Assembly (NCBI RefSeq): GCF_000384315.1
Contig: NZ_ARVW01000001.1
Location: 186,001-250,000 of the forward strand
Direction: 5' to 3'
Origin: Amycolatopsis nigrescens CSC17Ta-90
Lineage (GTDB): Bacteria > Actinomycetota > Actinomycetes > Mycobacteriales > Pseudonocardiaceae
DNA length: 64,000 nt
Under the pieces are notes generated by a model. That model made no database searches. It saw nothing but the letters and a program-made list of their open reading frames with translations, and was not told the DNA's origin. Below, in pieces: positions 1 to 64,000 of the stretch. Positions within the stretch are counted from its first letter, which is position 1, and each line of letters starts with the position of its first letter. The translations under genes were made by a program, and so were the position numbers.

Positions 1-1
1 T

Positions 2-1132
2 CTTGAGGGCCCGGCCAGGCTGGCCGCCGCCCTGGCCGCGGCCGGGGACCTTCCGAACCAGTTGCGCCCGGTGATGGAGCGAGTGGACCGCGGCTGTTTC
101 ATCCCGGAGCGGATCTGGGCCCGGCAGGACGACGACGGTCCTTACCGGCCGATCGATCACCAGGCCGAGCCGCAGCGGTGGGCGGAGGCGGTCTACTCCG
201 ACACCGTGGTCGTGACCCAGTTCGACGACGGGCGCACGACCTGGCCCGAGGTAGGGCGGCAGCCCTCGTGCTCGGCGTCCCAGCCCTCCGCTGTGGCCGG
301 CATGCTGCTCGCCCTCGACCTGCGGCCGGGCCAGCACGTGCTGGAGATCGGCACCGGCACCGGCTACAACGCGGCGCTGCTCGCCGAACTCGTCGGCCCG
401 CACGGGTCGGTGACCACACTCGAGGTCGACCGGGACGCGGCGACCGCGGCCCGGGACGCGCTGCGCAACAGCGGCCACGACCGCGTCGACGCGCAACTCG
501 CCGACGGCACCACCGAACTCGGCGGCGGCGTCTCCTTCGACCGCGTCATCGCGACCGCCGGGGTACGCCTTGGCCGGCTGCCGTACTGGTGGGTGCAGCA
601 CACCAACCCCGGCGGAGTGATCCTCGCGCCGATGCGCGCCGATCTCGCCTCGGGCCCGCTAGTCCGGTTCCTCGTCGACGACGGCACCGCCCGTGGACAC
701 GCTTTGCCTGACCTGCAAGTCGGATTCATGGAAATCCGTTCACACCGCGTTCCCGAAGCGGGCCTGGCCGAGCTGCGCTGGAACGATCCCCGCGCGGACA
801 TCACCTACACAACACTCGCGCCCTGGGTTCCACTCCTGGCGGATGACCACCGCTGGCCGATCGCCGTAGCCCTGCCATCCTGCCGCTACGCGGTATGGAA
901 GAAGAACGGCGAACGGCCCGGCGTGGCCTGGCTGATCGATCCACTATCCAGTTCCTGGGCGAGCATCGTCGCCCACGACGACACCCGCTTCCTAGTACGG
1001 CAATCCGGACCGCGCCGACTGTGGAACGAAGCCGAAACCGCCTACCTCTGGTGGCAGAAACACGGCTCACCCCCACTCGAAGCATGGGAATGGACCATTA
1101 CCGTCAACCGGCAGACGATTCACCTGCCCTGA
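2..1132 (+). CDS. PIMT-like methyltransferase, TgmC type (RiPP maturation); 5' end lies before the window
   Basis: SAM-dependent methyltransferase of the protein-isoaspartate methyltransferase fold. The frame is open from base 2, so the true start is upstream; a TTG at 62 is only the first start codon inside the window. Seen: an N-terminal RxxFIPERIW-like block, the SASQPSAVAGML segment (about 270-305) that precedes motif I in PIMT enzymes, motif I VLEIGTGTGYNA (about 338-373), and a C-terminal WWQKHG block. This order is that of methyltransferases in ATP-grasp (graspetide) and FxLD RiPP systems, which methylate Asp side chains of a precursor and can lead to aspartimide. About 376 residues are visible against a usual 380-400, so little is missing. 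A precursor and ATP-grasp ligase would be expected just upstream, outside the window. A stand-alone repair PIMT is less likely because those are shorter. Confidence 0.75.
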   Translation, partial: LEGPARLAAALAAAGDLPNQLRPVMERVDRGCFIPERIWARQDDDGPYRPIDHQAEPQRWAEAVYSDTVVVTQFDDGRTTWPEVGRQPSCSASQPSAVAGMLLALDLRPGQHVLEIGTGTGYNAALLAELVGPHGSVTTLEVDRDAATAARDALRNSGHDRVDAQLADGTTELGGGVSFDRVIATAGVRLGRLPYWWVQHTNPGGVILAPMRADLASGPLVRFLVDDGTARGHALPDLQVGFMEIRSHRVPEAGLAELRWNDPRADITYTTLAPWVPLLADDHRWPIAVALPSCRYAVWKKNGERPGVAWLIDPLSSSWASIVAHDDTRFLVRQSGPRRLWNEAETAYLWWQKHGSPPLEAWEWTITVNRQTIHLP

Positions 1133-1711
1133 CGAGCAGACCCACCGGACAAAGCGCTACAAGTGCTGCTTTTGACGATGTCGCTGATCGTCGAGGGCTG
1201 GTGGTGATGCGGTGCAGCGCGCGCCAGCGACCGGTCAGCAGAACGAACCCGCGCTCGCGGAGGACCCCAGTTCGTGAATCGCGGATTTGACCACGGATCA
1301 ACGAAATCGGATCATCAACAGCTGCCCAAACATGAATTTGCGTGTTGCCGTCGGTTAGGACTAGGGCCAGCACACCGTACTTCTCCTCTACTACAGCACC
1401 GAACGTTCCCTCTTCGGTTTCGCGATAGCTGATGATAGATCTGCATGGCGGCACGGGGGTGTACTGAAAAGGGCATGGAGTCCCCTCGCTCTCTCGCCGT
1501 ACGGGATCACCGGTACGCGGCGAGGGGGTGAGGTTTTGTTTGCGGGACAAGACGCCGCACTCAGTACGGCGGACGGCGCTGTGGGTTCTTTGCGGTTAGG
1601 TAACCCGGCCCCGCGGTGCCGAGAGATTCGGACTTTGCTGCCCATCAGCGTACCCACCTGTCGCCCACGCGCGCACGATCGGCACCGCGTCCAATAGGAC
1701 GGAGGCCGTGA
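1133..1711. other. Gene-poor, lower-GC stretch with degraded coding traces
   Basis: No convincing gene. A minus-strand frame (about 1104-1550, up to 148 codons) contains a protein-like middle (GAVVEEKYGVLALVLTDG, then HVWAAVDDPISLI) but a low-complexity start and end and no clear ribosome binding site; it resembles nothing I recognise. A second minus-strand frame around 1600-1760 reads FHTDYPEDRDGNVFTASVLL, which also looks like former coding sequence without a start. Base composition is lower in GC than the flanking genes. With the integrase-tail-like frame and tRNA that follow, this is best read as the scar of an integrated element. Confidence 0.35.
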
Positions 1712-1906
1712 ACACGTTGCCGTCTCTGTCCTCCGGGTAGTCGGTGTGGAACAAAGGTGCGCGCGGCGATCGAACGGTTCGCGGCCGAGCTGACCGGAAC
1801 CATGGACAGCGCCATGGACGCTGCCCCCAATTTGCCCCCAGTTGATCAAGAAGCGAAAGGAGGAAAGATCGTCTACATAGACGGATTTCGCAGGTCAGCG
1901 GGCTAG
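1712..1906 (+). pseudogene. Possible remnant of a tyrosine integrase C-terminus next to a tRNA
   Basis: The frame ending with TAG at 1904-1906 is open back to a TGA at 1709 and reads VRAAIERFAAELTGTMDSAM, then NLPPVDQEAKGGK and a short basic tail. Charged helical tails of this kind close the integrases of actinobacterial integrative elements. The position fits too: the frame points toward the tRNA 3' end and stops 9 bp before it, as integrase genes do beside attachment sites. No catalytic R-H-R-Y segment remains upstream, so this would be a fossil. The tail alone is not diagnostic, so the call is weak. Confidence 0.3.
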
Positions 1907-1915
1907 CTAGAGCGG

Positions 1916-1989
1916 TGGGCCGGGCGGGGCTCGAACCCGCGGCCAAGGGATTATGAGTCCCCTGCTCTAACCAACTGAGCTACCGGCCC
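1916..1989 (-). tRNA. tRNA with CAU anticodon, probably tRNA-Ile2 (lysidine-type) rather than Met
   Basis: The complement folds into a full cloverleaf: a 7-bp acceptor stem (GGGCCGG with CCGGCCC), D arm GCTC...GAGC, anticodon arm GGGGA-CTCATAA-TCCCT, and T arm GCGGG-TTCGAGC-CCCGC. The discriminator is A and the 3' CCA is not encoded. CAU anticodons occur in initiator Met, elongator Met and Ile2. Pairs 4-69 and 5-68 are both C-G, the pairs known as identity elements for the lysidine synthetase TilS on E. coli tRNA-Ile2; E. coli elongator Met has U-A and A-U there. The anticodon-stem and variable-loop stretch also resembles Ile2. Isotype is therefore inferred. Confidence 0.9.
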
Positions 1990-2084
1990 CTGCGGCACCA
2001 CAGGGAGGAGGCCCCCGGATCCCGGCGGCCAACATACCGCACCCCGGGCGGGCGTTCCCGGGCTGGGCCACGGCGGCAGGGGCG

Positions 2085-2843
2085 CTAGTCGAGGGCTACG
2101 CCGCAGGTCATGTTGAGCGCGGATCCTGTCATGGTGCGGGCCCAGTCCGAGGCGGCGAAGACGGCCACGTTGCCGACGTCCTCCAGTGACGCCGCGCGGC
2201 CGGTGAGGGTCTGGGCGACGAGGTCGTCTTCGATGGCCTGGCGCTGGTCGAGGTCCGCCGGGATCGTCTCGGGCACCCCGGCGGTCCGCAGGGTGAGCAC
2301 GCGGATGCCGTGCGGCGCCAGCTCCACCGCGAGCTGGCGCCGCATCGACTCGACCACGTCGAACGCGGCCTGCAGGCCGCCGAGGTGGTACTCGCGCGAG
2401 CCCGTGGTGACCGTGCCGCCGAACATCATGATCACGCCCGAGCCTTGCCCAATCATGTGCCGGGCGGCCGCGCGCGAGGTGAGGAACTTCGAGCTCACGG
2501 CGGTCACCACCGGGCGCAGGTAGTCCGCGAGCGGCATGTCGGCCATCGGTGTGCCCTGAATGTCCCCGTCCGCGATCACGTTGAACGACACGTCGATACC
2601 GCCCGCCGCCGCGGCGACCGCGTCCGCGTGCTCGTCGACCGCGGTCTCGTCCAGCGCGTCGACCACGGCGGTCTCGGCCGAGCCGCCCTCGGCGCGGATG
2701 TCGCCGGCGACCTTTTCCAGTGTCTCCGGGGTGCGCCCGGCGAGGAAGACCCGCGCCCCCGCACGGGCGAACGCGCGAGCAACCGCTCCGCCGACCGAGC
2801 CGCCGCCACCGTAGATGACCGCGTTCTTACCTTCGAGCAACAT
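2085..2843 (-). CDS. SDR-family oxidoreductase lacking the canonical YxxxK lysine
   Basis: 252-residue Rossmann protein of usual single-domain SDR length. The cofactor loop reads YGGGGSVGGA (residues 11-20), a variant of TGxxxGxG, followed by AGRTPE at the end of beta-2, compatible with NADP(H). The NNAG block is replaced by NVIADGD (88-94). At the catalytic site Tyr152 is present, but the residue four positions later is Gly156 rather than Lys. The C-terminal end (MTGSALNMTCGVALD) is normal for SDRs. It may be an SDR that uses another general base or a non-catalytic member. It lies 60 bp downstream of the sigma factor gene in the same direction, so co-transcription is possible. Substrate unknown. 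Confidence 0.8.
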   Translation of the reverse strand: MLLEGKNAVIYGGGGSVGGAVARAFARAGARVFLAGRTPETLEKVAGDIRAEGGSAETAVVDALDETAVDEHADAVAAAAGGIDVSFNVIADGDIQGTPMADMPLADYLRPVVTAVSSKFLTSRAAARHMIGQGSGVIMMFGGTVTTGSREYHLGGLQAAFDVVESMRRQLAVELAPHGIRVLTLRTAGVPETIPADLDQRQAIEDDLVAQTLTGRAASLEDVGNVAVFAASDWARTMTGSALNMTCGVALD

Positions 2844-2903
2844 GGCGCCTCCCGCGTGCCGATGAGTCCTGTCAGGACCTGTAACCCGCGGAGGCCGCCG
2901 AAC

Positions 2904-3893
2904 TCATCGCTCCTCGATCTCGGCGGGCAGACCGAACAGGCCGAAGTCCGCGGTCAGGAACGAGACGACCTCGGCGATCTCCGTGCCCCGCAAGGTGAGC
3001 AGGTCGAGCCCGGCCGCGACGTAGACGCACTTGTCCTCGTCCCACCTGTACGTGCCGAACGCGAGCTGCCCGTTCGCCCGCGCCGGCCGGAACCGCCACC
3101 GCAGGGACAGCGGTTTCCCGGTGAGGAACTCCCTGATGCCCGCCCGGCCCTGGTACCACTCCGGCAGGGGCGGCATGGCGTACCGGGCGTCGTCGGTCAG
3201 CATGGCCACGATCGCCTCGACGTCGCGGCTCTCCCACGCCCTCGAGTACCGGTCGGCCAGTTCGCGGACCTTCTCGTCGCCGAGCGAACGCAGGGTCACC
3301 TGCTGACTGCGGCCGGGCAGGCGCTCCCGGAGGGTCCTGCGGGCGCGTTGCAGTGCGCTGTTGACCGACGCGACCGTGCCTTCCAGCAGATCAGCGGACT
3401 CGATCGCGGAGAATCCCAGTACCTCCCGCAGCAACAGGACGGCCCGCTGCTGAGCCGACAGGTACTGGAGCGCGGCGAGGAAGGCCAGCTCCACGCCTTC
3501 CCGGACCTCGTAGCGGGCCGCGGGATCCGGCTCCACCCCGGCCAGTCGCTCGTCGGGGTACGGCTCGAGCCACAGCGGTTCGGAACCGGGGCCTGCCTCG
3601 GCGGGCAGCTCTCGGCGGCCTCGGCGTTCGAGCAGGGTCAGGCACCGGTTGGTGGCGATCTTGTACAGCCAGGGCCGGATCCGGCGGCGGCCGTCGAACC
3701 GGTCCAATGCCCGCCAGGCCCGCACCAGCGTCTCCTGCATCGCGTCCTCGGCGTCGTGGACCGACCCGAGCATCCGGTAGCAATGCGCCTGCAACTCACC
3801 GCGGTAGGGCTCGACCAGCTGCCCGAAGGCCACCTGGTCACCAGTGCGCGCCGCATCCAGAAGCTGCTCTTCGGCCGTGTCGTTCCCGTACAT
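2904..3893 (-). CDS. ECF sigma-70 factor with C-terminal SnoaL-like domain (SigX5/TIGR02960 type)
   Basis: 329 residues from the ATG at 3893. Region 2 is clear near the N-terminus ([18 protein letters not shown], then [11 protein letters not shown]), and region 4 follows ([18 protein letters not shown] with [13 protein letters not shown]). After about residue 205 comes a SnoaL/NTF2-like domain ([25 protein letters not shown] near the end). This layout is that of large ECF factors in which the fused SnoaL domain tunes activity instead of a separate anti-sigma factor. The open frame continues far upstream without a start-like context; [10 protein letters not shown] is the natural family start. 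The SDR gene lies just downstream and may be part of its regulon. Confidence 0.88.
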
Positions 3894-3983
3894 GCAGCAA
3901 CCCGCCCCGGCGATCGATTTTCCGAATGCCGAGCACCGTAGCGCAGCCTTTCGGTAAACGCTGACGAGCGGGTGCCCACCGCT

Positions 3984-3989
3984 TACCCT
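3984..3989 (+). promoter_or_regulatory. -10 box TACCCT of an apparently leaderless gene
   Basis: TACCCT fits TAnnnT and ends 6 nt before the GTG at 3996, so transcription would begin at or next to the start codon. No Shine-Dalgarno sequence is present. It supports GTG 3996 over the in-frame GTG at 3972. Confidence 0.4.
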
Positions 3990-3995
3990 GGTGCG

Positions 3996-4619
3996 GTGAA
4001 CATGATGAGCCTGGCGCACGAAGAACGAGCGGACTTCGTGGCGCTGCTGAAGAGCTTGTCTCTGCAACAATGGGACGAGCCGACGTTGTGCCGAGGATGG
4101 CGGGTGCGCGACCTGGTCGCGCACGTCGTGAGTTACGACGAGCTCGACAAACGGGGCGTCACCGCACGCTTGGTCAAGGGCCGGTTCAGTCCCGGCCGGA
4201 TCAACGACCTCGGGGTGGCCGAGTACAACACGCGCACCCCGGACGAACTGATCGCGTTGATGAACGATCACCTCGAGCCGACGGGCCTGCGCGCCGCTTT
4301 CGGTGGCATGATCGCACTGGTCGACGGGCTCATCCACCAGCAGGACATCCGCCGCCCGCTCGGCCTGCCCCGTGACATTCCGCCGGAGCGGCTGCGGCGC
4401 ACGCTGCCGGCCGCGCTGGTCGCCCCGCCGATTCGCGCGTTCTGGCGCGCCAGGGGGCTCCGGCTGGTCGCCACCGACCTCGACTGGTCCACCGGGTCCG
4501 GCCCCGAGGTGCGCGGCCCGGCCGAAGCGATCCTGATGGCCGTCGCCGGGCGCGGCCACGCGGTGGGCGAGCTGACCGGTGACGGCCAGCCGAAACTCGC
4601 CGCCCGCATGACCGGTTGA
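3996..4619 (+). CDS. Maleylpyruvate-isomerase-fold, mycothiol-dependent-type protein
   Basis: 207 residues. DinB-like four-helix protein of the MDMPI N-terminal family. The first block ([20 protein letters not shown] followed by VAHVV) carries the metal-site His, and the second conserved block is [12 protein letters not shown] with the family HxxDIRRPLG signature. These enzymes bind a divalent metal and many use mycothiol in isomerisation, detoxification or transfer reactions; the substrate cannot be read from sequence. GTG 3996 is chosen because a TACCCT box precedes it; ATG 4002 or 4005 is possible. It is divergent from the ECF sigma gene with about 100 bp between. Confidence 0.8.
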
Positions 4620-4719
4620 TATTATTCAACGCATGCCCCGGTGATATCGACGATTTGCCGAGGACCCGGCGTACGAATGCAGTATTGGTGACCCTATCCG
4701 GAAACGGTAGGGATGAAAT

Positions 4720-5280
4720 ATGCATCGTTCAGTTTTCGTCGCGATCACGCTGACCGCCACCGCACTGGCCGCGGCCGGATTCGCGACCGCCGCCCCACCG
4801 CCGGACCGGGTCTCCGTATCGGCGAAGTTCGAGCTCTACCGACCCGGCGCGCGGGGCATCACCTACGACCCGCAGCTGGTGGCCGTCGGCGCCAAGGCGT
4901 CCGTGACCGCGATCGCGCGCGCCGAGAAGACCAGGGTCGTGCTCACCGTGCGCGGGCTGGTGCCGAACCGGAAGTACGGCTCGCACGCGCACCAGAAGCC
5001 GTGCGGTCAGAACGCCGCCGACTCCGGGCCCCACTACCAGCACGTGGTGGACCCGGTCCAGCCCTCGGTGGACCCCGCCTATGCCAACCCCCGCAACGAA
5101 ATCTGGCTCGACTTCACCACCGACGAGAAAGGCAGCGCCCTCGCATCGTCTACTGTGGACTGGAAGTTCACCGACCGGCGCGCCGGCTCGGTGGTGATCC
5201 ACGCCGAGCACACGCACACCGAACCGGGACATGCCGGGATGGCGGGTCCTCGCCTGTCCTGCATCAGCGTTCCCTTCTAG
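4720..5280 (+). CDS. Secreted Cu/Zn superoxide dismutase-like protein (SodC family)
   Basis: 186 residues with a signal peptide (about 1-25, ending ATA-APP). The Cu/Zn-SOD fold is marked by GSHAHQKPCG (HxH copper ligands and first disulfide Cys), GPHYQH (bridging or zinc His region), and VVIHAEHTHTEPGHAG with LSCISV, which carries the late copper His and second Cys. The loop between is shorter and less conserved than in classical SodC, so dismutase activity is likely but not certain; metal-binding SodC-like proteins without activity exist. The stop TAG overlaps the GTG of the lactonase gene by one base, so the two are probably translated together and act outside or at the cell envelope. Confidence 0.75.
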   Translation: MHRSVFVAITLTATALAAAGFATAAPPPDRVSVSAKFELYRPGARGITYDPQLVAVGAKASVTAIARAEKTRVVLTVRGLVPNRKYGSHAHQKPCGQNAADSGPHYQHVVDPVQPSVDPAYANPRNEIWLDFTTDEKGSALASSTVDWKFTDRRAGSVVIHAEHTHTEPGHAGMAGPRLSCISVPF

Positions 5281-6215
5281 TGGCACCCGTCTACATCGGC
5301 AACTTCACCACGGCGATCGCGCTCGCCTCGCTCGACGAGGACACCGGGCAGCTGACCGCGAGCGGCACGGTCGAAGGGGTGCGGGATCCCGCGTTTCTCA
5401 CCCTCACCTCGGACGGGAAGCTCCTCTACGCAGTGAACGACTCGGCCGACGGCCGGGTGACCGCGCTGAGCGTGGGCACCGGCGGTGGCCTGACCCCGAT
5501 CGGCAGCCGGTCAAGCGAGGGCGTCATGCCGACCCACCTCTCCGTGCATCCCCGCGGCGGTTTCCTGCTGGTGCCCGACCTCGGCACCGACCGGGTACAC
5601 GTGCACTCGCTCGACCTCGCCACCGGCCGGCTCGGTGCCGTCGGCGACACCGTGCTGCGGAGTGGTTCGGGGCCAAGGCATCTGGTCTTCCACCCCACCG
5701 CACCGGTCGTCTACGTCGCGGGCGAACTCGACTCCACGGTGACCGTCTGCGATTACGACCCCGCCGCCGGGAAGCTGGCCCCCGGGCAGGTGCTGGCGGC
5801 CGCGCCCGGCGGCGGGCCGCGGAACTACCCGGCGGAAATCGTGATCTCCCAGGACGGGCGCTTCGTCTACGTGTCCAACCGGGGCCACAACAGCATCGCG
5901 GTCTTCGCCGTCGAATCCGGCGGCAGGCGGCTGCGGTCGCTGAACACGGTGCCGTGCGGCGGAAACTGGCCGCGGCACATCACCATCGACGAGTCGGGTC
6001 GGCTGCTGTTCGCCAGCAACCAGTACTCGAACTCCGTGACGACCTTCCGCGTGGACACCACCAGCGGAGCCCTCAGAATCTTGCGGGACACCCGCACCCG
6101 ATCGATGGGGGCATGCGCAAAAAGCCTCGCATGCCCCCATCTCAGTCCATTGGGCGGGCCCTTCTCGACGCCCAGCCCGGTGTGCCTGCTCCTCGGCACC
6201 GCCGCGCGCGCCTGA
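5280..6215 (+). CDS. Lactonase-family seven-bladed beta-propeller (6-phosphogluconolactonase-like), with in-frame palindromic insert
   Basis: 311 residues from GTG 5280, which shares a base with the preceding stop. Blades are visible as repeats with the signature SxDGxxxYVxNxxxxS (SQDGRFVYVSNRGHNS; DESGRLLFASNQYSNS) and GPRHLVFHP, typical of YbhE/Pgl lactonases and carboxymuconate-cyclase-like propellers. The last blade is interrupted: after FRVDTTSGAL the expected continuation SPLGGPFSTPSPVCLLLG is displaced by about 23 residues (RILRDTRTRS...) encoded by a segment with a 14-bp perfect inverted repeat (6104-6141). The insert keeps the frame, so the protein may still fold. Substrate unknown. 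Confidence 0.8.
   Translation: MAPVYIGNFTTAIALASLDEDTGQLTASGTVEGVRDPAFLTLTSDGKLLYAVNDSADGRVTALSVGTGGGLTPIGSRSSEGVMPTHLSVHPRGGFLLVPDLGTDRVHVHSLDLATGRLGAVGDTVLRSGSGPRHLVFHPTAPVVYVAGELDSTVTVCDYDPAAGKLAPGQVLAAAPGGGPRNYPAEIVISQDGRFVYVSNRGHNSIAVFAVESGGRRLRSLNTVPCGGNWPRHITIDESGRLLFASNQYSNSVTTFRVDTTSGALRILRDTRTRSMGACAKSLACPHLSPLGGPFSTPSPVCLLLGTAARA
6104..6141. repeat. 14-bp perfect inverted repeat inside the lactonase gene (MITE/REP-like insert)
   Basis: GATGGGGGCATGCG at 6104-6117 is perfectly complementary to CGCATGCCCCCATC at 6128-6141, with the 10-nt loop CAAAAAGCCT. It lies in a stretch of about 69 bp that has no counterpart in the lactonase fold, so it looks like a small mobile palindromic unit that landed in frame near the 3' end. 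Confidence 0.75.
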
Positions 6216-6222
6216 AACCGGG

Positions 6223-6438
6223 TTACCGCAGGGTGACGTCGGAAAAGATGAGGACGGGCCAGGCGATCATCTCGCCGAGGAACGAGAACACCTTGTCCAC
6301 CCCGTCCAGCATGGCAAGGTGTTCGTTGTGGGTGAGCGCCCATACCAGCCCGACGATGCCGTACGGGATGCCCAGCGCGACGCCGAGCAGGAAAAGTTGC
6401 CGGATGGACACCCTGAAGTCGCTGATCTTGTCGGTCAT
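6223..6438 (-). CDS. Small membrane protein, function unknown
   Basis: 71 residues with two hydrophobic segments (about 13-35, LFLLGVALGIPYGIVGLVWA; and about 48-66, VFSFLGEMIAWPVLIFSDV) separated by a short polar loop containing HNEHLAM. No recognised family. It follows the MpaB-type oxygenase gene by 42 bp on the same strand and is probably the last gene of the TetR-oxygenase operon, where it could serve as a membrane partner of the oxygenase. This is inferred from position only. Confidence 0.6.
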   Translation of the reverse strand: MTDKISDFRVSIRQLFLLGVALGIPYGIVGLVWALTHNEHLAMLDGVDKVFSFLGEMIAWPVLIFSDVTLR

Positions 6439-6480
6439 GGCCGTGCCTTTCTCGGGTGTGCTGCTACCACGTGGAGCGGC

Positions 6481-7452
6481 TCAGCCGGCGGTGGCCGGCA
6501 GCCCGGTGACGGCCGTTCGGGCCGTTCGTCCATATTTCGCGCGCGCTTCGGCCGGGGTACGGGTGACCGGGTTCAGCGGTTTTTCGCCGCGCAGCGCCGG
6601 TTCGATGATCCGGCGGGTGGACGGGGCGAACTGGTCGAGAATTTCGAGCCGGTCGCCGATCGGGGTAAAGAACCGGGTGGCGGCGCGGGCCATCGGGCCG
6701 ATTGCCGCGTCGGTCAGCCGCCACTGGTCGAAGCCGCCGAGGCGGCGCATCCAGCGGGGAATCGTGGCGACCACCGCGGGCGCCACGATCCGGCTGCCCG
6801 CCCAGAGCTTGGCGGTCTCGCGGGTGAACGGGGTGCGCAGGAAGTGCTCGACCAGCGCCCGCTGACGGTCGGTGGCGCACAGCCTGGGACGCATGGTGGC
6901 GTAGTAGTCCCGCACGTCCGCGCGGGAGCGGGGCACCTTGGCCGGGTCGCAGGTCTGCAACTCGGCCGCGATCACGCATTCCTGCCAGTACCGTTGTTCG
7001 TCCTCTTCGGACAGCGGCCCCGGCCCGTAGCGCTCGTACATCAGGAGATTGGACTGCCAGCCGGTGACGTGGATCCACAGCTGACTGTCCGGGTCGTTCG
7101 CGTCGTAGGGCAGGCCGCTGACCGGTTCGGTGCCGACCGCCCGCGCGTGCACCTTCATCAGGATCTCGGACGCCTCGATGGCCGTGCGGCTATCACCGAC
7201 GGCCACCGTGACGAAGTAGTCGAAGGTCCGCCGCAGGCGCCCGGCCGGGTCCCGGCGCACTCCGTTCTGGTCGTGCACCGCCGCGGTCAGGAACGGGTCG
7301 AACGTCTCGACGACGATCGCGCGCTGGAACCCGAGTACCGCCGTCGGGTGGGTCCACACCCGCCAGGTCGGCGAGTCCGGGCCGAAGAACCCGTGGTCCT
7401 CCCGGGGGCGCGGTTCACGGACCGGCCTGCTCGCTGGTCTGGTCGACACCAT
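6481..7452 (-). CDS. Oxygenase MpaB family protein (DUF2236)
   Basis: 323 residues from ATG 7452. Family blocks seen: HGFFGPDSPTWRVWTHP, FVTVAVGDSRTAIEASEIL, then KVHARAVGTEPVSGLPY and DPDSQLWIHVTGWQSNLLMY. These are the conserved His/Arg-containing helices of the DUF2236 family, whose members include the mycophenolic-acid oxygenase MpaB and the rubber-cleaving Lcp haem oxygenases. Many actinobacterial paralogues have unknown substrates. It lies 26 bp downstream of a TetR gene and 42 bp upstream of a small membrane-protein gene, all on the minus strand, so the TetR product probably controls it. Confidence 0.85.
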   Translation of the reverse strand: MVSTRPASRPVREPRPREDHGFFGPDSPTWRVWTHPTAVLGFQRAIVVETFDPFLTAAVHDQNGVRRDPAGRLRRTFDYFVTVAVGDSRTAIEASEILMKVHARAVGTEPVSGLPYDANDPDSQLWIHVTGWQSNLLMYERYGPGPLSEEDEQRYWQECVIAAELQTCDPAKVPRSRADVRDYYATMRPRLCATDRQRALVEHFLRTPFTRETAKLWAGSRIVAPAVVATIPRWMRRLGGFDQWRLTDAAIGPMARAATRFFTPIGDRLEILDQFAPSTRRIIEPALRGEKPLNPVTRTPAEARAKYGRTARTAVTGLPATAG

Positions 7453-7478
7453 CACCTGCTCCGTTCTCTGGGATGTCG

Positions 7479-8108
7479 CTACGCGTTGCGCAGCGCGCCG
7501 AACACGGTCTTGCCGACGAACTCGCCCAGCTCGTCCGTGGTCCAGGTGTCCCCGCTCTGCAACAGGGCGCGCACCGCGCCCTCGCCGGCGCCCATGAAGA
7601 TTTCGACCAGCGCCGGCAGCTTGCGGTCGATGTCGTGCGATCCCCAGCGCACCAGCGCCGGCCGCATCAGCTCGGCGACCCGGTCCGCGACCAGCGACCG
7701 CGCCCGGCCGAACCGTTCGGAGATCGCCGGGTCGGCGCCGGCGGCGAACAGGATCCGCCAGGAGTCCGGCTGTGCGGCGACCGTCTGGAACAGCGCCTGG
7801 AAGCCTTCGATCAGCAGCCGCTTGGGGTTTTCGAAACTGGGCTTTTCCGGCAGTGCGGCGAGCACGCCGTCGAGCAGCCGGCGCTCCTCGCGTTCGAGCA
7901 GCGCGGCCAGAATCTCGTGCCGGGTGGCGAAGCACGCGTACACGACCGGCTTGGTCACCCCCATCCGCTCGGCGACCGCGGTCATGGACACCGCCGAGAC
8001 TCCTTGTTCCACGGCGATGGTCAACGCGCTGTCGAGCACCTGGGGCCGCCGCCGGTCCGGTCCGAGATGCTCGGCGCGGCGCCGTCCTGGAGTAGTTCCT
8101 ACGGTCAC
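7479..8108 (-). CDS. TetR-family regulator
   Basis: 209 residues. The N-terminal HTH reads SALTIAVEQGVSAVSMTAVA, then ERMGVTKPVVYACFATRHEI, with the usual recognition helix (TKPVVYACF). The C-terminal ligand domain is not assignable. Start GTG 8108 is chosen because a minus-strand TAGCAT box (8117-8122) lies 8 nt upstream, consistent with a leaderless mRNA; an in-frame TTG at 8144 lies upstream of that box. A CTAC-N6-GTAG palindrome (8120-8133) covers this promoter, so autorepression and repression of the downstream MpaB oxygenase gene are likely. Confidence 0.87.
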   Translation of the reverse strand: MTVGTTPGRRRAEHLGPDRRRPQVLDSALTIAVEQGVSAVSMTAVAERMGVTKPVVYACFATRHEILAALLEREERRLLDGVLAALPEKPSFENPKRLLIEGFQALFQTVAAQPDSWRILFAAGADPAISERFGRARSLVADRVAELMRPALVRWGSHDIDRKLPALVEIFMGAGEGAVRALLQSGDTWTTDELGEFVGKTVFGALRNA

Positions 8109-8119
8109 GAATGAAAATG

Positions 8120-8133
8120 CTACCACAGCGTAG
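8120..8133. promoter_or_regulatory. Candidate TetR operator over the promoter of the TetR-MpaB operon
   Basis: CTAC at 8120-8123 and GTAG at 8130-8133 form a short dyad with a 6-nt spacer that overlaps the TAGCAT -10 box of the minus-strand operon. The arms are short, so the call rests mainly on position. Confidence 0.35.
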
Positions 8134-8331
8134 GAAGTTTGCAAGGGGCGTCGCCGCCGGAGGGCGTCCCCCTTTACGGAGATGACAGAAAACCGCGGCG
8201 AATTCGTCTCTCAGGCATAATTTTTTGCCACCCGAGATAACCATCTGTCGGCGCACCCGAATTCACGCTACGCTCCCCCTTCGTCGAACAGAATACTCTT
8301 TCTCTGCACGTGGACGTGAGGAGTAAAGCGA

Positions 8332-9201
8332 ATGCGACGGAACCGTGCACCGCGGCGGCGAGCGAGCCGGATCGGCGCGGCGATCATGGCGGGCGGCCTG
8401 TTCCTTACCGCGCCGGTTTCGCAGGCGGCCGGCAATCCGCACCAGCGCGGGCCGGACCCCACACCGCAGAGCATCGTCGCCGAAAAGGGGCCGTTCGAGG
8501 TCGCGACCGCGCCGGCACCGGCCGGAAACGGTTTCGGCGGCGGCACCATCTACTATCCGACCGACACCAGCCAGGGCACCTTCGCCGGTATCGCGATCTC
8601 GCCGGGTTTCTTCGGTCCGCAGTTCAGCATCGACTGGTACGGGCCCCGCCTGGCGTCACAGGGATTCGTCGTCATCGCCATCACGACGAACGCGCTGTGG
8701 GACTTCCCGAGCCAGCGCGCGGACCAACTCCTCGCCGCACTGAAGTACCTCAAGCAGGACAGCCCCGCCAAGGACCGCTTGGACGGCGGCCGGCTCGGCG
8801 TGATGGGTCACTCGATGGGCGGCGGCGGCACGATGGAGGCCGTGCTCAAGGATCATTCGCTGAAGGCAGCCATCCCGCTGACCGGCTGGGGCATCACCGC
8901 CGACTACTCCGGCGTGCAGACACCGACGATGATCATCGGGGCGCAGTTCGACGTCGTCGCCCCGGACGAAAGCTACTCGATACCGTTCTACAAGAGCCTG
9001 CGCCCGGATCTGGACAAGCAGTTCCTCCAGCTCGCCGGCGGCACCCATTTCAGCCCGAACCTGCCCAACACGACCATCGCCAAATACAGCATCTCCTGGC
9101 TGAAGCGCTTCCTGGACGACGACACCCGCTACCAGCAGTTCCTCTGCCCGGTGCAGCCGGATCCCGAACTGTCCGCGCACGAGGCCACCTGCCACAGCTG
9201 A
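8332..9201 (+). CDS. Secreted cutinase / polyester hydrolase (PET-hydrolase type I family)
   Basis: 289-residue alpha/beta hydrolase with a long twin-arginine-like or Sec signal (residues 1-32, RRRASRIG then a hydrophobic stretch). It follows the bacterial cutinase fold closely: ISPGFFGPQFS (oxyanion region), WYGPRLASQGFVVIAITTN, nucleophile motif GHSMGGGG with Ser161, the substrate-clamp Trp186 in LTGWG, acid Asp207 in GAQFDVVAP, and base His239 in GGTHFSPN. Cys272 and Cys287 match the C-terminal disulfide of this family. The first aromatic clamp residue, usually Tyr, is Phe93 (GFF). Such enzymes cleave cutin and synthetic polyesters, including PET to varying degree. It stands alone, divergent from the TetR-MpaB operon. 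Confidence 0.92.
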   Translation: MRRNRAPRRRASRIGAAIMAGGLFLTAPVSQAAGNPHQRGPDPTPQSIVAEKGPFEVATAPAPAGNGFGGGTIYYPTDTSQGTFAGIAISPGFFGPQFSIDWYGPRLASQGFVVIAITTNALWDFPSQRADQLLAALKYLKQDSPAKDRLDGGRLGVMGHSMGGGGTMEAVLKDHSLKAAIPLTGWGITADYSGVQTPTMIIGAQFDVVAPDESYSIPFYKSLRPDLDKQFLQLAGGTHFSPNLPNTTIAKYSISWLKRFLDDDTRYQQFLCPVQPDPELSAHEATCHS

Positions 9202-9218
9202 GTTGAGTAGTTCCTCGG

Positions 9219-9626
9219 ATGCCCCGGCCACCGCGCGCGGGCAGACTCCCCGTTGTGTCAGCCACCAGCCCCAGCCACCATGACCAGTCCGGCCCGGTAC
9301 CGCTGAGCCGGGGTGCCTGCGCCGCCAGCGGCGCGAGGACCGCGGCCATCGCCTGGCCCGTGGTGGCCATCCTGGTCCTGCTGATCGGGCTCATCGGCTG
9401 CAGCGGTAAGCCCATGGAGGAGATCCCCACGGTCTTCCTGTTCATGGTCTTCGGCATCTGGATCTACGGGCTGCCCGCCTGGCCGATCGTGCTCGGTCTC
9501 GCGGCCGCGGCGGCGTCCACCGGCGACCCCGCCAGGCTAAGCAGGTCCCGCTCCCGCCTGCTCGCGTGGATCGTGGCCGCCGTCTGCGGGTTCATCGTCC
9601 CGCTCTTCATCGTCCTGCTCGACTAG
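9219..9626 (+). CDS. Small integral membrane protein, function unknown
   Basis: Up to 135 residues from ATG 9219, or 123 from GTG 9255; neither has a strong ribosome binding site. Three hydrophobic segments are visible (IAWPVVAILVLLIGLIGC, FLFMVFGIWIYGLPAWPIVL, and LAWIVAAVCGFIVPLFIVLL), with a short RSRSR basic loop before the last. No family recognised. Its 3' end overlaps the convergent DHA2 exporter gene by 20 bp. Confidence 0.55.
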   Translation: MPRPPRAGRLPVVSATSPSHHDQSGPVPLSRGACAASGARTAAIAWPVVAILVLLIGLIGCSGKPMEEIPTVFLFMVFGIWIYGLPAWPIVLGLAAAAASTGDPARLSRSRSRLLAWIVAAVCGFIVPLFIVLLD

Positions 9627-11004
9627 CGTCGCGGTCCCGCAGTGCCGGCGCCAGCGCGGCGACGACCACCAGAATCGCCGCGATGGCTTGGAAAACGCGA
9701 CCGTAGTCCTCGGCGAGCGCCTGCGGGGTGTCCGCCGAACTTCCGGCGAGGGTGACCAGCACGGCAAGGCCGAGCGCGCCGCCGAACTGCTTGGCCGTGT
9801 TCATCAGCCCGGACGCGGCTCCGGCGTCGGCGGCGTCGACGCCGGAGGTGACCGTGGTGGTGATCGGGGTGTTCAGCAGCCCGCTGCCCACCGAGAACAC
9901 GATCGCCGGCCCGAGGATGCCGGCGACGTAACCGCTGTCGGCGGTGATCTGTCCCTGCCACAGGAAACCGGCGGCGGCGATCAACGCGCCCGCCGCGATC
10001 AGCGCCCGGCCGTCGACGTGCCGCATCAGCCAGGGCGTGAGGCGCATGCCGACGATGATCGCCACCAGGGTGTGCGGGAGGAAGCCGAGGCCGGTCTGCA
10101 GCGGGGTGTAGTGCAGCGCCTTCTGCAGGTACAGGGTCAGGAAATACCACATCGGGTTCAGGCACGCCCCGGCCAACAACATCACCGCGTTCCCCAGCGA
10201 GATCGCGCGCAGCCGGAACAGGTGCGGTGGGATCAGCGGAGCTCGGGCGAACCGCACCTCGACCAAGACGAACAGCGCCAGCGCGACGGCTCCGGCGGTC
10301 AGTGCGACGGTCGTGACCGGCGCGCTCCAGCCGTACGTGCGGACCTGGGCGATGCCGTAGGTCAGCGCCGCGAGTCCGGCGGTGGCCAGCACCGCCCCCG
10401 TGACGTCGAGCCGGTTCTCCCGTCGCCCGTGGTCTCCGGCCAGGTTGCGGGCGGCCAGCAGCAGTGCGAGCGCGCCGATCGGGACGTTGATCAGCAGGAT
10501 CCACCGCCACGACAGGTACTCGGTGAGCACCCCGCCGACCAGGTTGCCCGCGGTGCCGCCGGCGATTCCGACCGCGGTCCAGGTGGCCAGTGCCCTGGTC
10601 CGCCCGCTGCCTTCGGGGAAGGTGGTGGTGAGCACGGTCAGGGTGGCCGGGGCGAGCACGGCGGCACCGAGTCCCTGCACGGCGCGCGCCGCGACCAGCA
10701 GGGCCGCCGAGTCCGCCAGCCCGCCGGCCAGGCTGGCACCGGCGAACAGGACGAGCCCGGTCAAGAAGATCCGCTTGCGGCCGAACAGGTCGGCGAGCCG
10801 CCCGCCGAGCAGGAGGAACCCGGCGAAGGTCAGCACGTAGGCGTTGACGACCCATTGCAGGCCGGCGTCGCCGAACCGGAGCGCCCGCTCGATGGTCGGC
10901 AGCGCGACGTTGACCACCGAAACGTCGAGCACCACCATGAACTGCGCCGCGCACGCCAGTGCGAGCACCACCCCGCCCGCGGCTCCCGGCTCACGCCACC
11001 TCAT
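9607..11004 (-). CDS. MFS drug exporter, DHA2 (EmrB/QacA, 14-TM) family
   Basis: 465 residues. MFS signatures: QFMVVLDVSVVNVALPTIER in helix 1 (motif D1 of DHA2), GGRLADLFGRKR between helices 2 and 3 (motif A), and RAVQGLGAAVLAPATLTVL in helix 4 (motif C-like). About 14 hydrophobic segments follow, the DHA2 number. These proton-driven antiporters export amphiphilic drugs or endogenous metabolites. The gene is divergent from a TetR gene with 73 bp between, containing two direct TACAGCnGTACCA repeats, so the TetR product is the likely repressor. Confidence 0.9.
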   Translation of the reverse strand: MRWREPGAAGGVVLALACAAQFMVVLDVSVVNVALPTIERALRFGDAGLQWVVNAYVLTFAGFLLLGGRLADLFGRKRIFLTGLVLFAGASLAGGLADSAALLVAARAVQGLGAAVLAPATLTVLTTTFPEGSGRTRALATWTAVGIAGGTAGNLVGGVLTEYLSWRWILLINVPIGALALLLAARNLAGDHGRRENRLDVTGAVLATAGLAALTYGIAQVRTYGWSAPVTTVALTAGAVALALFVLVEVRFARAPLIPPHLFRLRAISLGNAVMLLAGACLNPMWYFLTLYLQKALHYTPLQTGLGFLPHTLVAIIVGMRLTPWLMRHVDGRALIAAGALIAAAGFLWQGQITADSGYVAGILGPAIVFSVGSGLLNTPITTTVTSGVDAADAGAASGLMNTAKQFGGALGLAVLVTLAGSSADTPQALAEDYGRVFQAIAAILVVVAALAPALRDRDASRAGR

Positions 11005-11034
11005 GACCCGCTCAACCTCCCTCTTAGTTTATGA

Positions 11035-11062
11035 TACAGCGGTACCATATACAGCTGTACCA
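11035..11062. promoter_or_regulatory. Paired operator repeats between DHA2 exporter and TetR genes
   Basis: TACAGCGGTACCA (11035-11047) and TACAGCTGTACCA (11050-11062) are 12/13 identical and 15 bp apart. GGTAC and GTACC within them also form an inverted pair. They sit in the only space available for both divergent promoters, which suits TetR dimers bound side by side. Confidence 0.6.
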
Positions 11063-11077
11063 GAAAGGGGGTGCGCC

Positions 11078-11680
11078 GTGCCGAGAACCGCGGACCACAC
11101 CGAGCGTCGAGCGCAGATCGCCGAGGCTTTGGTCCGGGTGGCGGGCCGGGACGGCCTGCACGCGGTGACCATGCGGGCGGTGGCCGCCGAGTCCGGCATC
11201 TCGCTGCGCCTGGTGCAGTACTACTTCGACACCAAGGCCCAGCTCATGGTGGGTGCACTGCGCCATCTCGAGCAGCAGAGCCACCAGCGGTGGGCACAGC
11301 GCCTCGCCGAGCTGCCGTCCCCGGTCACGCCGCGGGCGTTCATCGAGGCGTTCCTCGCCGAAGCGCTGCCCAACGACGAGCAGAGCCGCGTCTTCCACCT
11401 GGTCGCCACCTCGTACGCGGTACTGGCCATGACGGACCCGGAGCTCGCCGGCGAACCGTTCATCGCCGGGGCGGACGATCTCGAGCGGCAGCTCGCGGAC
11501 GCGTTGCGGCGGGCCAGGTCCGAAGGGCAGCTATCGTCCGAAGTGGACATTCCCACCGAGGCCGCGCGCCTGCTCACGCTCAGCCACGGCCTCGGCACCA
11601 GCGTCCTGGTCGGCCAGCGCACCCCGGACAACGCGCGCTCCGTGCTGCGCTACCACCTCGACCGGCTGTTCACCGGCTGA
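11078..11680 (+). CDS. TetR-family regulator, divergent from the DHA2 exporter
   Basis: 200 residues from GTG 11078. HTH: AQIAEALVRVAGRDGLHAVT, then MRAVAAESGISLRLVQYYFD, with the VQYYF recognition helix. Region 60-200 is an all-alpha ligand domain with a TetR_C_6-like feel (VFHLVATSYAVLAMTDPELA). A GGGG run lies 4-7 nt upstream of the start. The frame is open further upstream, but the operator repeats occupy that DNA. Probable repressor of the exporter gene 9607-11004 and of itself. Confidence 0.88.
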   Translation: MPRTADHTERRAQIAEALVRVAGRDGLHAVTMRAVAAESGISLRLVQYYFDTKAQLMVGALRHLEQQSHQRWAQRLAELPSPVTPRAFIEAFLAEALPNDEQSRVFHLVATSYAVLAMTDPELAGEPFIAGADDLERQLADALRRARSEGQLSSEVDIPTEAARLLTLSHGLGTSVLVGQRTPDNARSVLRYHLDRLFTG

Positions 11681-11748
11681 GCCCCGATTCCAGGAGTGGC
11701 CCGCCGCACCGCATGCTCGCTAACCTTCCTGACGAGGGGAGCAAGCCG

Positions 11749-12735
11749 ATGACGGACTTCAGCGATCTCAGCCGTTCAGCTGCCGAACTGCGCGATTCGG
11801 TGCTGTCGGGCTGGCATCAGCTGGAAAGAGCGGCACCCGGCGGCGACCCGGTGGGCAAGCTCGCGGCCAGGACGGGACTGTCGTTCCAGCAGCTCGATCT
11901 GGTGCGGCGAGTGCGCAACCAGATCGCGCATCCGCAGACCCCGGTCCCTCGCGAGCGGCTGAGCAGCGCGCTCGACATCATCACCGAGGCCAGACGACGG
12001 CTCGGTATCGAGGACGACGCCGATCCGGTTCCTCCGGTGCTCGTGGTGAGCGAGCGCCAGGTGCGGTTCCGAGGGCTGGTCGCGGGACAGAGTTCCGCCG
12101 CGAAGCGGGTCGGGCTGCGCAACACCGGCGGGGGCATCCTCAACGCCACCGTGCACAGCAACAGAAACTGGCTGCGCGCCGAGGTCGACGGGGACGCCGT
12201 CACGATCACCGTCACCCCACCAAGACCGGGTGACGTCGCGGCACAGGTCGAGATCCACAGCGACGGCGGTTCGGCCACGATCAAGGTGCTCGCGCTGGGG
12301 ACCACGCCCGCACCGGAGTCCGCCGCACCGATTGGCCCGCCGCCCAGGCTCGCGGTCGAGGAGACCACCGTGCGCTTCCTGACCCACGCCCGGACCTCGT
12401 CGCCGCCACGGGAGATCGCGTTGCGCAATCTCGGCGGCGGGCGGCTCAACGCCACCGCGACCTCCGGCGCGCGCTGGCTGTCCGCGGCGGTCCACGGGAA
12501 CAAGCTCATCTTGGTGGTGACCCCGTCGGTGCCGGACCAGCGGCTGCACGACAAGATCCGGATCGACAGCGACGGCGGCACGGCTGAGATCGACGTGATC
12601 GTCACCACGCCGCCACCGGACCGCCAGGGCACGGGCCTGTCCAGGTACTGGCACGAGCACCGGGACAACATCACCGCCATGGCGATCATCGTCTTCGTCT
12701 TCGCCACGATCATCACCGTCTTCGCCCTGACCTGA
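11749..12735 (+). CDS. Tail-anchored protein: HEPN-like helical head, two BACON-like Ig repeats, C-terminal membrane helix
   Basis: 328 residues from ATG 11749. Residues about 1-90 are helical and contain LVRRVRNQIAHP, where Arg56 and His61 make an Rx4H motif like that of HEPN/DUF4145 domains. Two beta-rich repeats follow (about 98-168 and 205-275). Each starts with LxVxExxVRF, has LRNxGGGxLNAT and xxWLxA, and ends with xxIxSDGGxAxI, which resembles BACON/Ig-like abundant modules. A single hydrophobic helix (about 305-325, MAIIVFVFATIITVFA) ends the protein, so it is probably tail-anchored with the head in the cytoplasm. Downstream is prfC, in the same direction but well separated. Function unknown; the HEPN link is an inference from one motif. 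Confidence 0.7.
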   Translation: MTDFSDLSRSAAELRDSVLSGWHQLERAAPGGDPVGKLAARTGLSFQQLDLVRRVRNQIAHPQTPVPRERLSSALDIITEARRRLGIEDDADPVPPVLVVSERQVRFRGLVAGQSSAAKRVGLRNTGGGILNATVHSNRNWLRAEVDGDAVTITVTPPRPGDVAAQVEIHSDGGSATIKVLALGTTPAPESAAPIGPPPRLAVEETTVRFLTHARTSSPPREIALRNLGGGRLNATATSGARWLSAAVHGNKLILVVTPSVPDQRLHDKIRIDSDGGTAEIDVIVTTPPPDRQGTGLSRYWHEHRDNITAMAIIVFVFATIITVFALT

Positions 12736-12871
12736 TCTGTCCACTTTCGACACTGGAATCCAGCCGGGCGGGCCGCGCCGAAGCGATGGTCTAACGTTAC
12801 CCACCGGTGCATCGGAAGATCGGGCGAGACGTGGCTGGGCCATCCCCGGTGGCGGCAGGCGGGGAGCGGTT

Positions 12872-14485
12872 GTGACGGCAGGCGACGCGGTTCGGGCCGA
12901 GCCGGTGGAGGTGCTCGCGCAGGCGGGCCGGCGGCGGAGCTTCGCGGTGATCAGTCATCCGGACGCCGGGAAGTCGACCTTGACCGAGGCGCTGGCGCTG
13001 CACGCGCGGGTGATCTCCGAAGCGGGCGCGGTGCACGGCAAGGCCGGGCGACGCGGGGTGACCTCGGACTGGATGGAGATGGAACGTGCCCGCGGGATCT
13101 CGATCACCTCGGCCGCGCTGCAGTTCGGCTACCGCGACGCGGTGATCAACCTGCTGGACACCCCTGGCCACGCGGACTTCTCCGAGGACACCTACCGGGT
13201 GCTCTCCGCGGTGGACTCGGCGGTGATGCTGCTGGACGCCGCGAAGGGCCTGGAACCGCAGACCCTGAAGCTGTTCGACGTCTGCCGTTACCGCGGCATT
13301 CCGGTGATCACCTTCATCAACAAGTGGGACCGCCCCGGGCGCGACGCGCTCGATCTCTGCGACGAGCTCTCCGACCGGATCGGGTTGCAGCCGATGCCGC
13401 TGACCTGGCCGGTCGGCACGGCAGGCCACCTGCGCGGAGTGCTCGACCTCACCGAAGGCGACTTCATCCGGTACCTGCCCAGCACGGCCGGAGCGGGTGC
13501 GGCGCCGGAGGAACGTCGCGACGCGCGGCAGGCCGAAGCCGAGGCCGGCGGCGACTGGCACCGGGCGCTGGAGGAGTCCGAACTGCTGCGCGCCTCCGGC
13601 GGCGAGTTCGCCGCGGCACGGTTCGCCGACGCCACCGCCACCCCGGTGCTGTTCGGTTCGGCGGTGCGGAACTTCGGCGTCCGCCAGCTGCTGGACCTGC
13701 TCGTCGACCTGGCACCGCGGCCTGCGCCCCGGATCGACACCGGCGGCGCGGCACGCGAGCTGGACGCCCCGTTCTCGGCGTTCGTGTTCAAGGTGCAGAC
13801 CGGGATGGACCCTTCGCACCGGGACCAGGTGGCCTTCGCCAGGGTGTGCTCGGGGATGTTCGAGCGCGGCATGGTCGTCACCAACAGCACCACCGGCAGG
13901 CCGTTCGCGACCAAGTACGCCCAGCAGGTCTTCGGCCAGCAACGCTCCACATTGGACACTGCTTATCCCGGTGATGTGATCGGGCTGGTCAACGCCACCG
14001 CGCTCCGGGTCGGCGACACCCTGCACGCCGGACGGCCGGCGGTGCGGTTTCCCGGCCTGCCCAGCTTCGCGCCCGCGCATTTCGCCGTCGCCAGGCCGGC
14101 CGACCTCGGCCGCGCCAAGCAGTTCCGCAAGGGCGTCGAGCAACTCGGCGCCGAGGGCGTGGTCCAGGTGCTGCGCTCGGACCGGCGCGGGGACGCGGCA
14201 CCGGTGCTCGCCGCGGTGGGACCGATGCAGTTCGAGGTCGCCACGCACCGGATGTCCTCCGAGTTCGGCTCGCCGGTGCGCCTGGAACACCTGCCCTACA
14301 ACGCGATCCGACGGCTGGCCGATCCCCGGCAGCGCGCCGTGGTCGACAGCGGCCGCCGCAGCGAGGTGCTCACCCGCGACGACGGCGCCGAGCTGGCGCT
14401 GTTCGCCGAGGAGATCGACCTGCGGCTGATGCTGCGCGGCCATCCGGAGCTGGTACTGGAACCGCTGGTGGCCGAAGGCGGCTGA
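12872..14485 (+). CDS. prfC: Peptide chain release factor 3 (RF3)
   Basis: 537 residues, the normal RF3 length. GTPase that recycles RF1/RF2 from the ribosome after termination. Visible GTPase motifs: SHPDAGKST (G1, P-loop), GVTSDWMEMERARGISIT (switch I and the RF3-typical ERARGISI), LDTPGHADFSEDTYR (G3), and NKWDRPGR (G4). The RF3 end includes GPMQFEVATHRM and EHLPYN. Start GTG 12872 is followed by a short spacer before the RRRSFAVISHPDAG core, slightly longer than in E. coli. RF3 is not universal in actinobacteria. The neighbours have no obvious functional link. Confidence 0.95.
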   Translation: MTAGDAVRAEPVEVLAQAGRRRSFAVISHPDAGKSTLTEALALHARVISEAGAVHGKAGRRGVTSDWMEMERARGISITSAALQFGYRDAVINLLDTPGHADFSEDTYRVLSAVDSAVMLLDAAKGLEPQTLKLFDVCRYRGIPVITFINKWDRPGRDALDLCDELSDRIGLQPMPLTWPVGTAGHLRGVLDLTEGDFIRYLPSTAGAGAAPEERRDARQAEAEAGGDWHRALEESELLRASGGEFAAARFADATATPVLFGSAVRNFGVRQLLDLLVDLAPRPAPRIDTGGAARELDAPFSAFVFKVQTGMDPSHRDQVAFARVCSGMFERGMVVTNSTTGRPFATKYAQQVFGQQRSTLDTAYPGDVIGLVNATALRVGDTLHAGRPAVRFPGLPSFAPAHFAVARPADLGRAKQFRKGVEQLGAEGVVQVLRSDRRGDAAPVLAAVGPMQFEVATHRMSSEFGSPVRLEHLPYNAIRRLADPRQRAVVDSGRRSEVLTRDDGAELALFAEEIDLRLMLRGHPELVLEPLVAEGG

Positions 14486-14486
14486 A

Positions 14487-15050
14487 TCACGAAGCTCGCG
14501 GCCAGTTCCCGAGTGCGAGGTCGAGCACGTCCAGCACCCTGGACCACGAGTCGTCCAACCCGCGCGGGTGGAACCCGCCGGACGCCTCCAGAGTCACGTA
14601 GCCGTAGATGGTGCTGTGCAGCAGCCGCACCGCGTCCGTCTGGTCCGGCTCGGACAGCCGGTAGCCACGCAGGATCGCCCTGGTCATCTCCGCGTGCCGG
14701 CCCGCCGCGCTGAGCGCCGCCTCGGTATCGAGCTCCATCCGCATCGCCGCGTACCTGCCAGGGTGCTCCTTCGCGTAGGACCGGTAGGTGTTCGCGAAGG
14801 CCACCAGCGCATCCTTGCCCGCCCGGCCGGCCAGCGCGGCGGCGGCCCGGTCGGCGAGTTCGGTCAATGCGAGCGTGGCCACCCTGACCTTCAGCTCGTG
14901 CACGTTCTTGACGTGCGAGTACAGGCTCGCGTCCTTGACGCCGAACCCGCGGGCGAGCGCGGAGACGGTCACGTTCTCGAAGCCGACCTCGTCGGCCAGA
15001 TCCGCCGCCGCACTGGTCAGGCGCTCGGCGGTCACCCCCGCGCGTGCCAT
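14487..15050 (-). CDS. TetR-family regulator with WHG-type C-terminal domain
   Basis: 187 residues. HTH: LTSAAADLADEVGFENVTVS, then ALARGFGVKDASLYSHVKNV, with the SLYSHV recognition helix. The C-terminal part (YRSYAKEHPGRYAAMRMELD and LLHSTIYGYVTLEASGGF) matches the TetR_C WHG family. It is convergent with prfC (1-bp gap) and divergent from the FBP/SGNH operon. The 15-bp perfect palindrome at 15070-15084 lies between them and is its probable operator. Confidence 0.88.
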   Translation of the reverse strand: MARAGVTAERLTSAAADLADEVGFENVTVSALARGFGVKDASLYSHVKNVHELKVRVATLALTELADRAAAALAGRAGKDALVAFANTYRSYAKEHPGRYAAMRMELDTEAALSAAGRHAEMTRAILRGYRLSEPDQTDAVRLLHSTIYGYVTLEASGGFHPRGLDDSWSRVLDVLDLALGNWPRAS

Positions 15051-15069
15051 CTGCCGCTACCTCCCTCTA

Positions 15070-15084
15070 CCTAGGACTCCTAGG
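15070..15084. promoter_or_regulatory. 15-bp perfect palindrome, probable TetR operator
   Basis: CCTAGGA-C-TCCTAGG, perfect over 15 bp, 20 bp upstream of the TetR start codon and followed by an AT-rich GATAATACTT that could be a -10 region for the plus-strand operon (TAATAC at 15086-15091). Confidence 0.65.
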
Positions 15085-15135
15085 ATAATACTTATGAGTT
15101 CGCGTTTTTGCTCTAGGGGAGGTAGCTTTCTGTTT

Positions 15136-15633
15136 ATGAGGAGGGTGACCGAGCGCGACATCCGCGCATCATTCGTGAACTGCACCAAGGGCGAGGCGAA
15201 ACGCCTGGCCGTGCCCAAGGACTTGGCCGCGCGGCCGTGGGAAGACCTGGACTTCCTCGGCTGGCGGGACCCCGGCGCGCCGCAGCGGGCCTACCTGGTG
15301 ACCGAGTCCGGCGACGGGTTCGTGGGAGTGGCGCTGCGGCTGGCCGCGCCCTACGCCGGGCGCGCACGGCGCAGCATGTGCTCCCTGTGCCTGACCACGC
15401 ATCCCGGGGGCGGCGTCTCGCTGATGACCGCGCGCAAGGCCGGCCGGGACGGGCAGCAGGGCAACTCGGTCGGCGCCTACATCTGCACCGACCTTGCCTG
15501 CTCGCTCTACCTGCGCGGGAAGAAGAAGACCGGACCCGGCGAGCGGCTGCACGAGTCGCTCACACCGGCCGAGCAGGTCGAGCGGACCACCGCGAACCTG
15601 GCCGGGTTCCTGGACAAGGTGGTCGGCGCGTGA
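15136..15633 (+). CDS. FBP domain protein (EF-G-binding treble-clef zinc finger)
   Basis: 165 residues from ATG 15136 (an open frame extends further upstream, but the operator and promoter lie there). The C-terminal half carries the treble-clef zinc finger: MCSLCLTTHPGGGVSLMTAR for the first Cys pair and YICTDLACSLYLRGKK for the second. Family proteins related to FusB/FBP bind elongation factor G and can release it from stalled ribosomes, which gives fusidic-acid protection in some bacteria. GTG of the SGNH hydrolase gene overlaps its stop (GTGA), so both proteins are made together. Confidence 0.88.
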   Translation: MRRVTERDIRASFVNCTKGEAKRLAVPKDLAARPWEDLDFLGWRDPGAPQRAYLVTESGDGFVGVALRLAAPYAGRARRSMCSLCLTTHPGGGVSLMTARKAGRDGQQGNSVGAYICTDLACSLYLRGKKKTGPGERLHESLTPAEQVERTTANLAGFLDKVVGA

Positions 15634-16802
15634 CCGACTGGATCACCACTCCGCTCGACCTCCGCATCCTGCGCGGTGCCCTCGACCTCGAGCGCACCGC
15701 GCAGGGCCTGCTGCCGCACCGGCTGCCGGCCGGTGCGCGCGAGCAGTTCCCCGACGAGTACCTGAGCATGGTCGAGGCCCAGCCCGCCGGGGTGCGGTTG
15801 GCCTTCCGCACCCGGGCCACCGCCGTCGAGCTGGACGTGCTCCCGACGAGGACGGTCTACCAGGGCTTCCCTGCCTCGCCGGACGGCGTCTACGAACTGC
15901 TCGTCGACGGCCGTCCGGCCGGGCAGACAGCCGTGCCCGGCGGCAACGTGCAACTCATCGACATGGCCACCCGGTCCACGGTCACCCGGCCAGGACAGCC
16001 CGGCACGGTCCGCTTCGCCGAGCTGTCCGCCGACCAGAAGGACGTCGAGATCTGGTTGCCGCACACCGAAATCACCGAGCTGATCGCCCTGCGCACGGAC
16101 GCCCCGGTCGAGGCCGTGCCGGACCGGGGCCGCCGGGTGTGGCTGCACCACGGCAGCTCGATCAGCCACGGCTCCAACGCCGACCGCCCGACCGCGACCT
16201 GGCCGGTGCTGGCCGCCGCACTGGCCGGTGTGGAGCTGGTCAACCTGGGCCTGCGCGGCAACGCCCTGCTCGATCCGTTCACCGCACGCGCGATCCGGGA
16301 CACTCCGGCGGACCTGATCAGCGTCAAGATCGGCATCAACCTGGTCAACGCCGACCTGATGCGCCTGCGCGGCTTCTCCCCCGCGGTGCACGGTTTCCTG
16401 GACACCATCCGCGATGGCCACCCCACGACGCCGTTGCTGGTCGTCTCTCCCCTGCTCTGCCCGATCCACGAGGACACCCCCGGCCCCGGCGCGATGGACT
16501 TCGACGGCCGGACGGTCCTGTTCCGGGCCACCGGCGACCCGGCCGACCGCGCCAGCGGACGGCTGACGCTCAACGTCGTCCGGGACGAGCTCGCCCGCAT
16601 CACCGCGCGACGGGCGGCCGAAGACCCGAACCTGCACTACCTCGACGGTCGCTCGCTCTACGGCGAACCGGACTTCGCCGAGCTGCCCCTGCCCGACCGG
16701 CTGCACCCGGACTCCGCCGGTCACCGCCGCATCGGCACACGCTTCGCCGAGCTGGCCTTCGGCGACGGCGGCCCGTTCGCCGGCAGGGTCGCACCGCCGT
16801 GA
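15630..16802 (+). CDS. SGNH/GDSL-family esterase
   Basis: 390 residues from GTG 15630, coupled by a GTGA overlap to the FBP gene. An N-terminal beta-sandwich (residues about 1-160) precedes the hydrolase domain. Block I is WLHHGSSISHG (Ser as nucleophile in GSS rather than GDS), block II LGLRGNALLDP (Gly), block III GINLVNADL (Asn), and block V DRLHPDSAGHRRIG with the Asp-x-x-His pair. Such enzymes deacylate carbohydrates or lipids; the sandwich-plus-SGNH arrangement is common in actinobacterial CE2- or CE3-like esterases. No signal peptide, so probably cytoplasmic. Why it is tied to an EF-G-binding protein is unclear. Confidence 0.85.
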   Translation: MTDWITTPLDLRILRGALDLERTAQGLLPHRLPAGAREQFPDEYLSMVEAQPAGVRLAFRTRATAVELDVLPTRTVYQGFPASPDGVYELLVDGRPAGQTAVPGGNVQLIDMATRSTVTRPGQPGTVRFAELSADQKDVEIWLPHTEITELIALRTDAPVEAVPDRGRRVWLHHGSSISHGSNADRPTATWPVLAAALAGVELVNLGLRGNALLDPFTARAIRDTPADLISVKIGINLVNADLMRLRGFSPAVHGFLDTIRDGHPTTPLLVVSPLLCPIHEDTPGPGAMDFDGRTVLFRATGDPADRASGRLTLNVVRDELARITARRAAEDPNLHYLDGRSLYGEPDFAELPLPDRLHPDSAGHRRIGTRFAELAFGDGGPFAGRVAPP

Positions 16803-16827
16803 CATGCCGATCGCCGGATCGGTCCGC

Positions 16828-17892
16828 TCAGGTGAGGAGTTCGGCGAGCTGGGCCATCTCGGTGGCCGGGTCGATCACCGGCTGGATGAGGAGTTCGTCG
16901 ATGCCGGCCTGCTCCAGCGTGGCGATGCGGGTGCGAAGGTCGTCGCGGGTGCCGACCAGCGCCAGGGTGTTCATCAGCGAGGGCAGCACCAGGTCGCGGT
17001 CCTGCGGTGCGATGCGTCCGAGGTAGTTGGGGTAGAGCTTGGTGTGCCGGTCCGGCGCGGTGGCGGTGGTGCCGCGCCGGTCGAGCAGTCGCTGCACCGC
17101 TTCGCGTTCCTCGGGGCCGAGTTGCTCGGCGAAAGAGGGTGTGTCGGCGGCGGTGTCGGCGGCGAAGGCCAGCAGCGACAGGACGAGGTGGCCTGTCACG
17201 TCGCGGGCTGTGTCGCTGTGCGGGTCCTCGTCCTCGTCGAGGATGTGGAGCGCGGTGACCAGGTAGGAATCCGTGCGGGAGTCGGGGGCGCGGAGGGTGT
17301 CCTGGGCGGCGTGGCGGCGGGCGGCGTGCAGCGCGTGCCAGGCGGTGGGGTCCAGCAGGCCGAAGGAGATGAGGCCGGTGCCGCGGCGGCCGGCGACGGC
17401 GGCGGCCTTCGGTCCGAGCGCGGCCACGACGAACTCGATCGGGTCGGTGGTGTGCACGTGCGCCCCGGTGTGCAGGAACCGGATGTCGCGGACGCGGTCA
17501 CCTTCGCGGTACTCGGTCGAGCGTCCGGCGCACAGGTCCTGCAGTGCGGTGGTGAATTTCTCCAGTGCGGCCGCCGTGGTCGGCGGCATGCCCAGGGTGC
17601 GCCGGGCGGTGTTTCCGGTGCCGACCCCGCAGATGATCCGGCCCGGTGCGATGGCGTTGAGGCTGGCGAACCCGCTCGCGGCGGCCGGCGCCGAGCGCAG
17701 CGCCGGTGAGGTCACGCCGATGCCGAGCCTGATGCGGCTGGTGGCCTTCGCGCACAGTCCCAGTGCGACGAAGGGGTCGCCTTGCACCATCGGGGTGTCG
17801 TTCACCCAGAAACTGTGCAAGCCCAACTCCTCGGCCAGCACGGCGAGGTCCTCCACACCGGGGTGTGCGGTGACCACGACGCCTGCGCGCAT
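16828..17892 (-). CDS. LLM-class flavin- or F420-dependent oxidoreductase
   Basis: 354 residues from ATG 17892. Luciferase-like TIM barrel: AEELGLHSFWVNDTP near the start, SRIRLGIGVTSPALRSA for strand 3, and GRIICGVGTGNTARRTLG in the cofactor region; the C-terminal end has LVGTRDDLRTRI and AGIDELLIQP. It lies 33 bp downstream of the MFS gene and ends a three-gene operon whose first gene encodes a GTP-cyclohydrolase-like protein. In this context it could oxidise or reduce a pterin-derived product. Whether it uses FMN or F420 cannot be decided by eye. Confidence 0.85.
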   Translation of the reverse strand: MRAGVVVTAHPGVEDLAVLAEELGLHSFWVNDTPMVQGDPFVALGLCAKATSRIRLGIGVTSPALRSAPAAASGFASLNAIAPGRIICGVGTGNTARRTLGMPPTTAAALEKFTTALQDLCAGRSTEYREGDRVRDIRFLHTGAHVHTTDPIEFVVAALGPKAAAVAGRRGTGLISFGLLDPTAWHALHAARRHAAQDTLRAPDSRTDSYLVTALHILDEDEDPHSDTARDVTGHLVLSLLAFAADTAADTPSFAEQLGPEEREAVQRLLDRRGTTATAPDRHTKLYPNYLGRIAPQDRDLVLPSLMNTLALVGTRDDLRTRIATLEQAGIDELLIQPVIDPATEMAQLAELLT

Positions 17893-17925
17893 GATGCCTC
17901 CAACGTGCTGTCGTTGCTTCGGCGG

Positions 17926-19128
17926 TCAACGGGAAGCCACCAGCTCGGCTTCGCTGAACGCGGCCGGGGACATGGTGCGCCACACGATCCAGGCCCCGAT
18001 GAACTGCACGGCGCCGCCCATCACCCAGACGCCCCGCAGGCTCCAGTGCGCCGCGACCAGGCCGCCGGCCAGTGCACCCAGCGGGGTGAGACCCCAGGCC
18101 AGCGCGCGATGGCTGGTCAGGACCCGGCCGAGCAGGGCGGGCGGGGTGAAACGTTGCCTGCTGGACTGCGAGCAGACGTTCCAGACCAGGGTGGTGGCGG
18201 TCATCAGAATGAGCACCGCACCCACCGCCGGGGGCCATGGCGGCAGGACGGCGATCAGCAGTTCCAGCAGGGCGACGAAACTCTGGGCAAGGCGCATCGA
18301 CCAGGAATAGCCCAGCCGCCCCACGATCCGGTGCACGAAGAAGGAGGACGCCACCCACCCCACGGCCATGCAGGCGAGCAGGGCACCGTAGCCGACCGCG
18401 CCGATCCGCAGTTCCTGCGTCGCGTAGAGGACGAGCATGGTGGCGCTCGCGCTCGCGGCGAAGGAGCCGAGCGCCACGGTGATGGTGATCGAGCGCAGTA
18501 GCCGGGTGCGAACCAGGTACTTCAGCCCTTCGGTGAGGTCGTGCAGCGGACGCGCTTTGGCGGCGGCGACCGACGCCGAGCGCAGGCCCCTGCTCAGCAC
18601 GAGTGCCGACACCGCCAGCACGCACGCCGCCCAGGCGGGAGCCCCGGCGCTGAGCGCGAGCAGGGCACCGGCGGCCGGCGGGACGATGAACTGCACGATC
18701 CCCTGGTCGATCACCTGAAGCCGGGCGTTCGCCGCGGGCAGCCGGTCCCGCTCCACGATTTCCGGCACCAGTACGCCGCTGACCCCGTTCCCGAGCACCT
18801 GCGTCGAGGTCACCAGGAACGCGACCACCAGCAGCAGCGGCAGGCTCAGCGACCCGGCCGTGCCGGCGACCGCCAGGATCAGCGCCGCGCACACCTGCAC
18901 CCCGTAGGCCCAGGCGAGCACCGTCGTGCGCCGCACCCGGTCGATCAGCAGCCCGGCGAACAAGGAGAAGAGCAACCACGGCGCCTGCCCCACCACGTTG
19001 ACCAGCGAAACCTCACGCGGGTCCGTGGTGATCGAGACCGCGAGCAACGGCAACGCCGCCAGCAACAGCCCCTCACTCGCCGAACCGGACACCGCCACCG
19101 CTTGAAGCCGTACCCATTTGCCAGCCAC
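17926..19128 (-). CDS. MFS transporter (12-TM exporter)
   Basis: 400 residues from GTG 19128 with about 12 hydrophobic segments. The helix 2-3 loop reads LFAGLLIDRVRRTTVLAW, the MFS motif A variant xGxxxDRxxRR; EIVERDRLPAANARLQVID is typical of the enterobactin-exporter-like (EntS/MFS_3) group. Second gene of the operon, 28 bp after the GTP-cyclohydrolase-like gene and 33 bp before the LLM oxidoreductase gene. A plausible exporter for the product of that operon. Confidence 0.85.
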   Translation of the reverse strand: MAGKWVRLQAVAVSGSASEGLLLAALPLLAVSITTDPREVSLVNVVGQAPWLLFSLFAGLLIDRVRRTTVLAWAYGVQVCAALILAVAGTAGSLSLPLLLVVAFLVTSTQVLGNGVSGVLVPEIVERDRLPAANARLQVIDQGIVQFIVPPAAGALLALSAGAPAWAACVLAVSALVLSRGLRSASVAAAKARPLHDLTEGLKYLVRTRLLRSITITVALGSFAASASATMLVLYATQELRIGAVGYGALLACMAVGWVASSFFVHRIVGRLGYSWSMRLAQSFVALLELLIAVLPPWPPAVGAVLILMTATTLVWNVCSQSSRQRFTPPALLGRVLTSHRALAWGLTPLGALAGGLVAAHWSLRGVWVMGGAVQFIGAWIVWRTMSPAAFSEAELVASR

Positions 19129-19156
19129 GACCTCTGCCCCCAGGAGTCCACCAGTT

Positions 19157-19780
19157 CTAGCTGCGTCCTCCAGACCTTACGTCGTGCTCGTCGAGCAGGG
19201 ACAGGAATTCCGCCCTGGTCCTGGGATCCGACCGCAGGGAGCCCAGCAGGCAACTGGTCACCAGCTCCGCGCCCGCGGACTGCTCCCCTCGCAGGCAGGC
19301 GCACAGATGGGTGGCGGAAACCACCACGCCCACTCCGCCGGCGTGGAGCATTTCCTCCACTCCGCGCGCAATTTGCCCGGTCAGATATTCCTGGGTCTGC
19401 GCGTTTCTCGCGAAATGACGAACGGTACCGACGAGTTCGGGAACATCGATCGACCAGCCACCGGGAATATAACCGACGTGCGCGAAGCCGAAGAACGGCA
19501 GCAGATGACAGGAGCACAGGCTGGTGAACTGAATGGATTGGACCAGGGTCAGGCATTCGTCCTGCTCGCCACTGGGCGACAGGGCGGGCGCAAAAGGTTG
19601 CGGCTTCAGGAAATCGGATAACAGGGCGACCAGTGCCTCGGCGGTCTCCGCGGTTTGCGCACCTGCCGGACGGGCATCCAGCACCTGCAGCAGATCACGG
19701 ACTCCGAGTTCCGCCTTTTTCAGATCGCCCGGCTGTCTTTGGCCCGGAATGTCCAGCCCTTGGCGGCTGTCCGGAATCAC
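19157..19780 (-). CDS. Atypical GTP cyclohydrolase I (FolE-like)
   Basis: 207 residues. The FolE core is clear: SLCSCHLLPFFGFAHVGYIP (residues 87-106), QEYLTGQIARGVEEML (130-145), and GVGVVVSATHLCACLRG (149-165), then TRAEFLSLL. Zinc ligands corresponding to E. coli Cys110, His113 and Cys181 remain (Cys89, His92, Cys160), as do His158, the Gln-Glu pair 130-131 and Arg164. However, the usual CEHH is CSCH: Glu111 is Ser90 and His112 is Cys91, and the LSK segment is lost (DVPELVG). A housekeeping FolE is therefore unlikely; altered chemistry on GTP or a related purine is possible. Start GTG 19780; a good GGAGG lies further upstream in front of a 12-bp tandem repeat, so the N-terminus is uncertain. 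Confidence 0.85.
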   Translation of the reverse strand: MIPDSRQGLDIPGQRQPGDLKKAELGVRDLLQVLDARPAGAQTAETAEALVALLSDFLKPQPFAPALSPSGEQDECLTLVQSIQFTSLCSCHLLPFFGFAHVGYIPGGWSIDVPELVGTVRHFARNAQTQEYLTGQIARGVEEMLHAGGVGVVVSATHLCACLRGEQSAGAELVTSCLLGSLRSDPRTRAEFLSLLDEHDVRSGGRS

Positions 19781-20103
19781 GATCTCAACCCCGATGAAGT
19801 CCCGGATGACAGCCCGGATGACAGCATTGCCCTACCTCCGCTCGCCGGCCCGCAGAACGTCCTGATTCTAACCCGCTGTCACCGGTTTCGCCTGACCGGA
19901 ACCCGGCCACCCCGTGCCCGCGAGCGGCCGTCGCAGCGCGTAGTAGCCTTGAACCGGCGGTCAGGGCCGACCGCGCCGGGGGGTGCGATCCGCGGAAGCC
20001 CTGCTCAGCGGTGTTTGTCCGGGTGCGGGCGGTTCGCTACCTTGTGGAGAGTGACCATAGCTTTGGGTTGTCCATCGCCGAGATGCTGCGAGAGGTAGGA
20101 CAT
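19781..20103. other. Divergent intergenic region between FolE-like and FolP2-like genes
   Basis: Contains the tandem repeat at 19801-19824 and must hold both divergent promoters. A minus-strand frame in line with the FolE-like gene reads AVIRAVIRDFIGVEIV but has no start codon before a TAG. No palindromic operator was seen. The last 20 bp carry the ribosome binding site of the FolP2-like gene. Confidence 0.5.
19801..19824. repeat. 12-bp perfect tandem duplication
   Basis: CCCGGATGACAG occurs twice in direct succession just upstream of the FolE-like start. As the unit is 12 bp, duplication would not change a reading frame through it. Confidence 0.8.
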
Positions 20104-20997
20104 ATGCCGCCGGTGGATCCCACCGAGGTCGATTTGGTGTTCCGTGGTCGCAAAGTGGTCCGGGATCGGGCACTGATCATGGCCATCATCAACCGGACAA
20201 CCGATTCCTTCTTCGACCAGGGCGCCACTTTCGGCGAAGAAGAAGCGCAGAACGCGATTAGCCGGGCCGTGGCGGCCGGCGCGGACGTCATCGACATCGG
20301 CGGTGTGCGGGCCGAAGCCGGCCCGGAGGTCAGTACCGGCGAGGAGATCGACCGCGTGGCGCCCGTCGTGCAATGGGCCAGGGAAACGTATCCGGATCTG
20401 TTTATCAGCGTCGACACCTGGCGCCGTGAAGTCGGCGAGGAAGTGTGCCGGGTCGGCGCGGACATCATCAACGACAGCTGGGCGGCGGCCGAACCGGAAT
20501 TGATGGATGTCGCGGCCAAGTACGGCACCGGCTATATCTGCACGCACACCGGCGGCCAAGCGCCGCGGACGGTGCCCGTCCGGCCGCGGTACGAGGACGT
20601 GGTGGCGACCGTGGTGGAGGAAACCGTCCGGCTGGCCGAACTCGCGGCGGCCAAGGGGGTTCCGCGGGGCGGCATCCTCATCGACCCCACGCTCGGCATC
20701 CTGTACGGCAAGGACACCGACTACAACGTCACGCTGCTGCGCCACGTGCGAGCGTTCGTGGACACCGGCTGGCCGGTCCTGATGGCGATCTCGAACAAGG
20801 ACTTCATCGGCGAGATCCTGGACGCGGACCTCGAGGACCGGATGGTGGGGACCTTGGCGGCCACCGCGTACGCGGCGAACGCCGGAGCGGTGATGTTCCG
20901 GGCCCATCACGTCCGCGAAACCCGCCAGGTGGCCGAGATGATCGCGACCATCAACGGCAGCCGCCCGCCGTCCCGGCCCTACCAGTGGACCGCCTGA
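20104..20997 (+). CDS. FolP2-like dihydropteroate synthase homologue
   Basis: 297 residues from ATG 20104, preceded by GAGAGGTAGGACAT (good ribosome binding site). TIM-barrel DHPS family, closest in motif to mycobacterial FolP2: ALIMAIINRTTDSFFDQGAT (23-42), GADVIDIGGVRAEAG (59-73), ISVDTWRREVG (101-111), INDSWAA (122-128), CTHTGGQAPR (146-155), LIDPTLGILYGKD (192-204), MAISNKDFIGE (227-237), MFRAHHV (264-270). Compared with true DHPS the pABA/pterin loops are altered (HTGG for MHxxG, SNK for SRK). FolP2 proteins have no proven DHPS activity. It is divergent from the FolE-like operon rather than beside gpgS, where the usual copy sits in mycobacteria, so it is probably a specialised paralogue acting on a pterin. 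Confidence 0.85.
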   Translation: MPPVDPTEVDLVFRGRKVVRDRALIMAIINRTTDSFFDQGATFGEEEAQNAISRAVAAGADVIDIGGVRAEAGPEVSTGEEIDRVAPVVQWARETYPDLFISVDTWRREVGEEVCRVGADIINDSWAAAEPELMDVAAKYGTGYICTHTGGQAPRTVPVRPRYEDVVATVVEETVRLAELAAAKGVPRGGILIDPTLGILYGKDTDYNVTLLRHVRAFVDTGWPVLMAISNKDFIGEILDADLEDRMVGTLAATAYAANAGAVMFRAHHVRETRQVAEMIATINGSRPPSRPYQWTA

Positions 20998-21010
20998 CGC
21001 GGCGCGATCT

Positions 21011-21817
21011 TCAAGAGCGGGACGCCTTTTCGCCGTGCACAGCGGTGTACTCGGCGGCGAGCCACGGAGCCAGGTCGTCGATGAGCATGCCGAGCACCGC
21101 CGGTGCCGCTGAGGGTGTGCGCCCGGTGGCCGCGGCGATCCGCATCTGCGGGGCACGCGCACGGTAGTAGCGGCCGAAGAGTTCGGCGGACTCGTCCAAG
21201 TCGCTGGTCCAGCCACCCCAGCGGGGCATGATCAGGGTGAACCCGGTCCGGACGATCCGGCGGGCCACGCGGCGGCTGAGCGCCCTGCGTTCGCCATCGG
21301 TGGCGGCTTCCGCGGCCCGGGTGCGCCAGTCCGCGAGCATGAGGGCGAGGTCGCCGTTCGTCTCGCGGGCGAGCAAGGACGTGGGGCGATAGCGAGGCAG
21401 CCGCACGGCGAGGTCGTCACCGAGCAGCGGGGTGCACAGGCAGGCGACGAAGAAGCCGCCGTCGTGGCGTTCGATATCGCTGAGCAGATTGCGAGTGCTG
21501 GCCAGCTGGATGCCGGTGCCGTCGATCTGGGGGAAAGCGCGGTCGAGTGCGGCCTCGATGAGGTCGGCGTCGGCGCGGTCGGCGTCGGTCGGCTCGTCGT
21601 GCAGTGCCAGCAGCAGGTCGAGGTCGGAGGTCCCGGGGACGGCGGTGCCACGGGGGATGCTGCCGTAGAGGTAGGCGCTGTGCAGCCGCGCGCCGCCGAA
21701 CGTCTGGGCGATCCGCGCACGGGCGGCGTCGACGACAGCGCCGAACGCCGCCGGCACCCGGTCCAGCGCACCTTCACGGGCGATCGCGCCGTCGTGGTCC
21801 AGCCCTCGTCCGCTCAT
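21011..21817 (-). CDS. Nucleotidyltransferase, aminoglycoside adenylyltransferase-like
   Basis: 268 residues from ATG 21817. The N-terminal nucleotidyltransferase motif is LYGSIPRGTAVPGTSDLDLL (GS...SDxDL, with the two metal-binding Asp). The middle and C-terminal parts are helical, like the C-domain of ANT(3'')/AadA-type proteins. Length matches AadA (about 260). It may modify an aminoglycoside or another small hydroxyl compound; many actinobacterial members are uncharacterised. The frame runs further upstream through the palindrome region but MSGRGLD is the sensible start. Not clearly linked to its neighbours. Confidence 0.75.
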   Translation of the reverse strand: MSGRGLDHDGAIAREGALDRVPAAFGAVVDAARARIAQTFGGARLHSAYLYGSIPRGTAVPGTSDLDLLLALHDEPTDADRADADLIEAALDRAFPQIDGTGIQLASTRNLLSDIERHDGGFFVACLCTPLLGDDLAVRLPRYRPTSLLARETNGDLALMLADWRTRAAEAATDGERRALSRRVARRIVRTGFTLIMPRWGGWTSDLDESAELFGRYYRARAPQMRIAAATGRTPSAAPAVLGMLIDDLAPWLAAEYTAVHGEKASRS

Positions 21818-21899
21818 CTGCTCACTGTGACTGGGATTCGCCCACTTCGGCGACCCGGCACCGCGGTAAGCCCCGCACCTTTCTCGCCGACGGAAACGA

Positions 21900-21948
21900 G
21901 CCCAATGTGACGTTTGGCCAATAGAACGAGCCAAACGTCACATTGGGC
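21900..21948. repeat. 19-bp perfect inverted repeat (REP-like or hairpin terminator)
   Basis: GCCCAATGTGACGTTTGGC (21900-21918) and its exact complement (21930-21948) surround an 11-nt spacer. Both arms are preceded by AACGAG, so a larger unit is duplicated in opposite sense. It lies downstream of the PhzF-like gene stop (21988) and upstream of the nucleotidyltransferase start, where it could end transcription of the former; there is no T tract. The form is that of a mobile extragenic palindrome. Confidence 0.8.
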
Positions 21949-21987
21949 CAGGTCCAGGAGGGGTGCACGGCGAAATGCCCGGCCAGG

Positions 21988-22662
21988 TCAGAGGGAACGG
22001 GTTCCGTCCAGGACGACCCTGCCGCCGACCTCCACCGTGCCGTCCGGCCCCGGCCTGGTCAGGATCTGCGATCCCTTGCCCTGCGCGATGTCCAGTGCCC
22101 GGCCCAGCTCGGCGGTGAGCACGATCGCGGACGCGCCGGTCGCCTCGTCCTCGACGATGCCGTCGCCCCGGCGGGGAAATCCCCTGGCCCGCACCCGGCC
22201 GGCGGCCTGCTCGCGCCACGCCCAGGCGTACAGCCAGCCCTCCCCCGGCGGCGGGCTCGGCAGGGCGTCCACCTCTTCGGCCGACGCGTGCTGCCGCATG
22301 AGCCTGCCGGGCGCCCACGCCGCGCGGCCGCTGACCCAGGTGAACTCGCCCTCCTGCCTGGTCGGCACCGGTCCCGCCGGCGGGTGCAGCACCGCCGGCC
22401 CGGTGCTCAGCCGACCCAGCAGCCAGGAGACGCCGACCAGCGGATGCCCGGCGAACGGCAGCCGCACGCTGGGCGTGTAGATGTCGACCGTGCCGGTACC
22501 GGCGTCGTCGACGAAGACGGTCTCGCTGAAGCCCAGCCGCGCGGCCACGGCCTGGCGGTCCTGTCCGGCCGCGACGGCGGGCCCGTCGAGAACCACGCCC
22601 AGCTCGTTGCCATAACGCCCGTCGGGGCCGCAGAACACGCGAAGAACATGGAGAGCTGTCAC
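21988..22662 (-). CDS. PhzF-family isomerase/epimerase-like protein
   Basis: 224 residues, somewhat shorter than the usual 260-300. Family marks: VFCGPDGRYGNELGVVLDG at the start, FSETVFV with the conserved catalytic Glu of PhzF, LPFAGHPLVG, and DEATGASA near the C-terminus. PhzF isomerises trans-2,3-dihydro-3-hydroxyanthranilate in phenazine synthesis, but most homologues act in unknown pathways. No other phenazine gene is near, so a phenazine role is unlikely. Its start overlaps the stop of the NCS1 permease gene by 4 bp, so the two form an operon and the substrate may be related to the imported nucleobase. Confidence 0.82.
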   Translation of the reverse strand: MTALHVLRVFCGPDGRYGNELGVVLDGPAVAAGQDRQAVAARLGFSETVFVDDAGTGTVDIYTPSVRLPFAGHPLVGVSWLLGRLSTGPAVLHPPAGPVPTRQEGEFTWVSGRAAWAPGRLMRQHASAEEVDALPSPPPGEGWLYAWAWREQAAGRVRARGFPRRGDGIVEDEATGASAIVLTAELGRALDIAQGKGSQILTRPGPDGTVEVGGRVVLDGTRSL

Positions 22663-24092
22663 GCCACCAGGCTAACCGGGCTCGCCGGGCCGAAGACCTC
22701 GCGAGGCTCCGGGAACAGCTTGTTCAGCAGCGGGTAGGCGATGGCCGCGGTGCACAGCGTCACCACCAGGCTGAGGTCGACCCCACCCGCGATGCCGCTC
22801 AGCGGGCCCGTGATCATCGGCGTGTTCGCGCACAGCAGGCCCAGCGCGGTGGCCGGGATCCAGGCCCCCATCGCGCGCCAGTTCACCCCGTGCCGGAACC
22901 AGTAGCGCCCGCCGCGGCGGCCCTCGTTGAACACCTGCAGATCCTCGACGTCGTAGAAGCCGCGGCGTTGCACGTAGCCGATCATCATGATCACCATCCA
23001 CGGCGACGTGCACAGCACGATCAGGGTGGCGAACGCGTTGATGCTGGACACCATGTCCAGCACGAAGTTGCCGACGAAGATGAACACCACGCTCAGCGAG
23101 CCGATCAGCAGCGTCGCCCGCACCCGCGACAGCCGCGGGAAGATCGAGCTGAAGTCGAGGCCGGTGCCGTACAGCGCGGTGGTGCCCGTGGACAGCCCGC
23201 CGATCAGCGCCACCACGATCAGCGGAATCGCGTACCAGAGCGGGGAAATCGCGGTCAGGCCGGTGATGTAGTCGGCCGGGTCGGCGACCAGGGTCGCGGT
23301 CGCGATGCCGAACCCGAACGGCAGCAGCGTGGCCACCTGGGCCAGGAACGGCGCCGCCAGCAGCGAACGGCGGCGGTAGGTGGCCGGGATGTAGCGCGAC
23401 CAGTCGCCGAGGAAGGCGCCGAACGAGATCGGGTTCGCCAGCGTCGTGAGCACCGCCAGGATGAACGTCGGCCCGAACGTACCGAGCGCGTAGACACCGG
23501 TACCCGCGAACCCCGGGTCGAAGCTGCCACCGTAGGCGAAGCCCCCGAGCAGCATGATCACCGTGCCGAGCACCACCGCGACCCGGTTGACCAGCAGCAT
23601 GAACCGGTACCCGTACAGGCAGACGACAAGCGTCGCGATCGCGATCAGGCCGTAGGCCACCGCCCGCAGTGCCGCGCCGCCGTCGAAGCCGAACAGCCGC
23701 TGCGCCGCGCCGGCCACCGCGTCCCCGCTGACCCAGACCGAGATCGCGAAGAAGGTGATCGCGGTCAGCAGCGACAGGAACGACCCGACGCACCGGCCGA
23801 CCACGCCGAAGTGCGCCCCCGAGGACACCGCGTTGTTCGTCCTGGTCCGCGGCCCGAACAACGCCATCGGCGAAAGCACCAGCCCGCCGGCGACCACCCC
23901 GATCGCAACCGCGGCCACCGCCGCCCAGAAGCTCAGGCCGTACGCGATCGGCAGGGTGCCGAGGATGATCGTGGCGAAGGTGTTCGCCCCGCCGAACGCG
24001 AGCCGGAACAGGTCGCGCGGACGCGACGTCTGCTCCGCGACCGGAATCGGCGCGATCCCGTGCTGCTCGACCTCGGTGACCTTCTCACTCAT
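22659..24092 (-). CDS. NCS1-family nucleobase:cation symporter (purine/cytosine permease-like)
   Basis: 477 residues, about 12 hydrophobic segments. Typical features: a short N-terminal cytoplasmic arm ending RDLFRLAFGGANTFATIILG, TRTNNAVSSGAHFGVVGRC in helix 3, DWSRYIPATYRRRS after helix 6 (the conserved DxSRY loop of the CodB group), and YGTGLDFSSIFPRLSR. Imports cytosine, purines, allantoin or hydantoins in related systems. The PhzF-like gene follows with a 4-bp overlap. Confidence 0.88.
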   Translation of the reverse strand: MSEKVTEVEQHGIAPIPVAEQTSRPRDLFRLAFGGANTFATIILGTLPIAYGLSFWAAVAAVAIGVVAGGLVLSPMALFGPRTRTNNAVSSGAHFGVVGRCVGSFLSLLTAITFFAISVWVSGDAVAGAAQRLFGFDGGAALRAVAYGLIAIATLVVCLYGYRFMLLVNRVAVVLGTVIMLLGGFAYGGSFDPGFAGTGVYALGTFGPTFILAVLTTLANPISFGAFLGDWSRYIPATYRRRSLLAAPFLAQVATLLPFGFGIATATLVADPADYITGLTAISPLWYAIPLIVVALIGGLSTGTTALYGTGLDFSSIFPRLSRVRATLLIGSLSVVFIFVGNFVLDMVSSINAFATLIVLCTSPWMVIMMIGYVQRRGFYDVEDLQVFNEGRRGGRYWFRHGVNWRAMGAWIPATALGLLCANTPMITGPLSGIAGGVDLSLVVTLCTAAIAYPLLNKLFPEPREVFGPASPVSLVA

Positions 24093-24268
24093 GGGCGCTC
24101 CTGCTCAGGCTGCCGCGGATGTTCGGGTCACCTTAGGTTCGGCCGGCAGCTACCCGGCCTGGACGATCCGTCCCAGTCCGGGGCGGGCACGGGATCGAAT
24201 GACCCAGGCCGGAATGTCAGGACGTGCACCCGGGTTGAGCGGATCATCCCGCGGAAGGAGTCCGTCCG

Positions 24269-25201
24269 ATGCCGGCCTCGCAGTTCTCGGCCGCCGCCCA
24301 ACAGGTTCTGGACCTGTTCGCGGAGGTCTTCCCGCCCGATCCGCAGGACGCGACCGTGGAGCAGCTGCGCGCGGCCGACGACCGGTTCTTCGGCAGCCAG
24401 ACCCCGCCCGACGCGGTCGTCGAACCGGTGCGCGCGGGCGGGGTCCCGTCGCTCTGGGTCGGCGTGCCCGGCAGCGCGGAAGACCGGGCGGTGATCCTGT
24501 TCCACGGCGGCGGCTACCTGATGGGCTCGGCCTACGGCTGGCGGGGAGTCGCCGCGGAGATCGCGCGCGCCACCGGTTTCCGGGTGCTGGCCGTGGACTA
24601 CCGCCTGGCGCCGGAGCACACCTTCCCGGCCGCGCAGCAGGATGCCGTCGCGGCCTACGAATGGGTCGCCGCCCAGCTGGGACCGCAGGCCGTGGTGCTG
24701 GCCGGCGCCTCCTCCGGCGGCAACCTCGTGCTCACCGCTCTGCACGCCATCCGGGCGAAGGGGCTGCCGATGCCGGCGGCGGCGGTCGCGGCCTCGCCGT
24801 GGACCGACATGACGCTCACCGCGGCCACCCTGGAGTCCCACGCCGACCGCGATCCCCTGGTGAGCAAGGCGATGCTCACCAGGCTGCGCGAGACCTACCT
24901 TGGCGACCACGATCCCCGGGACCCGCTGGCTTCCCCGCTCTACGGTCCGCTCGATGATCTCCCGCCGCTGCTGCTCATCGCGGGAACCGACGAAACCGTC
25001 CTCGACGACACGCGGAACTTCGCGGCGGCGGCGACGCATGCGGGAGCCACCGTGGACGTGCACCTCTACCAGGGGGTGTTCCACCTGTGGCACAACTTCC
25101 CCGCGATCATCCCGGAAGGACGCGCCGCGATCACCGAAATCGGCGCGTTCATCCGGAAACACGCCCGCCGGCGCTGGCTCACCTGGCCAGCAGTTCCTTG
25201 A
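24269..25201 (+). CDS. Alpha/beta hydrolase of the hormone-sensitive-lipase family (esterase)
   Basis: 310 residues. HSL family motifs: [11 protein letters not shown] (HGGG oxyanion motif), [14 protein letters not shown], and nucleophile GASSGGN; the acid lies in [10 protein letters not shown] and the base in VFHLWHNF. Cytosolic esterase of short-chain acyl esters. Start ATG 24269 follows GGAAGGAGTCCG. Its 3' end overlaps that of the convergent MetX-like hydrolase gene by 23 bp. Confidence 0.9.
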
Positions 25202-26192
25202 GCGCGGCGTCGATGAACTCGACGTCCACCGGGTTGGCGCCACCACCGGCGAAATGGCCCCACACCCCGGGAATCACGCGGTGCTCGGCATTCGCGATGT
25301 GCCGGCAGGCCCACGCCTCGTCCTCGGGCGGGAAGTACAGATCCTTCTCCGCCGGCAGCACGATCGCCTTCGCGGTGATCGAACGCAACGCGGCGACGGT
25401 GTCCCCGTCGAACCCCGGCGTCCGGCCGACGTCGGCGTGCTGCCAGGTCCAGAGCATGGTGAGCAGGTTGTTGGCGTCGCGGTCGTCGAGGAAGAACCCT
25501 TCCCAGAAGCCGACCAGGAAGTCCTCCAGCGAGCTGTAGCCCAGTTCGCGGTAGACCCGGTCCCAGTAGAACGCCTGGGAGAAGCCCCAGCCCGCGTACA
25601 CCCGCGCCGCCGCGCGCAGGCCCTTGACCGGCTGCTGCTCATACCAGCCACCGCGGAACGCGTCGTCGGCGGTGAGCGCGGCCTTGACGCCTTCGAGGAA
25701 GACCTTGTTGTGCTCGCTGGTCACCGAGGAGCCGCAGAACGGCGCGATCCGCCGCACCATTTCCGGATGGGACACCGCCCACTGGTAGGTCTGCCCGGCG
25801 CCCATCGACCAGCCGGTCACCAGCGGCAGGGTCCGGATGCCGAACCGCTCGGTGACCAGCCGGTGCTGGGCACGGACGTTGTCCGCCATGGTGACGTTCG
25901 GGAAGCGGGCCCGGTCGTACGGCGGCGGGGTGTTGCTCGGCGAGCTGGAAAGGCCGTTGCCGAGCATGTTCGGCACGATGATGAAGTACCTGGCCGGATC
26001 CAGCGCCATGCCCTCGCCGATCAGCCATTCGTTGTCCCAGTGCCGGCCCGAGTACCAGGTCGGGTAGACGATCGCGTTGCCCTTGTCCGCATCGAGCGTT
26101 CCGTAGGTCTGATACGCCAGCCGGGCACCGCGCAGCGTCGCGCCCTGTTGCAGAACGAAGTCACCGAGGTCGAAGATCTCGTGGTCGTGCAC
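25179..26192 (-). CDS. Alpha/beta hydrolase, homoserine O-acetyltransferase (MetX)-like
   Basis: 337 residues from GTG 26192, placed because GGAAGG lies 7 nt upstream; the frame stays open far beyond but crosses other genes. MetX-like features: FVLQQGATLRGARLAYQTYG at the start, NMLGNGLSSSPSN, nucleophile TGWSMGAGQTYQW, VLPAEKDLYFPP (acid) and VWGHFAGGG (base His). It lacks the full MetX lid and is probably a hydrolase or acyltransferase of unknown acceptor; related proteins are often annotated as homoserine acetyltransferase-like. No methionine genes are near. Confidence 0.82.
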   Translation of the reverse strand: MHDHEIFDLGDFVLQQGATLRGARLAYQTYGTLDADKGNAIVYPTWYSGRHWDNEWLIGEGMALDPARYFIIVPNMLGNGLSSSPSNTPPPYDRARFPNVTMADNVRAQHRLVTERFGIRTLPLVTGWSMGAGQTYQWAVSHPEMVRRIAPFCGSSVTSEHNKVFLEGVKAALTADDAFRGGWYEQQPVKGLRAAARVYAGWGFSQAFYWDRVYRELGYSSLEDFLVGFWEGFFLDDRDANNLLTMLWTWQHADVGRTPGFDGDTVAALRSITAKAIVLPAEKDLYFPPEDEAWACRHIANAEHRVIPGVWGHFAGGGANPVDVEFIDAALKELLAR

Positions 26193-26298
26193 CGCATCCA
26201 CCTTCCACGTGAAGAATGATCCTTTCCCGGACTCTAACCACCACAGGGCCGCGCGGGCCCGCGCATCGGACGGTCCGCGCCCGTGCGAAAATCGGAGA

Positions 26299-26643
26299 AT
26301 GCACGACAGCGGCGCCTTTCCCTTGCCGGCACCGGCCGGGGAGACCGGACGGACGTTCCATCCGGTCGCCCGGTGGGCCTGTGGCCTTGCCACGCTGGTG
26401 ACCTGCCTCTGGTTCTCCGCGGACATCGCCACCATCGCGATCGAAAGCGATCCCCTGGAGACAGCGGGCGCGAACGGGCAGTTCAACGTCGCCGAGCGGC
26501 AACTGATCGCCTCCGCCCTGTTCGGCGTGCTCGGGATCGGCGGATTCCGTACCTTTCTGCGCAAACAACCCGTGTCCGGCTGGCTACTGTGCGCCGCCGC
26601 CGCGCCTTTGTGGGGAACCGGCACCATTCTGGGCTGGTTCTGA
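26299..26643 (+). CDS. Small membrane protein, function unknown
   Basis: 114 residues from ATG 26299 with GGAG 4 nt before it. Three hydrophobic stretches: WACGLATLVTCLWFSADIAT, LIASALFGVLGIGGF, and GWLLCAAAAPLWGTGTILG. A polar loop (ESDPLETAGANGQFNVAERQ) separates the first two. No family recognised. It precedes the hemerythrin gene by 53 bp in the same direction. Confidence 0.6.
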   Translation: MHDSGAFPLPAPAGETGRTFHPVARWACGLATLVTCLWFSADIATIAIESDPLETAGANGQFNVAERQLIASALFGVLGIGGFRTFLRKQPVSGWLLCAAAAPLWGTGTILGWF

Positions 26644-26696
26644 GCCCGAACCTTCGCCTGGGCCCTGGCGTGGAACCGTCCGAACCTAGGAGAAGC

Positions 26697-27224
26697 ATGG
26701 CCGCGAGTTTCGAGGCGAGCAGCCGCCTCACCGCCTTCGGCAACCAGTTGATCGAAGTGCACATCTGGCTTCGCGAGCAGTTGGAAGACCTCCGGGACAA
26801 CGTCGACGCCTATTTCGACGGCCGGGGCCTGCCGCCGCGGGACCTCCGGGTGCACTGCCTGTCCTTCTGCACCGCCCTGACCCGCCACCACACCGGCGAA
26901 GACCGCGGCGCGTTCCCGGTGATCGCCGAGGAGTTCCCCGAACTGCGCCAGGTGATCACCGAGCTGAAGACCGACCACAACCGGATCGACTGGATACTGG
27001 GCAGCCTGGAGAAACTGCTCCGCGACCTCCCGGATGACCCGGACGCGGCGACGGCGGCGCGCGTGCGGGCCGAACTGGAGGGCCTGTCGGCGATCATGGA
27101 GACGCATTTCACCTACGAGGAGAAGAAGCTGATCTCCGTGCTCAACTCGATGAACGTGCCGCAGTGGCGTGCGGACCGGCCCGACTTCCTGCTCTCCGGG
27201 CAGGACGACCACGACGAGCAGTAG
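26697..27224 (+). CDS. Hemerythrin-domain protein
   Basis: 175 residues from ATG 26697 with AGGAGAAGC just before it. Four-helix hemerythrin fold: VHIWLREQLEDL (first His), LTRHHTGEDRGAFPVIAEEF (HHxxED block), LKTDHNRIDWIL, and METHFTYEEKKLISVL (HxxxEEK). The His/Glu set suits a di-iron site. In actinobacteria such proteins handle oxygen, NO or peroxide signalling. A mycoredoxin-like gene follows after 27 bp, so a redox function is likely. Confidence 0.9.
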   Translation: MAASFEASSRLTAFGNQLIEVHIWLREQLEDLRDNVDAYFDGRGLPPRDLRVHCLSFCTALTRHHTGEDRGAFPVIAEEFPELRQVITELKTDHNRIDWILGSLEKLLRDLPDDPDAATAARVRAELEGLSAIMETHFTYEEKKLISVLNSMNVPQWRADRPDFLLSGQDDHDEQ

Positions 27225-27251
27225 CCCTAACCGTCCACTGTGGAGGCCAAA

Positions 27252-27590
27252 GTGAGTACAGAGCAGCCGGCAACCGGGCAGGGCATCACGGCGATCGACG
27301 TCTACTGGCGTCCTGGCTGCCCGTTCTGCATGGCGCTGGCGCGCCCGCTGCGCCGCAGCGGGCTGCCGGTGCGGGAGTTCAACATCTGGGAAGATCCCGA
27401 GGCCGCGGCCAGGGTGCGCTCGGTCGCGGACGGCAACGAAACCGTGCCGACGGTGTTCATCGGGCCGCACGCCATGGTGAACCCGAGCTTCGGTCAGCTG
27501 GAGTCCGCGGTGCGCGAGCACGCACCCGAGTTGCTCGACGCGGCGCAGCCCGTCCGCCGCGGTTTCTGGCCGTTCCGCCGCGCTCGGTGA
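27252..27590 (+). CDS. Mycoredoxin (glutaredoxin-like, CPFC)
   Basis: 112 residues from GTG 27252, with GGAGG in front. Thioredoxin fold with IDVYWRPGCPFCMALARPL (active-site CPFC), NIWEDPEAAARVR, and TVPTVFIGPHAMVNPS (cis-Pro TVPT). This is the Mrx1 pattern; mycoredoxins reduce mycothiol mixed disulfides. A basic FWPFRRAR tail ends the protein. Pairs with the hemerythrin gene upstream. Confidence 0.88.
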   Translation: MSTEQPATGQGITAIDVYWRPGCPFCMALARPLRRSGLPVREFNIWEDPEAAARVRSVADGNETVPTVFIGPHAMVNPSFGQLESAVREHAPELLDAAQPVRRGFWPFRRAR

Positions 27591-27877
27591 GCGGCCAGGA
27601 ACTCCGCGTCAGGCAGCGGAATCCGGGCACCCGAAAAAGGAATACACTTTTACCGGAGAACTGTTCGAACGCGGACACGAGCACCACCGAGCTCGCCTGC
27701 CCGTCGTCGAAACTCGTTGGACAGGCACCACTTCACCGCCGTATACACTGATCAAGACGGCCGCATCATCGCCGACGCCGGGTTCCCCCGGCCATCGGCG
27801 GGGTAGCGGCACGCGTCGAGCAGCGCCGCTCGGCGGCGCCATCTCCCCGCTACCCCGATTCCGTGAGGTACCCACCC

Positions 27878-29365
27878 ATGTCCACCCCCACGACCGACAC
27901 GACCACCGCCGACCGCGAGGCACCACCGCCGCGGTCCGGTCCGCTGATCGCCGTGCTGGTCGTCTCCGCGTTCGTGATGATCCTCAACGAGACCGTGCTC
28001 AGCGTCGCGTTGCGGGACCTCACCGTCGACCTCGGCGTCTCGACCACCACGGTGCAGTGGCTGACCAGCGGCTTCCTGCTGACCATGGCGGTGGTCATCC
28101 CGACCACCGGGTTCCTGCTCGAACGCTTCACCCCGCGCCAGGTCTTCCTCACCTCGCTGACCCTGTTCAGCCTCGGCACCCTGGTCAGCGGGCTCGCACC
28201 GGGCTTCGGGATGCTGCTGGCCGGCCGGGTCGTGCAGGCCTGCGGTACCGCCGTGATGCTGCCGCTGCTGATGACCTCGGTGATGCGGCTGGTGCCGGCG
28301 CACCGGCGCGGCGCGACGATGGGCACGATCACCATCGTGATCGCCGTCGCCCCGGCGATCGGGCCGACGATCGGTGGCGCGGTGCTGTCTTCGCTGGACT
28401 GGCGCTGGATGTTCTGGATCGTGCTGCCGCTGGCGGTGGCCGCGCTGGCCATCGGAGCGGCCTGGTTCCGGCTGGAGAGCCAGACCCGCGCGGTGCCGCT
28501 GGACCTGCCGTCGGTGCTGCTGTCCGCGGTCGGGTTCGGCGGGGTGCTCTACGGCCTGTCCACGGTCGGCGAGTCCGCCGGCGGGACCCATCCGGTGCCG
28601 CCATGGGCCTCGATCACGGCGGGAGTCGTCGCGCTCGCGGTATTCGCGTGGCGCCAGACCCGGTTGCAGCGCGACGACCGCGCGCTGCTCGACCTGCGCC
28701 CGTTCACCCACCGCAGCTTCGTCGTCGCACTGGTGCTGACCGCGCTGCTGTTCGTGTGCCTGCTCGGCGTCGCGACCATCATGCTGCCGCTGTACCTGCA
28801 GACCGTGCTGCACACCAGCACCTTCGTCAGCGGCCTTGCCGTGCTACCGGGCGGACTGGCGCTCGGCCTGCTCGGCCGCCCGGTCGGGGCGCTGTTCGAT
28901 CGGTTCGGCGCCAGGCCGCTGGTGATCCCCGGCGCGGTGGCGATGGCGGTGTCGGTGTGGTTGTTCGCCGCGCTCGGCCCCGGCTCGCCGCTGGCCGCGG
29001 TGATCGCCATCCACGTCCTGCTGATGGCCGGCCTCGGCTTCATGATGACCCCGCTGATGACCGAGTCGCTCGGCGTGCTGCCCGATCACCTTTATTCGCA
29101 CGGCAGCGCGATCCTGGCCACCCTCCAGCAGGTCGCCGGCGCGTTCGGCACGGCGGTCTTCGTCAGCGTGGCCACCCTCGGCAGCGCCGACCCGTCCGGC
29201 AGCCCGGACGCGAGCGGGTTGCGCACCGCGTTCATCGTCGCCGGCGTCGTCGGTGTGTTCGCGGTGATCGCGTCGCTGTTCATCCGCCGCACCCCGGCCA
29301 CCGAATCCACCGTGCCCACCGAAGCCAGCGAATCCACCGAGGTGGCCGACGCGGTCAGCTCCTGA
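27878..29365 (+). CDS. MFS exporter, DHA2 family (MDR/lincomycin-resistance-like)
   Basis: 495 residues. Helix 1 carries SAFVMILNETVLSVALRDLT; helix 2-3 shows IPTTGFLLERFTPRQVFLTS, the LmrB/MdtD-type variant of motif A; motif C-like sequence is AGRVVQACGTAVMLPLLM. About 14 membrane segments and a hydrophilic Thr/Glu-rich tail. The stop abuts the convergent TetR gene (29366). It has no regulator of its own upstream; a 287-bp gap (27591-27877) separates it from the mycoredoxin gene and shows no obvious operator. Confidence 0.88.
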   Translation: MSTPTTDTTTADREAPPPRSGPLIAVLVVSAFVMILNETVLSVALRDLTVDLGVSTTTVQWLTSGFLLTMAVVIPTTGFLLERFTPRQVFLTSLTLFSLGTLVSGLAPGFGMLLAGRVVQACGTAVMLPLLMTSVMRLVPAHRRGATMGTITIVIAVAPAIGPTIGGAVLSSLDWRWMFWIVLPLAVAALAIGAAWFRLESQTRAVPLDLPSVLLSAVGFGGVLYGLSTVGESAGGTHPVPPWASITAGVVALAVFAWRQTRLQRDDRALLDLRPFTHRSFVVALVLTALLFVCLLGVATIMLPLYLQTVLHTSTFVSGLAVLPGGLALGLLGRPVGALFDRFGARPLVIPGAVAMAVSVWLFAALGPGSPLAAVIAIHVLLMAGLGFMMTPLMTESLGVLPDHLYSHGSAILATLQQVAGAFGTAVFVSVATLGSADPSGSPDASGLRTAFIVAGVVGVFAVIASLFIRRTPATESTVPTEASESTEVADAVSS

Positions 29366-30004
29366 TCAGCGGTCGAGGCCGGATACGAGCGCGTCCAGGC
29401 CGTCTTTGATCGACTCCAGGCTGTTGCCCTCTTCGTGGCGCTGGAGGGTGAACAGGCCGGCGGCCAGCGGAGCGAGCAGCGCGTCGGCCAGGTAGTCGGC
29501 CCGCGTTCGCCGGCCGGCCTCGGTGAGCAGGGCGGCGAGGTGCTGCCGGTGCACCTCGTACGGCCCGGTGCGGAAGCGCCGGCCGGGTGTCATGGTCGCT
29601 TCGGCCGCCGCCATCAGCGGGGCGTAGGTATCCAGGACGTCGGCGTACGCGTGCAGGAAGGCGCGAATGCGCTCGGGCGCCGGGGCGCCCGGTCCCAGCG
29701 GCGGCGGCCCGGCCCGCATGGCGTCCTGGAGCTGCTGTTCGCGGTGGATCATCAGCGCCTCCACCAAACCGCCCTGGTCGCCGAAGCGCCGGTAGACGGT
29801 GCCGACCCCCACGTCCGCCGCGGCGGCCACCGCGTTCATCGACAGTGCGGCCACCCCGCGGGAGTTGACCAGCGACTCGGCCACGGCGAGTAGTTCGGCG
29901 TGGGTCTTCGCGGCGTTGGCCCGTTCCCGAGCCGGTCTTTCCGGCGGTTCCGGTGACTTGGACGCCTTGGGCAAGTTGGGCAAGTTGGGCACTGCCACCT
30001 CCAC
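29366..30004 (-). CDS. TetR-family regulator of the adjacent DHA2/FMN-reductase operon
   Basis: 212 residues. A low-complexity N-terminal stretch (NLPNLPKASKSPEPPERPAR) precedes the HTH: ELLAVAESLVNSRGVAALSM, then NAVAAAADVGVGTVYRRFGD, with GTVYRRF as recognition helix. The C-terminal domain is of the TetR_C_33-like type. Divergent from MFS gene 30079 across a 74-bp spacer filled by a 20-bp perfect inverted repeat. A tandem CTTGCCCAA repeat encodes the NLPNLP segment. Confidence 0.9.
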   Translation of the reverse strand: MEVAVPNLPNLPKASKSPEPPERPARERANAAKTHAELLAVAESLVNSRGVAALSMNAVAAAADVGVGTVYRRFGDQGGLVEALMIHREQQLQDAMRAGPPPLGPGAPAPERIRAFLHAYADVLDTYAPLMAAAEATMTPGRRFRTGPYEVHRQHLAALLTEAGRRTRADYLADALLAPLAAGLFTLQRHEEGNSLESIKDGLDALVSGLDR

Positions 30005-30013
30005 GGCTTGACA

Positions 30014-30067
30014 AAACGGATAGCTATCAGCTTACCTGGTCGACAGGAAGCTGATAGCTATCCGTTT
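30014..30067. promoter_or_regulatory. Double operator: 20-bp perfect inverted repeat with internal palindromes
   Basis: AAACGGATAGCTATCAGCTT (30014-30033) and its perfect complement (30048-30067) are spaced by 14 bp. Each arm itself contains the palindrome GATAGCTATC, so each arm is a full TetR-dimer site. The element sits between divergent TetR and MFS genes, and the right arm ends 11 bp before the GTG at 30079. Confidence 0.8.
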
Positions 30068-30078
30068 GGAGGTGTGTC

Positions 30079-31440
30079 GTGGGCCGTGCCCTGCCGGTGC
30101 TGTGCGCGGCGCAGTTCATGGTCGTGCTGGACGCGACGATCGTGACCGTCGCCCTGCCCACCGTCGGTGCCGAGCTCGGGTTCACCGAATCCGGTCTCCA
30201 GTACGTGATCTCCTTGTACGCGCTCAGTTTCGGGGCGCTGCTGCTCAGCGCCGGGCGGCTGGCCGACCGGCTCGGCCGCCGCCGGACGCTGGTCGCGGGC
30301 CTGGCCGCGTTCACCGTCGCGTCGCTCGCCTGCGGCCTCGCCGTCAGCGGCGAAATGCTGCTGGTGGCCCGGTTCGCGCAGGGAGCCGGGGCCGCGCTGG
30401 TGTCGGCGGCCGCGCTCGCGCTGGTGCTGACGGTCTTCCCCGACCCCCGCGGGCGGGCGCGAGCACTCGGCGCGTGGGGCGCGGTCGGCGGTGCGGCGGG
30501 CGACTCCGGGCTGCTGGTCGGCGGCGCGCTGACCGACACCGCCGGCTGGCGCTGGGTCTTCCTGATCAACGTGCCGGCCGGGCTGTGGGCCGGACTGCGC
30601 GCGGGCCGGGTGCTGAGCGAGTCACGAGGACCGCGGCAGGCTCCCGACCTCGCCGGCTCGGCGCTGTCCGTGGCCGGGCTGGGGACGCTGATCGTGGGGC
30701 TGACCCGCGCTACCGAGCCGGGCACCACGGCCGTCTCGACCATCGCCACCTTGGCCGCCGCGGTGGTCCTGCTGGTCGCTTTCGCGGTGCGCCAGACCAG
30801 GGTGTCGAACCCGCTCCTGCCACCGCGACTGCTGGCCGCACCCGGTACCGGGCTCGCCAACGCGGCCATGCTCGTCCTCGCCGGCGTGGTGGCCACCGCG
30901 CTGTTCTTCACCACGCTCTACGTCCAGCGAACGCTCGGGCTGAGTCCACTGCTCACCGGTCTCGGTTTCCTCCCCAACAGCGCGCTGGTGCTCGCCGGGT
31001 CGGCGCTGGCCGCGCGGTTGGTCCCGGCGCTGGGGGCACGTCGCGTGCTGACGGCGGGGCTGGCACTGACCGGGCTCGGTTCGGCGCTGCTCGGGATGTT
31101 CGCCAGACCGGACGGTGACTACTGGGGAACCGTGCTGCCGGGCTTCGCGCTGAGCGGTTTCGGCCTCGGGATCGCCTTCGTCGCCGCGACCGTCGGCGCC
31201 ACCGCGAACGTCACCGACGACGACCGGGGAGTCGCCTCCGGTGTGGTGAACACCGCGCAGCAGATCGGTTTCGCCCTGGGCATCGCCGTGCTCACCACGG
31301 TCGCTTCGGCCGTCACCGCACACGCCGGCTCCGTCATCTCCGGCTACCGGGCCGGGCACCTCACCGGCACCGCGCTCGCCGCCGGCACCGCTGTCGTCGT
31401 GCTGGCCGCCGGCCACCGATCAGGAAAGGACCTGTTGTGA
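30079..31440 (+). CDS. MFS exporter, DHA2 family
   Basis: 453 residues from GTG 30079, with GGAGG 6-10 nt upstream (30068-30072). Motifs: QFMVVLDATIVTVALPTVGA (helix 1), AGRLADRLGRRRTLVAGLAA (motif A), and ARFAQGAGAALVSAAALALV (motif C-like). About 14 membrane segments. The stop overlaps the next gene's GTG (GTGA), so it is translationally coupled to an FMN reductase. Predicted to be repressed by TetR 29366-30004. Confidence 0.9.
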   Translation: MGRALPVLCAAQFMVVLDATIVTVALPTVGAELGFTESGLQYVISLYALSFGALLLSAGRLADRLGRRRTLVAGLAAFTVASLACGLAVSGEMLLVARFAQGAGAALVSAAALALVLTVFPDPRGRARALGAWGAVGGAAGDSGLLVGGALTDTAGWRWVFLINVPAGLWAGLRAGRVLSESRGPRQAPDLAGSALSVAGLGTLIVGLTRATEPGTTAVSTIATLAAAVVLLVAFAVRQTRVSNPLLPPRLLAAPGTGLANAAMLVLAGVVATALFFTTLYVQRTLGLSPLLTGLGFLPNSALVLAGSALAARLVPALGARRVLTAGLALTGLGSALLGMFARPDGDYWGTVLPGFALSGFGLGIAFVAATVGATANVTDDDRGVASGVVNTAQQIGFALGIAVLTTVASAVTAHAGSVISGYRAGHLTGTALAAGTAVVVLAAGHRSGKDLL

Positions 31441-32030
31441 ACCCAAATCCCGTACGCATCGGCATCATCACCGCCAGCACCCGAGAAGGCCGGTTCGGCC
31501 CGGTCGTCGCCCGCTGGTTCACCGACCGGGCCGGCCGGCGTGCCGACCTCACGATCGACTCGATCGACCTCGCCGAAGTGCCGCTCCCGGTCGTGCACCA
31601 GGCACACCCGGTGACCACCGGCGAGTACCCCTCCGCCGACGTGCGCGCCTTCGCCGAGCGCATCGGGAACGCCGACGCGTACGTCATCGTCACGCCCGAG
31701 TACAACCACAGCTTCCCGGCGTCGCTCAAGCTCGCCATCGACTCCGTCTACCTGGAATGGCAGGCGAAACCGGTCGGCTTCGTCTCGTACGGCGGGTTCG
31801 CCGGTGGGCTGCGGGCGGTCGAACCGTTGCGCTGCGTCTTCGCCGAACTGCACGCCGCGACGATCCGGGAAACCGTCAGCTTCTACCTTGCGCCGCAACA
31901 GTTCGACGAGCACGGCGAACCCCACGACCGGGCCGGCACCGACGCCGCCGCGACCGCCCTGCTGGACCAGCTCACCTGGTGGGCGAAGGCGCTGCGCCAC
32001 GCCCGCGCCGAAAGCCCCTACCCCGGCTAG
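31437..32030 (+). CDS. NADPH-dependent FMN reductase family protein
   Basis: 197 residues, flavodoxin-like. Phosphate loop IITASTREGRFGPVVARWF, middle VIVTPEYNHSFPASLKLAID (the conserved PEYN..P.LK block), then GFVSYGGFAGGLRAVEPLR. Reduces quinones, azo compounds or free FMN with NADPH. Its GTG start overlaps the stop of the DHA2 exporter gene, suggesting a detoxification module that reduces and pumps out the same class of compound, with TetR as sensor. Confidence 0.88.
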   Translation: MNPNPVRIGIITASTREGRFGPVVARWFTDRAGRRADLTIDSIDLAEVPLPVVHQAHPVTTGEYPSADVRAFAERIGNADAYVIVTPEYNHSFPASLKLAIDSVYLEWQAKPVGFVSYGGFAGGLRAVEPLRCVFAELHAATIRETVSFYLAPQQFDEHGEPHDRAGTDAAATALLDQLTWWAKALRHARAESPYPG

Positions 32031-32096
32031 GCACGCCGGTCGCGATCCGGCTGTCGGAGTCGAAAGTGGACGCCCCCGACCGGCCATCGCGAGTAC

Positions 32097-32115
32097 TTAG
32101 TTTAGGCTACCCTCA
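32097..32115 (+). promoter_or_regulatory. IdeR/DmdR-type iron box over the promoter and start codon of the siderophore importer
   Basis: The 19-mer TTAGTTTAGGCTACCCTCA matches the IdeR/DtxR consensus TTAGGTTAGGCTAACCTAA at 16 of 19 positions. It includes a -10-like TAGGCT (32103-32108) that ends 6 nt before the ATG at 32115, so the mRNA may be leaderless and the iron-bound repressor would cover -10, start site and start codon together. Confidence 0.75.
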
Positions 32116-32930
32116 TGCCTGCGGAAGACGTGCTGCTCGACGGCCATGACCTGGTCCTGGCGCATCACGAACAAGCCGTGGTGGAAGGCGTATCCCTCGA
32201 GCTTCGCACCGGCACCGTGACGGCGCTGGTCGGCCCCAACGGCTCCGGCAAGTCGACGCTCCTGCGCTCCCTGGCCCGCCTGCACCGGCCCCGCGAGGGC
32301 AAGGTGCGGCTCGGCGACCGGGCCGTCTGGGGGCCGAACGCGTTGTCCGGCAAGGAGTTCGCCCGCAACGTAACGCTGCTCACCCAGCAGCGCCCCACCC
32401 CCACCGGGGTTTCCGTCCGCGACGTCGTCTCCTACGGCCGCTACCCGTACCGCTCCGGCTGGCGCGGGATGGACACCGACGGGGCCGAGGCGATCCGCCG
32501 GGCGATGGAGCTGACCGGCGTGACCGCGATGGCCGAACGGGGTGTGGACGAGCTGTCGGGCGGCGAGCTACAGCGGGTGTGGCTGGCGTCCTGCCTCGCG
32601 CAGCAGACCTCGGTGCTGCTGCTCGACGAGCCAACCAACCATCTCGACCTGCGCTACCAGGTGGAGATCCTGGATGTGGTCCGCGATCTGGCCGACGAAG
32701 GCGTCGCGGTCGGTGTGGTGCTGCACGACCTCGACCACGCGGCGATCATCGCCGACCACGTCGTGCTGCTGGGCGAGGGAAGGATCATGGCCTCCGGCGG
32801 CATCGGGCAGGTGCTCACCGCCGAACACCTCTCGCTGGCCTACGGCGTAACCGTCCATGTCGCGAACGACCCGGTCACGGGCGCGATCCACTGCAGGCCA
32901 CTCGGGCGGCACACGCCCCGGCCCGCCTGA
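32115..32930 (+). CDS. Siderophore ABC transporter ATP-binding protein (FecE/FhuC type)
   Basis: 271 residues. Walker A GPNGSGKST, Q-loop LLTQQRPTP, signature LSGGELQRVW, Walker B VLLLDEPTNHLD, H-loop VLHDLDHA. Typical of iron-siderophore importers, with the short helical domain RYPYRSGW. First gene of a three-gene operon (ATPase, lipoprotein, fused permease) under the iron box. The ATG at 32115 overlaps the box and appears leaderless. Confidence 0.93.
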   Translation: MPAEDVLLDGHDLVLAHHEQAVVEGVSLELRTGTVTALVGPNGSGKSTLLRSLARLHRPREGKVRLGDRAVWGPNALSGKEFARNVTLLTQQRPTPTGVSVRDVVSYGRYPYRSGWRGMDTDGAEAIRRAMELTGVTAMAERGVDELSGGELQRVWLASCLAQQTSVLLLDEPTNHLDLRYQVEILDVVRDLADEGVAVGVVLHDLDHAAIIADHVVLLGEGRIMASGGIGQVLTAEHLSLAYGVTVHVANDPVTGAIHCRPLGRHTPRPA

Positions 32931-32947
32931 GAAAACCAGGAAGAAGC

Positions 32948-33913
32948 ATGCGCGTACTGACCCCTGCCCTGATCGCGGCGGCGATCCTGCTGTCGGCCTG
33001 CGGGACCACCGAAACCCCGGCGTCCGCGCCGAGCGAGAGCGCCGGCGCCCCGGTGACGGTGATCGACTCGCGCGGTAAGGCCGTCAACCTCAAGGCCCCC
33101 GCGAAACGCGTGGTGGTGCTGGAATGGGGCGAGACCGAGATGGTCACCTCGCTCGGGGTGATGCCGGTCGGCGCCGCGGACACCGCGGGCTACAACACCT
33201 GGGACAAGACCGCCCCGCTCACCGCGGAGGTCAAGGACGTCGGCAAGCGCAACGAGCCCAGCGTGGACGCGATCGTCGGGCTGAACCCCGAGGTGGTCAT
33301 CATGGCCGCCGAGCGCGACTCGACCCTGGTGCCGCAGCTGGAGAAGTACGTGCCGGTCGTGGTCACCAAGTCCAGCGACGCGAGCCGCAACCTGGACCGG
33401 CTGCGCGAGGACGTCGAGCTGATCGCGAAGACCGTCGGCAAGGAGGCCGAAGCTGGCCGCCTGCTGTCCGAAATGGACACCAAGCTCGCGGACGGCAGGA
33501 AGGCCGTCGAGGCCAAGGGCGCCACCGGCACGCCGTTCCTGATGGCCGACGGCTGGCTGGAGGGCAGCACGGTCAGCATCCGCCCGTTCGGCAAGGGTTC
33601 CCTGGTCTCCGACATCGCCGAGGCCGTGGGCATGCGCAACGCCTGGACCGGTCAGGTCGACCCGCAGTGGGGCCTCGGCCAGACCGACGTCGAGGGCCTG
33701 ACCGCGATCACCGACCCGAAAACCATGCTGTTCTACAGCGCCTCCGAAGAGGACGTGTTCAGCACCGGGCTGGCGCAGAACCCGGTGTGGCAGCGGCTGC
33801 CGTTCGTGACCTCGAACAAGATCACCAAGCTGGCGCCGGGCACCTGGATCTTCGGTGGCCCCAAGTCCGTCATCGGCATCGCCGACCAGTTCGCGAAGGC
33901 CGCCACCGCCTGA
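32948..33913 (+). CDS. Iron-siderophore substrate-binding lipoprotein (FecB/FhuD type)
   Basis: 321 residues from ATG 32948, 17 bp after the ATPase gene. Lipobox LLSAC (Cys at about residue 18) after a hydrophobic signal, then a Thr/Ser/Pro linker. The periplasmic-binding fold starts with TVIDSRGKAVNLKAPAKRVV; GLNPEVVIM and ITDPKTMLFY are the usual hinge-flanking strands of type-III binding proteins. Probably binds a ferric hydroxamate- or catecholate-type siderophore; the ligand cannot be told. Confidence 0.9.
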   Translation: MRVLTPALIAAAILLSACGTTETPASAPSESAGAPVTVIDSRGKAVNLKAPAKRVVVLEWGETEMVTSLGVMPVGAADTAGYNTWDKTAPLTAEVKDVGKRNEPSVDAIVGLNPEVVIMAAERDSTLVPQLEKYVPVVVTKSSDASRNLDRLREDVELIAKTVGKEAEAGRLLSEMDTKLADGRKAVEAKGATGTPFLMADGWLEGSTVSIRPFGKGSLVSDIAEAVGMRNAWTGQVDPQWGLGQTDVEGLTAITDPKTMLFYSASEEDVFSTGLAQNPVWQRLPFVTSNKITKLAPGTWIFGGPKSVIGIADQFAKAATA

Positions 33914-35952
33914 TGACCACCCGAGTGCGTGCGCCGCAAGCCGTGCGCACGGCCGTGGTGGCGGCGGTGCTGGTGGCGGGGATCGCCGTGCTCTCCGCTG
34001 TCCACCTGACGCAGGGCACGTCGTCGGCGGGCGTGCTGGACATCGTCAAGGCCATCTTCGGCGAGGGTGACGCGCAAACCCATGCGGTGCTTGAAGGTTC
34101 GCGTATCCCCCGGCTGCTCGCCGCACTGCTGGTCGGCGTCGCGCTGGGCGTCGCGGGGGCGGGAATGCAGTCCGTGGCAAGGAACCCGCTCGCCTCGCCG
34201 GACACGCTCGCGGTCAACGCGGGCGCCCATTTCGCGGTCGTCGCGATCGCCGCGTTCGGGCTCAGCCTGCCCGCGCTGCCCGCGGGCGCGGCCGCGTTCG
34301 GCGGCGGGCTCGGCGCGGCCGTCATCGTGCTGGGGCTCGCCGGCGGCGGTTCGGCTGGTCCGCGGCTGGTGCTCGTCGGCTCGGCCGTGATGCTGGCGTG
34401 CCAGTCGCTGACGATCCTGCTGCTGCTGATGTTCGAGCAGGAGACGACCGGCCTGTTCGCCTGGGGCAGCGGCTCGCTGACGGTCAGCGATCTCGGTGCC
34501 ACCGCCCAGCTGACGCCGGTGGTGGTGTTCGCCGTCGCGGCGCTCATCGCGATGGGGCACAAGCTGGACATCCTCGCCCTCGGCGACGACAACGCGACCG
34601 TGCTCGGCCTGCGGGTGCGCCGGACCAGGGTGAGCGCGGTGCTGCTGACCGTGGCGCTGACCGCCGCCGCGGTCACCGTCGCCGGCCCGGTCGGGTTCGT
34701 CGGGCTGAGCGCGCCGGTGATCACCCGGCTGCTGGTGCCGCTCGCCAAACACCGGATGCTGCTGCCGTTGTCCGGCCTGGTCGGCGTGGTCACCGTGCTC
34801 GGCGCGGACGTGGTGCTGCGCGCGGCGATGGGTTCGGCCGACGCGGTGCGGGTGCCGACCGGGGTGGTCACCACGATTGTCGGCGCCGTCGTCCTGGTCT
34901 GGCTGGCCCGGCGCGGCCGGGCAAGCGGTTCGCGCCGCCCAGCCCCGGCCGGGCGCGTCGGGGTGGCCGGGTCGCGGCGCAGGCTGGTGCTGACCACCGC
35001 CGGTCTGGTGGTGCTGCTCGTCGCCGCCCCCGTGGCCGGGCTGATGCTCGGTGACCGGATGGTGCTGCTCGGCGATCTGGCGAACTGGTTCACCGGCCGC
35101 ACCGGCACCGCGCTGACCTTCGTGCTCGACCAGCGGCTGCCCAGGGTGCTGGCCGCGCTGGCGGCCGGTGCGGCGCTCGCGGTCGCGGGCTGCGGGATCC
35201 AGTCGGTGAGCCGGAACCCGCTCGCCGAGCCCGGTCTGCTCGGCATCACCGCCGGCGCCGGACTCGGCGCGATCACCCTGATCACCGTCGTCCCGATGGC
35301 GGGCGCCTGGCAGATCGCGGGTGCCGCCGGTGCCGGCGCCACCGTCGTGTTCGCGCTCGTCTACGGACTCGCCTGGCGGTCCGGGCTGGACTCCGACCGG
35401 CTGGTGATCATCGGCATCGCGGTATGGTCGGCCGGGATGGCGCTGATCACGCTGCTGATCACCGTCTCCGATCCGTGGAACTCGGCCAAGGCGCTGACCT
35501 GGCTTTCCGGCTCGACCTACGGCCGCACCCTGGAGCAGGTGCTGCCGGTCGTGCTGGCGCTGGCGGTGCTGACCCCGTTGCTCTGGGCCCGGCACCGCGA
35601 ACTGGACCTGCACAGCCTGGACGAAGACACCCCGAGGGTGCTGGGGATGCGCATCGAACGGTCCCGCCTGGTGATCCTGGTTGCCGCGGGCGCGCTGGCC
35701 GCGACGGCGGTGTCGGCGATCGGGGTGGTCGCGTTCGTCGGGCTCGTCGCCCCGCATCTGGCGCGGTCGCTGGTGGGCGGCAGGCACGCCAGGGTGCTCC
35801 CGGTGGCGGCGGCGCTCGGTGCGGTGCTGGTGAGCGTGGCGGACACGGCGGGCCGGACGGTCATCGCGCCCGCCCAGATCCCCGCGGGTCTGGTCATCGC
35901 CCTCGTCGGCACGCCGTACTTCGTGCTCGTCCTCTGGCGGACCCGAACCTGA
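33913..35952 (+). CDS. Fused double permease of iron-siderophore ABC importer (FhuB type)
   Basis: 679 residues from ATG 33913, whose A is the last base of the preceding TGA. Two FecCD domains in tandem, each beginning with the same block: SRIPRLLAALLVGVALGVAG with MQSVARNPLASP, and QRLPRVLAALAAGAALAVAG with IQSVSRNPLAEP. Each half ends with the coupling region (VTVAGPVGFVGLSAPVITRL; SAIGVVAFVGLVAPHLARSL). About 20 membrane segments in total. The joint (about residues 330-350) is basic and Ala/Pro-rich. Fusion of the two halves is the FhuB architecture, so one gene gives the whole channel. Confidence 0.92.
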   Translation: MTTRVRAPQAVRTAVVAAVLVAGIAVLSAVHLTQGTSSAGVLDIVKAIFGEGDAQTHAVLEGSRIPRLLAALLVGVALGVAGAGMQSVARNPLASPDTLAVNAGAHFAVVAIAAFGLSLPALPAGAAAFGGGLGAAVIVLGLAGGGSAGPRLVLVGSAVMLACQSLTILLLLMFEQETTGLFAWGSGSLTVSDLGATAQLTPVVVFAVAALIAMGHKLDILALGDDNATVLGLRVRRTRVSAVLLTVALTAAAVTVAGPVGFVGLSAPVITRLLVPLAKHRMLLPLSGLVGVVTVLGADVVLRAAMGSADAVRVPTGVVTTIVGAVVLVWLARRGRASGSRRPAPAGRVGVAGSRRRLVLTTAGLVVLLVAAPVAGLMLGDRMVLLGDLANWFTGRTGTALTFVLDQRLPRVLAALAAGAALAVAGCGIQSVSRNPLAEPGLLGITAGAGLGAITLITVVPMAGAWQIAGAAGAGATVVFALVYGLAWRSGLDSDRLVIIGIAVWSAGMALITLLITVSDPWNSAKALTWLSGSTYGRTLEQVLPVVLALAVLTPLLWARHRELDLHSLDEDTPRVLGMRIERSRLVILVAAGALAATAVSAIGVVAFVGLVAPHLARSLVGGRHARVLPVAAALGAVLVSVADTAGRTVIAPAQIPAGLVIALVGTPYFVLVLWRTRT

Positions 35953-35961
35953 AGCCGCGGC

Positions 35962-36942
35962 TCAGGACTCCTCCGGGGCCGCCCCGGCCGAGAGCAGCCT
36001 CGCTGCCAGCGCGCGGCAACGATTCCTCAGCTCGGGCGGGTCGAGTACCTCGAACTCGTGCCCCAGCAGGACCATGTGCATGAGCACGAAGTCGAGGCTG
36101 GCGGCGCCGCTGAGCACCTCGCAGCGCTCGCTCCCCCGCGATCGCACAGCGCCCGCCGACGCCGGGATCTGCTCGCGCACCGTGTCCGCCGGCGCGTGCA
36201 CGAGGAAGCGTGCCTGGTGTTGGTAGGCCCGGCTCGCCACACCCTCTTGCACGTAGGTCGCCGCGTCCGGGGCCGCGCGCGGACGGAAGCGCCAGGTCCG
36301 CGCGGACACCTCGGTCATCCGGTCGACGCGGAAGCTGCGCCAGCCGTCGCGATCGAGGTCGTAGGCGAGCAGGTACCAGCGCCGGTCGGAGGCGACCAGG
36401 CGGTAGGGCTCGACCCGCCGCCGTCGCAAGTCGCCGCTGGACGGGTAGTCGAAGCCGGTCTCGACCTCGTCGCGGCAGGCTCTGGCCAGCGTCATGAGCA
36501 CCTCGGGGTCGACCAGCGTGCGGCCTCCGCCGAAGGACTCCACCGAGCCGGAAAGCGCGCGCACCTCGTGCCGCAGCCGGGTGGGCAGCACCCGGTCGAG
36601 CTTGGTCAGCGCCCGTAGCGCGGCGTCGCCGGCACTGGCGACCGCGCCACCCGCGCCGGCGAGCAGCGAGACCGCGGTGGCGATCGCCTCCTCGTCGTCG
36701 AGCAGCAGCGGCGGCAGGTCCTGCCCGGGGCCGAGCTGGTAGCCGCCGCCGACACCCTGGCTGGCCTGCACCGGATAGCCGAGCGTGCGCAGCCGCTCGA
36801 CATCACGGCGGACCGTGCGCGCGGTGACCCCGAGCCGGCCGGCGAGCTCGGGCCCGGTCCAGACCTGCCGCTGCTGCAGCAGCCCGAGCAGGGTGAGCAC
36901 CCGTTCCGTCGTCCCCCGCTCGGCACCGTCCATTTCGCTCAC
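35962..36942 (-). CDS. YafY-type transcriptional regulator (HTH + WYL domain)
   Basis: 326 residues. N-terminal HTH: LTLLGLLQQRQVWTGPELAG, then RLGVTARTVRRDVERLRTLG; the WYL domain reads VEPYRLVASDRRWYLLAYD (with W-Y-L) and the C-terminal WCX-like part HQARFLVHAPADTVREQIP. WYL proteins sense small ligands, often nucleic acid-derived. Convergent with the ABC operon and divergent from a VOC gene; an 8-7-8 inverted repeat lies between. In many actinobacteria such regulators control an adjacent VOC or DinB protein. Confidence 0.9.
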   Translation of the reverse strand: MSEMDGAERGTTERVLTLLGLLQQRQVWTGPELAGRLGVTARTVRRDVERLRTLGYPVQASQGVGGGYQLGPGQDLPPLLLDDEEAIATAVSLLAGAGGAVASAGDAALRALTKLDRVLPTRLRHEVRALSGSVESFGGGRTLVDPEVLMTLARACRDEVETGFDYPSSGDLRRRRVEPYRLVASDRRWYLLAYDLDRDGWRSFRVDRMTEVSARTWRFRPRAAPDAATYVQEGVASRAYQHQARFLVHAPADTVREQIPASAGAVRSRGSERCEVLSGAASLDFVLMHMVLLGHEFEVLDPPELRNRCRALAARLLSAGAAPEES

Positions 36943-36952
36943 TCCGCCAAGA

Positions 36953-36975
36953 TAGCGGACCGATCCTGTCCGCTA
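36953..36975. promoter_or_regulatory. Candidate operator of the WYL regulator
   Basis: TAGCGGAC (36953-36960) and GTCCGCTA (36968-36975), perfect arms with a 7-bp spacer, in the 52-bp space between the divergent regulator and VOC genes. Confidence 0.6.
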
Positions 36976-36994
36976 GGGCGGTAAGGATTACTCC

Positions 36995-37462
36995 ATGAAC
37001 ACGAAGAGCCGCGACATTCAGATCACCTTCGACGCCCACGACCCGCGGGCACTGTCGTCCTTCTGGCGCGACGCACTGGGCTATTGCTACCCCGGCCCGC
37101 CCGGGGTCGAGCTGCCCGAGGGCGCCGACCCGCTGGCCGCGTGGGACGACTTCCTCGCGCAGATCGGCGTACCCGAGGAGCAGCGCAACGCCCGATCGGC
37201 CGTCGAGGACCCGGACGGGCAGGGCCCACGGCTGTTCTTCCAGCAGGTTCCGGAGGACAAGGTCGCCAAGAATCGCGTCCACCTCGACATCCGCGCGGCC
37301 CCCGGGCTGCAGGGCGAAGAGCGGATGGCGGCGCTGGAAGCGGAATGCGACCGGCTCGTCGCACTCGGCGCGACCCGGGTACGCCGCGACGAGGCCGCTC
37401 CGTTGAGCCCCGGCCACATCGTGATGACCGACCCCGAGGGCAACGAGTTCTGCCTGGACTAG
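36995..37462 (+). CDS. VOC-family (glyoxalase/bleomycin-resistance-like) protein
   Basis: 155 residues. VOC fold: ITFDAHDPRALSSFWRDALG at the start, QVPEDKVAKNRVHLDIR in the middle, and HIVMTDPEGNEFCLD at the end. This is the glyoxalase_6-like group, common in actinobacteria with unknown substrates. Divergent from the WYL regulator gene, which probably controls it. Confidence 0.85.
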   Translation: MNTKSRDIQITFDAHDPRALSSFWRDALGYCYPGPPGVELPEGADPLAAWDDFLAQIGVPEEQRNARSAVEDPDGQGPRLFFQQVPEDKVAKNRVHLDIRAAPGLQGEERMAALEAECDRLVALGATRVRRDEAAPLSPGHIVMTDPEGNEFCLD

Positions 37463-37510
37463 TGGCGGCCGTCACACATCCGGGCGGGGTGCCCGCGGTG
37501 TCAGCGGGGC

Positions 37511-38713
37511 ATGAAACTCGAGGTACTGGACAAGACCCTCCACAAAGGACGGACCCGGTGCGCCGGCACCAGCAAGCCGTGGCTCGGCCTGCTGGTGCCG
37601 GCGGTGGTGCTGGTGGCCGCCATGCTGGCCGGCAGGTCCGGTGGCTATGTCGACCTGCAGGTGTACCGGTCCGGGGTGCGGGCACTGCTGGCGGGCCGCG
37701 ATCTCTACGGCGAGCTGCCGCCGACCACGACCGGGTCGGTGCTGCCCTACATCTACCCGCCGTTCTCCGCGCTGGTGCTGACCCCGATGGCGCTGACCCC
37801 ATGGCCGGTCGCCGCCACCGGCACGCTGCTGCTGTCGGCCGTCGCGCTGGCGGTGACCCTGTACATGGTGATCCGCCGGGTCCGGCCGGGCTGGGGCGGG
37901 CAGGCCGCGCTGGTGGCGAGCGCGGTGGCGCTGCCGGCCGCGCTGGTGCTCGAACCCGTCCGGTCCACCCTGGGATTCGGCCAGGTGAACCTGTGGCTGA
38001 TGGCGCTGGTGGCCACCGACTGCCTCGGCCGGCCGCCGTGGCCACGCGGGCTGCTGATCGGGCTGGCCGCGGCGATCAAGGTCACCCCGGCCGCGTTCCT
38101 GCTGTTCTTCCTGGTGCGCAAGGACTTCCGTACGGTACGCACCATCGTGCTGACCGGCGCGGGGGCGACCGCGGCGGCCGTGCTGGTCGCTCCGGCGGCC
38201 TCGCTGCGGTACTGGACCGACGTGGTGTTCGGGGCGTCCGGGATGAGCGGCTCGCCGTACGCCACCAACCAGACGATCGTGGCCGAGCTGAACCGGCTGG
38301 GGCTCCCCTCGCCTGGGCACCTGCTGCTCGGCGGCCTGCTCGTGCTGCTGGTGGTGGCGGCCGCGGTGGTGATCATGAAACGGGTGGACGCGCCGACGGC
38401 GATGGTCGTCAACGCCACCGCGGCACTGGTGATCTCGCCGATCTCGTGGTCGCACCACTGGGTTTGGATCGTGCCCGCGCTGGTGCTGCTGGCGGCGCGC
38501 GCACGGTCGGCGCGCACACGGCTCCTGGTCGTGCTGCTCGCGGTGGTCTTCCTGATCGGCCCGCACACGATGGTGGCCTCGGATCGGAACCGCGAACTGG
38601 ACTGGAACCTGGGGCAGCACCTGCTCGGCAACGGCTACCTGCTGCTCGCGCTGGCCGGACTGGGCTGGTTCGCCTGGCGGCTCAGACTCCGGCCGTCCGG
38701 CACGATGACCTGA
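37511..38713 (+). CDS. GT87-family polyprenol-phosphate-mannose-dependent mannosyltransferase
   Basis: 400 residues with about ten membrane segments. GT-C fold of DUF2029/GT87: YVDLQVYRSGVRALLAGRDL with the D-x-x-V/Y catalytic loop, YIYPPFSALVLTPMAL, LGFGQVNLWLMALVATD (G-Q-x-N motif), IKVTPAAFLLFFL, and SPISWSHHWVWIVPAL (WSHH). This is the pattern of alpha-1,2-mannosyltransferases such as PimE and MptC, which extend phosphatidylinositol mannosides or lipoarabinomannan. Start ATG 37511 follows GCGGGGC. No other glycan genes adjoin. Confidence 0.88.
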   Translation: MKLEVLDKTLHKGRTRCAGTSKPWLGLLVPAVVLVAAMLAGRSGGYVDLQVYRSGVRALLAGRDLYGELPPTTTGSVLPYIYPPFSALVLTPMALTPWPVAATGTLLLSAVALAVTLYMVIRRVRPGWGGQAALVASAVALPAALVLEPVRSTLGFGQVNLWLMALVATDCLGRPPWPRGLLIGLAAAIKVTPAAFLLFFLVRKDFRTVRTIVLTGAGATAAAVLVAPAASLRYWTDVVFGASGMSGSPYATNQTIVAELNRLGLPSPGHLLLGGLLVLLVVAAAVVIMKRVDAPTAMVVNATAALVISPISWSHHWVWIVPALVLLAARARSARTRLLVVLLAVVFLIGPHTMVASDRNRELDWNLGQHLLGNGYLLLALAGLGWFAWRLRLRPSGTMT

Positions 38714-38801
38714 CGGCCAAGCAGCCACACGCCGCTATGTCGTGCGTCACACAACCGTCGTCGGGGCCGGCGGTGTCATGGTCGGTGAGGGGGTGAGCCG
38801 G

Positions 38802-39323
38802 GTGCGGAGCGAGGACGAGCAGCGGTACACCGAGTACGTGACCGCGCGGCTGCCGGCGCTGCACCGGATCGCCTACCTGCTCTGCGGTGACCCGCACCGG
38901 GCGGACGACATCGTGCAGGCCGCCATCACCAGGCTCTACGTGCACTGGCGCAAGGCGGCCGCCGCCGACAACCTGGACGCCTACGTCCGCACCATCGTGG
39001 TCCGCACCTTCCTCAACGAGCAGCGCCGCGGCTGGGCGGCCAGGGTGCGCCTGACCGGCCGCCCGGACCAGACCCCGCTACCCGCCGCCCCACCGGGCCC
39101 GGACCGGGAGGCCAAGGCCGTCCTGCACGCGGCGCTGGCCAGGGTGCCACCGCGGCAGCGGGCCGCGCTGGTGCTGCGCTTCCTCTGCGACCTGCCGATC
39201 GCCGAGGTCGCCCGGCAGCTCGGCTGCTCGCAGGGCAACGTGAAGAGCCTGACCTCGAACGGACTTGGCGCGCTGCGGCGACAGCTCGGCGAACGCCCGC
39301 TGACCGCGTTGGGGATGGAGTGA
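38802..39323 (+). CDS. SigE-family ECF sigma factor
   Basis: 173 residues from GTG 38802, preferred because AGGGGG lies about 8 nt upstream; ATG 38778 is an in-frame alternative. Region 2: YTEYVTARLPALHRIAYLLC, GDPHRADDIVQAAITRLYVHW; region 4: LARVPPRQRAALVLRFLCDL, then PIAEVARQLGCSQGNVKSLT. This is the TIGR02983 SigE-like set abundant in actinomycetes. It is followed directly (TGATG overlap) by a membrane-protein gene, the usual place for a regulator of the sigma factor. Confidence 0.9.
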   Translation: MRSEDEQRYTEYVTARLPALHRIAYLLCGDPHRADDIVQAAITRLYVHWRKAAAADNLDAYVRTIVVRTFLNEQRRGWAARVRLTGRPDQTPLPAAPPGPDREAKAVLHAALARVPPRQRAALVLRFLCDLPIAEVARQLGCSQGNVKSLTSNGLGALRRQLGERPLTALGME

Positions 39324-40252
39324 TGATGGAGCAGGACGGTCACCGGCTGCTCGCGCCGCTGCGCGACGTCGAGACGGCCACCGGCGGCGGGGTGGACCTG
39401 GCCAGTGCGATCCGCGCCGGTCGGCGCCGACGTCGCGGGCGATCGCTGGCCGCCGTCGCGATGGTCGTGCTGATCACCGCCGGGGTCACCGTTTTCGCCG
39501 GCTGGACACGGAATCCGGCCGACCTGCCGGTGGCCGCGGCGCCAGGCGAGTTCGACGTGCTGACCCGGGAGCTGCGGGTCGGCTCGGCCGCCGGGTTCAC
39601 CCCGTACGCCTATCAGAACACGCGTTTCCGCCAGGTCGTGCAGCTCAAACGGGCCGGTACCGCCGATCCCGCGACCCCGGCTGCCACGGTGACCCTGTTC
39701 CCCCGCGGCGGGCTGACCGAGACCAGGGGCGAAGCCGCGCCCGAGGTCTACGGCCGTTCCGCGGTCTGGCTCGACCCGGCCGAGCCAGGCCGGGTCGAGC
39801 TGGGCTGGCAGTGGGGCGACGGGGCGTGGGCGGTCGCGAACGTGCCGGCCACCGGCGACGATCCCCGCACGCAGGCCTACCGGGTCGCGGAGAGCGTGAC
39901 CACCGGGGTGTCCGACCCGGTGGTGGTCCCGTTCGAGCTGCCGCTGCCCGCCGGCGCGCCGCTGGCCGGGGTGGACCAGCGCTACGGCGCGTCGGACCGG
40001 CAGCCGTCGACCCGGCTGCGCTACGACGAACGCGGTGCCGCGTCGGACGCGATCTCGGTCGGCATCCGCCCTGCCGACCCCGGCATGACCGCCAACACCG
40101 AGATCAACGGGCGGCTGTCCAAAGTGGACGACACCAGCGCGACGATCCTCGACCTCGGCGGCGGGGTCGCCGCCTACGCCTCGGTGGACCGACCCGGCCG
40201 CGCCCCCGCCGCGCTCCTGCGCGACCTGGCCGCGTCCGTGCGCCTGAACTGA
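39323..40252 (+). CDS. Membrane-anchored protein cotranscribed with SigE-type sigma factor (putative anti-sigma or sensor)
   Basis: 309 residues from ATG 39323, which overlaps the sigma-factor stop; ATG 39326 is an alternative. A short cytoplasmic part (1-41) ends in RAGRRRRRGR, one membrane helix follows (about 42-62, SLAAVAMVVLITAGVTVFAG), and about 245 extracytoplasmic residues are beta-rich. This topology and position fit a membrane regulator of the sigma factor, although no zinc-binding ZAS HxxxCxxC motif is present in the cytoplasmic part, so it is not a classical anti-sigma protein. Confidence 0.65.
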   Translation: MMEQDGHRLLAPLRDVETATGGGVDLASAIRAGRRRRRGRSLAAVAMVVLITAGVTVFAGWTRNPADLPVAAAPGEFDVLTRELRVGSAAGFTPYAYQNTRFRQVVQLKRAGTADPATPAATVTLFPRGGLTETRGEAAPEVYGRSAVWLDPAEPGRVELGWQWGDGAWAVANVPATGDDPRTQAYRVAESVTTGVSDPVVVPFELPLPAGAPLAGVDQRYGASDRQPSTRLRYDERGAASDAISVGIRPADPGMTANTEINGRLSKVDDTSATILDLGGGVAAYASVDRPGRAPAALLRDLAASVRLN

Positions 40253-40366
40253 CCTATGGATCTCGTATGGTCCGGCGATCGGCTCCGGATCGGTGCCGGC
40301 GGGTAGATCTGAGGGCCGCTATCACACGCTGTCACGCGCAGAACGGCCTGAGAAAGAGGATCACGC

Positions 40367-41584
40367 ATGACCACTCGCCCCTCTCGACGCACCGTGCTCG
40401 GCATGGCGGGAGCCGCCGGTGCCGCCGTCATCTCCGGTGCGGCCCCGGCGATCGCCAAGGCCGCCCAGACCAGTACCGACTCCACGTCCGGCCGGATACC
40501 CGACGACCTCAAGCCGGGCGGCGCACTCGACCGGCTGGTGGCGGACCTGGCCGCCAAGGACGAGTTCTCCGGCAGCCTGCTGCTGACCCACCGGGGCAGG
40601 CCCGTGCTGGCCCGCTCGTACGGCATGGCCAACAAGGCGCAGTCGGTCCCCAACGGACCGGACACCATCTTCGGCCTCGCGTCGGTGACCAAGCTGCTCA
40701 CCGCGATCGCGGTCGCCCAGCTGGTGCAGCGGCGCAAGATCGCCTACGGCGACCCGCTCGGCCGCCACGTCAGCGGTTTCCCCGCCGAGATCGCGGACAC
40801 GGTGACCGTGCACCACCTGCTCACCCACGGCTCCGGCCTCGGCGACTTCCACGCGATGCCGGGCTACTGGGAAACCGCGCGGACCTGGACCACCGTCGAA
40901 CAGGTCGTGGCCGGCACCACGGACTTCGTCCGGCGGTCCACCCTCGCCTTCCCGCCCGGTGCCGGCGACCTGTACAGCAACTCCGGGTTCCACCTGCTCG
41001 GCGAGATCGTGGCCAGTGCATCGGGACAGTCCTTTTTCGACTATCAGCGCGAGCACATCTTCCGGCCGGCCGGCATGACCGGCTCGGACTTCTACACCAC
41101 AGCACAATGGCGCGGCGACAAGCGCATCGCGCGGCCCTACCGCAAGGAGGAGTCGGGCGAGCGGGTCGACACCATCGACGAGCACGTGTTCATCGGCACC
41201 GGGCCCGGTGGCGCCTTCTCCACCTGCGCCGACATGGACCGCCTCGTGCGCGCCCTGCTGGGCGACAAGCTGCTCGAACCGGCGTTCACCGGGCTCCTCC
41301 TCGACGGGAAGCTGCCGATCGGCGGACCACGGCCACGCGCAGGTACCGCGGCGGAGCCGGGCGAGCAGGACCGGCCGACCGGCTTCAAGGCCTACGGCGG
41401 AATAGCCAGCCTCACCGACCGGAACGAGTGGAACTACGGGCTTTCCGGTGGCAGCACAGGCGGCGCGTCGACCGACCTCGGGATGTATCCGGACCGCGGC
41501 TGGGTGTCGGTGATCCTCAGCAACTACCAGGCACAGACCGTGCAGCCGATCGCGAGCCTGGCCCGCCGGCTGATCAACCAGTAG
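40367..41584 (+). CDS. Exported serine hydrolase, class-C beta-lactamase fold
   Basis: 405 residues with a Tat-type signal (RPSRRTVLGMAGAAGAAV, residues 4-21). Catalytic SxxK is Ser106-Val-Thr-Lys109 (GLASVTKLLTA), YxN is in GDLYSNSGFHL, and HHLLTHGSGLGD is the conserved segment between. The third motif is weak. Such exported hydrolases act as D-aminopeptidases, carboxypeptidases or esterases on peptidoglycan or small esters; antibiotic resistance is not implied. A GAAAGAGGA ribosome binding site lies before the ATG. Confidence 0.85.
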   Translation: MTTRPSRRTVLGMAGAAGAAVISGAAPAIAKAAQTSTDSTSGRIPDDLKPGGALDRLVADLAAKDEFSGSLLLTHRGRPVLARSYGMANKAQSVPNGPDTIFGLASVTKLLTAIAVAQLVQRRKIAYGDPLGRHVSGFPAEIADTVTVHHLLTHGSGLGDFHAMPGYWETARTWTTVEQVVAGTTDFVRRSTLAFPPGAGDLYSNSGFHLLGEIVASASGQSFFDYQREHIFRPAGMTGSDFYTTAQWRGDKRIARPYRKEESGERVDTIDEHVFIGTGPGGAFSTCADMDRLVRALLGDKLLEPAFTGLLLDGKLPIGGPRPRAGTAAEPGEQDRPTGFKAYGGIASLTDRNEWNYGLSGGSTGGASTDLGMYPDRGWVSVILSNYQAQTVQPIASLARRLINQ

Positions 41585-41609
41585 CCGGCGGCGCCCCGGC
41601 GTGTCCGGA

Positions 41610-43004
41610 TCATGCGGCTTTGGGGGTGGCGCGCATGAAGACGTACACGCACGGGGTGCCGTCGACCAGCGTGGAGAAGACCACCGGGCTGTAGGTCTCG
41701 CCGCCGAGGTTGAACGGTGCGGCGAAGACCGTCGGCGACAGCGGCACCAGCTCCGCTTCCAGCGGCGGGGACACGTCTTTGAGCCCGTCGACGAACTCGT
41801 AGCGGATGCGGGCGCCGGTATCGCCCCGGCTGATGGTGGTGATCACTCCCGCGCGCCGGTAGCTGCCCAGCAGCGGTGCCAGGTCCACCTCGGGCGGGTT
41901 CGCCGGCGGGGCGAACGGGGCCGGCGTACGTGCCCCGGTCAGCTCGGCCAGTAGCTCGGCGAACAGGTCGGTGTAGAGCCTGGCGACGTCGCCGCCGTTG
42001 GTGAGCAGCACGATCGCCACGCCCGTCTGCGGGATGACGCGGAGGTAGGAGTGCTGCGAGACGGCGCTGCCGTCGTGGCCGAAGCCGAAGACCCCGTTCC
42101 AGTCGTGCAGGGTCCAGCCGAGACCCCAGGCGTCCGCGGACATGGTCCACTTGTCCGGGCTGTCCACCTCGCGCCGTTGCATGGCGGCGACCGAGGCGGC
42201 GGACAGGACCCGGGTGCCGTCCTCGGCGACCCCGCCGTCCAGGTGCATCTTGGCGAAGCGGGCCACGTCACCGGCCGAGACGATGACCCGGCCGTACGGC
42301 CCCGCCGAGCGCGGCATCAGGTCCCAGGCAGGGGCCGGTTCGGGATCTTGCCCCGGCCCGCCGATGTGGCCCATGGCCGCGCGGAACCGCAGCGCCTCCT
42401 CCGGCAGGGTCATCGAGTGCTCCAGCCCGAGCGGGCTGAACAGCCGGTCCTTCAGCGCCCGGTCCCAGGTCTGCCCGGTGCGCACCTCGATGAGCCGGCC
42501 GAGCACGGCGTAACCGAGGCTGCCGTAGGAGAACGCCGTGCCCGGCGGGCAGGCCGGCGCCACCTCCCTGGCGGCCGCGACGTACTTGGCCAGGCAGTCG
42601 TCGCCCCGCCCGGAGTCGTACTGGAAGTCGTTGGTCACCCCGCCGGTGTGCGACAGCAGCTGGCGGATGGTGATCTTCCCGGTGGCCTCCGGGTCCGGGG
42701 TGCCGAACTCCGGCAGCACGCCGACCACCGGCGCGTCCAGGTCCAGCTCGCCGGCGTCGACCAATTGCATTACCAGCGTGGCGGTGTAGGCCTTGGCGAG
42801 CGACCCGGCCAGGAACACCGAACCGGGGGTCGCGGGCACCCCGGTCCCCCGGTGCAGCACGCCGCTGGCCAGCTCGTGCACGGTGCCGCCGGCCAGCACG
42901 GCCAGCGTCGCCGCCGGGACGTGATGGGCGGCGCGCAGCTCGTCGAGCCTGGCCTGCCACCGGTCGACGTCGAATCGCGGTGCTGTTATTTGCGGTGCTG
43001 CCAT
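41610..43004 (-). CDS. Serine hydrolase, beta-lactamase fold with C-terminal lipocalin-like extension
   Basis: 464 residues from ATG 43004. Motifs: Ser68-Leu-Ala-Lys71 ([11 protein letters not shown]), YGSLGY for Yx[10 protein letters not shown], and [14 protein letters not shown] for the KTG-equivalent HDG. After about residue 350 comes an extra beta-rich domain ([20 protein letters not shown]) of the type seen in estB/PBP4-like esterases. No signal peptide, so probably cytoplasmic. It is divergent from a TetR gene with palindromes between, suggesting ligand-induced expression. Confidence 0.85.
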
Positions 43005-43034
43005 GACGGGAATCCCTTCTCCGACCTGCACATC

Positions 43035-43101
43035 GAACAGTGTGCGGACAACCGCACACCGTACGGACACCGTGCCATGTTCGCAAGGACGTACACTGTT
43101 C
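43035..43101. promoter_or_regulatory. Operator region between serine hydrolase and TetR genes
   Basis: GAACAGTGT (43035-43043) and ACACTGTTC (43093-43101) form a perfect 9-bp inverted pair 49 bp apart; between them GTGTGCGG-ACAA-CCGCACAC (43040-43059) is a perfect 8-4-8 palindrome. Probable sites for the divergent TetR regulator. Confidence 0.55.
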
Positions 43102-43132
43102 GGGCAGCTGCGAGCGAGGGCGAGGAGACCGG

Positions 43133-43864
43133 ATGCCGGCCGAAGAACAGCCGTTTCCCTCGGTGTGGACCCGTCCCCCACGGCAGCGGCGGGAACAGCC
43201 GTCGCTGAGCCGGGAGCAGATCGTCGCCGCGGCGCTGCGGTTGATGGACGCCGAGGGCATCGACGCGCTGAGCATGCGCAAACTCGGCACCCTGCTCAAT
43301 GCCGGGGCAACCTCGATGTACACGCACGTGGCCAACAAGGACGAGCTGATCGAGCTGGTCGTGGACGAGGTCTACGGCGAGGTCGAGCTACCGGTTCCCG
43401 GCGCGGACTGGCTGGCGGCCGTCACCGGCTGCGCGCACAGCATCCGGGCGACGGTGCTGCGCCACCCGTGGCTCGTCTCCGTGCTCGGCGAGGCGGGCGT
43501 GGCCTATCTCGGGCCGAACCTGATCCGGCTGACCGAAGCCATTCTCGCCGTGTTCGAGGAAGGCGGCTTCCCGTTGGAGGCGGCCGACCAGGCGATGAAC
43601 ACCGTCTTCGCCTACGTCATCGGGTTGTCGACCAGTGAAGCCGCGTGGCTGACCACGCTGGCGCGCAGCGGACAGGGCGAGCAGGAGTGGGCCGAGCGCC
43701 TCTGGCCCGCCGCCGAACGAGCGGTGCGGGACCACCCGCGACAGCGCAGGCTGTATGCCGCACAGCGAGGCCAGAATCTGGCGGCCACCCGCGACGGCGA
43801 GTTCGCGGTCGGGCTCGACTGCGTGCTGCACGGCCTCGCGGCCCGTCTGATCCCCACCAGCTGA
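43133..43864 (+). CDS. TetR-family regulator
   Basis: 243 residues from ATG 43133 with CGAGGAGACC before it. HTH: QIVAAALRLMDAEGIDALSM, then RKLGTLLNAGATSMYTHVAN, with the SMYTHV recognition helix. The C-terminal domain (LRHPWLVSVLGEAG and NTVFAYVIGLSTSEAAW) matches the TetR_C_1 group related to TetR itself and to regulators of efflux and antibiotic genes. Divergent from the serine hydrolase gene, its likely target. Confidence 0.9.
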   Translation: MPAEEQPFPSVWTRPPRQRREQPSLSREQIVAAALRLMDAEGIDALSMRKLGTLLNAGATSMYTHVANKDELIELVVDEVYGEVELPVPGADWLAAVTGCAHSIRATVLRHPWLVSVLGEAGVAYLGPNLIRLTEAILAVFEEGGFPLEAADQAMNTVFAYVIGLSTSEAAWLTTLARSGQGEQEWAERLWPAAERAVRDHPRQRRLYAAQRGQNLAATRDGEFAVGLDCVLHGLAARLIPTS

Positions 43865-43879
43865 CCTGCCGGTACGCGG

Positions 43880-44341
43880 TCAAAGCAGGCGGGACATGAA
43901 GGTGCTGTTGGGATCCGCGACGTAGTCGCCGAACGGCCCGCACGGCGCGAAGCCCGCGCCGGCGTAGAGCGCCCTGGCGGGGGCGAAGAAGTCCATGCTG
44001 CCGGTTTCCAGCGAAATGCGCGTGACACCGCGGGTTCTGGCGTCGTCGAGGAGATGCTCGAGCATCCTGCGCGCGATGCCTTCGCCCCGCCGCGCCGGAT
44101 CGGTGCGCATGCTCTTCAGTTCTTCGTGCCCCGGCTTCAGTTCCGTCAACGCCGCGGTGCCGACGATCTCGTCGCCATCGCACCCGATCCACAGCCGGAC
44201 CGAAGGATCGGCCAGTTCGGCCAGGCTCAGCGCGTGCTGGCTCTCCACCGGCGCCGTGGGCGCGATGTCGTCCAGGTGCGCCTGCAGGAACGCCCGGACC
44301 CGCGGGTCGCCCAGGTCGGCGCGCACGATCTTCATCCGCAT
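43880..44341 (-). CDS. GNAT-family N-acetyltransferase
   Basis: 153 residues. Motif A is MRTDPARRGEGIARRMLEHL (R/Q-x-x-G-x-G/A), with motif B SLETGSMDFFAPARALYAGA and the end GFAPCGPFGDYVADPNSTFM. Resembles small-molecule acetyltransferases of the PhnO/YsnE type. Convergent with the TetR gene and followed by the remains of a RamB-like gene. Substrate unknown. Confidence 0.88.
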   Translation of the reverse strand: MRMKIVRADLGDPRVRAFLQAHLDDIAPTAPVESQHALSLAELADPSVRLWIGCDGDEIVGTAALTELKPGHEELKSMRTDPARRGEGIARRMLEHLLDDARTRGVTRISLETGSMDFFAPARALYAGAGFAPCGPFGDYVADPNSTFMSRLL

Positions 44342-44371
44342 GCGCCGATCTTGCCACGGCCCAGCGCCCGC

Positions 44372-44777
44372 TCAGTCCGGCGGCGGATAGGGCACCAGGC
44401 TGCTGGCGTGGCGCAGTTCGCAGCTTTCGCAGCTGAGGCCGATCGCGAAGGTCTTGCCGGGATCGCCGTGCCCACCCGCGCCGCGGGTAACCGTGCGGGC
44501 GAGTGGCAGACTGGCGTTTGGAGATGTCGCCGGCCTGGTCGACCCGGACGAACGAGAACGGCAGCACGAGCGCGCCGGCGTAGTAGTTGGCCAGCCCAAT
44601 CCGCGCCAGCCGCCGCGCCGTTTCCCCGCTGTAGGGCCAGTTCCCGGCCAACCGGCCGCTCACGTCGCCGGCCTCCAGCACCGCCGGTTCCGAGGCGAGC
44701 CGGAAGGCCTCGCCGGGATGCAGCCGCAGTTCGGCGGCGAGCTTCTCGGCGGGCTCGTCCACTAGTGCTCTGTCCAT
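44372..44777 (-). pseudogene. Decayed RamB-like XRE/DUF2083 transcriptional regulator
   Basis: Two overlapping minus frames together spell pieces of an actinobacterial acetyl-CoA-responsive RamB-type regulator. Frame 1: EAFRLASEPAVLEAGDVSGR, LAGNWPYSGETARRLARIGL, ANYYAGALVLPFS, then directly FVRVDQAGDISKRQS. Frame 2 continues: LARTVTRGAGGHGDPGKTFA, IGLSCESCELRHA. Intact relatives have roughly 60 residues between LPFS and FVRVDQAG and about 45 between SKRQS and the ART block. So there are at least two internal deletions, one also shifting the frame, and the N-terminal HTH is absent, cut where the 15-bp inverted repeat begins. Confidence 0.7.
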
Positions 44778-44802
44778 GAAACCTATCTGGACAGAGCACT
44801 AG
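44762..44802. repeat. 15-bp perfect inverted repeat at the pseudogene/HNH gene junction
   Basis: CTAGTGCTCTGTCCA (44762-44776) and its exact complement (44788-44802) with an 11-nt spacer. It covers the stop codon of the HNH gene and the broken 5' end of the RamB-like pseudogene. It could end HNH transcription (no T tract), or be the joined ends of a deleted insertion sequence, which its position at a truncation point suggests. Confidence 0.75.
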
Positions 44803-46034
44803 AAAGGTGGTGGCTCGTCGGTGATCTTCGGAGGTGGTGGCGGATCGAGCAGTGGTTCGGGTCTGGTGGTGTAGGTGCGGCCGGTGGGGGTGGTGACCGT
44901 TAAATCGGCCGTTTCGGGGTCGAACTCGAATTTCCAGCCGGGCTCGTCTTTCAAGCGGTGGTGGTGACGGCACAGGCAGCACAGGTTCTGTTCGCAGGTG
45001 TCCCCGTTTTCCGACCACGGCGTGCAATGGTCCGCGTCGCACCGTTGCGCGGGGCGGTTGCAGCCCGGTGCACGGCAGGTGCGATCCCGCACTCGGACCA
45101 GTTCGGCCAAGTCCGCCGGTGGCCGATACCTCTTGCGGCCGATATCGCGGACGGTGCCCGACACCGGATCGGTCAGCACCTTCCGCCACACCGAACCGGG
45201 CTGGTTCATGACCTGGCGGCCGATCTCACCGGGGATCGGGCCATGACCGACCAGCTCACAGCCGTCATCGCGGATACCCAACGCGGTATCGAGCGGGATA
45301 TGGATGAACACCTGAGCAGCCAAGCCTTCCCAGCCCTTGCCGAGCAGCAACTCCGCCAGCACATCGGCTCGAAGCTGGTCCATCGTGCGGGTTTCATCGC
45401 CACCGCGGAGCTTCCGGGCGAGCATGTCGATGCGGGCATACACGGCGGTCGCGATTTCGACCGGGAGGTAGGCCCACAGTGAGGCCATCGCGTCGGGCTC
45501 GTGGTGCAACTCGACCCGCCGCTGCTTCCTGCGGGCTTCAGCCCGCGCCTGCTGGCCTTCCGGATCGAGACTCGCCACCACGCGAGTCACCGTTTTCCGC
45601 CAGTTGCTCGGATTCTTCTCACCAATCCGCGCCGACAGAATCTCATCCGCCTGACGGGCCAATTCGTCCGACAACACCGCCACCCCATCAAACGCCTGAC
45701 GAGCCTTCTCGATATCCAACTCGCCCTCGGTCATCGCGGCCAACAGACATGGCATCCGGGACACCAACGCTTTCGCCAAGGCTACCCGGGTTGCGGTCGT
45801 TTCACGGGACAACCGCAACTCCGGCGCCAACTCATCCGCCACCCACCGCGCACCACCACGAGCACGGCTGACCTGCGCGATCGCCTGAGCCTGCACCGCC
45901 TGCATACGACAGATCGCCCGCCGAGCCGAGATCACCACCCCCACCGCCTGCGACACATCGAGCCGCTCAATCGACGCCGCATTCATCGACGACAACCAAT
46001 CCGGCGGCAACATACTGAAATCAACATACAACAT
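44799..46034 (-). CDS. DUF222 / HNH endonuclease domain protein (13E12-repeat type)
   Basis: 411 residues from ATG 46034. DUF222 domain about 30-290 (LSRETTATRVALAKALVSRM, FDGVAVLSDELARQADEIL), then a C-terminal HNH nuclease: VRDRTCRAPGCNRPAQRCDA followed by DHCTPWSENGDTCEQNLCCL, then CRHHHRLKDEPGW. Cys pairs and the HxxxxxxGG-like HH region are complete. The family is repeated many times in actinobacterial genomes, related to REP13E12 in Mycobacterium tuberculosis, and is thought to be mobile, though its action is unproven. Base composition is lower in GC than that of neighbouring genes, which supports transfer. The 15-bp palindrome at 44762-44802 covers its stop. Confidence 0.88.
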   Translation of the reverse strand: MLYVDFSMLPPDWLSSMNAASIERLDVSQAVGVVISARRAICRMQAVQAQAIAQVSRARGGARWVADELAPELRLSRETTATRVALAKALVSRMPCLLAAMTEGELDIEKARQAFDGVAVLSDELARQADEILSARIGEKNPSNWRKTVTRVVASLDPEGQQARAEARRKQRRVELHHEPDAMASLWAYLPVEIATAVYARIDMLARKLRGGDETRTMDQLRADVLAELLLGKGWEGLAAQVFIHIPLDTALGIRDDGCELVGHGPIPGEIGRQVMNQPGSVWRKVLTDPVSGTVRDIGRKRYRPPADLAELVRVRDRTCRAPGCNRPAQRCDADHCTPWSENGDTCEQNLCCLCRHHHRLKDEPGWKFEFDPETADLTVTTPTGRTYTTRPEPLLDPPPPPKITDEPPPF

Positions 46035-46152
46035 GCGAACCCCCGTAGTTTCGAATGTACCTCCATAATACCGCCGAACCCCGACAAAAACCGCCAGAGG
46101 ACAAACACGAAAGAAGGAAAGCTCATGCATTTCTCGCCGATGACCACAGCGA

Positions 46153-46683
46153 CTAGCGCGTGAAGTCCCAGCGGGTGGCGCCGTGCGGTTCCGCGGTAGC
46201 CACGCCCACCGCGGAATGCAGCGTGACGCGGTACAGGTGCCACGGCGGCGGGCCCGCACTGGGCGCGCTGTAGGGGGCCGTGAACGCGTCGCCGGCCACC
46301 GAAGCCGGCCATCCGCCCGCGCGGTAGACGGCCGCCACCCGCTCCAGGGTGGCCGGGTCGGTGACCCGGTGGGCCTCGCCGTCGAGCACCAGGTCGATGC
46401 CGCGCAGGCGCACCGACAAACTGCACGCCGGGTTCGCCGCCAGGTTGCGGGACCTGCGGGTGCCCGGCCCGCCTTGGAAGTACAGGGCGTCGTCCACCCA
46501 GACGGCCCCGACGCCCGCGGAGTGCGGCCGTCCGTCGGGCCGCACGGTGGCGACGAAGAACGTCAGGTCGGCGGTGGGGGTATCGCTGGCGAGAACGTCG
46601 CGCGGGCGGCTCCAGGGCAGCGCCGCGGACCCGTATCGGTCGAGGTTGCGGGTCGAGATCGGTTCGTTCTTGGTGTCAGTCAT
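46153..46683 (-). CDS. Pyridoxamine 5'-phosphate oxidase-like FMN/F420 protein
   Basis: 176 residues from ATG 46683. Split-barrel flavin fold: LTFFVATVRPDGRPHSAGVG, VWVDDALYFQGGPGTRRSRN, LAANPACSLSVRLRGIDLVL. These are the PNPOx/F420-dependent (FDOR-B) blocks. The C-terminal part (PWHLYRVTLHSAVGVATAEP followed by RWDFTR) is typical. Role may be oxidation or reduction of a small molecule with FMN or F420. Divergent from the P450 gene at 46815. Confidence 0.85.
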   Translation of the reverse strand: MTDTKNEPISTRNLDRYGSAALPWSRPRDVLASDTPTADLTFFVATVRPDGRPHSAGVGAVWVDDALYFQGGPGTRRSRNLAANPACSLSVRLRGIDLVLDGEAHRVTDPATLERVAAVYRAGGWPASVAGDAFTAPYSAPSAGPPPWHLYRVTLHSAVGVATAEPHGATRWDFTR

Positions 46684-46814
46684 ACCTGTGCGTCGATCGG
46701 CGAGACCCCGGATCGACACCGGGCGCCGCCGGATTTCCGCCGGCTCCCGCGATCAGCGGTTGGCACCGCCCCGGACCGCCCGGCATCCTTGAACGATCGT
46801 CCGAAGGGGAAAGC

Positions 46815-48032
46815 ATGGCTGCCAAGCTGGAACAGGACGTCGCTGCCGCGGCGCTGGCGGCGCTGAACACCGCGGAAGGCAAGGCCGACCCGTACCCGCA
46901 CTACGCCAGGCTGCGCGCGCTCGGGCCCGCGGTGACCAGCGCGGACGGGATGCTGGTGGTCACCGGATACCGGCAGAGCGCCGCGCTGATGCGCGATCAC
47001 CGGCTGCAGAAGATGCCGGAACTGATCCTGCTCGCCGCCGGGCACCACGACTGGCGGGACCGGCCATCGCTGCGGCTGATGTACACCAGCGTCCTGGTGC
47101 TCAACCCGCCCGAGCACACCCGGCTGCGCCGCCTGATCTCCGCCGCGTTCACCATCCGCCGGGTCGCCGGGCTGCGCCCCGCCATCGAGCGGATCACCGC
47201 CGAGACCTGCGAACGGGTCGAGGGCAGCACGGACTTCGTCACCGATTTCGCGTTTCCCCTGCCGGTCACCGTGATCGGGGAACTGCTCGGTATCCCGCCC
47301 GCCGACCGGGCCGCGTTCCAGCCCCTCGTCCGGGACTGGACGATGGTGCTGGAGGACCTGAGCCCGGCCGCGGTCGACCGGGCGGACGCCGCCGCGGTCA
47401 CCATCCGCGACTACCTCACCGACCTGGCCGCCGCGCGGCGCGCGAAACCCGCCGACGACCTGATCTCGGCGATGATGACCGCACTGGACGACAACGAAGC
47501 GCTGGACGCCGAGGCAGTGGTGACCATGGCTGCGCTCCTGTTCGCCGCAGGCTTCGAGACCACCACCGGGCTGCTCACGAACGGCCTGCTCGCGCTGCTG
47601 GCCGCACCGGAGCAAGCGGCGCGGCTGCGCACCGAACCCGAAATCGCCGCGCCCGCGGTGGAAGAGCTGCTTCGCTACGACTCCCCCGTGCAGTTCATGT
47701 CCACCCGCAGCGCCCCCACCGATCTCACCATCGCCGGCATCGACTTCGCCGAAGGGCAGCGCGTGCTCAACCTGGTCGGCGCGGCCAACCGCGACCCCGC
47801 GGTGTTCGACGAGCCCGACCGGCTGGTGCTGGACCGCGCCGCCGAACCGCCGCTCTCCTTCGGCGGCGGAGTGCACTACTGCGTCGGCGCGCCGCTGGCC
47901 AGGCTGGAGGGGCAGATCGCCTTCCCAGCCCTGCTCTCGCGTTTCCCCCGGCTCGCGTTGGCCGGTACCCCGGTCATCCGGCAGGGACTGGCCCTGCACA
48001 GCTACACGTCCGTGCCGGTGACCACGAACTGA
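46815..48032 (+). CDS. Cytochrome P450
   Basis: 405 residues from ATG 46815. I-helix FAAGFETTTGLL (A-G-x-E-T-T), K-helix ExxR in EELLRYDSPVQFM, and haem loop FGGGVHYCVGAPLARLEGQI with the Cys ligand. Length and motifs are those of soluble class-I actinobacterial P450s such as CYP107. Needs ferredoxin and reductase from elsewhere. Followed by a secreted repeat protein and an O-methyltransferase gene in the same direction. Confidence 0.93.
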   Translation: MAAKLEQDVAAAALAALNTAEGKADPYPHYARLRALGPAVTSADGMLVVTGYRQSAALMRDHRLQKMPELILLAAGHHDWRDRPSLRLMYTSVLVLNPPEHTRLRRLISAAFTIRRVAGLRPAIERITAETCERVEGSTDFVTDFAFPLPVTVIGELLGIPPADRAAFQPLVRDWTMVLEDLSPAAVDRADAAAVTIRDYLTDLAAARRAKPADDLISAMMTALDDNEALDAEAVVTMAALLFAAGFETTTGLLTNGLLALLAAPEQAARLRTEPEIAAPAVEELLRYDSPVQFMSTRSAPTDLTIAGIDFAEGQRVLNLVGAANRDPAVFDEPDRLVLDRAAEPPLSFGGGVHYCVGAPLARLEGQIAFPALLSRFPRLALAGTPVIRQGLALHSYTSVPVTTN

Positions 48033-48104
48033 GCCGGGGCAACCTGATCAACAGCGCGCACGTCCTACCGGAGAGGGAAATTCACCAACCGGAGGGCTGC
48101 CACG

Positions 48105-49211
48105 TTGCTGACGTTGAAAACGGCGAAACGGACCGGGACCATCCTCGTCGTGGTGGCCGCCATGGCGGCCGGCAGCACGGGGGCGGCGACCGCGCGGGAC
48201 ACCTGGGCCGGCGAGCCCTTCCCGCCAAGGCCGGACATGGCCTCCTACGTCACCACCGCTGCCAGCGGAGGCGGGGCGACCTGGGCGTTCGGCAGCTACA
48301 CCCGGCCCGGCGCACCCACGTCGATCAACGCGCAGGCGTTCCGGCGCGACGAGTCCGGCGGCTGGCAGGAGACGCCGGTACCGAACATCGGGAACATCGT
48401 CGCCTCCGCGGTGACCGGCCCCGGTGACGCCTGGGCCGTCAGCTCGTTCGCCAAGGTCAGCGCCGGCGGCACCGTGCACTGGGACGGCCGCGCCTGGACG
48501 CAGGTGCCGCTGGAGGTGCCCGGCGCCCCGCGGATCTCCCCCAGCGACGTCACCGCGATCGGCTCCGACGTCTGGACCATCGGGAAGGCGTATCGCGACG
48601 GCGAGGACCCGCAGCAGTTCAGCTTCGCCAAACGCTGGGACGGCACCGGCTGGCAGGACGTCCCGCTCCCGGCCGCCGCCAACGACCTGTCCTTCTCCAG
48701 CGTCAACGGCGCCGCACCGAACGACCTCTGGCTGGCCGGCACCACCAGCCAGCGCCCGGCGCAGCTCGTCGCGATGCACTGGGACGGCCGCGCCTGGACC
48801 CAGACCCCGGTGCCCCCGGTGGACGTCCCCGCCACGGACTACCTCACCGTGCACGACGTAGCCGCGTACTCCCCGGCCGACGTGTGGATCTCGGCCACCC
48901 ACGCGGTCTACGACGAGCCCGACCACAGCCTCCCCGTCCTGATGCACTGGGACGGCACCGCGTGGACCCGGCAACCGGCTCCCGTGCCCACCGGCGGCCT
49001 CGGCAGGCTCGTGCCCGCCGAGGGCGCGCTGTGGAACCTCGGCAGCGAGGCGCTGCTCCGCTACGACGGCAGCTCGTGGCAGGCCGTCGCCGGCCCGCCG
49101 GAGGGCCGCCTCGGCACCGGCACCGAACTCCCGGACGGCCGCCTGCTCGGCATCGGCTCGCAGGGCGCCACCGACCGGCCCCAGCCCTTCGCCGCCGTGC
49201 ACAACCGCTGA
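48105..49211 (+). CDS. Secreted beta-propeller-like repeat protein
   Basis: 368 residues from TTG 48105, backed by GGAGGG 9-14 nt upstream. Signal peptide 1-30 (ILVVVAAMAAGSTGAATA). Five or more repeats of about 50 residues contain a strand with AWxVSS/DVWTIG and a HWDGRAWTQVPLP-like strand, as in actinomycete exported propellers. No catalytic motif seen. Possibly a cell-surface or binding protein. No family assignment. Confidence 0.75.
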   Translation: MLTLKTAKRTGTILVVVAAMAAGSTGAATARDTWAGEPFPPRPDMASYVTTAASGGGATWAFGSYTRPGAPTSINAQAFRRDESGGWQETPVPNIGNIVASAVTGPGDAWAVSSFAKVSAGGTVHWDGRAWTQVPLEVPGAPRISPSDVTAIGSDVWTIGKAYRDGEDPQQFSFAKRWDGTGWQDVPLPAAANDLSFSSVNGAAPNDLWLAGTTSQRPAQLVAMHWDGRAWTQTPVPPVDVPATDYLTVHDVAAYSPADVWISATHAVYDEPDHSLPVLMHWDGTAWTRQPAPVPTGGLGRLVPAEGALWNLGSEALLRYDGSSWQAVAGPPEGRLGTGTELPDGRLLGIGSQGATDRPQPFAAVHNR

Positions 49212-49249
49212 CGCACACGTTTGCCCGCAACGATTTTCGATTGACAGGC

Positions 49250-50260
49250 GTGCCACCGTGGATCTTCGTGGACGAACACGAAATCGCCGAACTCCGGAAC
49301 CTGGCCGGGCTGGCCACCCCGATGGCGCTGCGGGTCGCGGTGACCCTTGGCCTGCCGGACCGGTTGCGTGGTGACGGCGCGGCCGCCGAGCGGGTCGCGG
49401 CCGAACTCGGCGTGTCCCCGATCGCGCTCGAACTGCTGCTGGGCCACCTGGCGACCCTCGGCGTCGTCGAGCAGACGCCCACCGGCTACCGGACCACCCG
49501 CTACGGGGCGAACCTGTGCACCGACGCCGGCAACGGGCTGACCAACTTCCTGCACCTGGACCTGGCGGGCGGCCGCGCCGAACTGGCCTTCGCCGAACTC
49601 CTGCACAGCATCACCACCGGCGACGCCGCCTACCCCCGCCGCTACGGCCAGGACTTCTGGGCCGACCTCACCGCACAGCCGCATCTCCGCGAATCGTTCG
49701 ACCAGCAGATGACGCACCGGTTCCGCGAGCAGATCCCGGGGATCGTGGACGGCTACGACTGGGGCCGCTTCGCCACCATCGTCGACGTCGGCGGTGGGCA
49801 CGGCACCCTCCTCGCCGCGATCCTGGCCGCCCACCCCCGGCTGCGCGGCCAGCTGATCGACCTCGACCCCACCGCGACCGAAGCCGGCCACACCTTCCGC
49901 GCACACGGGGTCGACGATCGGGCGCAAACGACCGCGGTGAGCTTCTTCGACCCTTTGCCCCCAGGGGCGGATGCCTATCTGCTGTGCGACATCCTGCACG
50001 ACTGGGACGACGAGCACGCGCACCGGATCCTGAGCCGCTGCGTCGAAGCCGTCGTCCCGGCCGGCCGCGTCCTGGTCGTCGAACCGGTCGGCGGACGACG
50101 CGCCGCCACCGAGTTCGACCTGGCCATGCTGGTGATCTTCGGAGGCCGCGAGCGCCGGGTCGACGAGTTCCGTGCCCTCGCCTCGGCGCACGGACTGGTC
50201 CTGGACACCGTGGCCGACCTGACCGACCAGCGCTGCCTGCTGGAGTTCCGCCTCGGCTGA
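49250..50260 (+). CDS. SAM-dependent O-methyltransferase (plant/fungal OMT-like, Methyltransf_2)
   Basis: 336 residues from GTG 49250 (TTG 49241 and GTG 49268 are alternatives). An N-terminal winged-helix dimerisation domain (TPMALRVAVTLGLPDRLRGD and ELLLGHLATLGVVEQTPTGY) precedes the Rossmann domain with DVGGGHGTLLAAIL (motif I). LLCDILHDWDDEHAHRIL holds the His thought to act as base in this family. These enzymes methylate phenolic or hydroxyl groups in natural products. Neighbour to the P450, which could supply the hydroxyl group. Confidence 0.9.
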   Translation: MPPWIFVDEHEIAELRNLAGLATPMALRVAVTLGLPDRLRGDGAAAERVAAELGVSPIALELLLGHLATLGVVEQTPTGYRTTRYGANLCTDAGNGLTNFLHLDLAGGRAELAFAELLHSITTGDAAYPRRYGQDFWADLTAQPHLRESFDQQMTHRFREQIPGIVDGYDWGRFATIVDVGGGHGTLLAAILAAHPRLRGQLIDLDPTATEAGHTFRAHGVDDRAQTTAVSFFDPLPPGADAYLLCDILHDWDDEHAHRILSRCVEAVVPAGRVLVVEPVGGRRAATEFDLAMLVIFGGRERRVDEFRALASAHGLVLDTVADLTDQRCLLEFRLG

Positions 50261-50267
50261 GCGCCGG

Positions 50268-51218
50268 TCAGCTCATCAGCACGATTTTTCCCCTGGCGTG
50301 GCGGCTTTCGCTCAGCTCGTGCGCGGCCGCGGCCTCGGCGAGCGGGAACGCCGCCGCGACCGGCACCCGCAGCCTGCCCTCACCAGCGAGCGTGACCGCG
50401 ATCGGAAGGCCGTGCAGCGCCAACGGGTCGGCGGCGCCCACCGCCGCGCCGGTTTCTCCGGCCGGCGCTCCGTGCGACAGGTGCACGCCGTGCTCCGCCG
50501 CTGCGGTGACGTCGGCGAGCGTCACCACCCGCGTCGGGTCGCCGGCGATGGCGACGAGCTCCGGCAGCGTCCCTCCGGCGCAGTCGACCACACCGTCCAC
50601 TCCGGACGGTGCCAGCGCGCGGATCCGTTCGGCGAGCCCCGGCCCGTACGTTGTCGGCTTCGCGCCGAGGGAACGCAGGAACTCGTGGTTGCGCTCGCTC
50701 GCGGTACCGAGCACGGTGGCGCCGCGGGCGACTGCGAGCTGGACGACGATGCTGCCCGTCCCGCCGGCCGCGCCCTGCACGAGCACGGTGTGCCCGGCGC
50801 CGACCGCGAGCCGGTCGAGGACCCTGGTGCCCGCCTCGACGGCACCCGCCGCGCCACCCGCTTCCGCCCAACTCCACCCGGCCGGTTTGGGCGCCCAGGC
50901 GGCCAGTACCGCGAACTCCGCGTTGGCGCCGCGCGCGGCCGAATCGGCCATGCCGAACACCTCGTCGCCGATGCCAACGCCGGTGACCCCGTCGCCGACC
51001 TCGTCCACCACGCCCGCGGCCTCCACCCCGGTGCGATACGGGAAAGTCACGGGCACCAAGGCACGCATCTCCCCGGAGCGGATGCGGATCTCCCCGGCCG
51101 CGATCCCGGAGGCCCGTACCGCGACCCGAATTTCGCCCGGTCCGGCGTGCGGCGCTTCGACCTCGGCGACATGCACGACACCGGGCGGGCCGTATTCGGT
51201 GAACTGGATTGCTCTCAT
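50268..51218 (-). CDS. Zinc-independent MDR/quinone oxidoreductase (NADPH)
   Basis: 316 residues from ATG 51218. Begins MRAIQFTEYGPPGVVHVAEV, followed by FPYRTGVEAAGVVDEVGDGV and the nucleotide-binding LVQGAAGGTGSIVVQLAVAR (GxxGxxG region). Catalytic zinc ligands of alcohol dehydrogenases are lacking, so it belongs to the quinone reductase (QOR) group. Divergent from the TetR gene at 51267, which most likely controls it. Confidence 0.88.
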   Translation of the reverse strand: MRAIQFTEYGPPGVVHVAEVEAPHAGPGEIRVAVRASGIAAGEIRIRSGEMRALVPVTFPYRTGVEAAGVVDEVGDGVTGVGIGDEVFGMADSAARGANAEFAVLAAWAPKPAGWSWAEAGGAAGAVEAGTRVLDRLAVGAGHTVLVQGAAGGTGSIVVQLAVARGATVLGTASERNHEFLRSLGAKPTTYGPGLAERIRALAPSGVDGVVDCAGGTLPELVAIAGDPTRVVTLADVTAAAEHGVHLSHGAPAGETGAAVGAADPLALHGLPIAVTLAGEGRLRVPVAAAFPLAEAAAAHELSESRHARGKIVLMS

Positions 51219-51253
51219 GCACCGAACGTAACGGAGCACCCCGTCCGGTTGGC

Positions 51254-51259
51254 TAAAGT
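51254..51259 (+). promoter_or_regulatory. -10 box TAAAGT of a leaderless TetR gene
   Basis: TAAAGT fits TAnnnT and ends 7 nt before GTG 51267; no ribosome binding site precedes either GTG 51258 or 51267. It favours the second start. Confidence 0.35.
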
Positions 51260-51266
51260 GAGAGCG

Positions 51267-51887
51267 GTGACGACCCAAGTGATAAAACGGCGCTCGGATG
51301 CCCGCGACAACCGCGAGCGCATCCTCGTGGTCGCTCGCGTGGCCTTCGCCGCCGAGGGCCTCGACGTGCCGATCCGGGAGATCGCCCGGCGCGCCGAAGT
51401 CGGTGTCGCGACCGTCTACCGGCACTTCGAGACCAAGGAAGCGCTGCTGTCCGAAGCCTTCGCCGAGCAGCTGACCCTTTGCTCGGCGATCGTGGCGGAA
51501 GGGCTGGCGGCGGAGGCCCCGTGGCGCGGGTTCTGCCTGGTGATCGAGAAGCTGATGGAGTTGCACGCCCTGGACCGGGGATTCGCCCGCGCGTTCACCT
51601 CGCAGCTCCCCCGGGCGGCCGGCTTCGCCGAGGAGCGCGATCGCACCCTGCGCCTGCTGCTCGAACTGGTGCGGCTGGCGAAGGAAGCCGGCGACCTGCG
51701 GGAGGATTTCGTGCTGGAGGACATCAGCCTGGCGCTGATGGCGAACGAAGGCATCCGCGCCGAGTCACCCGAGATGAGGGTCGCGGCGTCGCGTCGCTTC
51801 GCGGCACTGATGATCCAGTCGTTCCAGGCGAACCCCGTCCGGACGCCGCTTCCGCCCGCCGTCCGGCTGCCGCTGTCCAGGGCATAG
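51267..51887 (+). CDS. TetR-family regulator
   Basis: 206 residues from GTG 51267. HTH: RERILVVARVAFAAEGLDVP, then IREIARRAEVGVATVYRHFE, with VATVYRHF as recognition helix. C-terminal domain with TetR_C_SlmA-like RFAALMIQSFQANP. Divergent from the quinone oxidoreductase gene across 48 bp, where no long palindrome was seen. Probable repressor of that gene. Confidence 0.9.
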   Translation: MTTQVIKRRSDARDNRERILVVARVAFAAEGLDVPIREIARRAEVGVATVYRHFETKEALLSEAFAEQLTLCSAIVAEGLAAEAPWRGFCLVIEKLMELHALDRGFARAFTSQLPRAAGFAEERDRTLRLLLELVRLAKEAGDLREDFVLEDISLALMANEGIRAESPEMRVAASRRFAALMIQSFQANPVRTPLPPAVRLPLSRA

Positions 51888-51894
51888 CGCGGCA

Positions 51895-52392
51895 TCACCG
51901 GCTGTAGTTCTTGCCCGGGGGCCTGCCGGGGATCGGCTTGCCGACGAGCGCGACCGGGATGAAGAAGCAGATCTGGCTGATCACCAGGGTGAGCGTCCAG
52001 AGCGCCTTGTCGTCGTAGTGCGCGGATGCCCTGGCGAACAGTTCTTCGGGAACGCGCTCCCCGAACGGGTTCGGGGTGAGCACGGCCTCCACGAGTTCCA
52101 GCGCGACCCGTTCGGCGTCGGTGAAGTAGGGGGCATCCTGCCAAGACGCCACGGCGGTGATGCGCTCCTCGGTTTCCCCGGCTTTGCGCAGCAGGCCGGT
52201 TTGCCGGACGGTGTGGTAAGTGCTGCCGACGATCTGCCCACCGCGGAGCTGCACCAGGCCGACGGTGGACTGCGGAATCGCACCGTTCCTGGTGGCCTTG
52301 ACCATGGCGCCGCCGATTTCGCCCAGCTCGGGGAACAACGGGGTGGGGTCGGGCAGCCGTGACTGGAGGTTTTCCTGCTCGGTCGTGGACAT
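51895..52392 (-). CDS. Carboxymuconolactone-decarboxylase/AhpD-fold protein without the catalytic cysteines (ECF41 partner)
   Basis: 165 residues from ATG 52392 with GAAGGGAAG before it. CMD fold: QSTVGLVQLRGGQIVGSTYH, where peroxidase members have CxxC in this block; here the sequence reads GSTYHT with neither Cys. The rest (ITAVASWQDAPYFTDAERVA and LALVGKPIPGRPPG) is the usual alpha-helical CMD pattern. Placement next to an ECF41 sigma gene is the hallmark of the ECF41 family, whose partner genes encode carboxymuconolactone decarboxylases, oxidoreductases or epimerases. Confidence 0.85.
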   Translation of the reverse strand: MSTTEQENLQSRLPDPTPLFPELGEIGGAMVKATRNGAIPQSTVGLVQLRGGQIVGSTYHTVRQTGLLRKAGETEERITAVASWQDAPYFTDAERVALELVEAVLTPNPFGERVPEELFARASAHYDDKALWTLTLVISQICFFIPVALVGKPIPGRPPGKNYSR

Positions 52393-52470
52393 GGCGGTCT
52401 TCCCTTCACGAAGCTCAACGGTGTCTTGGCAGTCCGACGACATGGCCCCGCCGAATGTGAGGCGCGTCGC

Positions 52471-52497
52471 TGTCACAGTTCGCCGCGGGGACCGGTC
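52471..52497 (+). promoter_or_regulatory. Candidate ECF41-type autoregulated promoter
   Basis: TGTCACA (52471-52477), 16 nt, then GGTC (52494-52497). The known ECF41 promoter is TGTCACA with CGTC at the -10 after a similar gap. It lies 42 bp upstream of the sigma-factor ATG, so it probably drives that gene. The -10 matches at 3 of 4 positions. Confidence 0.5.
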
Positions 52498-52538
52498 TAG
52501 TGGTGAGAACAGCCGCGACCGAAGGAGTCGGCGACACC

Positions 52539-53483
52539 ATGACCATCCAATCCGGGACCATGCAATCCGGCCCAGTGCCCGACCGGCTCGATCCGGACCT
52601 GAGTGCGATCATGAGCGCGCGGCGTCAGCTGATCAACCTCGCGTACCGGCTCCTCGGCTCCCTGACCGACGCCGAAGATGCCGTGCAGGAGGCGTATGCC
52701 CGCTGGTGCGCCATGTCCCGGCCGCAACGGGAAGCCATCGAAACCCCCGGCGCCTGGCTGAGCACCGTCACCAGCCGCATCTGCCTCGACCTGCTCGGCT
52801 CGGCACGGGCCCGGCGGGAACGCTACGTTGGCGAATGGATCCCCGAACCGCTGCCCGAGCACGGGGAGTGGACCACCGGGCCAGGCCGAGCCTCGGCCGA
52901 CCCGGCCGACCGGGTCACCCTCGACGAGTCGATCAACATGGCCTTCCTGATCGTGCTCGAGTCGATGACCCCGGCCGAGCGCGTCGCCTTCGTCCTGCAC
53001 GATGTCTTCGGCTACCCCTTCGCCGAAGTGGCCGAGATCGTCGGCCGCACCCCGGCGGCCTGTCGCCAGCTGGCCTCGTCGGCCCGCCGCCGCATCAGCG
53101 CGTCACTGGCCCCCACACCGCCGAGCGCGCAGAACGCCGGCGTCGTCAGGGCCTTCAAACAAGCTTGGGAAGCCAAGGACATCCACTCCCTCATCGGCCT
53201 TCTCGACCCCGACGCCATCGCGGTCGCCGACGGCGGCGGGCTCGTCAGCGCCGTGCTCCACCCGGTAGAAGGCGCCGAGGAGGTCGCGCGCGGTGCCGTC
53301 GGCCTTTTCGGTGGAGTGCCCGGCCTGACGATCCTGGAACGCACGGTCAACGGCAGTCCCGGCCTGGTCATCCAGCAGGACGGCGTCACCGTGACGGTCG
53401 TCGCGTTCGACATCGTGGACGGCCTGATCAAGCACATCTGGGGAATCCGCAACCCCGAAAAACTCCGCCCTTGGCGAACCTGA
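52539..53483 (+). CDS. ECF41-family sigma factor with SnoaL-like C-terminal extension (SigJ type)
   Basis: 314 residues from ATG 52539 (a GTG at 52500 lies in frame; GAAGGAG precedes the ATG by 11 nt). Region 2: NLAYRLLGSLTDAEDAVQEA, WLSTVTSRICLDLL; region 4: MTPAERVAFVLHDVFGYPFA, RTPAACRQLASSARRRI. Between the sigma domains lies WIPEPLPE, the ECF41 WLPEP motif, and near the end RNPEKLRPW, the NPDKL motif. The SnoaL-like extension controls activity from within in ECF41 proteins. It faces the CMD gene, as is usual. Confidence 0.93.
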   Translation: MTIQSGTMQSGPVPDRLDPDLSAIMSARRQLINLAYRLLGSLTDAEDAVQEAYARWCAMSRPQREAIETPGAWLSTVTSRICLDLLGSARARRERYVGEWIPEPLPEHGEWTTGPGRASADPADRVTLDESINMAFLIVLESMTPAERVAFVLHDVFGYPFAEVAEIVGRTPAACRQLASSARRRISASLAPTPPSAQNAGVVRAFKQAWEAKDIHSLIGLLDPDAIAVADGGGLVSAVLHPVEGAEEVARGAVGLFGGVPGLTILERTVNGSPGLVIQQDGVTVTVVAFDIVDGLIKHIWGIRNPEKLRPWRT

Positions 53484-53560
53484 AGGCAACGGAGGAACCT
53501 TGCCCGCATAGCCAATATCGATGGCGGCATCACGATTCACACAGCGCCGAGGCCGGACTC

Positions 53561-53833
53561 TTAGCGATTATCTTCTACCGCAATGTCTTCCCAGAGGTCC
53601 TGCCTGATGCCGAACTCCCGGCCGAGGTCAGCCAGGGCATTGTACGTTTTTCCGTCCACCACGGCGTCGTACTCATGAAGTTGAGTACACAGGTTCTCTA
53701 AAGCAACAACGGGTTCGTCCGCGTCTATAAGCTCCCACACCGACGTCATATCGTCGCGGGGAATTTTTCCTTCGACTGCAATCAAGACCGCTCGCAGCGA
53801 CGCGTCAACAGAGTCTCCAGTCATATTTGTCAT
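53561..53833 (-). CDS. MafI-family immunity protein
   Basis: 90 residues. Helical protein with VWELIDADEPVVALENLCTQ followed by LHEYDAVVDGKTYNALADLG, the conserved core of MafI-type immunity proteins that neutralise MafB/CdiA-like secreted toxins. ATG 53833 overlaps the stop of the upstream gene by 4 bp, so the two are translated together. GC is clearly lower than in the surrounding genes. No intact toxin gene precedes it; a truncated toxin does (54115-54300). Confidence 0.8.
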   Translation of the reverse strand: MTNMTGDSVDASLRAVLIAVEGKIPRDDMTSVWELIDADEPVVALENLCTQLHEYDAVVDGKTYNALADLGREFGIRQDLWEDIAVEDNR

Positions 53834-54114
53834 GACTCCGGATGCTCCTCGATGATCCCTTCGGGCTCAAAGTTTGTTTTCGGGGTTGGCGAATAGAGAG
53901 ACGGACTCTTGTCGATGCCGTCCCAGAAAACCCATAGATGGTCGCTAGCGGGACACCGATAGAAGATCGTCGAGGCATGGTACACGTCGTCCGCCGTGCC
54001 GTCGTCGACCAGCCGACCAAGATTGACATCGGAGATGCAGTGCCATTCGATCGGGTTGGGAATTTCTCCGCTAGTGGAGATCAGTTGACCACAGACACAG
54101 CGAAATTTGGCCAT
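53830..54114 (-). CDS. Small zinc-ribbon-like protein, probable immunity protein
   Basis: 94 residues from ATG 54114 (AGGTTGAAT before it). Opens with MAKFRCVCGQLISTSG, a half zinc ribbon with a Cys-x-Cys-Gly knuckle; a later Cys lies in FYRCPASDHLWVFWDG. Many Trp, Asp and Glu. Family not certain, but its 4-bp overlap with a MafI gene and its position behind a toxin fragment make an immunity role likely. Low GC. Confidence 0.6.
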   Translation of the reverse strand: MAKFRCVCGQLISTSGEIPNPIEWHCISDVNLGRLVDDGTADDVYHASTIFYRCPASDHLWVFWDGIDKSPSLYSPTPKTNFEPEGIIEEHPES

Positions 54115-54300
54115 TATTCAACCTCCAATGATTACTGAGATCCAGAACGACTCCGCCGCCTTTCAGTTGAGGCCCCCTTCTGGCGATGGCGTTAACGATG
54201 GACCTGACACTGCCAGTGGTGGGAGTGTACATGTCGTACCGTAATCGTGGCGCCCACCGAGATATCACGGCCGAGGTTGTACCAAATGAAAGGTTGGAGT
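54115..54300 (-). pseudogene. Truncated CdiA-CT-type toxin C-terminal domain
   Basis: A minus-strand frame reads FGTTSAVISRWAPRLRYDMY, TPTTGSVRSIVNAIARRGPQ, LKGGGVVLDLSNHW. The segment DMYTPTTGSVRSIVNAI with VVLDLS resembles the start of the CdiA C-terminal tRNase domain (yxPxtxSVxxIxxxI...vLDLS). It then stops at the ATG of the immunity-like gene, before the rest of the toxin domain. The N-terminal delivery part is also missing. This looks like a displaced toxin cassette whose immunity genes remain. The family call is from motif memory and needs profile checking. Confidence 0.5.
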
Positions 54301-54508
54301 GCGCACAGACCGTCGCTCATTGCAAAGCGAAGAGAAACACAAGCCCCGGGGAGGTGTGCAAGGGTAGGACGTGGCCGCCGCCAGGTGGTGATAGGTCACC
54401 ACCCCCGTCGCCTCGTTGAAGAACAGCGTCACCGACAGCCGTGCCAGCGGCTTCACGTCCACCCGGACCAGATCGGTCGTCGCCTCCTCGGCCGCAATCG
54501 TGGCGGTG
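54301..54508 (-). other. Degraded frame between P450 gene and toxin fragment
   Basis: Right behind the P450 stop a minus frame runs TIAAEEATTDLVRVDVKPLA, RLSVTLFFNEATGVVTYHHL with host-like high GC, then passes into low-GC DNA at about 54365 and ends. No start codon or family is evident. It appears to be the edge of an older gene, cut where the low-GC immunity island begins. Confidence 0.35.
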
Positions 54509-55708
54509 TCAGGCGTCCCAGGAAACCGGAAGCTCGACCATTTCGTACATGTTGGCGTCGGTGCGCAGCTGCACATCTTCGGCCGGGATGGCCAGGCGCA
54601 GGGTGGGGAAACGGGTGAGCAGAGCCGGCAGGGTGGTCCGCAGCTCGATGCGGGCCAGGTGCTGGCCGAGGCACTGGTGGATACCGTGCACGAAGGTGAG
54701 GTGCCCGGTGGCGTCCCGGCGAAGGTCCAGCTTGTCCGGGTCGACGAACTTCCTGGGGTCGCGGTTGACGTTGTCGATGGAGATGGTGACGCATTCCCCC
54801 GCCTTGATCAGCTCGCCGCCGATCTCCACGTCCTCCACCGCGGCCCGGAGCGTGGCAGGGCCGAGGCCGGTGTAGCGCAGCAGTTCCTCGACGGCGCCGT
54901 CGGTGAGACCGGGATCGTCGCGCAGGGCGGCGAGCTGCTCGGGGTGCAGCAGCAGGGCGAAGACGTTCATGCCGATCGAGGTGGCCGTGGTGTGCAGGCC
55001 CGCGCCCAGCAGGAAGGTCCCGACGCCGACGAGCTCTTCGTGGGTCAGATCGCTGGTGGTCAGCTCGCTGAGCACGTCGTCGGTGGGGTTGGCGCGCTTG
55101 TCCACGACGAGCCGGTCGATGTACTCCTGCAGCTCGGACCAGTTGACGGCCATGGTCTCCGGAGTCACCCCCTCGCGGAGCAGCATCCCGTTCACGAGCT
55201 GGTGGAAGCGCTCGCGTTCGCCGGAGGGGACCCCGAGCAGTTCGCAGATCACCAGCGCCGGGACGGGCTGGGCGTAGGCCCGCATCAGATCCACCGACGG
55301 TCCCTGGCCTTCCATCGCATCCAGGCACTCGGTGGTGAACTCCTCCACCCGTTCGGTCAGCAGGCGCATCCGGCGGACGGTGAACTTCCCGGCGAGCAGC
55401 TTGCGGAAGCGGGTGTGCTCCGGCGCGTCGATCCCGAGGAAGTCACCGACCGGCGCGGGAGGCATGACTTCGCCGAAGCTGGGGAACGGGGGGTGCTGCA
55501 GTTCGTACCGGTTGCTGAAGCGAGGGTGCCCGAGCACGGCGCGAGCCTCCTCGTGGCCGGTCGCCAGCCACCCCTCGTGCCCGTCGGGATAGATCATCCT
55601 CGCCAGCGGCCGCTCCTCGCGCAGCCGGACGAGCTCCGGCAGCTGCTTGAACGGGTGCGCTTCGGAGCGCTTGAGCATCAGTTCCGGTTCGGTGAACGGT
55701 TCGGTCAT
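54509..55708 (-). CDS. Cytochrome P450
   Basis: 399 residues from ATG 55708 (GGAGGGAAC before it). I-helix LLGAGLHTTATSIG (A-G-x-x-T-T), K-helix EELLRYTGL, haem loop FVHGIHQCLGQHLARIEL with Cys ligand. The start FKQLPELVRLREERPLARM and middle DAPEHTRFRKLLAGKFTVRR are like the CYP105/CYP107 classes of actinobacteria. A TGACAGC-N13-GCTGTCA dyad (55756-55782) lies in its upstream region. It interrupts the two toxin/immunity clusters and probably has no link to them. Confidence 0.93.
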   Translation of the reverse strand: MTEPFTEPELMLKRSEAHPFKQLPELVRLREERPLARMIYPDGHEGWLATGHEEARAVLGHPRFSNRYELQHPPFPSFGEVMPPAPVGDFLGIDAPEHTRFRKLLAGKFTVRRMRLLTERVEEFTTECLDAMEGQGPSVDLMRAYAQPVPALVICELLGVPSGERERFHQLVNGMLLREGVTPETMAVNWSELQEYIDRLVVDKRANPTDDVLSELTTSDLTHEELVGVGTFLLGAGLHTTATSIGMNVFALLLHPEQLAALRDDPGLTDGAVEELLRYTGLGPATLRAAVEDVEIGGELIKAGECVTISIDNVNRDPRKFVDPDKLDLRRDATGHLTFVHGIHQCLGQHLARIELRTTLPALLTRFPTLRLAIPAEDVQLRTDANMYEMVELPVSWDA

Positions 55709-55755
55709 CGTTGTTCCCTCCAACTCGCTGGTGATCCAACGATGTCGAGGGACGA

Positions 55756-55782
55756 TGACAGCCGCCTTATATCGCGCTGTCA
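55756..55782. promoter_or_regulatory. Candidate operator upstream of the P450 gene
   Basis: TGACAGC (55756-55762) and GCTGTCA (55776-55782), perfect 7-bp arms with a 13-bp AT-richer spacer containing TTATAT. No regulator gene is adjacent. Confidence 0.4.
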
Positions 55783-55909
55783 GGCCGCGGGCGCGCCTGT
55801 CAGAGCGGCGCCAGCAGGGCGTCCTGGCGCCGCAGCCCGGTCACCGGCGAATTCCGCGAGCGCGCTCGGTCGCGCGCAGGCGAACCTGTCGCCACTCGCC
55901 GAAATGATA

Positions 55910-56290
55910 CTATTCTTCCTCGTTTCGTTTCATAATTTCGTGCACAATACCCGCTCGACGCACCAACTCGGGCCACTTTGGATGATTGAGGTACTCAATG
56001 TCTGGGACATCTCCGAGCTCCTCTAAAATTGACCCAAAAATCTCCCCAAGATGCGCGATTGGCGCTTCCTCGTCAGGATAAATTAGTTCCCCCACGCATC
56101 CGGGTGCCGGCGCGGGCAGGAGAGGAGAGTCATCGAACAGAGTATGCACAGCGAGGTCTAGTTCGTCATAGTAGCCAGGATGAGGAAGTTCATGACGTAT
56201 CCAGACTCGCTCTTGATATTCACGATCCGCCAGACCTTCGATCGCCTCCAGGATCTGGGTCCTGATCCCCGGAAAGCGGATTCTTGTCAC
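55910..56290 (-). CDS. SCO4402-family protein, cognate immunity protein of the polymorphic toxin
   Basis: 126 residues from GTG 56290, whose GTG overlaps the toxin stop TGA by a GTGA junction; AAGGAG lies about 11 nt upstream inside the toxin gene. Core: IRTQILEAIEGLADREYQER, VWIRHELPHPGYYDELDLAV, HTLFDDSPLLPAP, GDVPDIEYLNHPKWPELVRR. Acidic helical protein that matches what I recall of SCO4402-family proteins found beside toxins. Coupled translation with the toxin is what an immunity gene needs. Low GC compared with surrounding genes. Confidence 0.8.
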   Translation of the reverse strand: MTRIRFPGIRTQILEAIEGLADREYQERVWIRHELPHPGYYDELDLAVHTLFDDSPLLPAPAPGCVGELIYPDEEAPIAHLGEIFGSILEELGDVPDIEYLNHPKWPELVRRAGIVHEIMKRNEEE

Positions 56291-59200
56291 GGCCTGTTCC
56301 ACTCCTTCCATTTCGCCCACTCGGTCAACGGAATGTGCGTTTCCTCCGGGAACTTCTTCACGCTTGTTCCCGGAGGAAACACTTTGCCGCCTCGGCCAAT
56401 TATTCGACCGTTTTCAGTTATTCTAACATGGTCAACCCGCTGTGACGGATACTCATGACTCGGGTTACCTTTGTCTATCCGAATGGACGAACCTTTCGGG
56501 TTCTTCGGATCGAACCACCTTGTACCAATCCCCTTACTGTTTGGAATTCCTTCACCCCAGGAAGAGGGAACGTTCTTGATTACCTTGGAGTTGAGCCAAG
56601 AGCTGGCGCCTTTGCTGCCTGGCCCGGCCAGGCTGCCAAGCCTGCCGAACAGTCGTCCAGCGCCGCCACCCCCAAGAATCGGCCCGTTTTCGACGCCGAC
56701 GATGATCTTTCCGGGGTAGTTGCTTGTTTGGCGGGTGAGGTTGTCGCCGCATTGGCGAGCATTGTATTTGCAGTAGAGCTTGAGGTAGAAGCCGGGCAGA
56801 TCTTTGTCCTCGATGGCGGGCCTGCCGAAGATAAAGGTCGCACTGGTAAGCCATTGGTCGAAATCGGCGGCCAAAGCTGTGCAGGACCCGGCGCCTAATC
56901 CTGCGGGTAGTGCGATGCCGTTGAGGTAGCAAATGCCTTCCGCGGTGATCAGCTGGGTCCCGTTGCCGTAGTTGGCCACGTCGACATCGTCGCCCTCGGC
57001 CGCGGGGCCGCCATTGATTCGATTAGCTGTCTCCGCCCGGTAGCGGTCGAGGAAGAGTTGGGCTGCGTCGGCGGCGGCTTTGCCGGCGATATTGGCGTCG
57101 TGGCCTGCGGCATTGGCGGATTCGCGGGCTCGGCGGGCGGCTTCGTTGGCGGCGACGGCGTAAGCGCGGGCGCGGGCGGCGGATGTTTGCGCCGCGGCTG
57201 CCGATGCGGCGGCGGATCGGGCCGCTTGCTGGGCAATAGCGGCAGCGTTGCGGGCAACTTTCGCCGAGGCGACCGCTTGCTGGGCGGACTGCTGGGCCCG
57301 TTGTGCGGACTGCGCGGCGTCGGCCGCGTAACTGAGGGCTTTCTGCGCGGACTGCCTGGCCTGGGCGGCGTAACCGGCTGCCTCGTCGGCGGCGTGGCGG
57401 GCGAGTGCGGCCGCTTCGGCGGCGCGGGCGGCGGCTTCCTGGGCTTGCTGAGCGGCCTGGGCTGCTGTGGCCACATAGCGTGCGACTCGGGCGGCGTGCG
57501 CGGCGGTGTTGTGGTCACGTTGGGCGGCATGGTGTTGCCCGGTGTCAAGGAACGCTCGCAGCTGAGATACGGGGCCGGAGAGCGCGACCTGAGCGGCGGC
57601 CTGGACCTCGGGGCCGCCGGTGAACAGAACCTGGTTGACCGCGATGCGCTCGTCGTGTTCGCGCGCCGTGTGCTGGCCAGTGGCCAGGAAGTCCCGTAAA
57701 GCCTGCGGAGTGCGTGCGTCGAGGGCCTTTCTGGCGCCGTCCTTGGTCGCCTGGCCGCCGGCGTGCAGCAGTTGCACAACGCGAACGCGGTCGTCAGTCT
57801 CCCGTTCCGGGTAGTCGCGCTCGGCGAGGAACCGGGTGACAGCCCGGTAGTCTCCGGCCAGGGCGGCGGCCGCGGCCTTCTTCAACCCGGGACGGTCGGT
57901 GGTGTCCCCGATCTGGGCAACCTGGGCACGGTCGTCCTGCTCGATCGCGGTGAGCCTGGCCCGGTGGACGAACTCGACCACGGTTGGCTCATCTGCGACG
58001 AGAGCCTGTTCTGCGGCGGCTTTCGTGAAGGGACCCCCGGTGGTCATCAGTCGCATCGCGACCTTGCGTCCATTGCCGACGACTACGTCGCGCGGGGCGC
58101 CTGGTGCGGTGGCTGCCTCGAGAAGGGCGCGGGTTTCCGCGTCCAGCCGGGCCGCGTCGGCGACCTGCCAAGCGGTGTCGGAGGCACGGTCGACCTCGTC
58201 CTGTTTGGCTTGCTCGGCATTGGCAACCGCGTCGTCCTGCCAGGCGGCCAGGCGAGCGGTATCCGCGGCTCTTCCGGTCTCTTCGACCTTGCGGGCCTGC
58301 TGGGCGGCGGCGAGGGCCCCGTCCGCGGCGCGCTGAGCCTCGGCGGCATGAGCAGCGGACTCTCGGGCGGCGTTCTCGGCATCGCTTGCGTGGTTGGCAG
58401 CGTCATTGGCGGCCTGGGCGGCACGTTCGGCATGGCCGGCGGCGGATTCCGCGGCGGCCTTGGCCTCCATCGCCGCCCCGACGGCCTGCTGTGCCAAAGC
58501 CTGTGCCGCACCGGCCGCGCGGGTCGCTGCGGCGGCGGCCTTACGCGCTTTCGCGGCCTGAGCTGTGGCACGTTCGGCGTGCGCCCCCGCCCGGCGGGCG
58601 TGACCGCCCGCTTCACCCGCGGCTCCAGCGGCCCTGTCTGCATGTGACGCGGCGCCTGCCGCGGCCGATGCCGCCGCCGCAGCGGCGTTGGCCGCGTTGA
58701 TGACATGTGCGACGGTGGCGGCGGCATCCCTGGCGGCCTTCGCCGCAACTCCGGCGTCCACAGCCGCGGCCCTGGCATTGGCAGCCTTGCTGGAATCACG
58801 TGCGGCTGCGCTGGCCGCGCCCTGTGCGTGCGCAGCTGCACGTCCGGCCAGGGCGGCCGCACTCGCGGCACCGGCCGCCGCAGCCGCTGCGGCACGGGAT
58901 GCCTTCACCGCGGCTGCGGCGGCGCCGAGCGCGACCTGTGCTGCACCCGCGGCCTGCCCTGCCGCGGTCGCGGCCCGGCCCGCCGCCGCGGCGGCACGGC
59001 CGGCGTCGGTCTTGGCGGCGGCGGTCTCCGCAGCCGCGCGGACAGCGGCCTCCTTCGCCAGTCGTGCGGCCTCGACGGCCCGTGAAGAAGCTTCCTGCGC
59101 CGCATTGGTCTCGGCGATCGCGCGGGCCTGCTCGTCCTTGGCGACTTGGGCGAGATGGGAGACCGAGAGCAGCTCCTGGTCCCGTTCTCGGGCGACATGC

Positions 59201-59955
59201 TGGCCAGTGGTCAGGAACTCGCGTAACGCCTCGACCGAGCCGTCGTCCAAAGCTTGGGAGGCGACACGTTTGACCTCCGGCCCGCCCGCGCTGAGGATCT
59301 GCACGACCCGGACCCGGTCGTCGGTTTCCTGGGCCGCCTTCCGGCCGAACTGCAGAAACTCGACCAGCGCCTCCACCGTGCCGGCGTTGAGCGCCTTTTC
59401 CGCGGCCTCACGCACACCGCGCCCTTCGGCCGTGGCAAGGGCCTGGTTGACCTGGACCCGCTGGTCGTGTTCCCACGGGCTCTGCCACCCGGTCGTCAGG
59501 AACGCGCGAATCGCCCCGATGGACCCGTCGTTGAGCGCCTTCTCGGCGGCCTCACGCACTCCCCTGCCGGCGGAATTGAGCGACTGAACGATCCGGACCC
59601 GGTCATCAGCTTCGCGCGCGGCGTCGAGCGCGGTCTCCAGGAACTGCTCAACCTGGGCATCAGTACCGGTCAACGCCGCTGCGGCGGCGCCACGGACACC
59701 GGGCCCGCCGGTCTTCCACTCCTCGAGCGCCCGCGCGCGAGGAGACTCCCCCGCAGCCCCCTGCGGGCTGTTTGCGGCCACGAGTGCGTCCGCACCGGTG
59801 GCCGCGGACGCTACCTTTGGCGCCACCAGCAGACCGGCGATCAAGGCGAGCGCCAACGCGAACACGAACGACGCCTGTCGTATCCGACTCGTTTCCACCA
59901 GCGCGGCCGCTCGTTTCACGCGCGCGAAGACACTGCTGACACACTTTTTTGGCAC
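56287..59955 (-). CDS. Polymorphic toxin: exported ALF-repeat, alanine-rich coiled-coil protein with C-terminal toxin domain
   Basis: 1222 residues. N-terminal signal (about 1-51). Two ALF-repeat blocks (about 82-265 and 635-845) have units of 40-50 residues such as VREAAEKALNxGSxxAxRxF followed by EHDxRVxVxQ. Each is followed by an alanine-rich coiled coil (about 280-620 and 850-1010) with heptads of AAxAAxxA. The C-terminal about 95 residues (WFDPKNPKGSSIRIDKGNP, YPSQRVDHVRI, HIPLTEWAKWKEWNRP) match polymorphic toxin type 17 as I remember it; its RIDxG, Q-x-DHV and HIPL motifs may hold the catalytic residues. The domain is lower in GC than the stalk, which fits exchange of toxin tips. An immunity gene overlaps its stop. 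Probable contact-dependent or secreted antibacterial toxin. Confidence 0.85.
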   Translation of the reverse strand: MPKKCVSSVFARVKRAAALVETSRIRQASFVFALALALIAGLLVAPKVASAATGADALVAANSPQGAAGESPRARALEEWKTGGPGVRGAAAAALTGTDAQVEQFLETALDAAREADDRVRIVQSLNSAGRGVREAAEKALNDGSIGAIRAFLTTGWQSPWEHDQRVQVNQALATAEGRGVREAAEKALNAGTVEALVEFLQFGRKAAQETDDRVRVVQILSAGGPEVKRVASQALDDGSVEALREFLTTGQHVARERDQELLSVSHLAQVAKDEQARAIAETNAAQEASSRAVEAARLAKEAAVRAAAETAAAKTDAGRAAAAAGRAATAAGQAAGAAQVALGAAAAAVKASRAAAAAAAGAASAAALAGRAAAHAQGAASAAARDSSKAANARAAAVDAGVAAKAARDAAATVAHVINAANAAAAAASAAAGAASHADRAAGAAGEAGGHARRAGAHAERATAQAAKARKAAAAATRAAGAAQALAQQAVGAAMEAKAAAESAAGHAERAAQAANDAANHASDAENAARESAAHAAEAQRAADGALAAAQQARKVEETGRAADTARLAAWQDDAVANAEQAKQDEVDRASDTAWQVADAARLDAETRALLEAATAPGAPRDVVVGNGRKVAMRLMTTGGPFTKAAAEQALVADEPTVVEFVHRARLTAIEQDDRAQVAQIGDTTDRPGLKKAAAAALAGDYRAVTRFLAERDYPERETDDRVRVVQLLHAGGQATKDGARKALDARTPQALRDFLATGQHTAREHDERIAVNQVLFTGGPEVQAAAQVALSGPVSQLRAFLDTGQHHAAQRDHNTAAHAARVARYVATAAQAAQQAQEAAARAAEAAALARHAADEAAGYAAQARQSAQKALSYAADAAQSAQRAQQSAQQAVASAKVARNAAAIAQQAARSAAASAAAAQTSAARARAYAVAANEAARRARESANAAGHDANIAGKAAADAAQLFLDRYRAETANRINGGPAAEGDDVDVANYGNGTQLITAEGICYLNGIALPAGLGAGSCTALAADFDQWLTSATFIFGRPAIEDKDLPGFYLKLYCKYNARQCGDNLTRQTSNYPGKIIVGVENGPILGGGGAGRLFGRLGSLAGPGSKGASSWLNSKVIKNVPSSWGEGIPNSKGIGTRWFDPKNPKGSSIRIDKGNPSHEYPSQRVDHVRITENGRIIGRGGKVFPPGTSVKKFPEETHIPLTEWAKWKEWNRP

Positions 59956-60194
59956 GTCGCCAATTCCCCTCGAACGACGCCGGCGCTGCCAACGTCCTGC
60001 CTAGTGAAGGTGAACAGATTCCGTCGCCCCCCGCGACGGCATGATCCTGCCTCAAGATTGCAATTAATCGCAACAAAGGTGGCGGTCGCCACAATCGGCC
60101 CCATGCGCTGATTCGCGGGAGCACGGAATGCTTACCGTTGCACTGCCGCCACGATGATGCGTGGGTTGTTCACATATTCACCAAGGAGATCTTC

Positions 60195-60695
60195 ATGGTT
60201 ATGCCATCACGTTCGATTATCGCGGCCGCGGCAGGCACGATCGTGACCGCGATCGCTGCCGGGATCACCGCAGGAGATGCCACGGCGTCCGAAGGGGCCT
60301 CTCCTACCACCGGGTCCCACGAGGGGTGGCAACGCTCCACGGTGGAGGATCGCTCCTACCCAGGGGCCACAAAAATCCTTGCTGAGCAGGGAATCTCACT
60401 CAAGCACGGGGACGGCAAGATCCTGCTCGCCGGCTGCGGCAGCGCCACGGACCTGGCCGAAGTGCACAGTCGGAGCAAGGGCAGGTTCTGCTTCAGCGTC
60501 GCCGGCCCGACCGGCTATTTGGCGCTGGACCTTCCCGATACCTACTCCGTCAAGGGAAACAGTTACCGCCTGCAGGTCAGCCTCACCGCGCAGGGTCGAA
60601 CTACCACATCAACGGTTGAAAAGAACACCTGGACACCGGTCGGCGAAGGAGCCAATACCGCACCCAGCGTCCTCGTCGAGATCCGCACCGCTTAA
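60195..60695 (+). CDS. Secreted small protein, function unknown
   Basis: 166 residues from ATG 60195, with AAGGAG upstream. Signal peptide about 1-31 (IIAAAAGTIVTAIAAGITAG). The mature part has a two-Cys segment LLAGCGSATDLAEVHSRSKG then RFCFSV, probably a disulfide, followed by beta-strand-rich sequence (YRLQVSLTAQGRTTTSTVEK). The next gene encodes a secreted trypsin-fold protein, also plus strand, and the pair may function together at the cell surface. No family recognised. Confidence 0.7.
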   Translation: MVMPSRSIIAAAAGTIVTAIAAGITAGDATASEGASPTTGSHEGWQRSTVEDRSYPGATKILAEQGISLKHGDGKILLAGCGSATDLAEVHSRSKGRFCFSVAGPTGYLALDLPDTYSVKGNSYRLQVSLTAQGRTTTSTVEKNTWTPVGEGANTAPSVLVEIRTA

Positions 60696-60858
60696 CACTG
60701 TCGCCAACGGCACAATGTTGACTTGTTGAGTTCTCCAGGAAACACCGAAAGTGCTCGATCGAATGGGTGTTGATTGGTTGATGAACCAAGGAAACACTCC
60801 TCAGTCGCGCACGTTGCCAGTCACGCCATCAACACGAATCAGTCAAGGAGCCGTACCC

Positions 60859-62403
60859 ATGTCCTCACCACGCTCAACCGCACGCCGAGCGACGGCACTC
60901 GCCTCCCTCGTCCTCGCCACGACGAGCATGGCCGCCGCTCCGGCGTCGGCGATCAGCGGCGGCGCCCCGGCGGCCGACCGCAGCCACCGGTTTGTCGCGA
61001 AGGTCACCGTCGGCGACCAGAGTTGCACCGGGGCACTGGTCGCCCCGCAGTGGCTGCTCACCGCCGCGAGTTGTTTCGCCGACACCCCGGACCAGGGATT
61101 CCACATCCCCGCCGGGCCACCCCGCCAACGCTCGACGGCGGTGATCGGCCGCACGATCCTGTCCCAGGACGACGGTCAGGTCGTCGCCATCACCGACCTC
61201 GTCCCCCGGGACGGCCGCGATCTCACGCTCGCCAAGCTGGCCACCCCGGTCACCGGCATCACCCCGGTGCCGGTCACCCGCACCGCGCCGAAAGCCGGCG
61301 AGGAACTCCTGGTCGCCGGCTACGGTCGCACCTCCACCGAGTGGGTTCCCGACCGGCTGCACACCGCCACCTTCACCGCACGCGAACTCACCGACACCAC
61401 CTTCACCATCACCGGCAAAGACCCGGCTACCGCCTCCACTTGCCGCGGCGACGCCGGCGGACCCGCCTTGCGGGACACCAACGGGAACGTCGAACTGGTC
61501 GCGATCAACAGTGTTTCCTGGCAGGGCGGCTGCATCGGAGAGACCGAGACCCGCACCGGCTCCACCGAGGCTCGTGTGGACGACCTGGGTGACTGGATCC
61601 GGCGGCATGTGCCCGACCTCGCCATCGAGTGCGCTGCCGCGGCGCCGGTGTTCACCACCCGCGGGGACGGCAGCATGTGGCTGTATCAGCACACCGACCC
61701 CCGCAACGGCAGCTTCTCCTGGATCAACGACAACGGGCAGGCCATCGGCTCCGGCTGGCTCGGCACCCGCGCCGTCGCAGCCCCCGGCGGCGTGGTCTAC
61801 CAGGCCAACAGCAACGGCGAGCTCCGCCGGTTCCGCTGGAACGGCACCACCTGGGACCTCAACACCGGCCCCACCCCCTACTACCAGGTCATCGACGGCG
61901 GCTGGGGCCGCTACGCCACCGCCGAGTACCGCAACCGCATCACCGTCGACACCACCGGGCACATCTACACCATCGAACCCGATGGCAACCTGCACCGGCG
62001 CACCTACGACCCTGCCACCGGCAACTGGAACCACCGCGTCCTCAAAGACGGCTGGGCCAAATACGATCTCATCGTCGCCGCCGGCGACGGCGTCCTCTAC
62101 GCCCGCACCCCCAACGGCGAGCTGTTCCGGTTCGTCTACAACGCCACCTCCGGTGAATGGACCCAGTGGGCCAAGCCCTCGGGCACTGGCTGGAACACCT
62201 TCAAAACCATCATGTCCGTCGGCGGAGACGTCCTCTACGGCTCCCACCCCGACGAAAACGGCGGCCTGCTCTGGTACCGCCACCTCCCCGCCAGCGACAC
62301 CTGGGCACCCACCGGCCGCAACCAGGGCAAACTCATCGGCACCGGCTGGTACGACCTCTACGACATGACCGCGGCACCCGACACCTGCAGGCTCACCCCC
62401 TGA
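60859..62403 (+). CDS. Secreted trypsin-fold pseudoprotease with tachylectin-like beta-propeller
   Basis: 514 residues from ATG 60859 (AAGGAG upstream). Signal 1-31 (ending APASA), then ISGGAPAADRSHRFVAKVTV, the usual IxGG activation-like end of S1 proteases. The catalytic His block is LLTAASCF: Ser71 stands where His57 belongs. Asp121 (RDLTLAKL) is kept, and the Ser195 loop reads CRGDAGGPAL, Ala199 for Ser. The fold is therefore an S1 protease without His and Ser, so almost certainly inactive as a protease. From about residue 260 there are tachylectin-type blades (GSMWLYQHTDPRNGSFSW, then VYQANSNGELRRFRWNG), a glycan-binding propeller. Likely a secreted binding protein. Confidence 0.85.
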   Translation: MSSPRSTARRATALASLVLATTSMAAAPASAISGGAPAADRSHRFVAKVTVGDQSCTGALVAPQWLLTAASCFADTPDQGFHIPAGPPRQRSTAVIGRTILSQDDGQVVAITDLVPRDGRDLTLAKLATPVTGITPVPVTRTAPKAGEELLVAGYGRTSTEWVPDRLHTATFTARELTDTTFTITGKDPATASTCRGDAGGPALRDTNGNVELVAINSVSWQGGCIGETETRTGSTEARVDDLGDWIRRHVPDLAIECAAAAPVFTTRGDGSMWLYQHTDPRNGSFSWINDNGQAIGSGWLGTRAVAAPGGVVYQANSNGELRRFRWNGTTWDLNTGPTPYYQVIDGGWGRYATAEYRNRITVDTTGHIYTIEPDGNLHRRTYDPATGNWNHRVLKDGWAKYDLIVAAGDGVLYARTPNGELFRFVYNATSGEWTQWAKPSGTGWNTFKTIMSVGGDVLYGSHPDENGGLLWYRHLPASDTWAPTGRNQGKLIGTGWYDLYDMTAAPDTCRLTP

Positions 62404-62407
62404 CCCG

Positions 62408-62449
62408 TTCGCGCCGGCCCCGGACGCCTTCGCCCGGGGCCGGCGCGAA
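62408..62449 (+). terminator. Intrinsic-like terminator hairpin after the pseudoprotease gene
   Basis: TTCGCGCCGGCCCCGG (62408-62423) and its exact complement (62434-62449) make a 16-bp perfect stem with a 10-nt loop 4 bp after the stop codon. No T tract, as is common for actinobacterial terminators. Confidence 0.8.
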
Positions 62450-62591
62450 TAGCCCGGCATACGGCAGACGTTTCCCGGAATTGTCCAGCAGTCAACACTG
62501 GCCTCCGGCGCCGCGCTGCGGGAACAGTAGAACGCAGATGCGGGCACAACGCGGACTTCCCGCCACACATCGTCAGCAAGAGGAGCGAATC

Positions 62592-64000
62592 GTGACGGGA
62601 TCCGCCGTTTCCGGCCACCGGCATGCGCAACTGCACCGGCTTCACACGGCGGTGCTCGACCGGGCCTGCGCCACGCTGTGCCTCGACGTCTTCGACACCG
62701 TGCTGTGGCGACGAGTGCCGCGGCCGACCGACCTGTTCGGCCTTCTTGGTGCCCGGCTCCGCGATGACGGCCGGTGCCCGTCGTGGGTCACCGACGCCAC
62801 CTTCCGCCAGCTGAGGATCGACGCGGAACGCGCGGCACGCGCACAAGGCGATGCCCTTGGCGGCGAGGTATCGCTCACCGAGATCTGGCGTGCCATGCCG
62901 CTGTCCCTGTTCCGCGACACCACGCTGGACGAACTGATCCGGGCGGAGGTCGACCTCGAACGCGCGATGACCGAGGTCGACCTCGACATCGCGGCGGTGG
63001 CCCGCCTAGCCCGGCGCGGCGGGATCCCGCTGGCCTTGGTGTCGGACACCTATTTCAGCCGGGAACAGCTCGCTCAGCTGCTCGACCGTCCCGAACTCGA
63101 CGCTTTGCGCGGTGCCCGAATTTTTCGCTCGCAGGAGTACGGAGCAGACAAGTCCAGCGGACTGTGGGACATCGTCGCCCGGGAACTCGGTCACAGCCCG
63201 GAGCGGATTCTGCACGTCGGTGATCACGAGACCGCCGATCACGAGATCCCTGGCAAACTCGGCATCCGCACGGTGCACTACCGGCGGCTGGACGAGGACT
63301 TCAGCCGAATGCTCGAGCGTGAACAAGAACCCGTGAACGCCCTCGGGCCAACCGTCACCGGCCTCGACCAGGAGCATGGTGACTTCGGACTGACCAGCAT
63401 GCGGGCGAAGGTCCTCCAGACCGGCGGCCGGACGACGTCTTCGGCCACCGGGACCGCCTGGCGGTTCGGTGCCGCCGTGCTCGGACCCGTGCTGACCGGG
63501 TTCGCCGAATGGGTAGCCCTGCGCGCGCACGCGGCGGGTCTGCGCACCGTCTGGTGTCCGATGCGTGAGGGTGAATTGCTCTCCGAACTGGTGAACAACG
63601 CCGCCGACGCGCGCGGGCTGGCGGTCGTGGCCAAACCGGTGTGGTTGTCCCGCCACGTGGCCTCACTGGCCGCGCTCGACTGCACGAGCCGGAGGGCGGT
63701 CCAGGAGTTCATCCGAGGGCGCCACTTGCTGACGGTTCGGCAGTTGCTGGAGGTACTGCACCTGCGCGCCGGCGAGATCCCCCACCTGGCGGCGGAACTC
63801 GACACGCTGCTCGACAACCGGCAAGTCGCCGCCCAGCTCGGTGTCGCACTCACCGAAACCCCTCATCTGCTGAACCGGCTACGGGTCACCACCACCGCAG
63901 CCCGCGAGCGGCTGCTCAAAGCGCTTCGGGACGCCGGTGCCCTGGCCGGCTCCGAACTCCCGCTGGTCGATCTCGGCTGGGGCGGCACCATCCAGCTGCA
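62592..64000 (+). CDS. HAD-superfamily protein, COG5610 type (capsule/glycan-cluster associated); 3' end cut by window
   Basis: At least 469 residues from GTG 62592 (AGGAG before it); open to the end. HAD motif I CLDVFDTVLWR (D-x-F-D-T), motif II LALVSDTYFS, motif III region GADKSSGLWDIV, motif IV ILHVGDHETADHEIP. After about residue 280 the second domain (TVWCPMREGELLSELVN, VDLGWGGTIQL at the cut) matches the C-terminal part of COG5610 predicted hydrolases, which are found in O-antigen, capsule and exopolysaccharide loci. Such a protein usually sits among glycosyltransferases, so a glycan cluster may begin just outside. Confidence 0.85.
   Translation, partial: MTGSAVSGHRHAQLHRLHTAVLDRACATLCLDVFDTVLWRRVPRPTDLFGLLGARLRDDGRCPSWVTDATFRQLRIDAERAARAQGDALGGEVSLTEIWRAMPLSLFRDTTLDELIRAEVDLERAMTEVDLDIAAVARLARRGGIPLALVSDTYFSREQLAQLLDRPELDALRGARIFRSQEYGADKSSGLWDIVARELGHSPERILHVGDHETADHEIPGKLGIRTVHYRRLDEDFSRMLEREQEPVNALGPTVTGLDQEHGDFGLTSMRAKVLQTGGRTTSSATGTAWRFGAAVLGPVLTGFAEWVALRAHAAGLRTVWCPMREGELLSELVNNAADARGLAVVAKPVWLSRHVASLAALDCTSRRAVQEFIRGRHLLTVRQLLEVLHLRAGEIPHLAAELDTLLDNRQVAAQLGVALTETPHLLNRLRVTTTAARERLLKALRDAGALAGSELPLVDLGWGGTIQL

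Follow-up and report, generated by a model that had tools for sequence, protein, structure and literature searches.

An extra FolE-like protein with an altered active site, encoded in a putative MFS-LLM operon opposite a FolP2 variant in Amycolatopsis nigrescens

Introduction

The roles of the active-site residues of GTP cyclohydrolase I (FolE) used here are those given in the excerpted section 13 of PMC4005822. The same excerpts describe the Plasmodium falciparum GCH1 mutant H279S, the counterpart of a substitution described below (H91C), for which activity and complementation were lost. Among other T-fold proteins, QueF and QueF-L provide a precedent for an anchoring glutamate combined with a reactive cysteine, according to excerpts of PMC5485725 and PMC5372742. 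Here we analyse a locus encoding FolE-like and FolP2-like proteins in Amycolatopsis nigrescens CSC17Ta-90, found in a window of 64,000 nucleotides, the whole stretch of DNA that was analysed (contig NZ_ARVW01000001.1, positions 186,001 to 250,000).

We know of no reaction assigned to the FolP2 family. The Mycobacterium leprae folP2 gene fails to complement an Escherichia coli folP mutant, as reported in the excerpted part of PMC1971073.

Results

Open reading frame analysis identified three minus-strand genes, encoding a FolE-like protein, an MFS exporter-like protein and an LLM oxidoreductase, divergent from a plus-strand FolP2-like gene (Table 1). The FolE-like and MFS genes are separated by 28 bp (19129-19156), and the MFS and LLM genes by 33 bp (17893-17925). 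All four ORFs are as the preliminary description had given them. Gaps of this size would be compatible with a single transcript for the three genes. The GC content of the divergent region is 0.663. The start of FolP2 is more likely the ATG at 20104, after GAGGTAGG, because none of the matches listed extends before residue 27 of the long ORF. The locus is flanked by an RF3 gene on one side and by an NCS1 permease gene on the opposite side; in 8 loci compared, each matches relatives as a single gene only. An SDR gene is present at 2085-2843, 14 kb from the FolE-like/FolP2 locus.

Table 1 Features of the locus, in window coordinates
Feature	Coordinates	Strand	Details
LLM oxidoreductase gene	16828..17892	-	354 aa; Pfam PF00296 Bac_luciferase 111.8 bits, above cut-off
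MFS exporter-like gene (MFS_3)	17926..19128	-	400 aa; Pfam PF05977 77 bits, above cut-off
FolE-like gene	19157..19780	-	GTG start, 207 aa; Pfam GTP_cyclohydroI 125 bits, above cut-off
FolP2-like gene, long ORF	20011..20997	+	Pfam Pterin_bind 197.8 bits, above cut-off
Variant FolP2 from likely ATG	20104..20997	+	297 aa; pterin-binding, DHPS-like fold
Block 93% identical to lone LLM locus of congener G021	16823..17923	-	blastn and upstream alignment
Divergent intergenic region, FolE-like start codon to FolP2 start codon	19781..20103		323 bp

The frame of the FolE-like gene is intact over 207 codons, and its product belongs to family PF01227 (125 bits). It does not reach the cut-off of the NCBIfam folE equivalog TIGR00063 (117 versus 181.6), nor those of the other three folE models listed. 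An AF2 model had a pLDDT of 89.8, a high value that an alignment of this kind would be expected to give and that is no proof of function. The closest PDB fold to this model found by Foldseek is 1wm9, the Thermus thermophilus FolE (TM 0.77/0.86), and from C89 on the two proteins align without gaps at an offset of 19, which allows the residue roles from PMC4005822 to be transferred.

The motif read directly from the translation is CSCH (C89-S-C91-H92) in place of CEHH, and the atypical character noted for this protein in the preliminary description extends well beyond the position it called His112 (His112, Lys136 and Glu152 are E. coli FolE residue names). The zinc ligands C89, H92 and C160 are retained, again as first described, and each is found in 61/61 rows of alignment A2, the FolE-like protein included. 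Also retained are E131 (guanine), H158 (ring opening) and R164 (triphosphate; T. thermophilus Arg183). Cys91 replaces the ribose-protonating histidine, T. thermophilus His110, which is present in all 60 other rows of A2 and in 43/43 other FolE proteins. The ribose-binding serine (S114P, Ser133) is missing, as are three of the four triphosphate residues: K115E (Lys134), R118G (Arg137) and R49A (Arg64), the last placed via the TPxR column. The LSK segment is indeed gone, as had been claimed, although it is replaced by VPE and not deleted. A second motif, CAC (C160-C162), was dismissed as a special feature, since Cys occurs at position 162 in 5/61 rows.

The eleven zinc, ring, ribose and phosphate positions are invariant in the 43 other FolE proteins; these include the genome's two normal FolE types, which have lost none of the eleven. 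In the FolE-like protein, five of the six His110/ribose/triphosphate residues are lost versus none of the five zinc/guanine-ring residues (one-sided Fisher p 0.013, for groups named after the losses were seen). Relative to near-invariant columns in general, the loss of at least 5/6 has a hypergeometric p of 0.005, with groups likewise named after the losses were seen, and the sparing of the 5/5 zinc/ring residues taken alone is not significant (p 0.13). That background came from 60 viral FolE proteins, including 9 pairs more than 90% identical, in which 29 columns are conserved at 95% or more; the FolE-like protein departs at 9/29 and retains 20/29, and a leave-one-out control within the viral set gave at most 3/27 losses (median 0). 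We turned to the viral set, which is more diverse, because the genome's own normal FolE types lose many columns that are near-invariant in an actinobacterial set (27/98 and 52/102, compared with 36/88 for the FolE-like protein), for which reason we rejected the actinobacterial columns as sufficient proof. On these residue assignments, the FolE-like protein should not be expected to be an ordinary GTP cyclohydrolase I.

The genome encodes three PF01227 proteins: a housekeeping FolE, whose gene occurs with folP, a preQ0-type FolE in a QueC-PTPS-FolE arrangement at 2.10 Mb, and the FolE-like protein. The FolE-like gene is therefore an extra folE, not the sole one, and since the two FolE proteins kept elsewhere carry CEHH, this copy was free to change. 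Whether the locus held the only folE and folP2 of the genome had been raised in the preliminary description; this is so for FolP2, the gene at 20104..20997 being the only one of FolP2 type, and not for folE. In mycobacteria FolP2 is linked to gpgS. A gpgS-linked copy was rejected here, as GpgS is at 2.39 Mb and the sole FolP2-type gene is in the window.

Assignment of the FolP2-like protein to the FolP2 type, and not to housekeeping DHPS, was borne out by a tree with the housekeeping FolP L004 as out-group and by its closest PDB match, 2vp8 ("dihydropteroate synthase 2"; 308 bits, residues 14-293; next chain 143 bits). It scores 246 against the DHPS profile TIGR01496 (cut-off 162.6), a model that may not part FolP2 from DHPS. 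The GGESTRPG of the genome's housekeeping FolP reads GGVRAEAG in FolP2. The protein groups with an extra copy from genome G075, of another family (72%), and these two alone among 25 FolP2 proteins compared have the two-residue insertion DPT(L/W)GILYGKDT. The G075 copy, its nearest relative, lies near genes for an SDR reductase, a MarR regulator and an MFS protein. The FolP2 family is widespread among the relatives searched, in several different settings within the genus, and plasmids yielded two FolP2 matches near 56% at E<=1e-60. We take this protein to be an accessory FolP2 variant, tied to the operon by position only.

No orthologue of the FolE-like protein was found: 390 family genomes searched at 1e-40 gave its own gene and one match at 41% identity, and of 394 class genomes at 1e-36, 18 matched, its own included, with no other above 46% identity. 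All 232 plasmid records with FolE relatives were below 60% identity, and a related-locus search of genome contigs matched 106 stretches with no confirmed relative. The CSCH pattern gave one match over genome contigs, in a frame that is not FolE. A looser C-x-C-H pattern gave 18 matches in viral sequences, none of them FolE by tblastn, and in 396 phylum genomes the gene itself plus one match that is not FolE by tblastn; these patterns fix some codons (CTN for both leucines in the genome contigs), and other codings could escape them. In open-licence papers we recognised no study of a FolE of this type.

In a tree the FolE-like protein was placed beside the viral FolE L151 (support 0.91). Its terminal branch is 1.66 versus a median of 0.37, the third longest among those listed, and the GC3 of its gene is 0.726 versus 0.90-0.91 in the MFS and LLM genes. 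These values of GC3 and branch length are also compatible with relaxed selection or foreign origin. The grouping is probably long-branch attraction, because L151 retains CQHH, LSK and R49. The viral L151 gene comes after an ORF read as QueE. True kinship was rejected, given the intact active site of L151 and its position after that putative QueE ORF.

The MFS protein matched in 17/60 genomes at E<=1e-50, its own included, and 15 of the 16 others were at 62-78% identity; in 10 MFS loci of relatives, no FolE, LLM or FolP2 gene lay alongside. The LLM oxidoreductase, for which no NCBIfam family among those listed exceeded its cut-off (best TIGR03842, 111 versus 295), matched in 4/60 genomes at E<=1e-60, its own included. 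The LLM block shared with the congener stops 2 bp short of the MFS stop codon. We compared 41 loci, each of about 15-19 kb, around relatives of single members; any two of the four genes occurred together in none of the 20 FolP2, 8 FolE, 10 MFS or 3 LLM loci. The dedicated four-protein pathway of the preliminary description, for which absence of co-occurrence in relatives had been set beforehand as grounds for refutation, is therefore not upheld (0/41). The arrangement is absent from the relatives examined, and the best reading is a recently assembled, lineage-specific operon.

Discussion

The FolE-like protein is an odd orphan, not a proven new pathway. The explanation we favour, at roughly even likelihood, is that it descends from FolE, should no longer work as a GTP cyclohydrolase I and has as its probable ligand a guanine- or pterin-like molecule lacking triphosphate, in a recently assembled operon. 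The compound that it would bind, and on which it may act, would resemble guanine, deazaguanine or pterin and carry no triphosphate, with Cys91 as a possible new reactive group or additional zinc ligand. The FolE-like, MFS and LLM genes are probably co-transcribed, the latter two having been placed beside the first only recently. A fuller version, which we consider unlikely, would have a "half FolE", with the zinc and ring-opening half of the enzyme kept and the ribose-triphosphate half shed, whose Cys91 acts on a pterin, a deazaguanine or a free base; the LLM oxidoreductase and exporter would join it in serving a small secreted molecule, with the variant FolP2 as a pterin-handling partner. As the FolE active site is highly conserved, this copy is a clean natural experiment on substrate change in the T-fold; any activity that it has would be a function new to the T-fold, and the locus offers one small lead on FolP2.

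A serious rival, tentative in our judgement and the less probable, is that the gene is a FolE remnant, decaying or of foreign origin, without present role, standing before the MFS gene by chance in a plastic stretch of chromosome. The lack of a near orthologue in the 390 family and 394 class genomes, the atypical GC3 and long branch, and the mosaic-looking surroundings, with RF3 and the NCS1 permease matching singly, are all in keeping with this reading. However, the 207-codon frame is intact, the operon spacing is tight, and the losses are uneven, clustering in one half of the site while 20/29 near-invariant columns are kept.

It is quite doubtful that all four proteins serve to make, modify and export a single metabolite built on a pterin or purine. 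Operon spacing and divergent orientation would suit it, and FolE-like and FolP2 proteins both look intact in ring binding and changed in the phosphate or second-substrate part, on the roles we take the substrate-loop residues of DHPS (GGESTRPG-type) to have. The G075 FolP2 neighbourhood, with its SDR, MarR and MFS genes, is a weak resemblance, since MFS genes are common. Against a shared metabolite, none of the 41 loci of relatives contained a second member of the set, and LLM is found as a lone block.

A role in self-protection, directed at an antifolate or a compound resembling pterin, with FolP2 as an insensitive binder and the MFS protein as exporter, is very improbable: an exporter gene adjoins that of a pterin-binding protein in both the window and G075, the only evidence found for this earlier suggestion, but FolP2 is without the GGESTRPG-type loop that housekeeping FolP has, M. 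leprae folP2 does not rescue the E. coli folP mutant (PMC1971073, in excerpt), no antifolate gene cluster is evident among 30 window ORFs under Pfam, and the FolE-like and LLM proteins are left without a part. It is equally improbable that a working FolE-like/MFS/LLM operon formed by chance with FolP2 merely facing it; each gene does have its own relatives and a different setting elsewhere, FolP2 several within the genus, yet divergent genes with a short shared gap are often regulatory.

Among described systems, the Photorhabdus hybrid NRPS-pteridine cluster (excerpts of PMC5384830) likewise has a FolE-family gene outside folate synthesis, but the 30 window ORFs scanned include no PTPS, pyrophosphokinase or NRPS gene, and the window set is not conserved. 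Toyocamycin/huimycin-type 7-deazapurine clusters, as excerpted from PMC7439116, also contain an extra FolE in an actinomycete; in A. nigrescens that role fits the QueC-PTPS-FolE genes at 2.10 Mb and not the FolE-like gene. The altered substrate-loop region of FolP2 is shared with mycobacterial FolP2 (2vp8), from which the A. nigrescens protein differs by its NRTTDSFF loop and by the two-residue insertion in DPTLGILYGKDT, found in the G075 copy only among the 25. With GTP cyclohydrolase I the FolE-like protein shares the fold (1wm9), zinc ligands, E131 and H158; the enzyme has His110, Ser133, Lys134, Arg137 and Arg64, whereas the FolE-like protein has Cys91 and the others are gone. With QueF and QueF-like proteins, which act on preQ0, it has in common the T-fold, an anchoring Glu and a Cys in the active-site region. 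The QueF motif E(S/L)K(S/A)hK(L/Y)(Y/F/W), as given in excerpts of PMC5372742, was absent by eye from the translation. The Cys of the FolE-like protein is beside the zinc histidine, the zinc triad is kept, and Pfam and the fold search both indicate FolE. Its ligand, like that of QueF, would carry no triphosphate.

Layout of the four genes

The preliminary description had proposed three minus-strand genes facing a FolP2-like gene. This layout was confirmed and sharpened: the coordinates are listed in the table, the window sequence places 28 bp between the FolE-like and MFS genes and 33 bp between the MFS and LLM oxidoreductase genes, and each of the four proteins scores above its curated Pfam cut-off. 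The ATG at 20104 is likely the true start of the FolP2-like gene. In NCBIfam, the FolE-like protein falls short of the FolE equivalog cut-off (117 of the required 181.6 bits) and receives no FolE assignment. The FolE-like gene has a GC3 of 0.726, compared with 0.87 for FolP2 (counted from the ATG), 0.90 for MFS and 0.91 for LLM. This low value suggests that the gene is of foreign origin or under relaxed selection, and mainly because of it decay is retained as a strong rival explanation for this gene.

Features of the window, of the A. nigrescens genome and of loci fetched from relatives
Feature	Position	Strand or remark
FolE-like ORF (PF01227 gene 3)	19157-19780	minus
MFS ORF	17926-19128	minus
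LLM oxidoreductase ORF	16828-17892	minus
FolP2-like ORF	20011-20997	facing the minus-strand trio
PF01227 gene 1	4.14 Mb	adjoins housekeeping folP
PF01227 gene 2	2.10 Mb	QueC-PTPS-FolE group
LLM locus of a relative	L120:9404-10426	
LLM locus of a relative	L119:8991-10043	
FolP2/RibD_C overlap	L061:9911-10651	
FolP2/RibD_C overlap	L063:7575-8306	
FolP2/RibD_C overlap	L077:7940-8743	assigned by clustering only
Short PhzF-like ORF with NCS1 nucleobase permease	21988-24092	PhzF family match in first part only; the two overlap by 4 bp
PET hydrolase-like protein	8332-9201	strong match (PF12740 PETase, 339 bits)
Tachylectin domain fused to trypsin domain	60751-62403	
SnoaL-like domain on sigma-70 factor	2904-4559	

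Active-site residues of the FolE-like protein

In T. thermophilus FolE, zinc is bound by Cys108, His111 and Cys179, Glu150 binds the guanine ring, His177 is responsible for imidazole ring opening, His110 serves in ribose oxygen protonation and may also act in C8/N9 ring cleavage, Ser133 holds the ribose, and Lys134, Arg137, Arg183 and Arg64 hold the triphosphate (PMC4005822, section 13). The FolE-like protein aligns with this enzyme (PDB 1wm9) without gaps from C89 onward at an offset of 19; it keeps C89, H92, C160, E131, H158 and R164, and carries replacements of His110 (C91), Ser133 (P114), Lys134 (E115) and Arg137 (G118). A49 stands in a conserved Arg column outside the 1wm9 alignment, which we equate with the putative Arg64 position. 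The zinc and ring residues are thus kept in 5/5 cases and the His110, ribose and phosphate residues lost in 5/6, and none of the eleven positions varies in the 43 other FolE proteins compared (43/43), the genome's two normal types among them. The groups were defined once the losses were known; their split gives a one-sided Fisher p of 0.013 and hypergeometric p values of 0.005 for the losses and 0.13 for the sparing.

For a control, the best 80 of 495 viral FolE relatives were taken; filtering for length and stops left 70, of which 60 were aligned with the FolE-like protein, ten having been omitted by hand as apparent near-duplicates (nine pairs above 90% identity remain). Twenty-nine columns are conserved at 95% or more in the viral set, and the FolE-like protein keeps 20 and loses nine (P47A, R49A, F67L, E90S, H91C, G112D, S114P, K115E and R118G), six of which are 60/60 in the viral proteins. 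Leave-one-out at the same limit gives a worst viral sequence losing 3/27 and a median of 0; at a 90% limit the FolE-like protein loses 14/40 and the worst viral sequence 9/38. The earlier reading of an atypical FolE with CSCH was borne out, and the loss of 9/29 near-invariant columns goes beyond the His change alone.

The H279S change in P. falciparum GCH1, which matches the His110 position, abolished activity and complementation (PMC4005822). An AF2 model of the FolE-like protein (pLDDT 89.8, pTM 0.85) has T. thermophilus FolE as its best PDB match. We accordingly hold that the predicted protein is not a GTP cyclohydrolase I; it may have an alternative ligand.

Distance from relatives and search for the Cys change

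Some match to the FolE-like protein was present in 119 of 120 relatives, none above 44% identity among the matches listed. Among 394 genomes of the class, 18 including its own pass 1e-36, all others at or below 46% identity; among 390 family genomes at 1e-40, a single genome besides its own passes, at 41%. Over shorter stretches, identity reaches 47% in plasmids and, across 119 residues, 51% in viral contigs. Among congeners, 68/71 match at E<=1e-32, mostly at 39-44% identity among the matches listed, and their FolE (e.g., L012 and L053) has CEHH where the motif was read.

The DNA pattern for CSCHLLPF-x-G matched once in GTDB genome contigs, outside any FolE frame. A looser C-x-C-H pattern gave 18 matches in viral contigs, none FolE by tblastn, and in 396 phylum genomes the gene itself and one match that was not FolE by tblastn; these patterns are codon-limited and may miss C-x-C-H FolE in other codings. 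The viral motif, readable in 73 of the best 80 loci (seven unread), always has His: 71 CEHH, one CSHH and one CQHH.

folE and folP copies and the affinity of FolP2

The genome is a single 9.11-Mb contig with the window at 186001-250000. A profile search found three PF01227 genes, and therefore the window folE is extra. PF00809 is found in housekeeping folP, in the window FolP2 and in a third gene inside a 1557-aa frame, taken for metH. Searched against its own genome, the window FolP2 protein recovers itself and a second match, which should be housekeeping folP; the two are 37% identical. Separate housekeeping genes thus exist for both, but the window FolP2 is the sole FolP2-type copy. The genome lacks the second, genus-wide FolE type to which the matches in 68/71 congeners belong. 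At 2.10 Mb (L049:8421-15061), QueC, PTPS and FolE are followed by a Pfam-less ORF, an aminotransferase and a 2OG-Fe(II) oxygenase, a group that looks like a 7-deazapurine natural-product cluster.

The best PDB match of the window FolP2 is dihydropteroate synthase 2 (2vp8; 308 bits, next 143). According to excerpts of PMC1971073, folP2 clusters with cell wall genes in high-GC Gram-positives, and an E. coli folP mutant was not complemented by folP2 of M. leprae. A tree was built from housekeeping FolP and 25 FolP2 proteins after removal of duplicates; in it the window FolP2 groups with L038 (72% identity, or 74% over a shorter stretch), which comes from a genome of another family (G075) and is an additional copy there. 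Of the 25, these two alone have a two-residue insertion (DPT(L/W)GILYGKDT), which the other 23 lack, and GGVRAEAG is read in both. G075 has a further FolP2-type gene at 53%. L038 follows an SDR gene and adjoins a divergent MarR gene and an MFS gene; because MFS genes are common, the likeness to the window genes is one of theme only. In 3/20 fetched FolP2 loci, FolP2 and a RibD_C (DHFR-like reductase) gene on the same strand overlap, and the product of the latter is a possible functional partner.

Origin of the arrangement and comparison with QueF

The MFS gene is matched in 17/60 genomes at 1e-50 and LLM in 4/60 at 1e-60, own included; of the remaining sites, 10/16 for MFS and 3/3 for LLM were fetched. 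In the 15-19 kb covered around each of 20 FolP2, eight FolE, ten MFS and three LLM loci of relatives, no two of the four genes occur together, and the set is not conserved in the loci examined. The LLM block of a congener (G021), which takes in 31 bp ahead of the ATG, is 93% identical to its window counterpart and stops 2 bp before the window MFS stop codon; the other three genes were not found in the 19 kb fetched there. The outer neighbors, RF3 and the NCS1 permease, are matched in relatives as single genes only (eight loci fetched). From the absence of co-occurrence, the lone G021 block and the single-gene neighbor matches, we infer a recent, lineage-specific arrangement within a mosaic stretch. 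The LLM settings differ: in G033 the gene comes immediately after dnaB, and in G021 it follows a stretch that was read by eye as mobile or phage-like.

The suggested pterin or purine pathway of four proteins is not supported, the set not being conserved where examined. The FolE-like protein itself is genuinely odd, a variant form of the GTP cyclohydrolase I family. Excerpts of PMC5485725 and PMC5372742 describe QueF and QueF-L as T-fold enzymes in which an anchoring Glu holds the ring substrate and a Cys attacks. The FolE-like protein is not a QueF, since it has no QueF motif and its zinc ligands are intact.
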